Source of the DNA: Candidatus Auribacterota bacterium
GTDB taxonomy: Bacteria > Auribacterota > Tritonobacteria > UBA1439
Direction of reading: 5' to 3'
Assembly: GCA_026392035.1 (NCBI GenBank)
Contig: JAPLCX010000028.1
Span: 1-36,960 of the forward strand
Length of the DNA: 36,960 nucleotides
How positions within the stretch are numbered: the first letter of the stretch is position 1; each line of letters begins with the position of its first letter. The notes beneath the pieces were generated by a model. That model did no database searches, was not told the DNA's origin, and saw nothing but the letters and a program-made list of their open reading frames with translations. A program made the position numbers and the translations under genes. Positions 1-36,960 of this stretch are shown one piece after another.

Positions 1-247
1 CATGATCAACTTATGCGCGTCTAGTGGGTAGGTCTCCCTACACGCATTAAAGTGGCTCGAATCCTCTCAAACCCCAGTAAGTTCAACAAATATATTTTCA
101 CTTTCTCTCAAAATCATCCAAAAGTGAGAAAGTCGGGCTAACGCTCCGTAAACGTTGCATGCAACTACTATCCTGCCAGTATCTTACAAACTAATTCGCT
201 CCTCCAGGGACAAACTACCACTGACTGTTTTTGGGCATCAAACGTTT
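1..247. other. Unassigned structured non-coding stretch
   Basis: No convincing gene is seen here. Positions 10-52 fold into a long hairpin on the minus strand: an outer stem of about 10 bp with small bulges and an inner GTAGG/CCTAC stem closed by a GAGA (GNRA-type) tetraloop. A second 8-bp stem (ACTTTCTC/GAGAAAGT) lies at about 99-132, and GTTGCATGCAAC near 154-165 is a perfect palindrome. The plus strand around 50-66 resembles a tRNA T-arm but has C at position 54, a mismatched stem and no CCA. It could be the edge of a structured RNA continuing left of the window, or a decayed element. Confidence 0.3.
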
Positions 248-278
248 AAAAAAAGCCACTGCCTCGAGCACCGCGGCT
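248..278 (-). terminator. Rho-independent terminator downstream of rpoD
   Basis: Read on the minus strand, AGCCGC pairs with GTGGCT (one G-U) around a CTCGAG-containing loop, followed at once by seven T residues. It lies 110 nt past the rpoD stop codon and is oriented to end the cvpA-nif3-dnaG-rpoD transcript. Confidence 0.75.
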
Positions 279-336
279 AAAGTCACGGCTACGAGGCCAG
301 GATAACAAATCTCGTTAAAGAGAATCTGCGTGTATC

Positions 337-356
337 CCTGCCCGCCGGCAGGCAGG
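337..356. repeat. GC-rich palindromic repeat, copy 1
   Basis: CCTGCCCGCCGGCAGGCAGG, a 20-bp palindrome with one mismatch. A perfect version is at 10166-10185. Both copies sit in intergenic DNA beside other repeats, which suggests a dispersed palindromic element. A similar string near 2515-2530 lies inside dnaG and may be chance. Confidence 0.6.
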
Positions 357-387
357 CGCGTTAATCCGTGGCAAAATTATGAAGTAG

Positions 388-2022
388 CTACAGCTCTTCC
401 GCCTCGAGGAAGCCGCGGAGCTTGCGGCTTCGCGTGGGGTGGCGCATCTTGCGGAGTGCCTTTGCCTCGATCTGGCGGACGCGCTCGCGGGTGACGCTGA
501 AGACCCTCCCCACTTCCTCGAGCGTGCGCGGGGAGCCGTCGCCGATGCCGAAGCGGAGCGTGAGCACCTTCTGCTCGCGCGCCGTGAGGGTGTTGAGGAC
601 GCTCTCGATCTGCTCCTTGAGGAGGGCGTACCCCGTGGCCATGGCGGGCGACTCGGCCGCCTTATCCTCGATGAAGTCCCCGAAGTGGCTGTCGTTGCTG
701 TCCCCGATCGGCGTCTGGAGCGATATCGGGTGCTGGGCGATCTTCATGATCCCGCGCACCTTCTCGACCGGCAGCTCCATCTCCTCGGCGATCTCATCGG
801 GGGATGGCTCCTTACCGTATTCCTGGACGAGCTTCTTCGAGGCGCGCACGAGCTTGTTGATCGTTTCAATCATATGGACGGGGATGCGGATGGTGCGAGC
901 CTGATCCGCGATGGAGCGGGTGATCGCCTGGCGTATCCACCAGGTGGCGTAGGTGGAGAACTTGTACCCCCGCCGGTATTCGAACTTGTCCACCGCCTTC
1001 ATCAATCCCATGTTCCCTTCCTGGATCAGGTCGAGGAATGAGAGGCCGCGGTTGGTGTACTTCTTTGCGATGGAGATCACGAGGCGCAGGTTCGCTTCCA
1101 CCATCTCGCTCTTTGCGGTATGGCCGCGGTGGGCCCAGAGCTTGAGGTTCTCAACCTCCTTCTTGACATTCTCGACCGGCGTGCGCGCCAGGAGCTCTGT
1201 TGCGGTGAACTCTTTCTGGATCTGGGAGATCCTGCTCTTCGCGCTCCTCCCACTACGCTTCTTCAGGCGCTCCATCTCGCGCTCGAGATCGAGGATCCTG
1301 TGGGCCTCCTTGTCGATCGGCTCAATGAACTCCTCTATCGCGTGCTGCTTGAAGAAGAATTGCTTGACGAGGCTCACCATTGACTCTTGAATCTTCTGGG
1401 ATTCACGCCTGAGCTTCAACGAGAGCTTGCTCTGAGGTTTCACCTTCCTGATCTGGAGGTATTTCCTGGCCATCTGCGAATCGATTTTCTGGAGCTCCGC
1501 GCTGATCTTCTTCGCCGCGACAATGTAGGTGTCCCTGTTTTTGACCTTCTTGTCCTGGATCACCCGGTCGAACCGCTCCCTCCCGGCGCAGACCCTCTCC
1601 GCGAGCTCGAGGGCGAGCCTCGGCGTGTAGCCGAGGGAAAAGAGGATGTGTTTGATCTGCGTCTCGGACTTCTCGATCCTCTTGGAGATCTCAACCTCCT
1701 GTTCGCGGGTGAGGAGCGGCACCTGCCCCATCTGCTTGAGGTACATCCTGACGGGGTCATCAATGAACTCGAGCTTCGGCGCGCGTTCCTTCTTTTCAAT
1801 CTTTGCCGCGGCCGCCGCACCGGCCTTCTTGGCCGCCGCCTCCTTGTCGTCGACGATCTCGATGTCCATGCCCCTCAGGAGCATGATGATTGAATCGATC
1901 TCCTCAGCGGAGACAATGCTTTCGGGGAGGGCGTCGTTGATGTTGGCGTAGGTGAGGTGTCCCTGATCGTTCGCCTGTCTGATCAGTTCTTTTATCTTCT
2001 GGTTTCTCTCGGCTTCAACCAT
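388..2022 (-). CDS. rpoD: RNA polymerase primary sigma factor (sigma-70/RpoD)
   Basis: Housekeeping sigma factor of 544 residues that directs RNA polymerase to -10/-35 promoters. The N-terminus (about 1-60) resembles region 1.1. Region 1.2 begins near residue 88 ([16 protein letters not shown]). A charged, coiled-coil-like non-conserved region follows. Region 2 begins near residue 311 ([12 protein letters not shown]) and contains the [17 protein letters not shown] core-binding and -10 recognition segment. Region 3 follows, and region 4 near the C-terminus has the [16 protein letters not shown] helix-turn-helix for the -35 element. The ATG at 2022 begins the conserved region 1.1-like sequence. 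It is the last gene of the unit after dnaG (74-nt gap) and is followed by a terminator. Its preserved -10/-35 reading regions agree with the near-consensus promoters seen in this window. Confidence 0.98.
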
Positions 2023-2096
2023 GGTCTCTCGTTGCCCCCTGTCCCGCGCGGAGCGGATCTTGATTCACCCAGCCATGAGGTTACCGTGAGGCGCGC

Positions 2097-3866
2097 TCAG
2101 CAGATCTTCAACAGCTCGGCCTTTTTCTCCATGAGCCGCCGCTGCAGCCCGCTGATCTCTCGCCCGGGCGAGCCCTCTCGCTCCCTGAGGCTTATTTCCC
2201 TGGTGAGTTTCCCGATCTCTTCCTTGAGGTTGCGTTTCTTGAGGTAGCGGATACAATCCCTCGCGACCTGTTCGCGATCCCCGCCGGGGTCTTCCTCTGA
2301 GATGAGCCCGCTCACCACGCGCGCGCAGTGCTCGTCGTCGAGGCGCGCGAGGAGACGCGTGCAGCCCGCCCACCGGTTCTCTTTCAGCAGGGCGAAAACA
2401 CTGCCCGCGATGCGCTGGAGCTGTTCGTGCCGGAAATCCTCGGCGGTGAGTTCCAGGGCGACCTGCCTGATGATGTTTTCATCCTCGAGCATGAGTTTGA
2501 TGATCTCTCGCTCGCCGGCGGGCAGGCGCAGGGCTCCCTGAGTCGCCTCTCCGGCGTTTCCGGGCCCCGGGCCCTGGCGGCGGCCCCTCTTCTTGATTTC
2601 TTCAATGATGTACTCCTGGGGGATATCGATCCGTTCGGAGAGCTTATTTCGGTAGGCCTCCCTCAGGACGCCGTCTCCCACCTGCGCGAGGGCGTCGAGA
2701 AATTCCGAGGCGATCCGCGCCCTGCCGACCTCGCCCCGGTGATCGTGCCGGCGGAAGAGGTGATCGAGCAGAAAGTCGAAATATTCAGGCGCGCGCCCGA
2801 CGAGGTCGGAGAATGCCGCCGCGCCCTTTTCGCGGACAAAGGTGTCGGGATCGTGCGCAGGGGGGAGCACCAGCACGCGCACCCTGAGCTCCTCATTCAG
2901 GAACGCGTCCAGGCTGCGCATGGCCGCGCTCTGCCCCGCGGCGTCGGCGTCAAAGCTCATCACCACCTCGCGGGTGTAGCGTTTGAGGATCCGCGCGTGG
3001 TCGGCGGTGAAGGCTGTTCCCTGCGATGCCACCACGTTCCTGATCCCTGCGGCGTGGAGGGCGAAGAGGTCGAAGTACCCTTCCACGACAATGGAGAAAC
3101 CGCGCTCGATGAGCTCCCGCTTCGCGTGGTGGATACCGTACAGGCTCCTGCTCTTGTTGAAAAGGAGCGACTCGGGAGAGTTCATGTACTTCGGGGTGCC
3201 CTCGTCCAGCACGCGGCCGCTGAACGCGATGATGCGGCCGCTCACGTCGCCGATGGGGATCATGAGCCGGTTGCGGAACCGGTCGAATATCCTGCTTCCC
3301 CCCTCTTTGCGCATCGCGAGGCCGAGGGCGAGGAGCACCTCCTCGCGGTGTCCCTTGCCGCGCGCGGCGGTGTAGAGCCCATCCCATGAATCCGGCGCGT
3401 ACCCGAGGGAGAACTGCTCGATGAGCTCATCGCTCATTCCCCTCCGGTGGAGGTAGGCGAGCACTTTTTTACCGGGGGCGGTCGCCTGAAGCTGGTGCGT
3501 GAACCAGCGCGCCGCGAATTCATTGAGCCGGTACAGGTCATCCTTCTTCTCGCCCTCGCGCCCCTCGGCCCGTCGCGTATCCGGAACGGCGATACCCGCT
3601 TTTTTCGCGAGGAGCCTCACCGCCTCGGGAAAGGTCACGCGTTCGTAGAGGGCGATGAAGTTGAACACCGATCCTCCGGCGCCGCAGCCGAAGCAGTGCC
3701 AGATCTGCTTCTCCGGGCTCACGAAGAATGACGGCGTTTTCTCGTTATGGAAGGGGCAGCACGCCTTGAAGCTCCGCCCCGCGCGCTTGAGTGGAATATA
3801 GGAGGAGACGACATCGACGATGTCGCTTGACGACTGTATCTGTTCCACAATGTGCTGCGGTATCAT
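2097..3866 (-). CDS. dnaG: DNA primase DnaG
   Basis: Synthesises RNA primers at the replication fork; 589 residues. The zinc-binding domain is at residues 1-95, with ligands C37, H40, C58 and C61 (CPFH and CFGC). The Toprim core follows, with the conserved Glu in VVEGYFDLFA and the acidic pair in SFDADAAGQ. The C-terminal helicase-interaction region is helical and divergent. The open frame extends upstream to 3944, but the ATG at 3866 is chosen because the family starts with the IPxxxVEQI-type sequence and AGGGA lies just upstream. It sits directly before rpoD, the classical macromolecular synthesis arrangement (no rpsU is visible). Confidence 0.97.
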   Translation of the reverse strand: MIPQHIVEQIQSSSDIVDVVSSYIPLKRAGRSFKACCPFHNEKTPSFFVSPEKQIWHCFGCGAGGSVFNFIALYERVTFPEAVRLLAKKAGIAVPDTRRAEGREGEKKDDLYRLNEFAARWFTHQLQATAPGKKVLAYLHRRGMSDELIEQFSLGYAPDSWDGLYTAARGKGHREEVLLALGLAMRKEGGSRIFDRFRNRLMIPIGDVSGRIIAFSGRVLDEGTPKYMNSPESLLFNKSRSLYGIHHAKRELIERGFSIVVEGYFDLFALHAAGIRNVVASQGTAFTADHARILKRYTREVVMSFDADAAGQSAAMRSLDAFLNEELRVRVLVLPPAHDPDTFVREKGAAAFSDLVGRAPEYFDFLLDHLFRRHDHRGEVGRARIASEFLDALAQVGDGVLREAYRNKLSERIDIPQEYIIEEIKKRGRRQGPGPGNAGEATQGALRLPAGEREIIKLMLEDENIIRQVALELTAEDFRHEQLQRIAGSVFALLKENRWAGCTRLLARLDDEHCARVVSGLISEEDPGGDREQVARDCIRYLKKRNLKEEIGKLTREISLREREGSPGREISGLQRRLMEKKAELLKIC

Positions 3867-3907
3867 AGTTCCCTGACGTCTCATGCCCGGTGCGCCGCCG
3901 TGCTCCC

Positions 3908-3924
3908 GCGGGGGATCCCCCCGC
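3908..3924 (-). repeat. Perfect GC hairpin in the dnaG leader
   Basis: GCGGGGG and CCCCCGC form a perfect 7-bp stem around a 3-nt loop, about 42 nt upstream of the dnaG start codon. No T-run follows on the minus strand, so it is not a standard intrinsic terminator. It could be an attenuation or RNA-processing site between the upstream gene and dnaG, or chance in GC-rich DNA. Confidence 0.45.
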
Positions 3925-3997
3925 CCGGACGCAGTGGAATCCACGGATCAACCATGGGGGTGCGGTCGGTGCCGCTTCCAGCCCGGTGGTGGGTGGG

Positions 3998-4954
3998 CTA
4001 ATTCCTCTTCACCCGCGTGAAGCCCGAGCAGGTGATCACCTCTAATCGTTCCTTTGTGCAGATGCCATCGAGGAGGAGGTTGAGGCCGAGTGTGTCACTC
4101 GAGATGTGGCCCGCGATGACCACATTGAGGTTATGTTTTTTCGCCTCATCGAGATGCTTCTCGCTGAGGTGCATGCCGACGAGCGTCCCCACTCCCGCCT
4201 GGGCAAGCTTTTCAAGGATCTTCACTGATCCCTCGGTGCCGCCGGTCATATCGACAAAGATCCGCCCCGCGCGCCGCTCCTCCCTGCCGGAGAGAATCCT
4301 GGGGGGAGCGTTGTTCTCCATTGCCCGCTGGTATTCAGGGATCCCCTGGAGGAGGTCGATGATATCACCGATGAGCTCCGGCTTTTTCCGGTCGAAGAGT
4401 CGCTGGAGGTGGGTGGTGGCGCAGTTGTCGGCGGGGGTGTGCACGCAGGCGAGCGGCATGTTCACCAGACTGGCGGCATCCACCGTGCGGGTGTGGTTCA
4501 CCGGCATCACTTTGTGCTCAACCTCCCGGATGCGCTCCTCGAGGAGGGATTCCGCGACATTGATGGGGACGCCGAACCTGTTGAGGATATCAGCCTGCAT
4601 GTGCATGACGTTGTAGAACCCCGCATATGCCCGCCCGGCCGGGTGGTGGGACAGGACGAGGTCGATCTTCTTCCCGCGTTCCCTCAGACGGTCGGCGAGC
4701 ATGATCTCTCCGACATCAATGTCTATTCCGGCCAGCAGTCCCCGCACCTCTGTTGAGGGCTGCCCGAAGAGGATGCGGGTGTCGGCGTAGGGATTGTCGA
4801 GGCGCTCCCTGTCGAAGGATTTCTTCTTCCTGGCTGACATCTCCGCATAGGCCTCGCGCAGCGCCTTTACCTCACGGCGGATGCGCGCCTGACCGCGCGG
4901 ATCGTTCTTCTGACCTTCTGCAAGCGCGCGCTCGAAGAATGTGCCGAGCTTCAT
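3998..4954 (-). CDS. NIF3/DUF34-family metal-binding protein
   Basis: A 318-residue protein of the NIF3-like family (YbgI/DUF34). The family's dinuclear metal-site pattern is visible: the LSHHPAG motif in the first half, ADNCATTH mid-protein, and HISSDTLGLN near the C-terminus. The first about 60 residues are a charged helical extension not typical of short YbgI proteins. The molecular role of the family is poorly defined; GTP cyclohydrolase-like or metal-insertion roles have been suggested. Its start overlaps the end of the upstream cvpA-like gene by 4 nt (ATGA), so translation is probably coupled, and dnaG follows after 131 nt. Family membership is fairly sure; function is not. Confidence 0.8.
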   Translation of the reverse strand: MKLGTFFERALAEGQKNDPRGQARIRREVKALREAYAEMSARKKKSFDRERLDNPYADTRILFGQPSTEVRGLLAGIDIDVGEIMLADRLRERGKKIDLVLSHHPAGRAYAGFYNVMHMQADILNRFGVPINVAESLLEERIREVEHKVMPVNHTRTVDAASLVNMPLACVHTPADNCATTHLQRLFDRKKPELIGDIIDLLQGIPEYQRAMENNAPPRILSGREERRAGRIFVDMTGGTEGSVKILEKLAQAGVGTLVGMHLSEKHLDEAKKHNLNVVIAGHISSDTLGLNLLLDGICTKERLEVITCSGFTRVKRN

Positions 4955-5610
4955 ATGGTTCTTCCTTTTTTTGGGGCGGGGGTCTGGCCCTCGGGTGCGC
5001 CGCGGTTCGCGCCCTCCGCTTTCTTCTGCTCGCCCTGTGAACCGATGGAGAGGTCCAGCTCCGTCCGCTGCCTGATCGCGGGCAGCTTTTCGATCACCTC
5101 GGCGGCGGGGAGGGATTGCACCCCGGGGTACACGCGCACCGCGACTCTGTACGCGCCGGGAACGGCGGATATGGCGAGTGGCCCGAAGAAGGAGTTCTGG
5201 CTGACGGCATTTGAAATTGCCTCCACCCGTACCAGGGCAAGAAGTATCAGCGCCACGCAGGCGAAGAGCAGCGCCTTCGCGCCGCCGATGATTGTTCCGC
5301 CCGCCTTATCGAGTGCGGCGATCGCGGGGAGCTGCGTCGCACGGTGCACCGTCTGATTGACCATGTAAAAGAAGAGCAGCACCGCGAGGAGGATTCCCGC
5401 GAACGAGAGACCGATGGCGACGTTCCGATCGAGGGAGACGCGCTGGATGAGCCTGTCGGCGCCCTGCTCATAGAATTTGAAGGAGAGGTAGAGGCCGCAC
5501 ACGATGCCCAGAAAGCGAAGCAGCTCTCCAGAGAGCCCCCGCCGGTGACCGATGACCATTCCGCGGATGACCACGACAGCGACTATTGCATCAATCCAGT
5601 TGAATCTCAT
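4951..5610 (-). CDS. CvpA-family inner-membrane protein
   Basis: A 219-residue membrane protein. Four hydrophobic segments (about 5-22, 28-45, 63-84 and 104-128) and the N-terminal pattern NWIDAIVAVVVIRGMVIGHRRGLSGEL match the CvpA (colicin V production) family, whose members act in envelope homeostasis by an unclear mechanism. The C-terminal about 70 residues are charged and Pro/Ala/Gly-rich, probably cytoplasmic and disordered. The ATG at 5610 is chosen; an in-frame GTG at 5628 would add six residues, but neither start has a good ribosome-binding site. It is the first gene of the nif3-like/dnaG/rpoD unit, with a promoter at 5660-5689. Confidence 0.8.
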   Translation of the reverse strand: MRFNWIDAIVAVVVIRGMVIGHRRGLSGELLRFLGIVCGLYLSFKFYEQGADRLIQRVSLDRNVAIGLSFAGILLAVLLFFYMVNQTVHRATQLPAIAALDKAGGTIIGGAKALLFACVALILLALVRVEAISNAVSQNSFFGPLAISAVPGAYRVAVRVYPGVQSLPAAEVIEKLPAIRQRTELDLSIGSQGEQKKAEGANRGAPEGQTPAPKKGRTI

Positions 5611-5659
5611 GCCTGAGGCCGTGCCCACAAAGGGTTAGAACGAAAAAACTCAAACACAC

Positions 5660-5689
5660 AATATATCAAATCCAACATAGTCATTTCAA
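5660..5689 (-). promoter_or_regulatory. Sigma-70 promoter for the cvpA-nif3-dnaG-rpoD unit
   Basis: On the minus strand TTGAAA (5689-5684) and TATATT (5665-5660) are separated by 18 nt, each 5/6 to consensus. Transcription would begin near 5653, giving a leader of about 43 nt to the cvpA ATG. The -35 box abuts the mtaB stop codon. Confidence 0.6.
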
Positions 5690-7036
5690 TAAATTTGTTG
5701 CGCAACCCCTTCCCCATTTTTCCGTGCGCTGCCCTCCATGGCTCCCTCCTGCTTCGCTCATGGTCTCCGAAGAGTCGTGGATTGCACGCCCCTTCAGGCC
5801 GTCGTTCAAAGCTCCCTCAATGCACGCCCGGCACATATCTCCCTTCTGAATCTTTTCCCCGTCGAGATAGACGCGCAGGTATTCCCTTGTGAGGCCATAG
5901 CCTGCCCTGGCGTCACTTTTGCATCTCCCCTGGACGAGCACCTCCACATCCCTCCCGATAAATCTCCCACTGTATTCGTCCGCCGTTTCGTCCGCGGCGG
6001 CGCGCACCAGCGCCCGGTGGCGCTCTTTTATCCCGGGCCGTATCGGATCGCCGAGCTTCCACGCTGCGGTACCGGGCCTCGGGCTGTATGAGAAGATGTG
6101 GGCCCGGCTGAATGCGGCATGCTTCACCATGGCAACCGTGTTGTGGATCGCCTCTTCATCCTCGCCGGGGAACCCCACCATGATATCGGTGGTGATCGAG
6201 GCGTCAGGCACGCGCGCCCGAATCCGCTGGATCAGCCGCCTGTAGCCGGAGCTGTGGTAGCAGCGGTTCATCGCTCTCAGTATGCGGTCATCGCCGCTCT
6301 GCAGGGGGAGGTGCAGGTGCGGACAGAGCGTGCCCCCTGATGCGATGAGTTCAATGAGTTCTTCATTGACGTCTTCGGGCTCTATGGAGCTTAAGCGGAT
6401 GCGGGCGAGCCCCCTGATGGCCGTGAGATCCCGAATGAGCTGGACCAGTGCGCGCGGTTCGCCGCGGTCCTTGCCGTAGCCGCCGAGGTGAATGCCACAG
6501 AGCACTATCTCCATGTGGCCGCTCGACACAAGCGCGGTCGCCTCATTGATAATCTCATCGCGCGCCCTGCTCCTCGATCGGCCCCGGGCGAGTGGGACAA
6601 TGCAGTAGCTGCAGCGGGAGTCGCAGCCGTCATGGATCTTGAGAAAAGCCCGCGTGTGGTGTGAGAATCCGGTAATCGAGCGCGCCCCGTCCCCGCACCC
6701 TCTGCCAATGATATGGTGGAGGCGTTGCTTCATCTCGTTTCCCAGGACATATTTTACGCCGGGGATTGCGGCGAAAGCTTGCGCACTCACATCGGCGCAG
6801 CACCCCGTGACGATCACGACGGCATGGGGATACTCACGGCACGCCCGATGCACGGCACGCCTCGATTTTGTCTCGCTCGCATGGGTGACGGCACAGGTAT
6901 TGATGATGCATAGGTCGGGGTGTGGATCCAGACGATCCGACTCTCTGCAGCCCCGCGAGAAGAGACTCTCGCGGATGAGCTGGCTGTCGTACTGGTTGAC
7001 CTTGCAGCCGAGCGTGGTGATGGCGAATGTGCTCAT
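5681..7036 (-). CDS. mtaB: tRNA (N6-threonylcarbamoyladenosine(37)) methylthiotransferase MtaB
   Basis: Radical-SAM methylthiotransferase that converts t6A37 to ms2t6A37 in ANN-decoding tRNAs; 451 residues. The N-terminal UPF0004 domain starts TLGCKVNQYDSQ and carries the cluster-binding cysteines C11, C48 and C79 or C80. The radical-SAM CxxxCxxC motif is C138, C142, C145 (GCDSRCSYC). A TRAM-like RNA-binding tail follows (VLVQGRCK... onward). The KVNQ signature marks MtaB rather than MiaB or RimO. The open frame extends to 7279, but the ATG at 7036 starts the conserved domain and lies 17 nt after the rsmE stop codon. The rsmE-mtaB pairing is common downstream of dnaJ in other bacteria. Confidence 0.95.
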   Translation of the reverse strand: MSTFAITTLGCKVNQYDSQLIRESLFSRGCRESDRLDPHPDLCIINTCAVTHASETKSRRAVHRACREYPHAVVIVTGCCADVSAQAFAAIPGVKYVLGNEMKQRLHHIIGRGCGDGARSITGFSHHTRAFLKIHDGCDSRCSYCIVPLARGRSRSRARDEIINEATALVSSGHMEIVLCGIHLGGYGKDRGEPRALVQLIRDLTAIRGLARIRLSSIEPEDVNEELIELIASGGTLCPHLHLPLQSGDDRILRAMNRCYHSSGYRRLIQRIRARVPDASITTDIMVGFPGEDEEAIHNTVAMVKHAAFSRAHIFSYSPRPGTAAWKLGDPIRPGIKERHRALVRAAADETADEYSGRFIGRDVEVLVQGRCKSDARAGYGLTREYLRVYLDGEKIQKGDMCRACIEGALNDGLKGRAIHDSSETMSEAGGSHGGQRTEKWGRGCATNLLK

Positions 7037-7053
7037 TGTTCTGAGCGGGCGGC

Positions 7054-7809
7054 TCACACTGTCCTCGACAGGAGATACTGGCCGAGGAGAGCCGCCCCTG
7101 CGATTGCCGCGGTTTCCGCTCTCAGGATGGCATCGGACAGTCTGCACGGGACCGCTCCGTGGGCGACCAGGCGGGCGAGCTCCTCTCCGGAGAAATCCCC
7201 TTCCGGGCCCACGATGAGGAGCAGGCGCATGCCCCGCGCACGCCGTCCCCCCGAGAGAACCTCGGAGAGAGAAGCGCACCCCTCGCGTAGCGAGGCTACC
7301 AGAGCCCCGTCTGATCCCCTGATGAGCGGAACGAGCGACTCAAGAGAAGGGAGGAGGCTCGTGTCGGGGATGAAATCCCTGCGGCACTGCCGGCAGGCCT
7401 CTACGGCGAGCGCGCGCCATCGCGTGAGTCTCGAATGCCCGGAGGCAGCTCCGCTGCTTCGCGGAATGCTCCTTGTCGTGTGGAAGCCAATGATCGCAGA
7501 GGCCCCCAGTTCCGTGCACCGCTGCACCACCGTGTCCATCGCGGGAGCCTTGAGGAGGGCCTGGGCCACGGCAAATGTGCGCTGTGGCGTTGCGGCATGG
7601 ATGGATTCCAAAACCCTGAGGGTCGCACAGCCGCTGCCTGCCCTGGCGATGACCGCCCTGCAGGACCAGCCCATCCCGTCAAATGCGGTGACCTCATCTC
7701 CTTCCCTGAGCCTCAGCACGCGGAGGAGGTAGTGGGCCTCGCTGCCGCGAAGACTGAGCATCTCGCCATGGGGGACATCCGGGTCAATAAAGATGCGGCG
7801 CATGCGCAT
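7054..7809 (-). CDS. rsmE: 16S rRNA (uracil(1498)-N(3))-methyltransferase RsmE
   Basis: SPOUT-class methyltransferase for N3-methylation of U1498 in 16S rRNA; 251 residues. The C-terminal trefoil-knot motifs are clear: LLIVGPEGDFSGEE and LSDAILRAETAAIAGA, the SAM-binding signature of RsmE. The N-terminal PUA-like part (HYLLRVLRLREGDEVTAFDG) matches the family, and the length is normal. The start may be the ATG at 7809 or the one at 7803; no clear ribosome-binding site helps. It lies between dnaJ (75-nt gap containing AT-rich repeat-like DNA) and mtaB. Confidence 0.95.
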   Translation of the reverse strand: MRMRRIFIDPDVPHGEMLSLRGSEAHYLLRVLRLREGDEVTAFDGMGWSCRAVIARAGSGCATLRVLESIHAATPQRTFAVAQALLKAPAMDTVVQRCTELGASAIIGFHTTRSIPRSSGAASGHSRLTRWRALAVEACRQCRRDFIPDTSLLPSLESLVPLIRGSDGALVASLREGCASLSEVLSGGRRARGMRLLLIVGPEGDFSGEELARLVAHGAVPCRLSDAILRAETAAIAGAALLGQYLLSRTV

Positions 7810-7814
7810 GTTAA

Positions 7815-7862
7815 AAACAGTTCAAAATGTAAGGTTAAAAGACTTTCAACTTTCAGCTTTTG
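7815..7862. repeat. AT-rich degenerate repeat, copy A
   Basis: An intergenic tract of degenerate TTAAAA/TTCAAA/CTTTCA units. Its part GTTCAAAATGTAAGGTTAAA closely matches the tract at 20963-20992 (GTTTAAAGTGTAAGGCTTAA), suggesting one dispersed family. Confidence 0.5.
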
Positions 7863-7884
7863 ACTGTGGGGTGTAGTAACTGCC

Positions 7885-9033
7885 TCAACCGGTGAAAAAT
7901 TTTTTGGCCTTCGCGAAGAATGAGCTGCTCATCGGGTACAATCTCTCTCCGCCGAGCTCGGCGAACTTCTTGAGGAGCTGTTTCTGTTCCTCGGTGATGC
8001 CGACGGGAATCTCCAGGAACACCTTCACGTACTGATCGCCTCTCCCGAGGCCGTTGACGTTGGGCATGCCCTTCCCCCTGAGCCTGAAGGTTTTTCCCGA
8101 CTGTGTGCCCGGCGGGATGGCCAGTTGCGCCTTCCCGCTTATTGTGGGGATGTCAATGGTGCCGCCCAGCGCCGCGGTGACAAAGCTTATGGGGATCTCG
8201 CACAGGATGTCGTCGCCATGACGCTGGAAGAGCTCATGCTCCGTGACGTGGATGATGATGTACAGATTCCCCGCCGCGGCGCCGTGCGCGCCTCCCTCGC
8301 CCTCTCCTGAAACCTGGAGCCTGGAACCCAGTTCCACGCCCGGCGGGACATGAACCACGATCTTCTTTTTCCGCCGCACTCTTCCTTCGCCACGGCATCG
8401 ATGACAGGGATCCCTGGCGATCGTTCCCGCGCCCGCGCACTGAGGGCACTCATGCTGCTGTATGCTCCATCCGAAGAAACCCTGCACCCTGCGTTCAACA
8501 ATGCCGGCGCCACCGCACGCCTGGCAGGCGACGCGGGATGTTCCCTGCTGCGCGCCGCTCCCGCCGCAGTCCGGGCAGGAGGCGAGGCATGGGAAGGAGA
8601 TCTCTTTCTTGCAGCCGGATGCAGCCTCCTCGAGGGTGATTTCGAGATCGTAGCGGAGATCTGAGCCGTGCTCAGGCCCGCGGCGGCGGCCGGTAAACCC
8701 GAAGAAGTCGTCAAAGATGCTCCCGCCTCCGCCGAAGGCGGACATGAAGGTGCGAAGGGCCTCCTCGAGATCGACGCCGAAACCGCCGAAGCCACTGGGG
8801 CCCCCCCTGAGCCCCGCGTGGCCGAAATGATCATACTGCTGCCGCTTCTGAGGGTCGCTCAGAACTTCATAGGCCTCTGATACCTGTTTGAACTGCTCCT
8901 CGGCGTTCTTGTCTCCCGGGTTTTTGTCGGGATGGTAGCGGAGCGCCAGTTTGCGGTACGCTTTCTTCAGCGCGTCAGCAGGGGCATTCCTCGGAACGCC
9001 CAGTATTTCGTAGTAGTCTCTTTTGGTGGTCAT
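7885..9033 (-). CDS. dnaJ: Chaperone DnaJ (type I, full length)
   Basis: Co-chaperone that stimulates DnaK ATPase and delivers unfolded clients; 382 residues. The J domain has HPD at 34-36. A Gly/Phe-rich linker follows (about 75-120). The zinc-finger domain has four Cys repeats, [24 protein letters not shown] and CHRCRGEG. The C-terminal substrate-binding domains complete a type I DnaJ. The frame extends to 9060, but the ATG at 9033 gives the canonical [10 protein letters not shown] start. It lies 170 nt downstream of grpE with no dnaK between them, so its DnaK partner must be encoded elsewhere. Confidence 0.97.
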
Positions 9034-9097
9034 TTGGCTTCTCGCGTCGCGCGATTGCACATGTCAAATGTTCGACCTGGCTTCGCAACCTATTTTT

Positions 9098-9161
9098 GCA
9101 CCTGATTTCTCTGATTAACCCTGAAATTCTGCTTGCCAGAGTAATCAGGTTAATCAGGTGC
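9098..9161. repeat. Inverted repeat between grpE and dnaJ
   Basis: The left arm 9098-9120 and right arm 9139-9161 are inverted copies: 10 bp of GCACCTGATT, a 3-bp mismatch, then CTGATTA. Each arm is itself a direct repeat of CTGATTA-like units. It occupies the gap where dnaK lies in classical operons and belongs to the window-wide family of degenerate intergenic repeats. Confidence 0.65.
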
Positions 9162-9203
9162 GTATTCTACTGAAACACAGAGGCAGCACGTTAGAGTTCG
9201 CCG

Positions 9204-9890
9204 TCAGGGGTTCGGAGGCTGATCAGTTGCACCCTGTCCATGAGCGCTTCGCTCGGCGGTTCCCGATTTCACCGGTTCGCCCGCCTCCGCGCTGCTCTTT
9301 GAAACCGTGACGACTGCCGGTCTCAGCAACCTGCGGTCGAGCGTGTAGCCCTTGAGTTGTTCAGCAAGCACCGTGCCGTCGGGACACTCGTCCGTTTTGA
9401 CCTCTGCAATGGCTTCATGGAGCTCGGGGTTGAAGGGTTGGCCGATCGCCTCGATCGGTTGCAGGCCATTCTTCTGGAGCACCGTGAGGAGCTGCTTCTG
9501 GATGAGCTTGACGCCATCAATGATCTGCTTCGAATCAGCGTGGGCGCCAGCGGCCGCGCGCGCGCGCTCAAAATTGTCGAGCACCACGATGAGTTCAGCC
9601 ATAAGCGCTTCGCGTGCGAGCGTGAGGATATCGCTGCGCTCCCGCTCGATGCGCTTCTTGTAGTTCTCAAAATCGGCCGCCGTCCTCAGCAGGCGATCGT
9701 AGTACGCATCCGCCCTGGCTGCCTTCTCCCGCAGTGCACGCAGCTCGTCCTCCGGCAGGTGCGCCTCCGAGCGCCCCTCCTTCCCCTCGGGGGGCGCCCC
9801 GTGCGCCATTGTTTCGGCTTTCTCCATGGCGATCTCTAATTTGCTCCTCACGTCTTTACTCTCGTGTTTTTTTTCATGGCTCTTGTGCAT
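9204..9890 (-). CDS. grpE: Nucleotide exchange factor GrpE
   Basis: Exchange factor for DnaK; 228 residues. The N-terminal about 60 residues are charged and probably disordered. A long coiled coil follows (LPEDELRALREKAARADAYY through ENYKKRIERERSDIL). The beta-rich head has the family pattern NGLQPIEAIGQPFNPELHEAI and GYTLDRRLLRPAVVTVSK. The C-terminal about 30 residues form a low-complexity tail. The ATG at 9890 is chosen because AGGAG lies 8 nt upstream; the in-frame GTG at 9899 overlaps that site. It is the first gene of the grpE-dnaJ-rsmE-mtaB unit. No CIRCE operator was seen upstream, so HrcA control is not supported. Confidence 0.95.
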   Translation of the reverse strand: MHKSHEKKHESKDVRSKLEIAMEKAETMAHGAPPEGKEGRSEAHLPEDELRALREKAARADAYYDRLLRTAADFENYKKRIERERSDILTLAREALMAELIVVLDNFERARAAAGAHADSKQIIDGVKLIQKQLLTVLQKNGLQPIEAIGQPFNPELHEAIAEVKTDECPDGTVLAEQLKGYTLDRRLLRPAVVTVSKSSAEAGEPVKSGTAERSAHGQGATDQPPNP

Positions 9891-10007
9891 ACGGAACACT
9901 CCTGGTGATCGTCAGCGGGACAACCCTGCCTTTTTTGAACCTGCCGCTCCGTGCGAAGATTGCCTTCGAGAAGGGCGAGGCTGAAGAGGGCATTGATGCC
10001 GCGCAGA

Positions 10008-10037
10008 ATTATAATAAACGATTCGCATCCGCGTCAA
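10008..10037 (-). promoter_or_regulatory. Sigma-70 promoter for grpE-dnaJ-rsmE-mtaB
   Basis: On the minus strand TTGACG (10037-10032) is followed after 18 nt by a perfect TATAAT (10013-10008). Transcription would start near 10001, leaving a leader of about 110 nt before grpE. The rest of the 9891-10225 gap holds the two repeat tracts listed separately and no gene. Confidence 0.65.
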
Positions 10038-10120
10038 GGGGGCGAATTCCCCCGAAATGGCGGATAGCGCGAGAATGCAATTGGATTGACGTCACCCATC
10101 GGGTGAACGCGATCGCGCTG

Positions 10121-10154
10121 AAAATCCAAACCTCAAACTTCAATATCTAAAACA
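10121..10154. repeat. AAAATCCAAACC-type repeat, left arm
   Basis: The first 13 bases, AAAATCCAAACCT, are a perfect inverted copy of AGGTTTGGATTTT at 10271-10283 inside the 3' end of alr. Together with 10231-10298 it forms a repeat tract of about 180 bp that also contains the perfect palindrome at 10166-10185. Confidence 0.6.
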
Positions 10155-10165
10155 CATCTCAAATC

Positions 10166-10185
10166 CCTGCCTGCCGGCAGGCAGG
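10166..10185. repeat. GC-rich palindromic repeat, copy 2
   Basis: CCTGCCTGCCGGCAGGCAGG is a perfect 20-bp palindrome, one base different from the copy at 337-356. It lies between the two arms of the AAAATCCAAACC-type tract. With no T-run it is a poor intrinsic terminator, though it could fold in transcripts from either strand. Confidence 0.7.
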
Positions 10186-10225
10186 CAAAATACCAAATCC
10201 GAGCTGCACGTGATGAGCGGGGATA

Positions 10226-11422
10226 TCATATGGTTTTGGATTTTGGAATTATGATTTTGAGCTTGTGTGGAGGTTTGGATTTTGAAGTTTTGATTTTATC
10301 CTGTATGTAAATGCGGTGCTGGACCTGCTTCCCCATTGCGCACATGACATCGTAGGGAATGGTGCCGGTGAGATCCGCGACCTCATTGAGCGTGATCTCA
10401 TTCTCTCCCTGCCTCCCGATCAGCACCACCTCGTCCCCCACCTGCGCCCCGGAGATGTGGCCGACATCGATCATCGTCTGGTCCATGGTGACATTGCCGA
10501 TGACCGGAGCCCGCTGGCCCCGCACGAGCACCTCGCCCCTGTTGGAGAGGAGCCTGCTGTAGCCGTCGCCGTAGCCGATCGGGATGGTCGCCACCCGCGT
10601 GTCACGGTAGGTGACGTAGCTCCGGCAATAGCTGATGGAGCGGCCCTTCCGGACATTTTTCAGGAAGCAGATTTCAGTCTTGAGCGTGAGGGCGGGTCGA
10701 ATGGGGATGCTCTTGATCACCTCTTGAGATGGGTAGACTCCGTACATCATGATTCCCAGGCGGACGAGATTGAGGGAGGACGACGGCAACCCGAGAATGG
10801 CGCCGCTGTTGGCGATGTGCTTCAGCGCAAAGCGGATGCCGGCGCGTTCGCAGCGCAGGATCAGCCGTTTAAATCTGTCGAGCTGCAGCTTTGTGAAGAA
10901 CAGATCCCTCTCGGCCGCGCAGGCGAAGTGGGAGCATATTCCCCGGAGCCGGACCCCCTTTGTCCGCCGCGCCCGTTTGATGAAGTCAAACGCCCCCTCG
11001 TGCCAGACGCCGATCCGCCCCATCCCGGTATCGACGACGATATGGATATCGACGATTCTCTTCGCCTTGAGGGCGGCTCGCGAGACCGCATCGAGCATCT
11101 CATGGGAGCAGATGACGGGGGTAATCCGGTGCCGCACGATCGCGCCGGCGTGACCCGCCATTCCCGCGCTGAGAATGAGAATGCGCGCCCCGGGGAATGA
11201 TTTTCGCAGCGTGAGCGCCTCGCAGATGTTCGAGACGCCGAGCCAGCTCACCCCCGCTTCGAGGGCGGCGCGAGAGATCTGAATCATGCCGTGTCCGTAC
11301 GCATCTGCTTTGACGACGGCGAGGAGCTTCACCGCCCGCCCGAGCCTGCTGCGGATTGCGGCGATGTTTTCCCTGACTGCGCCGAGGTCGATCTCAGCCC
11401 AGGTCTTGTAGAGCTTTTCCAT
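10226..11422 (-). CDS. alr: Alanine racemase
   Basis: PLP-dependent interconversion of L- and D-alanine for peptidoglycan; 398 residues. The PLP lysine is K38 in AVVKADAYGHG. The second catalytic residue, Tyr near 265, lies in SISYCRSY, followed by IPIGYGDGYSR. The frame extends to 11506, but the ATG at 11422 gives the canonical start (MEKLYKTWAEIDLGAVRENI). The family normally ends near the VQHRIYI strand. Here about 21 further codons (378-398, Lys/Pro/Ile-rich) are written in the TTTTGGATTTT repeat tract, so the C-terminus is repeat-derived. Convergent repeats, not a terminator, follow the gene. The enzyme core looks intact. Confidence 0.96.
   Translation of the reverse strand: MEKLYKTWAEIDLGAVRENIAAIRSRLGRAVKLLAVVKADAYGHGMIQISRAALEAGVSWLGVSNICEALTLRKSFPGARILILSAGMAGHAGAIVRHRITPVICSHEMLDAVSRAALKAKRIVDIHIVVDTGMGRIGVWHEGAFDFIKRARRTKGVRLRGICSHFACAAERDLFFTKLQLDRFKRLILRCERAGIRFALKHIANSGAILGLPSSSLNLVRLGIMMYGVYPSQEVIKSIPIRPALTLKTEICFLKNVRKGRSISYCRSYVTYRDTRVATIPIGYGDGYSRLLSNRGEVLVRGQRAPVIGNVTMDQTMIDVGHISGAQVGDEVVLIGRQGENEITLNEVADLTGTIPYDVMCAMGKQVQHRIYIQDKIKTSKSKPPHKLKIIIPKSKTI
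10231..10298. repeat. TTTGGATTTTGA-type repeat overlapping the alr 3' end
   Basis: Degenerate units of TTTTGGATTTTG, GATTTTGA, TTTGGATTTTGA and GTTTTGATTTT run through the last codons of alr. This resembles the CAAAATCCAAATTC repeats seen between genes in many uncultured bacteria; here it has captured the stop-codon region. Confidence 0.65.
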
Positions 11423-11533
11423 TGACGTGCGATCGTTTTTAGAGGTGAGCGGCCCGCACCGCGACTGCTCCTGTTCGAGCATCTGGATTATACCGGAGGG
11501 GGGCATCGGACGGAAGGGAAATCAGGGTAATGC

Positions 11534-11643
11534 CTCAGTCAATCGCTGATGTATGCATGCTATGAAATTCAATAATGATTAGATCCTGAAATCCCCATTC
11601 CTCCCACTTTACAAAAGGGGGAAAGAGTGGGATTTTGACTGAG
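11534..11643. repeat. MITE-like element of about 110 bp
   Basis: Terminal inverted repeats CTCAGTCAA (11534-11542) and TTGACTGAG (11635-11643) enclose an imperfect hairpin, TCCCACTTT (11602-11610) with AAAGAGTGGGA (11622-11632) around a GGGGG loop side. There is no ORF inside. It resembles the CCCCTTT...AAAGGGG palindromic repeats common in environmental genomes. The 11423-11784 gap otherwise holds only the promoter below. Confidence 0.55.
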
Positions 11644-11703
11644 TCATGACAGCAGCTAAAAAATCAGCGCTTCAGTGACGGACTACAAATCAGGGAAAAA
11701 TAC

Positions 11704-11734
11704 TTGGACTTGCACTCATCGCATAAAGTATAAT
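11704..11734 (+). promoter_or_regulatory. Putative promoter of the propeller-protease unit
   Basis: A perfect TATAAT (11729-11734) lies 51 nt upstream of the ATG at 11785. The best -35 candidate is TTGGAC (11704-11709), with a long 19-nt spacer. The -10 is convincing, the -35 weak, so activator help is possible. Confidence 0.45.
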
Positions 11735-11784
11735 ATGTAGTTGAAAGGGGCGAGGTGCCCCTACGGCGGGCGGAGGCCGATATT

Positions 11785-14700
11785 ATGAAAAAAGCAGGAG
11801 AAGAAGTTGAGGCATCTACTGTTCTCACTGAAGTAAGATATGCAACGGCGCTTGTTGCGGTTGTTGTACTCTTGTGGAGCATAATCGGCTACGGGCAGGT
11901 TGAGCCATGGCCGATGTTGCATTATGATGCCCCCCACGGAGGGAAAAGCCCCGACAGTGGCCCCCGTATCCCAGCGCTGGCCTGGAGCTACAGCATAAGC
12001 GTTGCAGTTGATTCCTCAGCGGCAGTGAGCACCACCACGGTATATATCGGTTCCGCGGACAACAATCTCTACTCCTTCAGCTCGATTGGATCCTTCCTAT
12101 GGAGCTACACATCGGCTGGAGATACTACATCAGCCGCAATAGCCACTGATTTGGTGTATATCACTTCAAGTGATAACAACCTCTACGGCATTACTAACTT
12201 GACCGGCCAACTCTCCTGGAGTTATGCAGCCGGCGGAGATATTGTTACCTCGCCGGTGCTGAGCTCGGCAGGGACAATATATTTTGGAGCCCTCGATGAG
12301 CGAGCCTACAGCATCAACTCTGATGGGTCGTTCCTGTGGAGCTACCGTAGCTCGCCAATTTATACTAACCCCGCCTTAGGCCTCGACAGGTTGTACGTCG
12401 GGAACGACAGCAATTCGCTCTTATGGCTCGATGCTTCTACCGGAGCACTCTTGGGCTCGGCTGGCGCCGGCACGGCATCGCTGGCGTTGGGCGCAACGGA
12501 TAAGGTGTATTATGGTGCGGTAGATAATAATCTGTACAGCTTAAACTCCGATGGGACTACACGCTGGGTATTCCCGGTATCCGGGACCGCCTCGGTCTCC
12601 TCCATACCCGCCATAGGCACCGATAAGATATACGTGGGTTCCCAGGACAATAATCTCTACAGCGTGTTTGATTCGGATGGGCTCCTCTCGTGGAGTTATA
12701 CCGCTGGCGGAGAGATCACTTCCTCGCCGGCGCTGGACTCAAGCGAGAGGGTGTACGTGGGTTCTCAGGACAATATTATGTACGGCATCAACTCAGATGG
12801 GACGCTGCTGTGGAGTTATACGACGCCCAACGGTATCGTTTCATCCCCGGCGATCAGCCCGGATACGGTCTATGTAGGTTCAGGTGATAACCGCCTCTAC
12901 GTGATCGTCGAGGGACCAACAGAGACGCCGACGATCACACCGACGCCGACGATCACACCGACGCCCACGATCACAGACACCCCGACGATCACGCCCACTC
13001 CCACCGAAACGGAAACACCGACTCCCACGCCGCTTCCCGGGTACGTAGTTTCGGGAGCCAACTACGCTGACGCCAACGGGACGTACTGCAAGCAAGTTTT
13101 CAAATACAACGGATGCTACGTCTACCAGAAGGCGGGAACCGGACTCCAGATACGGTACGAGGGTGCGGGAGACGATTACTGGTACATGTACGACGGGGCA
13201 TGGGGTCTGTGGCTGTACAAGATAGCCGCCGACGAGGACTGCTTCACCGACCTCACGGGCACGTGGAGCGATGCAGGCGGTGGACTGCCCGTGCCTGTCG
13301 TGGTCATGGGATGCGAGGACACGCCGACGCCGACCCCCACAGAGACGCCGACCCCTTACGAATCACTTCACCCCTGGCCGATGTTCCATCATGACGTGCG
13401 CCGCACGGGGAAGAGCGATTTGGATGGCCCTTCGAGCCCGATTTTGAAGTGGAGCTATAAAACGGGCGATGATTTATTCTCATCGCCAGCAGTAAGTTCA
13501 ATCGGTAAGGTGTATACAGGTTCAGATGACAACAATCTCTACAGTTTTAAATCGGACGGTTCGCTGCTGTGGAGCTACACAACTGCGGATATAGTCCGTT
13601 CATCACCTGCGATAGGCATTGATACAGTTTGGGTTGGTTCTCAAGACAATCATTTATACTGCTTATTCCAAACTGGGTTACTCTCATGGAGCTATGAAAC
13701 AGGATCTTGGATACGTTCATCACCGGCTATTAGCAACATCGGGACGGTATACGTGGGATCTGTGGATGACCGTCTTTATAAAATCGATTCCAATGGTTCA
13801 TTACTGTGGAGCTATAAGGCTGGAATATACATAGGATACTCATCACCTGCGCTCAGTTTAGCTGATAAGGTGTATATCGGCAGTGAAGATAACCGTATTT
13901 ACTGCTTGACTAACCAAGATGCCTTACTGTTTTGGAGCTATGAAACGGGCGACGAAATAGCTTCTTCCCCGGCATTAAGCTCGACTGATACAGTATACGT
14001 GGGCTCTCATGACAATCGGCTTTATAGTATTGACTCACTTGGCGCCTTATTGTGGAGCTATGAGACCGGGAATTATTTCGATTTGGCATCATCACCATCA
14101 ATAAGTACTGATACGGTATGGATTGGGTCTACTGATAACCACATTTATTGCTTACGGCAGGATGGGAAATTATCATGGAGCTATGAAACCGGTGATAAAA
14201 TATGGACTTCACCAACTATAGGTGCGGCAGATACAGTATACATAGGCTCTTCCGATGGGAATATCTACAGCATCGACTCCAGCGGTTCATTGTTGTGGTC
14301 ATATATCATTGGATCGTGGATTGGTTCATCTGCTGCAATAGGTACCGACACTGTATATATTGGTTCTTACAGCAGTGCCTTGTACGTGATCACGCAACCC
14401 ACGCCGGTCCCCCCTCCGCCCGAACATCCCTGGCCGATGTTCAGGCACGACCCGCTGCGCACCGGGGTAAGCCCGCTTAACGGTCCGGTGGGGCCAGTAT
14501 TGTTGTGGAGCTATGTGATTAGCTTTACATCCGGTTTTGTCGATTCATCTCCGGCAGTAGGCTTAGACGGCCACATCTATATCGGATCGGACGACAACTC
14601 CATATTTAGCATCAGCGGCGATGGCGCGCTCATCTGGAGCTATGGAACGAGCGATGGTATAACATCTTCGCCTGCGATAGATGCCGAAAATGTCTACACG

Positions 14701-15894
14701 GGGTCTTTGGACCACACACTCTATGCCCTAGTCTCAACTGGTTCATTCGCATGGAGTTATGTAACCGGTGGACTCATTATCTCTTCGGCTGTGGTCAGCG
14801 GCGGGGACATTTATATCGGATCAGATGATAACGCGCTCTACAAGCTTCTCTCGACAGGATCTCTCGTGTGGACCTATAGGACGGGAAGCAATATCGTTTC
14901 CTCCCCTGCTATAGGGATGAGCGGAAATATATATGTGGGATCGTACGATGATAGACTGTACGCCTTTACGCCCGACGGTATATTATCCTGGAGTTATAGA
15001 ACGGCCGGCGTTATAGACAGTTCCCCCTGTGCTACTTCAACCGTCTATGTAGGAAGTAACGATAACGATGTTTATGCGTTTACCACGGACGGAGCTCTCG
15101 TGTGGAGTTATGCGACAGGTGGCGCAGTGTATTATTCCTCTCCCTCCGGCACGGATACGGTATCAATAGGCTCCCAAGATAACAGCCTTTACACGTTCAA
15201 TACAGACGGTTCTCTCTTCTGGAGTTATGCTCTCACGGGAGATGTCGAGGCCTCCCCCGCCATTTCGGCTCAAGATATAGTCTACATAGGCTCTGATGGC
15301 GGAGAAACCTATGGGCTGAGTCCAGATGGCGGCCTGTTGTGGAGCTACATTGGGACAGGTTCCGTCCATATGGGTCCCGTCATCGGCGCCTCTGGTGAAG
15401 TGTATGTAGGTTTCGGCGCATCTACTCATAACAGGCTGTGCCGGTTCCAGGATCCCACCCCGACTCCCACCCCGACGCCCACGGCAACACCGTTCATGCC
15501 CACCCCGACACCCACCTGCCTGCAAGGCTTGAGGGTGTGGCTGAACAAGAGCAGCTTCAATCCCGGAGACACCTTCGAAGCCTGGGTCAGCTTCAGCAAT
15601 ACCTATATGGACTGGGATGGGTACCTCGTGTTTGTAAGGAGCGGCAGGACCTGGTCGGATGTGAGGGGGAGGCTGAAACGCGGAGTGCACCCGGTGGTCA
15701 CCAACAGGCTGGAGATTCATAATTGCTGGGGGCCGAACAAGGCATTCTCCATCCGAGTGCCGCGCAATGCCGCGGGCCAGTACACGCTCTTCGTGGCGAC
15801 ACTCCCCTGGAAGACCAAACCGACGTACGCGAACGCCAAGTACGGACCGAACAGCCAATTGGCGAGCGCCACGTTTAGAATCCTAATTGAGTGA
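11785..15894 (+). CDS. Giant secreted protein: three 8-bladed PQQ-like propellers, PT linkers, shared C-terminal domain
   Basis: A 1369-residue predicted secreted protein. The ATG at 11785 has GGAGG 8 nt upstream. A hydrophobic segment at about residues 20-37 acts as signal or anchor. Three propeller blocks (about 41-375, 530-870 and 880-1222) each open with a PWPM(F/L)xxD motif and hold eight repeats of about 40 residues, ending in LLWSY with VYVGSxDNxLYS strands. This is the PQQ/quinoprotein-like repeat class, probably a binding scaffold rather than an enzyme. Thr/Pro linkers separate the blocks. A 95-residue domain with four Cys lies at about 418-512. The C-terminal domain (1247-1369) is homologous to that of the next gene, which starts 9 nt downstream. 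Ligand unknown. Confidence 0.85.
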   Translation: MKKAGEEVEASTVLTEVRYATALVAVVVLLWSIIGYGQVEPWPMLHYDAPHGGKSPDSGPRIPALAWSYSISVAVDSSAAVSTTTVYIGSADNNLYSFSSIGSFLWSYTSAGDTTSAAIATDLVYITSSDNNLYGITNLTGQLSWSYAAGGDIVTSPVLSSAGTIYFGALDERAYSINSDGSFLWSYRSSPIYTNPALGLDRLYVGNDSNSLLWLDASTGALLGSAGAGTASLALGATDKVYYGAVDNNLYSLNSDGTTRWVFPVSGTASVSSIPAIGTDKIYVGSQDNNLYSVFDSDGLLSWSYTAGGEITSSPALDSSERVYVGSQDNIMYGINSDGTLLWSYTTPNGIVSSPAISPDTVYVGSGDNRLYVIVEGPTETPTITPTPTITPTPTITDTPTITPTPTETETPTPTPLPGYVVSGANYADANGTYCKQVFKYNGCYVYQKAGTGLQIRYEGAGDDYWYMYDGAWGLWLYKIAADEDCFTDLTGTWSDAGGGLPVPVVVMGCEDTPTPTPTETPTPYESLHPWPMFHHDVRRTGKSDLDGPSSPILKWSYKTGDDLFSSPAVSSIGKVYTGSDDNNLYSFKSDGSLLWSYTTADIVRSSPAIGIDTVWVGSQDNHLYCLFQTGLLSWSYETGSWIRSSPAISNIGTVYVGSVDDRLYKIDSNGSLLWSYKAGIYIGYSSPALSLADKVYIGSEDNRIYCLTNQDALLFWSYETGDEIASSPALSSTDTVYVGSHDNRLYSIDSLGALLWSYETGNYFDLASSPSISTDTVWIGSTDNHIYCLRQDGKLSWSYETGDKIWTSPTIGAADTVYIGSSDGNIYSIDSSGSLLWSYIIGSWIGSSAAIGTDTVYIGSYSSALYVITQPTPVPPPPEHPWPMFRHDPLRTGVSPLNGPVGPVLLWSYVISFTSGFVDSSPAVGLDGHIYIGSDDNSIFSISGDGALIWSYGTSDGITSSPAIDAENVYTGSLDHTLYALVSTGSFAWSYVTGGLIISSAVVSGGDIYIGSDDNALYKLLSTGSLVWTYRTGSNIVSSPAIGMSGNIYVGSYDDRLYAFTPDGILSWSYRTAGVIDSSPCATSTVYVGSNDNDVYAFTTDGALVWSYATGGAVYYSSPSGTDTVSIGSQDNSLYTFNTDGSLFWSYALTGDVEASPAISAQDIVYIGSDGGETYGLSPDGGLLWSYIGTGSVHMGPVIGASGEVYVGFGASTHNRLCRFQDPTPTPTPTPTATPFMPTPTPTCLQGLRVWLNKSSFNPGDTFEAWVSFSNTYMDWDGYLVFVRSGRTWSDVRGRLKRGVHPVVTNRLEIHNCWGPNKAFSIRVPRNAAGQYTLFVATLPWKTKPTYANAKYGPNSQLASATFRILIE
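12910..13038 (+). repeat. Thr-Pro linker repeat in the propeller gene
   Basis: Tandem units of ACGCCGACGATCACACCG and close variants encode a TPTITPTP-type linker between propeller 1 and the Cys-containing domain. Shorter PT tracts recur at 13321-13350, 15455-15515 and, in the protease gene, 18142-18175. Such linkers are typical of secreted multidomain proteins. Confidence 0.8.
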
Positions 15895-15903
15895 GGGGAA
15901 TAG

Positions 15904-18531
15904 ATGCGCAGGCGCAGAGGGGATGTCGTAATCCTATTAGCGGCATGTATCAGCCTGTGCGTTCTTCTTTCGGCAACCCCTGCGCGAGGGGCTGATCGCT
16001 CCCTCGTTTCTCAATTGCAGCGCGATGCCGGAGGGAAGGCGCGCATATCCTACCATTCCAAAACCGGTCTGGTCAGTTTCCTCGGGACAGATTTGACACA
16101 TACCATTCCGCAAAAAAGCAACCTCGCCCGTGGCGCCTCTTCCGAGACGGTCGCCCGGGCGTTCATTGACGACTGCGGTGAGCTGTTCGGCATCGCCAGT
16201 CAGGCTGATGAGCTTGACCTCATGCGTTCACAGTCAGCTTCCGGGGGGCGCTCCTTTGTCCGATTCCAGCAGGCGTATCGCGGCATCCCCGTGTTCGGCG
16301 GCGAGTTGATCGTCCAGCTCGACTCGAAGAGAAACATCCTCTCGGCGAACGGCGAGATAGCGCCGGGGATCACGGTGGATACCATTCCGGAGATAGGCGC
16401 CTGCGAGGCTGCTGAAAGGGCGACGCGCGCGGTTGCCGCATGGTACTCCCTTGACCCTGGTGAGCTCATCGCGAGCGATCCGGAGCTCTGGATATATAAC
16501 CCGGTACTGGTGGGGCGGAATCGCGACATGAACTCCCTCGTCTGGCGCATGGATGTCTCTCCCGCGCGTTTCGAGACAATAAAAGAACTGGTCCTCGTGG
16601 ATGCCCACCTCGGTGTCATCGCCCTGCACTTCAACCAGGTCAACAATGTTAAGAATCGGTCCATCTATGACAACAACAACAACCCTTCTGCGGGATTGCC
16701 GGGAACGGGTCCGGTGCGCGTCGAGGGGGGGCCAGCGTCAGGGATCACAGACGTGGATAACGCCTACGATTACGCTGGATACACCTACGACTTTTACAAA
16801 GACTACCATGATCGGGACAGCCTGGACAACGCCGGGATGCAACTCGTGAGCACCGTGAGATACTGCCCTTCCTCCCTATCCTGTCCTTATGCCAACGCCT
16901 TCTGGAATGGTCAGCAGATGACATACGGCCAGGGCTTCGCCTCGGCACTGGATGTTGTCGGCCATGAGATGACTCACGGCGTCACCGAGCATGAATCGCA
17001 GCTCTTTTACTATATGCAGTCAGGCGCCATCAACGAGTCGTTCTCTGACATCTGGGGGGAATTTATCGAGTTGACGTACAACCCGGGTCCCGCGACCGAC
17101 CGCTGGCTCCTCGGGGAGGATTCCCCCCTCGGTGCGATTCGGGACATGAAGAATCCGCCCCATTTCAACGATCCGGATAAGATGAGCAGCAGCAACTATT
17201 ACTGCGGGGAGAACGACGGGGGGGGAGTCCATACCAACAGCGGTGTCTCCAACAAAGTTGCCTATCTCATCACTGACGGCGATACCTTCAACGGCTACAC
17301 GGTGACAGGGCGCGGCGTCATTCCAACGGCACAGCTCTTCTATGAGGTCCAGACCAACCTCTTCACCTCAGCGAGCGACTACCAGAACCTCTATGATTCC
17401 CTACAACAGGCGGCAATCAATCTCGGCTGGAGCGCTCCCGATCAGCAGCAGGTCAAGAACGCCTGTGACGCGACAGAGATGAACCGGCAGCCGGATGGAT
17501 GCCCCGCGCCCGAGGCGCCCATCTGTGACTCAGGCTACCTCAGTGACCTGTTCTTTGACAATATGGAGAATACCGCGAGCAAGAACTGGGCTTCAGCGAC
17601 GGTTGTGGGAACCAATGAATGGTACTATCCACAGAACTCGAACCCCTACGGGTTTGACGCCACCTACGCCACCTCAGGCCGCTACAATATCTGGGGCAAT
17701 GATCATTACGGTACGGCTGATTACTATATCGGCATGACCAGGGACGTGGATCTACCGGCGGGGAATTCCTACCTGCACTTCAACCACGCCTACGCCTTCG
17801 ATGACTATACGAGCGGCACGACCAAGCTCTTCGACGGTGGAGTGGTCGAGTACAGCACGGACGGCGGCAACTCATGGCAGGACGCCGGCTCACTCTTCAC
17901 CGACAACGGATACAGTGGTATCATCGGAAACTCATGGAACAATCCACTCGGCGGCCGATCCGCCTTCGTGAGCGAGAGCAACGGCTACATCTCCAGCCGC
18001 GCCGATCTGAGCTTGCTGGCGGGCCAGAAGGTGCGCGTGCGCTTCCGCATCGGCACGAGCGATACCAGCGACCCCCAGCGCTCCAGCTCTGCCTACGGCT
18101 GGTTCATTGACGACGTCCGCATCTACGTGTGCAGTGCGACTCCCCCGGCTCCCACGCCGACCCCTCCCCCACCGGGCCTGCACGTGATATTGAACAAGGA
18201 GAGTTTCAATGGAGGAGACCTGCTTACCATTGATGTCTCCTTCAGTGAAGCAGCCATGGACTGGGACGGCTATCTGGTCTTCACGGGTGCGGCGGGGGTG
18301 TATTCGGCTACGGGAAGCAGGTTGCAGCGGGGGGTGCATCCGATTGTCAGGAATGCCATGGAAATGCATCGGCCTTTTGTGGGAAAAGTACTATCCATGC
18401 GCGTCCCGCACATGCCGGGCTCCTATGCCCTCCATTGCGCGATACTCCCCGCCGGCATAGCGCCGACACTGGCAAATGCGAGGGCGAGCTACAGTCAGTT
18501 GGCCGAGGTACCTTTCAGCATCTTACCTTAG
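15904..18531 (+). CDS. Secreted M4 (thermolysin-like) metalloprotease with beta-sandwich and shared C-terminal domain
   Basis: An 875-residue zinc endopeptidase. A signal peptide (1-29, ending ARGA) is followed by an FTP/PepSY-like propeptide to about 235. The catalytic domain has HEMTH at 354-358, the third zinc ligand E378 in NESFSDIWG, and the catalytic His443 in HTNSGVSNK; these spacings (24 and 89) equal those of thermolysin. After about residue 540 comes a beta-sandwich like those C-terminal to immune-inhibitor-A proteases, then a Pro/Thr linker, then the about 115-residue domain also found in the upstream propeller protein. GAGGGGA precedes the ATG, and the start is 9 nt after the upstream stop, so both proteins are probably made together. 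Likely an active exoenzyme. Confidence 0.94.
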   Translation: MRRRRGDVVILLAACISLCVLLSATPARGADRSLVSQLQRDAGGKARISYHSKTGLVSFLGTDLTHTIPQKSNLARGASSETVARAFIDDCGELFGIASQADELDLMRSQSASGGRSFVRFQQAYRGIPVFGGELIVQLDSKRNILSANGEIAPGITVDTIPEIGACEAAERATRAVAAWYSLDPGELIASDPELWIYNPVLVGRNRDMNSLVWRMDVSPARFETIKELVLVDAHLGVIALHFNQVNNVKNRSIYDNNNNPSAGLPGTGPVRVEGGPASGITDVDNAYDYAGYTYDFYKDYHDRDSLDNAGMQLVSTVRYCPSSLSCPYANAFWNGQQMTYGQGFASALDVVGHEMTHGVTEHESQLFYYMQSGAINESFSDIWGEFIELTYNPGPATDRWLLGEDSPLGAIRDMKNPPHFNDPDKMSSSNYYCGENDGGGVHTNSGVSNKVAYLITDGDTFNGYTVTGRGVIPTAQLFYEVQTNLFTSASDYQNLYDSLQQAAINLGWSAPDQQQVKNACDATEMNRQPDGCPAPEAPICDSGYLSDLFFDNMENTASKNWASATVVGTNEWYYPQNSNPYGFDATYATSGRYNIWGNDHYGTADYYIGMTRDVDLPAGNSYLHFNHAYAFDDYTSGTTKLFDGGVVEYSTDGGNSWQDAGSLFTDNGYSGIIGNSWNNPLGGRSAFVSESNGYISSRADLSLLAGQKVRVRFRIGTSDTSDPQRSSSAYGWFIDDVRIYVCSATPPAPTPTPPPPGLHVILNKESFNGGDLLTIDVSFSEAAMDWDGYLVFTGAAGVYSATGSRLQRGVHPIVRNAMEMHRPFVGKVLSMRVPHMPGSYALHCAILPAGIAPTLANARASYSQLAEVPFSILP

Positions 18532-18588
18532 AACATGCCGCTGTTTCTCTCACCTGTTGCAGCAGAGTCCTTTTGCCCATAGAGTATA

Positions 18589-19092
18589 TCAGGCTTGGGG
18601 CTTAAAAATCTCCGGCTGCAGCGTCCCCTTCATGAGATGGTCGAGGATCTGCGGGCAGTTCCGGAACCATTCCCCCTGCCACTCCGCGTAGAGCAGCACG
18701 AGCGCAGTCAGCGCGGCGACAATGATCTCCCCTCCGCAATCGAGGCGGATCATCCTCGCGATAAAGTAAATCACCCCGAGCGTCATGAGGATATGCCCCA
18801 CCTGGGGAATGATGTTCATCCCCTCCCAGCCAAAGGCGAAGAGGCCCAGCGTCCCGTAGCGGAACATGAGGCCCGCGCCCACGGCCATCACGCTTTTCTG
18901 CCTGAGGAGGTAGCCGATGGCGAAGATGAAGATGCTGGGGGCGCACGAGTTCATCGCGAGCCAGCCATCCCATCCAGCCCCGAGGACGCGGGTGAAATAG
19001 AATGTCGAGTTGGCGGCCATGAGCAGGTTGAGTATGACAATAATCCATCCCGCCCTGTCCCGCGTGAATCGATGATCGCCCGCATTATCCAT
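18589..19092 (-). CDS. Five-span membrane protein of unknown function
   Basis: A 167-residue protein that I do not recognise. Five hydrophobic stretches are visible (about 14-35, 43-63, 67-87, 93-112 and 118-137). The loops are short, with a few charged residues and no obvious catalytic motif. AGGAGGAG lies 7 nt upstream of the ATG at 19092, so translation is well supported. It begins 17 nt after the end of the RecB/Cas4-like nuclease gene and is probably co-transcribed with it. A functional link is unproven. Confidence 0.65.
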   Translation of the reverse strand: MDNAGDHRFTRDRAGWIIVILNLLMAANSTFYFTRVLGAGWDGWLAMNSCAPSIFIFAIGYLLRQKSVMAVGAGLMFRYGTLGLFAFGWEGMNIIPQVGHILMTLGVIYFIARMIRLDCGGEIIVAALTALVLLYAEWQGEWFRNCPQILDHLMKGTLQPEIFKPQA

Positions 19093-19109
19093 GACGCGCT
19101 CCTCCTGAT

Positions 19110-19778
19110 TTAGATTTTACGCTGTGCGACCAGCGCGCAGTAATCGCACGCGCCCGCCGCTTTTGGAATCGGCGAGCGGAGCACACGCACGGCGTCCTGA
19201 AACGTCTCTTTCGCGGATTCGATCTTCGTCTCGATCTTCATCGGCCTGACGTTGAATTTCACGACCCCGTTTTCCCTGACCTCCGCCGGCCAGTAGTAGA
19301 TGAGATAGGCGAAACCGCCTGTCCTATAGCCGCTCGATTCCAGTATCAGGCAGTAGCAGTCGAGTTGGGTTTGGTAGTAGATCGCTGGATCTTCTTTAAG
19401 GTCATAGCCCCTCGTTTTATAGTCCACGGGGATGTAGAAGCCGTCCTCAACGAGACAATCGTCCAGGGCGCCCGAGAGCACCGCGTCCAGCGCGGGATCC
19501 TCGTAGCGCAGTTCCGTGGTCCTCCAGCTCCGCCACCTCCCCAGAATTTCACGCTCGGGGAAAAGCCTCCCTCTCACCTTGCCGGCTATCTCCGGGGGCA
19601 GCTCTCCCCTCGTGCGGTACTTGTCGAAGTATGCTTTGATCGCAGAATCCATACCCCCCGGCAATGAGGGGAAGATCCCCCGCGGCCGCTTTATCCCCTT
19701 GTTTTTATCGAGCCAGAAACAGAGCGGGCAGTCACTGAAAAGGCTCAATGCAGATGGAGACAATGCAATCCGCTTCAT
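19110..19778 (-). CDS. RecB/Cas4-like PD-(D/E)XK nuclease-family protein
   Basis: A 222-residue stand-alone protein of the PDDEXK_1 type. The N-terminus SPSALSLFSDCPLCFWLDK matches the SxxxxxxxxCPxxFxLxK entry motif. The active-site pattern GALDD followed by VDYKTRG supplies Asp and Asp-x-Lys, and QTQLDCYCLILE is the QxxxY helix. Two cysteines near the start (CPLC) and two near the end (CDYC) could hold an Fe-S cluster as in Cas4/AddB, though the spacing differs from the standard one-plus-three arrangement. The frame extends to 19895, but the ATG at 19778 has a strong GGAGGAGG upstream. No CRISPR array or cas genes are nearby, so a general DNA repair or processing role is more likely. Confidence 0.8.
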   Translation of the reverse strand: MKRIALSPSALSLFSDCPLCFWLDKNKGIKRPRGIFPSLPGGMDSAIKAYFDKYRTRGELPPEIAGKVRGRLFPEREILGRWRSWRTTELRYEDPALDAVLSGALDDCLVEDGFYIPVDYKTRGYDLKEDPAIYYQTQLDCYCLILESSGYRTGGFAYLIYYWPAEVRENGVVKFNVRPMKIETKIESAKETFQDAVRVLRSPIPKAAGACDYCALVAQRKI

Positions 19779-19942
19779 GGACCTCCTCCCGGTGGCGCAC
19801 TCCGCGCTCATCGATTGTGACATCACAGATGATAGTGCATTTTCCCCGAAAAGTGAATAGCATCCGCGCGTACGGCACGAGCTTTTTGCTTGCATTTCTG
19901 CGAGAGTGCGCTACTGTAAGTGAAATATTGAAGGAACAGGAT

Positions 19943-20040
19943 GCACGCAGATACACACAGATAAAATGCTAACTAAAAAATCATAATTAGGAACCAGTAA
20001 AAGTTTCTACATCCGTGTTAATCTGTGTTTATCTGTGGTT
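19943..20040. repeat. Degenerate ACACAGAT/ATCTGTG repeat pair
   Basis: The left part (19943-19965, GCACGCAGATACACACAGAT) is inverted against the right part (20011-20040, ATCCGTGTTAATCTGTGTTT onward). Each arm is a tandem of degenerate 10-11-bp units. It belongs to a family seen also at 20938-21038, 27240-27356, 28133-28195, 28626-28655 and 30276-30340. No gene is seen in the 19779-20093 gap between the divergent genes. Confidence 0.6.
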
Positions 20041-20093
20041 GAAAATAAATCTATGTATTTAACTTGGTTAGACCACCATAGGAGGGAGGGAAG

Positions 20094-20900
20094 ATGAAAA
20101 GAGTCAGCATGGGTTTTGCTGCGCTGCTTGTCATAGCGCTCTGCGCGCTCACCGGCGCCGGACTCGCGGCGCAGATAAGGCTGAGCAACGACATCGCATG
20201 GGTGAGCTCCTCGGACGCCTACAAATGCTGCGTCCAGCAGGCCTACGCTGATGCGGGGAGACGGGTGCGCGACCTCTCGCGCGGGGAAAAGCCCGGTACC
20301 TGGTGCGTCGTTTTTGATGCGGATGAAACGATCATCAGCAATGTCGAGTTCCAGGCATCGCTGCAGGCCAGGGGGGTCACGTATTCGGGCCAGGCATGGG
20401 ATGAATGGTGTAATAAAGGAAAGGCGACCGCCCTTCCCGGCGCCAGGGAGTTCTGCGCCGCGGTCAGGGAGCGCGGGGGGAAGGTGGTCATCATCACGAA
20501 TCGGCAGGAAGCCGTGGGGAAGGCCACCCTCAGGAATCTGGACGAGCTCGGTTTCACCTACGATGCGTGTCTCTTCCGTGAGGGCCCCTATCGCGCGGAC
20601 CGGTCGAAGGCCGTGCGCCGGGCCGATGTGGAGGGAGGGGCCCTGAAGACCCTGCCCGAGGGAAAGCGCCTTCCCCCGCTCAAGATTCTGATGCTGGTCG
20701 GTGATCAGACCCACGATCTCTACAACGATAAAGAGATGGGTTTCAAGGATGTGAGAGAGCGGTTCGGCAGGGACCTGGTGATCATGCCCAACCCAATGTA
20801 TGGCGACTGGGAGAAGGGGGGAACCTTTGTTGAGGCGGTCGGAGAGGCATCGGGGGCTCCCACAGGGAAGCGGGCGGTGGTTCATTCCACATCGCCGTGA
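20094..20900 (+). CDS. Secreted HAD-superfamily acid phosphatase (class B/C, subfamily IIIB)
   Basis: A 268-residue phosphomonoesterase-like protein. A signal peptide (about 1-26, ending GLAAQ) directs export; the Cys at 17 is not in a good lipobox, so it is probably soluble, unlike the e(P4) lipoprotein. HAD motif I is FDADET with the nucleophile D75 and acid D77. Motif II is IITNRQE, the motif III Lys is probably in DRSKAV, and motif IV is VGDQTHD. This order and the DxDET signature match the acid phosphatase B/C family, which releases phosphate from nucleotides and other esters in the periplasm. GGAGGGAGGGAAG precedes the ATG. The adenosine deaminase gene 211 nt downstream suggests nucleotide scavenging, an inference only. 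Confidence 0.87.
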   Translation: MKRVSMGFAALLVIALCALTGAGLAAQIRLSNDIAWVSSSDAYKCCVQQAYADAGRRVRDLSRGEKPGTWCVVFDADETIISNVEFQASLQARGVTYSGQAWDEWCNKGKATALPGAREFCAAVRERGGKVVIITNRQEAVGKATLRNLDELGFTYDACLFREGPYRADRSKAVRRADVEGGALKTLPEGKRLPPLKILMLVGDQTHDLYNDKEMGFKDVRERFGRDLVIMPNPMYGDWEKGGTFVEAVGEASGAPTGKRAVVHSTSP

Positions 20901-20937
20901 CGGACTTGGGAAGCATTGTGCAGATTAGAGATTGTGC

Positions 20938-21038
20938 CGCGGATGAACGCGGATGGAACCGCAGTTTAAAGTGTAAGGCTTAAAGTTTAGAGTGGGGGCA
21001 GTTGAAATCTGCGTCAATCCGCGCAGATCCGCGGCTGG
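20938..21038. repeat. Degenerate CCGCGGAT/ATCCGCG repeat tract
   Basis: GCCGCGGATGAACGCGGAT at the left and AATCTGCGTCAATCCGCGCA plus GATCCGCGGC at the right are inverted versions of the same unit. Between them (20963-20992) lies an AGTTTAAAGTGTAAGG tract similar to 7815-7862. It fills the gap between the phosphatase and deaminase genes. Confidence 0.6.
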
Positions 21039-21111
21039 TTCTCTCAATATAGTGCTCGCCCCCGCCGCCGCTTTCTGGTACAATTCGCGAAACTCGACCA
21101 GGACCGGGGCG

Positions 21112-22188
21112 ATGCTGCCCACCTTAGAAACGATCAAGAAATTGCCCAAGGTGCTTTTACACGACCACCTCGATGGCGGCCTGCGGATTGACACGGTTAT
21201 CGAGCTGGCGAAGAAGGAGCGCTATCCCCTCCCCTCTGACGATCCCCGAGAGCTCCTCGATTGGTTCCACCGCGGCGCGAACCGGGGGGATCTCAAACTC
21301 TACCTCGAAACGTTCAAGGTGATCTATGCCGTTCTCCAGACAGAGGGAGCGCTCGAGCGCGTGGCCTACGAATCGATCCTCGACCTGAAGCAAGACAACA
21401 CTGTCTATGTCGAGACGCGGTTCGCCCCGTTCTTCCACACGAAAAGGGGGCTGACGCACGACGAGATCATGGAGGCGGTGCTCAAGGGGCTGCGCCAGGG
21501 ATCGAGGGAGACGGGGATATCGTTCGGCCTCATCGTCTGCTCCATGCGCGGCACGGAGTGGGCGGTGCCGATGGCGGAGCTCGCCGTGAAGTACCGGGAA
21601 AAGGGCGCCGTCGCGTTCGATCTCGCCGGGGACGAGGCGGGCTACCCTGCCAAGAAGTATATCGAGGCGTTCCACTACTGCCAGCGGGAAAACTTCAACA
21701 TCACCATTCACGCGGGTGAGGCGTTCGGCGCGGAATCGATCTGGCAGGCGCTCCAGTGGTGCGGCGCGCACCGCATCGGACATGGGACACGCCTCGTGGA
21801 TGATTTCGTTATAGAAAAGGGGAGGGTGGTGGGAATGGGCACGCTCGCCCAGTACGTGCTGGACAAGCGCATCCCGCTGGAATGCTGCCTGAGCAGCAAC
21901 ATTCACACGGCCGCCGCGGAGAGCTTCGCCTCGCACCCCTTCCGCCTCTTCTACACGAACCGCTTCCGCGTCACGCTCAATACCGACAATCGTTTGATGA
22001 GCGACACCTCGATGAGCAAAGAGCTGGATATCGCGGCGCGCGCGTACAATCTCACCATGCGCGACCTTGAAATCCTCACGCTCAACGCGATGAAGAGCGC
22101 GTTCGTCCACTATGATGAGCGGTGCGACATCATCTATAAGGTAATCAAGCCGGCCTTCGCGAAGCTTAAGTTACCAAGAAATACCTGA
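21112..22188 (+). CDS. add: Adenosine deaminase
   Basis: Deaminates adenosine (and deoxyadenosine) to inosine in purine salvage; 358 residues, normal length. Zinc-site motifs are visible: H17 and H19 in LLHDHLDGGL, HAGEA (His plus catalytic Glu), and GHGTRL. The C-terminal metal Asp is in LNTDNRLMS, where Asn replaces the second Asp of the usual TDDP; this variant is common in actinobacterial-type enzymes. The frame extends 40 codons upstream to 20992, but those lie in repeat DNA; the ATG at 21112 directly precedes the conserved start. Specificity for adenosine rather than another aminopurine is inferred from the family. Confidence 0.9.
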   Translation: MLPTLETIKKLPKVLLHDHLDGGLRIDTVIELAKKERYPLPSDDPRELLDWFHRGANRGDLKLYLETFKVIYAVLQTEGALERVAYESILDLKQDNTVYVETRFAPFFHTKRGLTHDEIMEAVLKGLRQGSRETGISFGLIVCSMRGTEWAVPMAELAVKYREKGAVAFDLAGDEAGYPAKKYIEAFHYCQRENFNITIHAGEAFGAESIWQALQWCGAHRIGHGTRLVDDFVIEKGRVVGMGTLAQYVLDKRIPLECCLSSNIHTAAAESFASHPFRLFYTNRFRVTLNTDNRLMSDTSMSKELDIAARAYNLTMRDLEILTLNAMKSAFVHYDERCDIIYKVIKPAFAKLKLPRNT

Positions 22189-22342
22189 CTTGTCAAGCCC
22201 CGATGCTTTAGCTGATGCTTTGGCGGGCAATCGCTTTGTATGCCTCTGCTCCGATTCAATTGGCAGACCCTGCACATAATAAACGGGACTAGCGCGGGCA
22301 TTAATGACATTGATCTGCCCTGTAAAAATCGGTTGACAAAAG

Positions 22343-22372
22343 TTGACAATAATCCACGGCATTTGGCATAAT
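22343..22372 (+). promoter_or_regulatory. Near-consensus promoter with leaderless start and tandem TTGACA
   Basis: TTGACA (22343-22348), an 18-nt spacer and CATAAT (22367-22372) form a near-consensus promoter. Six nucleotides separate the -10 from the ATG at 22379, so the predicted +1 falls on or beside the start codon, giving a leaderless mRNA; no ribosome-binding site is present. A second TTGACA lies exactly 10 bp upstream (22333-22338), one helical turn away. It may be part of an operator for the encoded XRE protein. Confidence 0.65.
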
Positions 22373-22378
22373 ACCGAC

Positions 22379-23515
22379 ATGAATAAATCCCTTAATATCT
22401 CTGTTTTTAAAGACGCTCTCATCAGGGCCGGAATGAACCAATCGGACTTGGCGGATAAGCTGAACGTTTCCAGAGAGGCGGTATCAAAATGGGTTCAGGG
22501 TGGGGCATTCCCTCAGCCAGATAAACTGCTACGTATAGGGATGCTCCTGAAGTTGTCATTTGAGCAACTAGTTACAGTGGCATCGCCTACGCTTGTTCCA
22601 ATCGTCACATTCCGAAGAAAGGCCCGCACGAAGACAAGAGACGAACACCTCGACAGCGCTCGCGAAACCGGCGAATTACTCAAACAATTGGTGAAATACC
22701 TGCCCGGTCAGGACTTGACTCAGCCTCCCACACTCAAAAATCCGATAAACAGCTACGATTACATCCAACGGGTAGCTGCGGATGTGCGTAAAGAGATGGG
22801 CCTGATGGGGAAGGAACGTATTGATTTTAAGGACATTATCGCTAAGTTCGACCGGCTTCACGCCGTGATCATCCCGGTCTTGTGGGGAGCCAGAGAATAT
22901 CATGGTAATGCCCTGAATATTCACCTGCCCGACTCGAAGACGACTTGGATATTTCTAAACTTGGATAGCAATACTGTTGACTTCAAGTTCTGGATGGCTC
23001 ATGAACTGGGCCATTCATTCGCGCCCACGCTTTCCGGAGAAGCTGGCGAGGATTTCGCCGACAGTTTCGCACAAGCTCTGCTTTTCCCTGAATCACATGC
23101 TGACAAACTTCATAATGTTTTACAGAGGATTCCCGGCATCGGGGCCAGGATCGAACGTGTCCGATCCGAGGCCATAAAGCATGTGATTTCGCCTTACACG
23201 ATCCGCCTAGCATTGGAGGGATATGAACAAGCACGAGGCATCCCGAAAACTAAACTCGGTGACCTCTCGCCGTTCATGGGTTCGGTCGTGAACTTTGGGA
23301 AGAGATACCCTACTATTTCAAAGACTTTGTTCAGACGCCTTCCGCCAAAACCAGCCGACTATATCGACGTGGCCCGGTCTGTGTTCGAAAGCCAATTCTT
23401 TGACGCGCTATCCGAATTCTGCAAAAATGAGCAGGGGGCAGAACACTTCATTCACCGCGTGCTCGGGGTTTCCCTGGCAGACGCTAAAGCCCTGTCGGTG
23501 GAACTCCGGAAATGA
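22379..23515 (+). CDS. XRE-family regulator fused to ImmA/IrrE-type metallopeptidase
   Basis: A 378-residue two-domain protein. Residues about 7-60 form an XRE/Cro-CI helix-turn-helix (MNQSDLADKLNVSREAVSKW). After a linker, the ImmA/IrrE (COG2856) domain has the zinc motif HELGH at 208-212 and the family's GEDFADSFAQALLFPE with the third ligand. Such proteins cleave or control repressors, and many pair with small toxin-like genes in mobile DNA. The ATG at 22379 is chosen on homology and promoter geometry. Its stop overlaps the next gene's ATG (ATGA), indicating translational coupling to the PIN protein. Base composition is more AT-rich by eye than the flanking genes, consistent with acquisition. 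Confidence 0.9.
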   Translation: MNKSLNISVFKDALIRAGMNQSDLADKLNVSREAVSKWVQGGAFPQPDKLLRIGMLLKLSFEQLVTVASPTLVPIVTFRRKARTKTRDEHLDSARETGELLKQLVKYLPGQDLTQPPTLKNPINSYDYIQRVAADVRKEMGLMGKERIDFKDIIAKFDRLHAVIIPVLWGAREYHGNALNIHLPDSKTTWIFLNLDSNTVDFKFWMAHELGHSFAPTLSGEAGEDFADSFAQALLFPESHADKLHNVLQRIPGIGARIERVRSEAIKHVISPYTIRLALEGYEQARGIPKTKLGDLSPFMGSVVNFGKRYPTISKTLFRRLPPKPADYIDVARSVFESQFFDALSEFCKNEQGAEHFIHRVLGVSLADAKALSVELRK

Positions 23516-24096
23516 GCACGCCGCCCCAGGTCATTCTTCTCGACAGCAACGCCTATTTTCGAATGGCTCGCTCCATTCATCCGTTGTTGCAGGAAACATT
23601 TGGGACGAGCCCTCGCTATTCTCTATTTGTCCTAGCAGACCTCGATGATGAGTATCTCACAAGCTCGCGATTGCAGAACAAGTTTGAGTGGGTGACTAAT
23701 ACGGAGTACAAGCAAGATAGACTGGCAAAGCGTTACGAATACCGTGGAAAACTTCGCAAGCAAGTTGAGAACGCCTTCTCATTTTTGTCGGCCTACTCAA
23801 AGATCCATGCTTTGAACCTCGCTCACGAGGATTTGAAAGCATTAGCAATCGGATTCGCTCGCGGATTCCCTGTTGTGAGCGACGATGCAGGTCTTCGCAA
23901 GGTTGCTCAAGCGCATCATATCGAATGTTGGAGTATGGTCAAACTACTGAAAGTGATGCTCGTAGCCGGTCGAATTGACATTGTGTTGATTAGGAAATTA
24001 TTTGAATACCTTGACTACGAGAATGACCTCCCGATGGCAAAGAAGGAACTTCGCAAGTTGTTCAAGGATTACTTCGGGACAGATTGCTCTGTCTAG
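23512..24096 (+). CDS. PIN-domain protein, probable partner/toxin of the XRE-ImmA protein
   Basis: A 194-residue protein. The N-terminal VILLDSNAYFRM supplies the first PIN acidic residue (D11). Acidic residues follow in DLDDEYL and HEDLKALAIGFARG, and VVSDDAGLRKVA is the typical last PIN motif before a short strand and helices. PIN proteins are usually Mg-dependent ribonucleases, often toxins. The order XRE/ImmA-IrrE then PIN with a 4-nt overlap resembles known pairs of ImmA/IrrE proteins with DUF4411-like PIN proteins. A toxin-antitoxin or phage-defence role is an inference. The C-terminal about 50 residues are charged helices with no motif I recognise. Confidence 0.8.
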   Translation: MSTPPQVILLDSNAYFRMARSIHPLLQETFGTSPRYSLFVLADLDDEYLTSSRLQNKFEWVTNTEYKQDRLAKRYEYRGKLRKQVENAFSFLSAYSKIHALNLAHEDLKALAIGFARGFPVVSDDAGLRKVAQAHHIECWSMVKLLKVMLVAGRIDIVLIRKLFEYLDYENDLPMAKKELRKLFKDYFGTDCSV

Positions 24097-24150
24097 GGCA
24101 AAGGGACATTGAAAGCAATAGTAAGTACTGGATAGTCTAATTCATAGTGG

Positions 24151-24156
24151 TACAAT
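24151..24156 (+). promoter_or_regulatory. Possible extended -10 upstream of the nuclease-like gene
   Basis: TACAAT preceded by TGG forms a TGn extended -10, with no good -35. Transcription would start near 24163, shortly after an ATG at 24159 and about 137 nt before the ATG preferred for the gene. The 24097-24299 gap holds nothing else recognised. Confidence 0.35.
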
Positions 24157-24299
24157 AAATGGAGGAAGGTTACTGTCGATCATTCCAGCAACTATATATA
24201 CTATACGTTAGGTGGGGCAAAAAAGGAGTCGACCATTGTCTCAATGGGAACAGATTATCCAACGCATCGCTGATCCCTAGCATAGACAAAATTGATGAT

Positions 24300-25169
24300 A
24301 TGACGACTACACTGCCTAGTAGCGAGGAAATATTGCAGGCTATACGAACGTCGGCGAAAGCTCTTGGCCGCCCCCCTTCCCGTCGTGAGTTTAAGAGCCA
24401 CTCAGGCATGACTGAGTATCAAGTACTCAAGCATTTTCCGAGTTGGCGTGAGGCAGTGCGTGCCGCTGGTCTCGAACCGAACAGCACCAACCAGCCGCTT
24501 GATCCTGCTGTCCTTTTGGAAGACTGGGGCGAATATGTGCGGAAGTATCGCAGAATACCGACAAGAAACCAGTATCGAAGTGAAGGCACATATAGTGCTG
24601 GCGTATTCGATAGGAAAATAGGCACATGGTCTAGCATTCCTTCCAAGTTCCGTGCTTTTGCCGAAGGGCGTCCCGAGTGGGCTGACGTTGTTGCGCTCTT
24701 ACCGATTGAGGTAGCCCGCCCTCGATCTGGCGCCGTGTTTTCAATGACCCCAAGTACCACAGTGACCTCGCCATCCATATCTTCACAACATAAAAGACAT
24801 GCAAAGCTAGACGCTCGCCCAACTTATGGCAATCCGATTGATTTTCGCGGTCTTCGACATGAACCTGTTAATGAGGACGGTGTCGTATTTCTCTTTGGAA
24901 TGGTTGCGCGAGAGCTTGGGTACCTAGTTGAGGCGGTACAAGCTGGTTTTCCAGATTGCGAGGCAAAGAGACAAGTTGACGCAGGGAAGTGGCAACGCGT
25001 CCGCATAGAATTTGAGTTCGAGAGTAAAGCGTTCCGAGATCACGGACATTCTCTAGAAGGATGTGATGTAATCGTGTGTTGGAAGCATAACTGGCCTGAT
25101 TGTCCCCCTCATCTCGAAGTTGTTGAATTGAGTAACGTTATTAAATATCTTTCTGCGTCTGATGATTGA
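24300..25169 (+). CDS. Putative nuclease: HNH-associated repeats plus restriction-endonuclease-like domain
   Basis: A 289-residue protein. Residues about 10-55 and 65-115 are two copies of the homing-endonuclease-associated repeat (AxxLGRxPSxREF...FPSWREAVRAAG, then VRKYRRIPTRNQY...FDRKIGTWS). A Ser/Thr-rich linker follows. The C-terminal domain has DCEAKR, VRIEFEFESKAFRDHGH and GCDVIVCWKHNWPDCP, resembling a PD-(D/E)XK-type fold seen in restriction-like proteins. The Asp, Glu and Lys could form a nuclease site, but this is not certain. The frame extends to an ATG at 24159 with an unconvincing N-terminus, so the ATG at 24300 is preferred; neither has a clear ribosome-binding site. Last gene of the AT-richer island. 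Confidence 0.7.
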   Translation: MTTTLPSSEEILQAIRTSAKALGRPPSRREFKSHSGMTEYQVLKHFPSWREAVRAAGLEPNSTNQPLDPAVLLEDWGEYVRKYRRIPTRNQYRSEGTYSAGVFDRKIGTWSSIPSKFRAFAEGRPEWADVVALLPIEVARPRSGAVFSMTPSTTVTSPSISSQHKRHAKLDARPTYGNPIDFRGLRHEPVNEDGVVFLFGMVARELGYLVEAVQAGFPDCEAKRQVDAGKWQRVRIEFEFESKAFRDHGHSLEGCDVIVCWKHNWPDCPPHLEVVELSNVIKYLSASDD

Positions 25170-25210
25170 TTGTGTAAGCACGCGCTGCAGGTTGTCCCGG
25201 GTCCGCTGGA

Positions 25211-25228
25211 TCCCTGCTTTCGCAGGGA
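25211..25228. repeat. Hairpin repeat TCCCTGC...GCAGGGA
   Basis: TCCCTGC (25211-25217) and GCAGGGA (25222-25228) form a perfect 7-bp stem with loop TTTC, followed by TGACAAG. This CTGCTTTCGCAGGGATGACA phrase is a known type of dispersed repeat in bacterial genomes. It marks the right boundary of the island and lies between converging genes; no T-run follows, so terminator function is doubtful. Confidence 0.55.
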
Positions 25229-25262
25229 TGACAAGCGCGCTGAATGCCGGCTAACATGTGTA

Positions 25263-25625
25263 CTATCTCTTATTCCTAAATTGTTCCCAGAGCCGGCGGA
25301 AGCGGCTCTCGTAGATCATCTCGAAGAGCGCGAGCTTGTCGGGGAACAGCTCATGGCACTTATCCCTCACCCTGCTCTGGGCGATCTCGACGTCCACGTC
25401 GGGGAAGCGCTCATCGAGAATCATGCGGCAGACCTCGTCAGCCATCCTCCTCAACTCCTCGGCCTTTCGGGCGTCATCGGCGCTCGCGAGAATCCGTTCG
25501 ACGCTCCGGAACAGTTCCACGTGAGACTCGTCGATGACCGCGCCGCAGCCGCACGTCACCGTCCTCCCGAATTGGAAGATCGTGATATCGTACTGGCGCC
25601 CGCAGCGGGGGCAGGTCACTGCCAT
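25263..25625 (-). CDS. Zinc-ribbon protein with CpxC-like N-terminus, function unknown
   Basis: A 120-residue soluble protein. The N-terminus VTCPRCGRQYDITIF...VTCGCGAV has a CxxC and a CxC and probably binds zinc, resembling CpxC-type ribbons. Residues about 35-120 are charged helices (RSVERILASADDARKAEELR) without a motif I recognise. It starts 11 nt after the stop of the endonuclease III-like gene and is probably the last gene of the era unit. No ribosome-binding site is obvious. No function can be assigned. Confidence 0.65.
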   Translation of the reverse strand: MAVTCPRCGRQYDITIFQFGRTVTCGCGAVIDESHVELFRSVERILASADDARKAEELRRMADEVCRMILDERFPDVDVEIAQSRVRDKCHELFPDKLALFEMIYESRFRRLWEQFRNKR

Positions 25626-25636
25626 ACGTAATTCAA

Positions 25637-26344
25637 TTATCTATTGTCAGGTTTGAGCCGTTTGAATCGTTCGAACTGTTTGAGCAGTTTCAATGGCTTA
25701 AATCTCTTTAATAAAGGGCATAACTCACAGCGCGATGTCTTGCGGCAGAACTCCTTGCCCGCCCGCACGATCAGCGCGTGGAATTCGTTGTACAGCCTCA
25801 CGCTCTTTGGAATGCTTCCGGCGATGAAGCGTTGCACCTCATGGTATGAGGCATCCTCCGGAACGAGATTGTGCCGGCTGAATATCCGCGCGGTGTATGC
25901 GTCCACGACGAAGACCCGCCTGCCGAAGGCGTAGAGCAAGATGCTGTCCGCCGTCTCCGGCCCGATGCCGTGCACCGCGAGGAGCTTCCGGCGGAGTGCG
26001 GGGGTCCGCTCACGGGCCATGCGGCGCAGGCTTCCGCCGTACTCGTCGCGGAGAAAGTCCATGAACGCCTTGAGCTTGATGGCCTTCTGATTGAAATACC
26101 CCGAGGGCCTGACCAGCCGTGCGAGCGTCCGCCGGGGAGCGCCCGCCAGTCCCTTCACCGAAAGGAGGCGGGCTTTCTTGAGGTTTCTGATGGCCCGTTC
26201 GACGTTGCCCCACGCGGTGTTCTGTGTCAGGATAGCCCCCACGATGACCTCGATCGGGGTCTCGCCCGGCCACCAGTGCTGTGGGCCGAATATCCTGAAG
26301 AGTTCACGGTACATCTGCAGCATCACGTTCTTGTTTTTTGTCAC
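25637..26344 (-). CDS. Endonuclease III-related HhH-GPD DNA glycosylase (COG2231/HP0602 type)
   Basis: A base-excision-repair glycosylase-like protein of 235 residues. The helix-hairpin-helix LLAVHGIGPETADSILLYAF and the catalytic Asp in VVDAYT are clear. In E. coli Nth the corresponding loop is GVGRKTA with the lyase Lys120; here Glu occupies that place, as in monofunctional HP0602/MagIII-type enzymes. The C-terminal cluster motif retains CRKTSRCELC but the fourth Cys is absent: the last about 22 residues are encoded by a 9-bp tandem repeat. The GTG at 26344 overlaps the era stop as GTGA; an ATG at 26323 is an alternative. The domain assignment is firm; substrate (possibly alkylated purine) is inferred. 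Confidence 0.85.
   Translation of the reverse strand: MTKNKNVMLQMYRELFRIFGPQHWWPGETPIEVIVGAILTQNTAWGNVERAIRNLKKARLLSVKGLAGAPRRTLARLVRPSGYFNQKAIKLKAFMDFLRDEYGGSLRRMARERTPALRRKLLAVHGIGPETADSILLYAFGRRVFVVDAYTARIFSRHNLVPEDASYHEVQRFIAGSIPKSVRLYNEFHALIVRAGKEFCRKTSRCELCPLLKRFKPLKLLKQFERFKRLKPDNR
25652..25714. repeat. 9-bp tandem repeat forming the 3' end of the glycosylase gene
   Basis: Successive in-phase 9-mers TTTGAGCCG, TTTGAATCG, TTCGAACTG, TTTGAGCAG and TTTCAATGG, then degenerate CTTAAATCT and CTTTAATAA. Because 9 is a multiple of 3, the tract stays open in frame and encodes 3-residue periods such as PLK LLK QFE RFK RLK. It resembles intergenic GTTTGAACCG-type repeats of uncultured bacteria. 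Confidence 0.75.
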
Positions 26345-27219
26345 AGATCGTACCCGAGCTTCTTGAGCCGGAGCTCGTCCTTCTTCCAATCCTTGATGAC
26401 CTTCACCCTGAGGTCCAGGAATATTTTTTTGCCGAGAAACTCCTCGATATCCCTACGCGCCGCGCTGCCGATCCGCTTGATCATGCTCCCGCCCTTGCCG
26501 ACCAGGATGCCCTTCTGCGATTCCCGCTCGGCGATGATCGTGGCGCGAACGACGACGATGCCGTCATCCCGTTCCTCCATACCCTCCATCCTCACCGCGG
26601 TGCCGTAGGGGATCTCCTGGTGGGTGAAGCTAAAAACCTTTTCCCTGATCATCTCGCCCACCGCGAAGCGCGTCGGCTGGTCGGAGAGGAGGTCGTCGGG
26701 GAAGATCTTCTCGCCCTCGGGCAACTGCTCGAGCGTCTTCGCCAGGAGGAGCTCCACGTTCTCTCCGCCAAGGGCCGAGATGGGAATGATCTCTTTAAAG
26801 GGCAGGAGCTGCCGGTAGGAATCGATCACGGGGAGAATCTCCTGCCGAGGCACCGTATCCACCTTGTTGATGAGGAGGAACACGGGAGCCTTGCAGTCGC
26901 GGAGGAGGGCGATCGCCTCACGGTCCTCATCACTAACGCGCGCGGGTTCCACCATCAAGTACACGAGGTCGGCCTCTCCGAACGAGCGCCTTGCGCCACG
27001 CACCATATACCTCCCGAGAAAGTCGCGCGGGGTGTGGAGGCCGGGGGTGTCTATGAACACAATCTGCGCGTCGGCCGTCGTCAGAATTCCGCGTATCGGG
27101 TCGCGCGTCGTCTGGGGCTTGGGGGTGACGATGGCAAGTTTCTGCCCCACGAGCCGGTTGAGCAGTGTCGACTTGCCGGTGTTGGGTCTCCCGATGATGG
27201 CGACGAAGCCGAATTTCAT
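26341..27219 (-). CDS. era: GTPase Era
   Basis: Ribosome-assembly GTPase binding the 3' end of 16S rRNA; 292 residues, normal length. The G motifs are G1 GRPNTGKS (10-17), the switch QTTRD, G3 DTPG (57-60), G4 NKVD (118-121) and G5 SAL. The C-terminal KH domain has ILVGKGGSMIKRIGSAARRD and ends DELRLKKLGYDL, typical of Era. The ATG at 27219 starts at the family's normal position. Its stop overlaps the GTG of the endonuclease III-like gene. The upstream gap to trmJ (157 nt) holds only repeats. Confidence 0.97.
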   Translation of the reverse strand: MKFGFVAIIGRPNTGKSTLLNRLVGQKLAIVTPKPQTTRDPIRGILTTADAQIVFIDTPGLHTPRDFLGRYMVRGARRSFGEADLVYLMVEPARVSDEDREAIALLRDCKAPVFLLINKVDTVPRQEILPVIDSYRQLLPFKEIIPISALGGENVELLLAKTLEQLPEGEKIFPDDLLSDQPTRFAVGEMIREKVFSFTHQEIPYGTAVRMEGMEERDDGIVVVRATIIAERESQKGILVGKGGSMIKRIGSAARRDIEEFLGKKIFLDLRVKVIKDWKKDELRLKKLGYDL

Positions 27220-27239
27220 CTCTTTAAAACCTTAACCGA

Positions 27240-27356
27240 GGATTTCGCAGATAATCACGATTGTTTCTGCCACGTATTTGCACGGATGCTCACGGATGAA
27301 AATACTGTACGCATTAAGAACTTATTATCTGTGATAATCCGTGTCAATCCGTGGCT
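27240..27356. repeat. Degenerate CACGGAT/ATCCGTG repeat tract
   Basis: TTTGCACGGATGCTCACGGATG at about 27277-27299 is inverted relative to ATAATCCGTGTCAATCCGTGGC (27333-27355); GATTTCGCAGATAATCACGA and TTATTATCTGTGAT are further degenerate arms. It fills the era-trmJ gap and can fold into a long imperfect hairpin. Confidence 0.6.
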
Positions 27357-27376
27357 AAAATTGAATCTGTAGTTTC

Positions 27377-28120
27377 CTATTTATTGCTGGTGCGCCGTGC
27401 GACGTATCTTTCGATCTGCTGGCAGATACCGTGGAGCGCGCGGAGCTCATCGTCGGCAATGCCGCTCCTCCCGAAGATACGCATGAGCGTTCTCATGACG
27501 CTCGTGAGCACCTTCCTGCTGCCCTGGTCGCCGTAGCCGATGGAGGCGAGCGCCTTCTCCAGGCGCGCATAGAGTTTCCAGAGCTCGGCCTGTGGGACGA
27601 GCGCGGGGGGAGTAGTTGCCTGATCAGAGAGTGCATGCCCGAAGAGTTCGTAGCAGACCACCATCACTGTCTGGGCCACGTTGAGGGAGGGCATACCCCG
27701 TGAGGTGGGTATGCTGAGGGCAAGCTGGCAGTGCGCGAGCTCGTCATTGCTCAGCCCCTTATCCTCACGGCCAAAGAGTATCGCGACCTGATTGCGCGTT
27801 GTCGCAGCGGCAATCTTCGGTATCGCCGTGCGCAGGGGGATGATCGGCCGCCTGCTCCGCCCCCTTCGCCGCGTGGTCCCGACCACAAAGCCGCAGTCTC
27901 TCAAGGCCTCGCTCATGGTTCTACAGACGCGCGCGTTCCGCACTAGCTCTTCGGCGCCCCAGGCCAGGTTGTACACTTCGGGAGTATCGTAAGGGACGGG
28001 ATTCACCAGAACGAGGCGGCTCACTCCCATATTCTTCATCGCGCGAGCAGCCGAGCCGATGTTGCCGGGATTGCGGATCCCGACAAGGACGATGGAGATG
28101 TTGTCCAGCAACGCTTTCAT
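27377..28120 (-). CDS. TrmJ-like SPOUT RNA methyltransferase
   Basis: A 247-residue 2'-O-ribose methyltransferase of the SpoU/TrmJ family. The three SPOUT motifs are present: VGIRNPGNIGSAARAMKNMG, ILFGREDKGLSNDELAHC, and LSIPTSRGMPSLNVAQTV. A C-terminal helical extension (about 165-247), including LMRIFGRSGIADDELRALHG, is characteristic of TrmJ (Cm32/Um32 of tRNA) rather than TrmH. GAG about 7 nt upstream of the ATG is a modest ribosome-binding site. The substrate assignment to tRNA position 32 is by family resemblance. Confidence 0.87.
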   Translation of the reverse strand: MKALLDNISIVLVGIRNPGNIGSAARAMKNMGVSRLVLVNPVPYDTPEVYNLAWGAEELVRNARVCRTMSEALRDCGFVVGTTRRRGRSRRPIIPLRTAIPKIAAATTRNQVAILFGREDKGLSNDELAHCQLALSIPTSRGMPSLNVAQTVMVVCYELFGHALSDQATTPPALVPQAELWKLYARLEKALASIGYGDQGSRKVLTSVMRTLMRIFGRSGIADDELRALHGICQQIERYVARRTSNK

Positions 28121-28132
28121 TGTATCTCAGCC

Positions 28133-28195
28133 GTGGATCATCGCGGATAAAAACCACAATTGGAACAGGATCCACGCAGATGAACGCAGATAAAA
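28133..28195. repeat. Degenerate CGTGGAT/GCAGATGAACGCAGAT repeat tract
   Basis: CCGTGGATCATCGCGGATAA and CCACGCAGATGAACGCAGAT are further members of the 10-11-bp degenerate repeat family. They lie just upstream of trmJ and next to the GC hairpin at 28205-28251. Confidence 0.55.
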
Positions 28196-28204
28196 CTGAT
28201 TGCA

Positions 28205-28251
28205 CCCTCACCCTCCTGTCTCCCTTCGGGGGGAGAGGGATGGGGTGAGGG
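28205..28251. repeat. REP-like GC-rich palindrome
   Basis: CCCTCACCC (28205-28213) and GGGTGAGGG (28243-28251) are perfect inverted arms around CTCCCTTCGGGGGGAG, which can pair further. This CCCTCACCC...GGGTGAGGG form is a widespread REP-type repeat. It sits between fmdB and trmJ in the minus-strand reading direction and could stabilise or terminate the fmdB transcript, although no T-run is present. Confidence 0.65.
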
Positions 28252-28361
28252 GGTATTATAACACTGCCCCATCTGTGTGTATCCTGTTTCAAAAAATGCT
28301 TTGTATAAAAAGCCCACCGAAGAACCGGTGTTCGCGATAGGCTGGAGGGTGCGGGAGCCCA

Positions 28362-28526
28362 TCAGCCCTTCTTGGATGTCACCGCGAAGAATGAGGCCGG
28401 TTGCTGCCTCACCTTCCGGCTGCCGCACTTCGGGCATTCGGGCCTTTTTTTGTCGTGCGCGCCTATGGTCATCGTCACGCGAAAGGTCTTCGCGCACTTT
28501 TCGCACTTGTATTCGTATGTTGGCAT
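28362..28526 (-). CDS. FmdB-family zinc-ribbon protein (54 residues)
   Basis: Begins MPTYEYKCEKCAKTFRV and continues with CPKCGSRKVRQQPASFFAVTSKKG: two CxxC knuckles (C8/C11 and C31/C34) and the PxYEYxC start that defines FmdB-type putative regulatory zinc ribbons. GGAGGAG lies 8 nt upstream of the ATG, and a promoter (28560-28588) precedes it. The gene is short and is overlapped by a longer open frame in another phase that lacks any recognisable features. Function of the family is uncertain; regulatory roles have been proposed. Confidence 0.88.
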   Translation of the reverse strand: MPTYEYKCEKCAKTFRVTMTIGAHDKKRPECPKCGSRKVRQQPASFFAVTSKKG

Positions 28527-28559
28527 GGTCAATCTCCTCCATTGTCATCAATGTGTGGT

Positions 28560-28588
28560 ATTTTAAACTATTTCTATCCGCGATGCAA
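28560..28588 (-). promoter_or_regulatory. Promoter of the fmdB-type gene
   Basis: On the minus strand TTGCAT (28588-28583), a 17-nt spacer and TAAAAT (28565-28560). The expected start of transcription is near 28553, giving a leader of about 27 nt that contains the GGAGGAG ribosome-binding site. Confidence 0.5.
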
Positions 28589-28672
28589 TAGGCGCGGATT
28601 TTTCAGGAACGTACGCGAGATTAACAGATCCACAGCGGTGATACACAGGTGAACGCGGGAGAGCGGCTCGCG

Positions 28673-30235
28673 CTACCATCTCCTGTGCGCGAGGCTCTCG
28701 ATGGCTGCGGGGAGGTGGTCAATGATGTCGGAGGCGATGAGGGCGCGTTCGCCGAGGAGCAGCGCGGCGCGGTCTCCCGCGTCGCCGTGGACGAACACCC
28801 CCGCTCGGGCCGCATCGGGTGCCGACATCCCCTGGCCCCAGAACGAGGCGATGACTCCCGAGAGCACGTCGCCGCTGCCGCCGGAGGCCATGCCGGGGTT
28901 GCCGCTCGCGTTGAGGGAGAGACCGCCCGCAGCGGTGGCCACGACCGTCAGGGCCCCCTTGAGGGCGAGTGTGATCCCGTAGTCGCGGGCAAACCCTTCC
29001 GCTGCGGCGAGCCTGTCGTTCAGAATAGCGGCGGTATCTCTCTTGAGGAGGCGCGCCATTTCGCCGGGGTGGGGGGTGAGTATGACCTGAGACTCCATCT
29101 TCTTGAGGACGCTCGCGTCCTCCGCGAGCGCGTTGAGGCCGTCGGCATCAATGAGCATCGGCGTGCGCAGATTCGCGGCGAGCGTCCTCACCATCTGGAC
29201 AGTCTCCTGATGCCGCGAGAGCCCCGGGCCTATCACCGCGATGTCGAATCGGTCAGCGACACGGAGAATCTCTTCACCCGCTTCCCTCCCGAGCGTGCCC
29301 GCCGCTGTTTCAGGCAACGGAAGGGTCATCGCCTCCGTGAGCTTCACCTCCAAGATGGGGTTGAGGCTGCGGGGCGCCGCAACCGTCACGAGGCCCGAGC
29401 CCGCCCGCATGGCGGCCGAGGCCGCGAGGCAGGCGGCGCCGGTCATGCCGGGAGAGCCCGCGACGATGAGGATGCGGCCGTAGTCGCCCTTGTGTGACAC
29501 GCGTCGGCGCGGGGGAAAAAGATTGTAGAGGTCTTGCTCGACGGTGAGCTCCCCCTCGCCCGGGACGTCGCGGACCGAATCTTCCGGGAGGCCGATGTCT
29601 GCCACGCGGATCCGGCCGCTGTGCTCAAGGCCGTCTGCGCGGACCAGGCCGATCTTCGGGAGCCCCATCGTTACCGTGGCCGATGCCCGGACGGCGACAC
29701 CGCAGGCGCGCCCGCTCGTGGCGTCGAGACCCGAGGGGACGTCTATGGCGACCACCATCTCATGCAGGCCGCAGATGAAGAATATCGCCTCGGCGAAATG
29801 CCCGGAGACATTGCCTTTCACCCCGGTCCCCAGGATGCCGTCAATGACGAGGTCAAACGCCCCCGCGCACTCTCTCAGGCCCTCGAGCTCTTCCAGGGTC
29901 TCCGCCCTGACCAGATCGGCTCCCGTCTGCTCCAGGCGCTGGAGGTTTTCTCGCGCGTCCCCGGTGATCTCCCTCCTGCCAGAGAGCAGGATCGTTTTTG
30001 TCTTTATTCCCTCCGCCTCGAGATGCCTCGCCGCGACGAACGCATCGCCGCCGTTGTTTCCTTTCCCCACGAAGAGGAGAGCCCTCCTGCGCAATCCCCC
30101 ATCGGCAATCATCGATGCGGCGCAGCGGGCGACTGCCGCGCCCGCCCTCTCCATCAGCTCCATCGAGGGAATCCCGCGCTCGCGAATGGCGATCCGGTCG
30201 AGCTCCCTCATCTGTTCAGCCGTGACCAGCTTCAT
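28673..30235 (-). CDS. nnrD: Bifunctional NAD(P)H-hydrate epimerase / ADP-dependent dehydratase
   Basis: Repairs damaged NAD(P)HX: the N-terminal YjeF_N domain epimerises R to S forms and the C-terminal ribokinase-like domain dehydrates the S form using ADP. The 520 residues have VGKGNNGGDAFVAAR (57-64 core) and AIDVPSGLDATSG in the first domain. The second has HKGDYGRILIVAGSPGMTGA, GPGLSR, LTPHPGEMARL and the catalytic NPGMASGGSGDVLSG. Fusion of NnrE and NnrD is the common bacterial form. GAGGAA precedes the ATG at 30235. It lies 206 nt downstream of pdxJ, with repeats between. Confidence 0.96.
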   Translation of the reverse strand: MKLVTAEQMRELDRIAIRERGIPSMELMERAGAAVARCAASMIADGGLRRRALLFVGKGNNGGDAFVAARHLEAEGIKTKTILLSGRREITGDARENLQRLEQTGADLVRAETLEELEGLRECAGAFDLVIDGILGTGVKGNVSGHFAEAIFFICGLHEMVVAIDVPSGLDATSGRACGVAVRASATVTMGLPKIGLVRADGLEHSGRIRVADIGLPEDSVRDVPGEGELTVEQDLYNLFPPRRRVSHKGDYGRILIVAGSPGMTGAACLAASAAMRAGSGLVTVAAPRSLNPILEVKLTEAMTLPLPETAAGTLGREAGEEILRVADRFDIAVIGPGLSRHQETVQMVRTLAANLRTPMLIDADGLNALAEDASVLKKMESQVILTPHPGEMARLLKRDTAAILNDRLAAAEGFARDYGITLALKGALTVVATAAGGLSLNASGNPGMASGGSGDVLSGVIASFWGQGMSAPDAARAGVFVHGDAGDRAALLLGERALIASDIIDHLPAAIESLAHRRW

Positions 30236-30247
30236 TGTCTATTCCTC

Positions 30248-30431
30248 ACCACGGAGGACACAGAGTAAAGTTTAATATAGCTCGCCGCAGATTTGCGCGG
30301 ATTAATTCTCACCACAGATGAACACGGATACACACGGATCATTTCTTGTTCGAGAAACCAGAAACGAGAAACTGTTGTTGCCGTTGTAACAATCTCCGTG
30401 CTCTCCGTGACTTCTCCGTGCCTCCGTGGTG
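30248..30431. repeat. Inverted repeat with CACCACGGAGG ends and degenerate units inside
   Basis: CACCACGGAGG (30248-30258) and CCTCCGTGGTG (30421-30431) are perfect 11-bp inverted ends. Inside are CGCAGATTTGCGCGGATTAA and CACAGATGAACACGGATACA (about 30276-30340) and CTCCGTGCTCTCCGTGACTT units. It fills the entire pdxJ-nnrD gap and has no ORF of note, so it looks like a composite of the dispersed repeat family or a non-autonomous element. Confidence 0.6.
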
Positions 30432-30441
30432 AAACGTTGAA

Positions 30442-31173
30442 TCACAGTTGGGTCGGTCCCAGTTTGAGCAGATCGAGCATCTCCCGCACTGCCTCTTCCA
30501 AGCCGACGAAGATTGCCCGGGAAATGATGCTGTGCCCGATATTCAGCTCCTCCAGGTGGGGAATAACAAGGACGGGACGTACGTTCCCGTACGTCAGGCC
30601 GTGGCCCGCGTTGATCCTGAGTCCTTTGCCGGACGCAAATTCACCCATTGAGATGAGCTTGTCGAGCTCGGCCTGTCGCTCAGTCGCCCCTTGCGCGCTG
30701 GCGTAGCAGCCGGTGTGGAGCTCGATGAAATCTGCCCCCGTTCCGGCAGCGGCGCTTATCTGATCCTCAACGGGATCTATGAAAATGCTGACCGTGATAC
30801 CGGCCGCCTTCAGGCGCTTCGCCGCTCCGGTGATCTTGCCACTGTTTCCGGCGGCGTCGAGCCCGCCCTCCGTGGTGACCTCGTCTCTCTTCTCAGGGAC
30901 AAGGCACACGCTGTCAGGCCTCACCCGCTCGGCGAACGAAATGATCTCCCCGGCGACCGCCATCTCGAGGTTGAGTCGCGTGCGGATCTTTTTCCTGAGC
31001 ATCTCCACGTCGCGGTCCTGGATGTGCCGTCTGTCCTCGCGCAGGTGTACCGTGATGCCATGGGCACCTGCGAACTCACAAAGCGCCGCGGCGGCGACGG
31101 GGTCGGGTTCAACCGTCAGGCGCGCCTGGCGGACGGTCGCGACATGGTCTATGTTTACCCCGAGCTTGATCAT
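30442..31173 (-). CDS. pdxJ: Pyridoxine 5'-phosphate synthase PdxJ
   Basis: Condenses 1-deoxyxylulose 5-phosphate with 3-amino-2-oxopropyl phosphate in DXP-dependent vitamin B6 synthesis; 243 residues. Family landmarks are the start [56 protein letters not shown], and the phosphate-binding end [12 protein letters not shown] plus [22 protein letters not shown] lies 8 nt upstream of the ATG, and a promoter is at 31219-31247. It fits with nnrD downstream, a frequent neighbour, and its product PLP is needed by the alanine racemase in this window. Confidence 0.97.
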
Positions 31174-31218
31174 AATACCGCTCCTCGAATTGGCTCCTGC
31201 CTCCTTGCGTTGGACGCT

Positions 31219-31247
31219 ACTATACTATAATCCGATGAATCCGGCAA
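31219..31247 (-). promoter_or_regulatory. Promoter of pdxJ
   Basis: On the minus strand TTGCCG (31247-31242), a 17-nt spacer and TATAGT (31224-31219), with an overlapping second TATAGT 5 nt upstream. Transcription would start near 31212, giving a leader of about 40 nt. The remaining 31250-31415 holds no gene I can support. Confidence 0.55.
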
Positions 31248-31418
31248 CGCGGCAGGGAAAGTGGTATCGTGGTCTGAACCTCGAATAACCATGCTCATAC
31301 TCGCCCTACGTATTCCACCTTTGTTCCATTTCGTAGGTGTCCGTCGCTCGCCTAAAAATACCTCCCGTGACTGAGGCTGTACATAAAAAATAGTTGTCGC
31401 TCCACCCGCCATCATCCC

Positions 31419-31447
31419 TTGGTTTTTCAATCCGGGATGGCTATAAT
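31419..31447 (+). promoter_or_regulatory. Promoter of the sodium symporter unit
   Basis: TTGGTT (31419-31424), a 17-nt spacer and a perfect TATAAT (31442-31447). Predicted transcription start is near 31454, with GAGG about 9 nt upstream of the ATG at 31472. Confidence 0.6.
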
Positions 31448-31471
31448 AGGCTTCTCACGAGGCACCTTGAG

Positions 31472-33004
31472 ATGAGAGAGAAGTGGACGTCGAAGATAGG
31501 GATCATAATGGCCGTCGCCGGTTCGGCAATCGGCCTGGGCAACTTCCTGCGTTTCCCCTCGCAGGCCGCGCAGAACGGCGGTGGCGCGTTCATGATCCCG
31601 TATTTTATTTCCCTCCTCCTCCTCGGCTTACCACTGATGTGGATTGAGTGGGCGATCGGCAGGTACGGCGGTATTTTTGGGCACGGAAGCGCGCCCTTGA
31701 TTTTCAATCGCCTCTGGCAGCACCGCACGGCGAAATACTTCGGTGCGATAGGCATCTTCGGGCCGGTCGCGATCTTTATCTATTATATATATATCGAGAG
31801 CTGGCTCGTTGGCTACTGCGCTTTTTCGCTTACGGGCACCCTGCGCCACCATGCCACGAGGGAGGGAATGCTCGCTTTCCTCCAGCGCTACCAGGGGATA
31901 GGGTCGAGCCGCCTCTTTTTGTACTCGTATCTGTTTTTCCTTGTTACTTTCTTCGTCAACTTTGCCGTCATCTATCGGGGTCTGAAGGGCGGTATTGAGA
32001 CGCTGTGCAACATCGCTCTCCCCATCCTGTTCCTCTTTGCCATCGTCATCGTGGTGCGGGTGCTGACAGTCGGCGCCCCAAACCCGGCCCATCCCGACTG
32101 GAACATCTACAACGGCATGGGATTTCTATGGAACCCGGATTTCAGCGCGCTGCTCAACTCCAGGGTGTGGCTCGCCGCCGCGGGGCAGATTTTCTTCACC
32201 CTGAGCGTCGGCATCGGGGTCATCATCACCTATGCGAGCTACCTCTCGAAGGGGGACGACATCGTGCTTTCGGGACTCACGGCAAGCTCCCTCAACGAGT
32301 TCGCCGAGGTCATCCTCGGCGGCTCGATTGTCATCCCGCTCGCCTTCGCCTTTTTCGGGCACGCCGGGGCGCAGGAGGTCGCGAAGAGCGGGAGCTTCAA
32401 CATCGGGTTTGTCACGATGCCGCTCATCTTCTCGAACATGTCGCACGGAATGCTATTCGCCTTCCTCTGGTTCTTCCTGCTCTTTCTCGCGGGCCTCACC
32501 TCGAGCATTTCACTCCTGGAACCCGCGGTCGCTTTTCTGAAAGACGAGTTCTCCATATCGCGGAAGAAGGCGGTGGTGCTGATCGCCGCGGCGACATTAA
32601 TCCTCTGCCAGTTCCCGATCTTCTTCCTCGCAAGGGGAGTGATGGATGACATCGACTTCTGGGCGGGGTCGTTCTTCCTCGTGGTATTCGGCATGGTAGA
32701 ATGCGTGCTTTTCGTGTGGGTTTTTGGCATCCAGAGGGCCTGGGATGAGATACACCACGGGGCGGAGCTCTACGTGCCACGTTTCTACAAGTTCGTTATC
32801 AAGTACGTGACTCCGTCATTCCTGATCCTCATCCTCGCGTTCTGGTTCTTCCAGCAGGCGGTGCCGACCTTCCTCCTGAGGGGCGTGCCGCGAGAGAATG
32901 TTCCCTATATCATCGCGACGAGGGTGGGGCTGTTTGGCATGTTTGCGGCTATCATGGTGCTGGTACGGAAGGCATACCGCGTAAAATTTGGAGAGTCGAA
33001 ATGA
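31472..33004 (+). CDS. LeuT-type sodium:neurotransmitter symporter family (NSS) amino-acid transporter
   Basis: A 510-residue, roughly 12-span Na+-coupled amino-acid symporter in the inner membrane. TM1 (GSAIGLGNFLRFPSQAAQNGGGAF) aligns closely with Aquifex LeuT. Na+-site residues are kept: A19 and N24 (LeuT A22, N27), the Thr of FFTLSVG and TSS of GLTSSIS in TM8. The substrate tyrosine in IYYIYIESW is present. Differences from LeuT (as recalled) include Ser for N21 and Ile for F259, so the substrate may differ from leucine/alanine. The ATG at 31472 is supported by promoter, ribosome-binding site and homology. Its stop overlaps the ATG of a 35-residue membrane protein. Confidence 0.94.
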   Translation: MREKWTSKIGIIMAVAGSAIGLGNFLRFPSQAAQNGGGAFMIPYFISLLLLGLPLMWIEWAIGRYGGIFGHGSAPLIFNRLWQHRTAKYFGAIGIFGPVAIFIYYIYIESWLVGYCAFSLTGTLRHHATREGMLAFLQRYQGIGSSRLFLYSYLFFLVTFFVNFAVIYRGLKGGIETLCNIALPILFLFAIVIVVRVLTVGAPNPAHPDWNIYNGMGFLWNPDFSALLNSRVWLAAAGQIFFTLSVGIGVIITYASYLSKGDDIVLSGLTASSLNEFAEVILGGSIVIPLAFAFFGHAGAQEVAKSGSFNIGFVTMPLIFSNMSHGMLFAFLWFFLLFLAGLTSSISLLEPAVAFLKDEFSISRKKAVVLIAAATLILCQFPIFFLARGVMDDIDFWAGSFFLVVFGMVECVLFVWVFGIQRAWDEIHHGAELYVPRFYKFVIKYVTPSFLILILAFWFFQQAVPTFLLRGVPRENVPYIIATRVGLFGMFAAIMVLVRKAYRVKFGESK

Positions 33005-33108
33005 CCTGGAGCGGCTGGTTATTTTTAATCCTTTCCTGGAGCCTGATACTCGGCCTGGTCATCTTTTGTGTCTGGAGAGCTTTGAAGGAGCCGTACAAGG
33101 ACCTATAG
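33001..33108 (+). CDS. 35-residue single-span protein, candidate NSS small subunit
   Basis: A short gene whose ATG overlaps the symporter stop codon (ATGA). The product begins MTWSGWLFLILSW and continues as one transmembrane helix (about 5-25, ILSWSLILGLVIFCVW), then a basic tail RALKEPYKDL. Gene position, size and topology recall MetS-type small subunits of methionine/alanine NSS importers and similar microproteins behind NSS genes. Sequence identity to MetS is not evident by eye. Translation appears coupled. Function as a symporter subunit is an inference. Confidence 0.65.
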   Translation: MTWSGWLFLILSWSLILGLVIFCVWRALKEPYKDL

Positions 33109-33139
33109 GAAATGGCGCGGCGAGGAAGGGGGGGAGTCC

Positions 33140-33406
33140 ATGGAAGATGAGCGGGAACAATGGTACTATAAAACCTCCGTGCTGGTGATCGCACTCCTGT
33201 GCGTCGGCCCCCTCGCGCTGCCACTCCTCTGGTTCAACCCGCGCTTCAGGCTGGCGACAAAGATACTCCTGAGCGCGGCAGTGCTCGTCGCGACCTACTA
33301 CTCGATCATCCTCATGCGCCAGTCGATCGACAACATTATGACCTACTACCGGCAGATCCAGGAACCGTTCGACGTGCCCGCCCGTGCCGTTGTCACGCCC
33401 CGCTGA
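33140..33406 (+). CDS. Small two-span membrane protein, unknown function
   Basis: An 88-residue protein with a conserved-looking start (QWYYKTSVLVIALLCVGPLA) and two hydrophobic segments (about 13-32 and 39-60), joined by the loop FNPRFRLATK. The C-terminus is amphipathic. A GGGGGGAG ribosome-binding site precedes the ATG. Small proteins with a WY(F/Y)KT...LPLLWFNPRF pattern recur in other bacteria as uncharacterised membrane proteins. It lies 31 nt after the 35-residue gene and is probably in the same transcript as the symporter. No terminator is obvious before the convergent glmM gene (33407-33458). Confidence 0.7.
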   Translation: MEDEREQWYYKTSVLVIALLCVGPLALPLLWFNPRFRLATKILLSAAVLVATYYSIILMRQSIDNIMTYYRQIQEPFDVPARAVVTPR

Positions 33407-33458
33407 CGCCTCGCGCGCTCCCGCCGCCCTCGGCGTGGTGCACGCGGTGCGGAGCGGA

Positions 33459-34805
33459 TCATCCGAGCTCTTTGCCGATGACGTCGGCGATCTCACGAGC
33501 CATCGCTTCGATCGACTTTCTGTTTTCCCCCTCAACCATCACCCGAGCGATGCGCTCGGTGCCCGAGTAGCGTACGAGAACGCGCCCCTCGTCTCCCAGG
33601 GAGGCCTGGACCTTTTTGATCCTCTTGACAACCCCGGGCAGATCGTCGAACCGCTTCTTGTGCCTGACCTTGATGTTCACGAGCACCTGGGGATATTTCT
33701 TGATCCGCTTCCGGAGGTCGGAGAGCTTCTTCTTTGAGGAGCGCATGATCCGCAGCACCTGGAGGGCGGTGATCATGCCATCGCCGGTCGTGGTGTAGTC
33801 CCTGAAGATGATGTGCCCCGATTGCTCGCCCCCCAGGGTTGCATTCTGCCCGAGCATCTTTTCCACGACATAGCGGTCACCCACACGGGTCCTCAGCATT
33901 TTGATTCCCGCCTTCTTCATCGCGTGCTCGAGGCCGCAGTTGCTCATCACCGTTGCGACGAGGAGGTTCCCCTTCAGGGCACCGCTCGCCTTCATGTCCA
34001 ACGCGCATATCCCCATGATAGTATCCCCATCCATGATCTGGCTCTTCTCGTCAACCATGATCGCCCTGTCCGCGTCGCCGTCGAGGCAGATTCCCAGGTC
34101 GGCGCGGTGCGCCGCCACCGCCTCGCTGATCACCTCGGGGTGCAGCGAGCCGCAGCCCCGGTTGATGTTTATTCCGTCGGGTTCGGCGTTGAGGACGATG
34201 ACCTGCGCGCCGAGCTCCGTCAGTATCCTGGGCGCGACCCGGTACGCGGCGCCATTCGCGCAGTCGAGGACTACCTTTAAGCCGTCGAGGACCATCCCCC
34301 TGGGGAAGGAGCTCTTGACGAACTCCACGTAGCGGCCCTGCGCGTCGTCAACGCGGTAGGCCTTTCCCACGTCCAGGGCAGTGGGCCGGATGGAATCCAG
34401 TTCGCCGGTGGCGATGAGCTGCTCGATCCGGTTCTCCTTGCTGTCCGGGAGCTTGAAGCCGTCGCGGGAGAAGAACTTAATGCCGTTGTCCTCATAGGGA
34501 TTGTGCGACGCGGAGATCATGATGCCGGCGTCGGCTCTCAGCGATCTCGTGATGAAGGCGGTGCCGGGCGTGGGGAGGGGGCCGATGAGCAGCACGTCAA
34601 CGCCCATGGAGCAGATGCCCGCCACGAGCGCGTTCTCAAGCATGTATCCCGAGAGGCGCGTGTCCTTGCCGATCACGAACCGGTGCCTGCGGTCGGCGTC
34701 CCTGAAGACATACGCCGCCGCTCGTCCGAGCTTCAGCGCCGTTTCCACGGTCATCGGCTCTGTGTTGGCGACTCCCCTCACGCCATCAGTGCCGAACAGT
34801 TTCAT
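33459..34805 (-). CDS. glmM: Phosphoglucosamine mutase GlmM
   Basis: Converts glucosamine-6-phosphate to glucosamine-1-phosphate for peptidoglycan and lipopolysaccharide precursors; 448 residues. The start [13 protein letters not shown] is diagnostic. The phosphoserine loop is [19 protein letters not shown], the metal-binding loop is [12 protein letters not shown], the sugar-specificity motif is GGEQSGH, and the C-terminal phosphate-binding part is [13 protein letters not shown] (Ser-Gly-Thr). The ATG at 34805 is preferred on family length and a CAGG upstream; an in-frame ATG at 34817 adds four residues. It starts 30 nt after the ftsH stop and is probably co-transcribed. Confidence 0.97.
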
Positions 34806-34835
34806 CGTTGCCTGCATGGTCAAGTCTCGACTCCC

Positions 34836-36782
34836 TCACACCGCGGGCTGCCGGAGCCGCTCGTTCCCCGGGATGGGGATGGGCTTCTCATCTCGCTTCA
34901 GCTGGGCCTTGCGCTCGACTGCTTTCTCACTCCCGACCTCAGGTGGCGGCGTTCTCTTCAACGGGGGGAGCTGCTCGCCATTGATGAGCATGGTGATCTC
35001 CTTGCCGTCGAGCACCTCGCGCTCGAGGAGGGCCTGGGCGATCCTGTCCAGCGAGTCCCTGTGGGCGAGGACTATTTCGCGGGCTCTCTGGTAGCACTCG
35101 TCGATGATGAGGCGCACCTCGCGGTCGATCTCCTGTGCCGTCTTCTCGCTGTAATCGGCCGACCGCGCGATCTCCTTTCCCAGAAAGATATGCTCCTCCC
35201 GCTCGCCGAAGGTCATCGGCCCGAGCCGCTCGCTCATCCCCCATTCGCACACCATCATGTGGGCGATCTTGGTCGCCTGCTTGATGTCGCTCTGGGCGCC
35301 CGAGGTGATATCGCTGAATATGATCTCCTCGGCCACGCGGCCCCCCATCATGCCCGCGATCTGGCCGAGCAACTCCTTCTTGCTGTGGTGGTACTTGTCC
35401 TTTTCGGGGAGCTGCATCGTGGCGCCGAGGTACGCCATGCCGCGGGGGATGATCGTCACCTTGTGCAGCGGCTCCGTCTCCTCGATCGTGCTGAGCACGA
35501 GGGCGTGGCCGGCCTCGTGGTAGGCGGTGATCTTCTTATCCTTCTCGTCCATCACCTTGCTGCGGCGCTCCCGCCCCCAGCGCACCTTGTCGCGGGCCTC
35601 CTCGAGGTCCTCCATGTCAACACTCTTTTTGTCCAGGCGCGCCGCGAGCAGCGCCGCCTCGTTGACGAGGTTGGCGAGATCGGCGCCGGAGAACCCCGGC
35701 GTCCCGCGCCCGATCACGCCCAGCTCGACATGGTCGTCCAGGGGGACGCCCTGCACGTGCACCTTGAGAATCTCCTCCCTGCCGCGCAGGTCAGGCAGCT
35801 CGATGACGATCTGCCGGTCAAACCGCCCCGGCCTGAGGAGGGCGGGGTCGAGGACGTCGGGACGGTTGGTAGCGGCGATGAGGATCACCCCCTCCTGGGT
35901 ATTGAAACCATCCATCTCGACGAGCAGGGCATTGAGCGTCTGCTCCCGCTCGTCATGCCCGCCGCCCAGGCCGGCACCGCGGTGGCGGCCGACTGCATCA
36001 ATCTCGTCCACGAAGACAATGCAGGGGGAATTGCGTTTGGCCTGGTCGAAAAGGTCGCGCACGCGTGAGGCGCCCACGCCGACGAACATCTCGACGAACT
36101 CGCTGCCGCTGATGGAGAAAAAAGGCACTCCGGCCTCGCCGGCGGTGGCCTTGGCAATCAGTGTTTTGCCGCAGCCCGGAGGGCCTACCAGCAGCAGGCC
36201 GCGCGGTATGCGCGCGCCCAGGGCGAGGAATTTCTGCGGGGACTTGAGAAATTCCACTAACTCCTGCAACTCCCCCTTGGATTCGTCGATGCCGGCCACA
36301 TCGGCAAAGGTAACGGTCGGCTTATCGCCGGAGGCTAAGCGCGCGCGGCTCTTGCCGAAATTGAAAGCCTGCGAATTGGCCCCGCGGGCGGAACGGAATA
36401 AAAAGAAAAGCAGGGCGCCGAACAGCACCAGCGGCAGGAAACTGAGCATGAGGTTGCCCCAGTCGATGCCGCCGGTCTTCACCTCGAATTTCATCCCGTC
36501 CGGGCCGAGCTTGACCCCGGCGTCCTTAAGGCTGTCCATCAGGTCCTTGGTGCCGCCTGTGTAGGAAGATTTAACAACCGGCTTGTCGTCTTTGAGGCCT
36601 ATGATAGTATTGCCGTCCTGCTGGATGCTGTTGATCTGTCCGCTCTGGGCACTATCAATAAACGCGTAAAAATCCACTTCCTTGGGTCCCTTGTTGACCG
36701 GGAAAAAGCTGAATGCCAGCGCCAGCAATGCTACAAGGATAAGTAGGTAGAGAAGGCTACCCTGCCACCAACGTGCTTTCAT
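34836..36782 (-). CDS. ftsH: ATP-dependent zinc metalloprotease FtsH
   Basis: Membrane-anchored AAA+ protease that degrades membrane and regulatory proteins; 648 residues. TM1 is about 10-28, a periplasmic domain lies at about 30-110, and TM2 at about 111-131 ([19 protein letters not shown]). The AAA module has Walker A GPPGCGKT (200-207), Walker B IVFVDEID, and the second region of homology [20 protein letters not shown]. The zinc motif is HEAGH (422-426), and the third ligand is probably the Asp in [16 protein letters not shown] lies close upstream of the ATG, and a strong promoter is at 36813-36841. The genome order ftsH-glmM is found in other bacteria. Confidence 0.98.
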
Positions 36783-36812
36783 TAATTACCTTCATTAAAA
36801 ATTATTGATGGA

Positions 36813-36841
36813 ATTATAGCAAAAGGAACCCCCGGTGATAA
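36813..36841 (-). promoter_or_regulatory. Promoter of ftsH-glmM
   Basis: On the minus strand TTATCA (36841-36836), a 17-nt spacer and a perfect TATAAT (36818-36813). Predicted start near 36806, giving a short leader of about 24 nt that contains the GAAGG ribosome-binding site. Confidence 0.65.
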
Positions 36842-36907
36842 ATAAACACACGTATAGGAATAACGGTGCACACTTTTCAATAAGCGAGGGATTGTACGGA
36901 AAAGGAA

Positions 36908-36941
36908 GGGCGCCCACATCGCAAATACCAGGCGGGCGCCC
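36908..36941 (-). terminator. Possible terminator of a gene right of the window
   Basis: GGGCGCCC occurs at 36908-36915 and 36934-36941 and forms an 8-bp GC stem with an 18-nt loop. On the minus strand the hairpin is followed by TTCCTTTTCC, an interrupted T-rich run. It would isolate ftsH from an upstream minus-strand transcription unit not contained here. Each arm is also self-complementary. Confidence 0.4.
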
Positions 36942-36960
36942 GCAATATCAAGTCCGTGTT

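Follow-up and report, generated by a model that had tools for sequence, protein, structure and literature searches.

A C-terminal beta-sandwich domain on numerous exported proteins of an Auribacterota lineage looks like an address tag or cell-surface anchor

The window analyzed here is the whole contig C28, 36,960 nucleotides long, of a Candidatus Auribacterota genome (G000; 2.8 Mb, 122 contigs, 96% complete). It contains two co-oriented genes with a gap of 9 bp between them, for a propeller protein and a thermolysin-like protease, which probably share one transcript and stand under one subtype of the same C-terminal tag (Table 1). The product of gene 1 is 1379 aa long from its GTG and 1369 aa from the alternative ATG at 11785, the latter being the numbering of an earlier sequence-only reading of this DNA. 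The whole gene 2 protein matches NF038112 at 1e-33, which is under the cut-off of that model, and its intermediate domain resembles a region of myxosortase/rhombosortase-dependent M36 proteases. Further along the window, a forward-strand ORF with a homing-endonuclease-associated repeat (24159-25169; PF18780 HNH_repeat, 2e-17) lies near an HTH/M78-like regulator (22343-23515), a region that is a possible mobile element, and a forward-strand gene of the sodium:neurotransmitter symporter family (31394-33004; PF00209) is surrounded by the housekeeping genes pdxJ, YjeF, phosphoglucomutase and ftsH.

Table 1. Coordinates of the two window genes and their parts, and of domain carriers beside pilQ-type secretin genes
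Feature	Position	Strand	Basis
Gene 1, exported PQQ/BamB-like beta-propeller protein	11755..15894	+	ORF; PF13570 1e-141, PF13360 3e-79
Gene 1 probable signal peptide, MKKAGEE...ALVAVVVLLWSIIGYGQ before VEPW	11785..11898	+	read from sequence
Gene 1 PQQ/BamB-like propeller blades with Pro/Thr linkers between	11977..15192	+	PF13570 stretches
Gene 1 Pro/Thr linker DPTPTPTPTPTATPFMPTPTPTCLQ	15451..15525	+	read from sequence
Type A C-terminal domain copy 1, 122 aa, MDWDGY subtype	15526..15891	+	profile A2 6e-37
Gene 2, exported M4 (thermolysin-type) metallopeptidase, 875 aa	15904..18531	+	PF02868 3e-35, PF01447 3e-24, FTP 6e-10
Gene 2 probable signal peptide MRRRRGDVVILLAACISLCVLLSATPARGA	15904..15993	+	read from sequence
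Gene 2 M4 catalytic domains, residues 283-524	16750..17475	+	Pfam matches
Gene 2 intermediate beta domain	17608..18141	+	NF038112, best stretch residues 569-746
Gene 2 Pro-rich linker SATPPAPTPTPPPP	18133..18174	+	read from sequence
Type A C-terminal domain copy 2, 118 aa, MDWDGY subtype	18175..18528	+	profile A2 9e-36; AF2 pLDDT 94
Beta-helix/TIG carrier by pilQ-type secretin, G000 (C84)	L186:13985-17212
Beta-helix/TIG carrier by pilQ-type secretin, G002	L189:7699-16455
Beta-helix/TIG carrier by pilQ-type secretin, G001	L193:5535-8279
Beta-helix/TIG carrier by pilQ-type secretin, G003	L191/L159

The C-termini of the two proteins align over their full length, with 59/120 residues identical (50%, 105 bits, E 2e-35). 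The sequence-only reading was right that their last ~120 residues align throughout, that a Pro/Thr linker precedes them in both neighbouring genes, and that they share the motifs GL(R/H)V.LNK.SFN.GD, MDWDGYLVF, RL.RGVHP.V.N, RVP and ANA...SQLA...F.IL. Identity of the pair at codon positions 1, 2 and 3 is 58%, 66% and 38%, respectively, and the low value at the third position compared with the other two indicates an old duplication under purifying selection rather than a recent copy or an error of assembly. Copy 1 matches the profile of 52 family members at 99.7% in a profile-profile comparison, and we refer to this family as the type A domain.

It had been stated that the domain belongs to no named family, and this is borne out by the database searches: no Pfam model matches either window copy, neither Pfam nor NCBIfam contains a family for the alignments of 15 and 52 type A members, and the PDB sequence search gave no significant match. 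The matches obtained were at chance level, i.e., a chlorinating enzyme in NCBIfam for the window copies (0.004), and RbmA (0.13), Nis1 (0.006) and the like for single copies and the 15- and 52-member alignments. The literature search found no paper on the type A domain, and secretion, sorting and C-terminal domains go unmentioned in the one Auribacterota paper searched. In agreement with the proposed beta-rich module, AF2 predicts for the M4 copy with ten relatives an all-beta sandwich of nine strands (pLDDT 94, pTM 0.84), and for a canonical copy of a relative a nearly identical order of strands (pLDDT 96, pTM 0.87). Foldseek searches against PDB and viral models returned nothing at E<=0.001, the best being generic Ig-like folds: the arrestin N-lobe, the porphyran-binding CBM 8wae (E 2e-3 at TM 0.5), the Wzt carbohydrate-binding domain 8dky, alpha-2-macroglobulin and CARDB. 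Most of the positions with strong conservation over all paralogues look structural (G14, P39, G41, P81 and G86), and conservation throughout the family is also seen at D31 (79%) and Y/W33 (94%).

This gene pair is no special case, since the window's own genome holds ~70 copies of the domain: a plain protein search already returns further copies, a profile of 15 copies marks 77 places at E<=0.1, and the 52-member profile marks 73 at E<=0.001. Scanning contigs with the two-sequence alignment gave no match. An FDAW-type alignment gave five loci, of which four belong to the family, one of these four being labelled Candidatus Auribacterota; the fifth, a Mycobacterium match (E 6e-4), was not confirmed by the family HMM. 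Iterating the HMM to convergence on the DNA around matches, the retrieved stretches from which all carrier counts derive, yielded 169 copies in 166 ORFs of six genomes. The domain ends at most 30 residues from the stop in 160 of the 165 ORFs with an intact end (97%), the distance being <=5 residues in 122, 6-15 in 32 and 16-30 in 6. It is internal or near the N-terminus in the other 5/165, only three proteins among the 166 ORFs have two copies, and two proteins possess a further copy immediately behind their signal peptide, so the domain is not strictly position-dependent. Among the carriers with a ComEC-like metallo-hydrolase or an S15 peptidase, L106, L113 and L100 bear a copy directly behind the signal peptide, and L106 and L113 have a second one at the C-terminus.

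That the domain follows Pro/Thr linkers and ends exported proteins holds well beyond the window. At least 40% Pro+Thr directly precedes the domain in 83/156 carriers against a background of 10/573. By a simple hydrophobicity rule, 125/149 complete carriers have a signal-peptide-like N-terminus compared with 104/454 other ORFs of the same stretches, a crude comparison that is indicative only because the control set includes spurious ORFs. The Pfam assignments of 69 carriers in the own genome comprise propellers (25), subtilases, M4 peptidases, FG-GAP and beta-helix proteins (2 each) and single cases of M14, S15, C1, M28, choloylglycine hydrolase, Kelch, NUP and others; the 25 families met most often in these carriers include no glycoside hydrolase, lyase or carbohydrate esterase. 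The domain is present on each of the four M4 proteases found in the taxonomic family. The suggestion that it brings the two window proteins to the same target was therefore too narrow, with ~70 proteins capped in this genome and the MDWDGY subtype capping papain-like proteases, a GH16-like enzyme and others in sister genera.

The window copies belong to a clade of nine members (support 0.989) that is present in 5/6 genomes and caps an M4 protease, propellers, propellers with beta-helix segments, PEGA-repeat proteins, two papain-like proteases and one GH16-like enzyme (G002). Outside the window these cargo names are our reading of the sequences. The motif list noted earlier thus describes a real subtype, but one that extends across more than one kind of cargo. 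D(W/F)D(G/A)Y and a VP/IP strand are present in all members, most of which also keep PIV..A.E.H, AILP.G..PT..NAR and QL. Two members are neighbours in three genomes, namely in the window, at L146 in G003 and at L131 in G002. The two neighbouring carriers at L131 have an extra basic/hydrophobic tail of ~27-30 residues, ...RASLIRRIFGIFGSII, which the others lack.

All six genomes of the window's taxonomic family are positive, with 13-73 copies each, and none of the 38 other genomes of the phylum, including one of the same class, has the domain at E<=1e-3. Among the relatives with the domain is a Candidatus Auribacterota MAG from Lac Pavin, and the NCBI lineage is PVC group. Among 384 genomes searched, weak multi-copy matches (E 3e-10 to 8e-6) occurred in five belonging to three families outside the phylum (L243-L262 in G077, G091, G130, G222 and G356). 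These remote relatives are mostly C-terminal on exported-looking proteins, several of them beta-helix-like, and their match to the Auribacterota profile is at 99.3% (E 3e-20); no named family covers them, the best being DUF4785_2nd (PF20942) at 8e-4, which matches 2/12 members. Random pairs of domains in the own genome have a median identity of 21%, as against 68-92% in adjacent carriers on contigs C77, C96 and C115 and 52% in the window, and on C65 just one neighbour pair is alike. The similarity of copies in adjacent carriers is explained by spread through local duplication, but this leaves the persistently terminal position of the domain unaccounted for. G006, the relative from the same class that lacks the domain, has almost as many propeller stretches (80 vs 96), but its proteins end differently. 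Its large propeller proteins (L212, L214-L217) have terminal tandem repeats of the type DWTYWDAxARNPSPLARDLWxIPxGND.

Some propeller proteins of the own genome without type A end in another domain of ~145 residues, type B, with the motifs FxPGE, VYxAAxxNP, PRGxAGxWVFAxAF and SNxFxLH (e.g., L205, G000:C109:29354-29785; L209, G000:C33; L210, G000:C74). Like type A it stands at the end of exported proteins. A search with the type B profile gives 2-21 copies in every one of the same six genomes, as against none in four further genomes of the phylum, and 20 of the 22 copies collected end 0-3 residues before the stop. In G005, 128 further residues lie behind two copies. Type B is remotely related to type A, with a profile-profile match of 94% (E 1e-7) in a test that was weak when only three sequences were used.

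Known systems of C-terminal sorting offer the nearest comparisons. The T9SS sorting tail TIGR04183 is absent from all 8 genomes tested, with two control genomes positive, and is not among the NCBIfam families listed for the 69 carriers, so membership of type A in the type IX CTD family was rejected; the SprA/Sov and PorV models (PF14349, PF19572) matched none of the 8 genomes and no control genome either. The T9SS CTD of RgpB is a C-terminal Ig-like beta sandwich that serves as an export signal (PMC4804311). Type A shares with it the Ig-like sandwich, here predicted, the extreme C-terminal position, and many copies per genome on many unrelated exported proteins, but it has ~118 residues with nine predicted strands instead of seven, includes a few N-terminal copies and has no TIGR04183 match. 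Type IX CTDs are characterized by cleavage by PorU and anchoring to A-LPS. We regard the T9SS CTD as the closest functional analogue, which on our best reading would be analogous to type A and not homologous to it in sequence. The PEP-CTERM/exosortase, LPXTG/sortase, rhombosortase and myxosortase tags likewise occur once at the C-terminus of diverse exported proteins. Tags of the PEP-CTERM/LPXTG type consist of a short motif, a transmembrane helix and a basic tail, whereas in type A carriers the chain closes with the final strand of the folded domain, with 122/165 ORFs ending at most 5 residues past it, and such a tag was thus dismissed. Generic Ig-like and CBM folds (CBM 8wae, Wzt-CBD 8dky, CARDB 2kl6, DUF11/PF01345, DUF4785_2nd/PF20942) share the beta-sandwich topology at TM ~0.4-0.6, with weak HMM matches for a few remote relatives and none in Pfam for the Auribacterota copies, but differ from type A in position and use.

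No dedicated export or sortase partner and no lineage-specific translocon was found, and secretins are present in 8/8 genomes tested, the domain-free relatives equally. In the four genomes examined, a gene for a beta-helix/TIG protein with a C-terminal type A domain (915-2919 aa in G000-G002) directly follows a pilQ-type secretin gene, and a gene for an LpxL-like acyltransferase comes next in G000, G001 and G002, all three names being assigned from the sequences. This neighbourhood is a lead to a linked export route, not proof of one.

To a domain whose homology, confidently predicted fold, single copy at the extreme C-terminus, diverse cargo and lineage expansion are established by these data, we ascribe, with a probability of about one half, the role of an Ig-like localization module. 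The carriers would cross the inner membrane by Sec, as their signal-peptide-like N-termini suggest, and then fold, and their exit from the periplasm would probably be by way of the type II or pilus-type secretin of these genomes. The type A domain, often spaced from its cargo by a Pro/Thr linker, would then bind a receptor common to all, in the outer membrane or among the surface glycans, and so direct the carriers to the outer surface or retain them there. The surface-retention or sorting module of the sequence-only reading fits the genome-wide pattern (C-terminal in 160/165, on diverse exported cargo), a fit that falls short of proof. The median paralogue identity of 21% speaks against a localization role in that it would equally suit diversified ligand binding. 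On a more tentative footing, types A and B could form a two-type tag on ~3% of genes that serves an undescribed, T9SS-independent pathway of outer-membrane export or surface anchoring.

The main rival, possible though we doubt it, is a carbohydrate-binding or adhesion module of which each copy binds an external polymer, its divergence to a median of 21% reflecting different ligands. The porphyran-binding and O-antigen-binding domains (8wae, 8dky) among the best folds, the GH16-like carrier of G002, as read from its sequence, and the N-terminal copies all suit such a module, but no Foldseek match reaches E 1e-3, Pfam is silent, and propellers and peptidases dominate the 69 own carriers, with no CAZyme in the top 25 families. 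CBMs are usually found in tandem and at both N- and C-termini, whereas type A closes the protein in 97% of cases and is rarely present more than once. Rather unlikely is an export signal of an undescribed outer-membrane route, i.e., a counterpart of the T9SS CTD that is either cleaved or kept. Its placement and genome-wide use are those of the T9SS CTD, also an Ig-like sandwich (PMC4804311), T9SS type A tails were not found, and the carrier after the pilQ-type secretin in four genomes would suit it; against this stand the N-terminal and internal copies, the lack of a lineage-specific translocon, secretins common to domain-free relatives, and the chance that one pilQ locus among ~70 carriers is coincidence. 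We consider it improbable that type A has a passive structural role, capping C-termini to protect or stabilize them, and has spread by duplication without a dedicated partner. The structural look of the most strongly conserved positions and the similar copies in neighbouring genes are what such a cap would give, but the MDWDGY subtype keeps many extra residues in five genomes and on unrelated cargo, which is beyond the need of a neutral cap, and D31 and Y/W33 are conserved across the whole family.

The type A domain looks like a lineage-wide address tag or cell-surface anchor that is absent from protein-family databases. It is present in many copies throughout one family of an uncultured PVC phylum, and neither Pfam nor NCBIfam has a name for it. 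Genome-wide C-terminal tags, such as the T9SS CTD and PEP-CTERM, have time and again opened the way to entire secretion or anchoring systems, and type A provides a concrete bait in the search for a receptor or translocon. The remote C-terminal relatives in other phyla suggest a broader kind of such domains. For the Auribacterota themselves, type A allows much of the surface proteome to be predicted from sequence.

Follow-up and report, generated by a model that had tools for sequence, protein, structure and literature searches.

A dispersed 9-bp hairpin repeat apparently read as the C-terminal tail of a DNA glycosylase in a Candidatus Auribacterota bacterium

In the portions of the literature available to us, three kinds of palindromic repeat come closest to the element considered here. 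REP elements of the GTAG and CGTC super-families (Di Nocera et al. 2013) are described there as dispersed palindromes with units of 20-40 bp, lying less than 20 bp from gene 3' ends; they supply stop codons and enter ORFs, many of them in replication and repair genes, and are thought to act as RNA elements, as terminator, attenuator or 3' end stabiliser (PMC3733652). Rickettsia palindromic elements (RPEs), of 105-146 bp with terminal inverted repeats and with kin in Wolbachia and Methanocaldococcus (PMC2229807; PMC2996958), are reported to lie inside conserved genes, where they are translated in frame and have neutral or slight effects (PMC2229807). PARCELs (Roske et al. 2010) are presented as repeat-coding palindromic DNA, patchy across phyla, with an amphipathic product; the protein domain that they encode has 25 residues and occurs in ORFs to which no function is assigned, many of these being membrane-targeted (PMC2996958).

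The window, that is the whole stretch analysed, comprises 36,960 nucleotides of contig JAPLCX010000028.1 and carries a 9-bp-periodic element at the 3' end of a DNA glycosylase gene (Table 1). Its family resembles REP elements in being dispersed, palindromic and close to gene 3' ends, but differs in its arms of 9-bp direct repeats, in members that reach about 110 bp, and in lacking a GTAG or CGTC tag by eye (none was seen around the window copy, the other arrays having only been looked over). Because of this different build and the missing tag, we did not file the element as a tagged REP. With RPEs it would share the in-frame palindrome in conserved genes, as suggested by the tail in the window and by three tracts in a cas6-like gene of the far-related genome G129, whereas the hosts are others and the accessible parts of the two papers mention no 9-bp periodic arms for RPEs (PMC2229807; PMC2996958). 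Like PARCELs, it is repeat-coding palindromic DNA with an amphipathic product and a patchy spread across phyla; unlike them, it has three-residue periods and sits in housekeeping genes or spacers. A narrow literature search returned no paper on the GTTYRARYN repeat, which is not to claim that it is absent from print.

Table 1. Features at the 3' end of the glycosylase gene and in its immediate surroundings (window coordinates).
Feature	Position	Strand	Basis
MagIII-like / COG2231-type HhH-GPD DNA glycosylase gene	25637..26323	-	ORF, profile searches, likely ATG 26323
Stop TAA and last codons (to D-N-R), behind the array	25637..25650	-	sequence, ORF
Imperfect hairpin of the array, 14+4+7 bp stem (25 bp), 3-nt loop	25649..25705	+	folding
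Array of six 9-bp units GTTYRARYN, in register	25651..25703	.	fixed array rule
Codons of conserved cysteines C199, C205, C208 (C-x5-C-x2-C)	25718..25747	-	alignment A1
Downstream 120-aa gene (MAVTCPRCGRQYDI...), CxxC pairs	25263..25625	-	ORF
Upstream co-directional gene	26341..27219	-	ORF

The open frame of the glycosylase gene extends further upstream of its likely start codon, and residue numbers refer to the 234-residue translation of 25640-26341, which begins six codons ahead of that start; the C-terminal end reads ...CRKTSRCELCPLLKRFKPLKLLKQFERFKRLKPDNR*, terminating at 25637. The product exceeds the Pfam cut-off for HhH-GPD (PF00730, 1.5e-14, 54.7 bits against 26.2) and stays below that of the NCBIfam 3-methyladenine DNA glycosylase equivalog (NF010494, 9e-30, 104.2 bits against 192), by which model it would be a relative of that enzyme and not an equivalog; the COG2231 label is one that we adopt from the initial annotation. 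Helicobacter pylori MagIII (1pu6) is the top PDB sequence match (6.6e-35) and stands, as does endonuclease III, near the top of the fold matches, with the difference that the window protein keeps C-x5-C-x2-C, the HMMER match stopping before that region. The AF2 model has a pLDDT of 89.9 and a confident core. Upstream lies what we take, by eye, to be an Era-like GTPase gene. The downstream gene, with its ATG 11 bp after the glycosylase stop, gave no Pfam match and occupies the same place beside the glycosylase in G001 and G002.

That the C-terminus is coded by in-phase 9-mers, as first annotated, holds: the array corresponds on the - strand to residues 213-231, the units behind the tail read TTTGAGCCG TTTGAATCG TTCGAACTG TTTGAGCAG on the + strand, and a three-unit pattern finds two matches in the window against none in 100 shuffles, so that the array is not a product of chance. 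Other details of that description needed revision. The tract does not begin directly after CELC but four residues past the last cysteine, behind CELC-PLLK, and in place of a plain 9-bp tandem repeat we find an imperfect hairpin. In the frame used here the unit is TTC AAA CNG, giving F-K-x; of the six ways to read the consensus unit only one runs into a stop, and since the period is nine the five others stay open.

Elsewhere in the genome the repeat is an intergenic one, in agreement with the initial annotation, and there it abuts gene 3' ends. Across the whole genome a strict form of the pattern matched 22 times against none for a reversed control, and a looser form 115 times against 3 for the reversed pattern; one fixed rule applied around the matches delimits 19 arrays, the window copy included. 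Many of these form long imperfect hairpins, with arms of 9-mers and short paired blocks interrupted by single mismatches. For five array segments the better strand reached z of -4.58 to -9.49, with 0 of 200 shuffles as good in each case, while the arrays L103 and L107 fold poorly. A plain slippage minisatellite is not favoured, the units being diverged and set out as two arms. As a raw count, uncorrected for spacer length, 15 of the 19 arrays overlap the 3' terminus of a called ORF or come within 15 bp of it; in three of these cases (L101, L102, L107) the ORF is doubtful by eye, and was flagged and kept in the count. Five Pfam-confirmed genes other than that of the glycosylase take their stop codon, with at most four codons, from an array, namely those of LpxB (L097), an MFS protein (L100), a MobA-like protein (L103), CysS (L104) and aconitase (L105), and the likewise Pfam-matched genes of EF-G and EF-P end 3 bp and 13 bp ahead of arrays. 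The glycosylase is the case where the frame entered contains no stop.

Proteins of the endonuclease III type with a [4Fe-4S] cluster carry the four-cysteine motif C-x6-C-x2-C-x5-C. The glycosylase does not conform to it, having C-x5-C-x2-C only, so that the first spacing is five residues and not the six initially given. The three cysteines are invariant in 16 of 16 rows of alignment A1, and the last conserved column among these rows is L210, which precedes the array start at residue 213; the suggestion that the repeat replaced a needed gene end thus finds no footing. The fourth cysteine, scored when within nine residues, is indeed absent, as had been observed, though the expectation that this family should possess it was misplaced: among 110 loci, counting the window, three cysteines are present in 93 and four in 15, while 2 show neither state. 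Three cysteines are also found in 74 of 80 relatives from named genomes, in 6 of 6 members of the window's family and in an Omnitrophota locus (L126) that groups next to this family in the tree. We therefore reject the loss of a fourth cysteine, or of a cluster ligand, through the repeat. A subgroup with three cysteines throughout, which the initial annotation had named as evidence to the contrary, is what the family itself presents, whereas in the wider set 15 of the 110 loci do have the fourth. On a quick tree of mostly weak support the three- and four-cysteine states change 13 times as against a mean of 14.2 for shuffled labels, 84 to 90 of 500 shuffles being as low. With a number so little below that of shuffled labels, the character would therefore be labile across the wider set; the tree appears to show no single loss event and only places the window within an all-three-cysteine group. 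From these comparisons the three-cysteine state is common in the subfamily and not universal, with no sign in the sequences that it is tied to the repeat here.

Among 108 loci, the tail after the last cysteine has a median of 13 and a maximum of 123 residues, and is at least 26 residues long in 11, the window among them. Tandem repeats of several unrelated units begin within the tail DNA in 11 of the 108 loci, again counting the window, whereas 20 shuffled sets averaged 2.0 such loci and never exceeded 5. Within the window's own family, G001 has another 9-periodic repeat tract after the glycosylase stop, and in G004 the glycosylase tail lies, by eye, inside a different inverted repeat. Given these two cases and the tail repeats of the relatives, the protein end of this glycosylase family is probably unconstrained and thereby a free landing place. 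Separately, an Omnitrophota locus (L115) has a long, near-perfect hairpin directly behind the glycosylase core, the strongest fold of the 108 tails (z -9.7).

Repeats of this build are met beyond this genome as well. A second repeat with a period of nine, YTTCAGTGN, matches 66 times in this genome and 77 times in G001, with 0 control matches; the copies looked at also make long hairpins, and the family is present in 9 of 192 genomes. The GTTTGARYN pattern likewise occurs in 9 of the 192: this genome has 40 matches, the far-related G129 has 56 and G134 has 7, and each of six others has 1 or 2. One of these six is G003, a member of the family, whose remaining four members gave no match. The G129 arrays adjoin gene ends, and its cas6-like gene (L203:1295-2218, Cas6 domains 7.4e-22) contains, in frame, three arrays of the GTTTGAAC type, of which the first and second correspond to extra residues relative to solved Cas6. 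In a 3-kb stretch of G129 (L202), the arrays at 356-399 and 2599-2650 are missing as units in G192 of the same genus (L229), where the flanking genes align, and at the third array place G192 holds unrelated sequence. This supports gain or loss of arrays as units in the G129 lineage, a comparison that speaks for that lineage and not for the window locus. At the two empty sites no clear target-site duplication was seen by eye. No mobilising enzyme was found for the arrays: Y1_Tnp matches occur in all 8 genomes searched, including those with 0-1 array pattern matches, and across these genomes the Y1 transposases do not appear to track the arrays. An ORF with a repeat-coded tail (L211) had no Pfam match and was left out of the evidence. 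The window itself has further repeat tracts: one at 30312-30431, intergenic and hairpin-like with 9- to 10-mers (CACGGAT... / CTCCGTG...), is of another family and the same build; one at 19945-20040, also intergenic and just upstream of a gene, consists of ACACAGAT / ATCTGTGTT repeats with inverted arms; and at 20927-21044 there is an inverted repeat of CGCGGAT-type units with 31-nt arms that are 74% complementary.

Identity, genome-wide family, hairpin fold and position of the element, as well as the three-cysteine context, are matters of observation. We consider it likely that the tract belongs to a dispersed family of REP-like hairpins and lies behind the conserved core, where an unconstrained tail is read through and tolerated. 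The element sits in the short spacer between the glycosylase core and the next gene, and ribosomes would read through it, appending an F/L-K-x basic tail that ends 11 bp before the next start. We infer the read-through because the unit, at 9 bp, spans three codons and is stop-free in the frame entered, and the tolerance because the protein end appears unconstrained in the family. The element itself would spread as DNA or RNA and not for the sake of the peptide. To judge from the sequence, the glycosylase core is untouched and the tail appears to be hairpin repeat read as protein. Weighing against this explanation are the weakness of the hairpin on the glycosylase's own mRNA strand, the outcome that neither a target-site duplication nor a mobilising enzyme was found, and the tail ranking among the most basic.

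A basic tail would be congruent with co-option, in which the repeat-coded F/L-K-x helix helps the glycosylase to bind DNA or a partner. The 26-residue tail has ten K/R against two D/E (net +8), second in basicity among the 108 loci, and AF2 predicts a helix at 216-228. The pLDDT of this helix is however only about 70, and the basic character follows from the unit in this frame, selection being unneeded; we thus regard co-option as unlikely. Slightly less likely still is that the operon retains the hairpin for an RNA function, as terminator, attenuator or 3' end stabiliser. On the + strand the hairpin reaches -26.3 kcal/mol (z -5.9, equalled by 0 of 200 shuffles), arrays of the family are situated at the 3' ends of genes, and a role of this kind has been proposed for REPs in the account available to us (PMC3733652). 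The transcribed strand of the operon, on the other hand, folds weakly (-10.9 kcal/mol, z -1.24, 22 of 200 shuffles as good), no intrinsic terminator was matched at the window array, and the better-folding strand has no consistent relation to the upstream gene among the other arrays; Rfam searches across 25100-26400 gave no family match up to E 1. The original proposal has an intergenic tandem repeat of 9 bp expanding into the gene and replacing its end together with the fourth Fe-S cysteine, with the cluster disabled or altered as a result. In its favour, the repeat overlaps the gene end and this cysteine is absent. It is nonetheless very improbable, as the conserved core stops ahead of the array, most loci and the entire family do without the fourth cysteine, and the tract, a hairpin with two arms, belongs to a dispersed family whose arrays, in G129 against a congener, are each present or missing as a unit.

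With the tract read as a copy of a dispersed hairpin element, the case appears to be one of a new repeat family with a behaviour already known, by analogy to published REP elements. More tentatively, and slightly short of an even chance in our estimate, there may be a class of hairpins with 9-bp arms comprising several families (GTTYRARYN, YTTCAGTGN and probably others), patchy in far-related bacteria, moving as units and repeatedly becoming protein tails or in-frame inserts because the period is a multiple of three.

The claim of a repair enzyme that lost an iron-sulfur ligand to a repeat falls away; the data raise the question of whether any cluster is bound at the three-cysteine site in this subfamily of glycosylases. 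We are left with a clear example of a palindromic DNA repeat that contributes sequence to a protein, in an uncultured lineage and with a frame-keeping period. Of greater interest than the glycosylase tail is the larger family of hairpin repeats that keep the frame, which raises the question of how far-related bacteria come to share the same 9-bp hairpin families.
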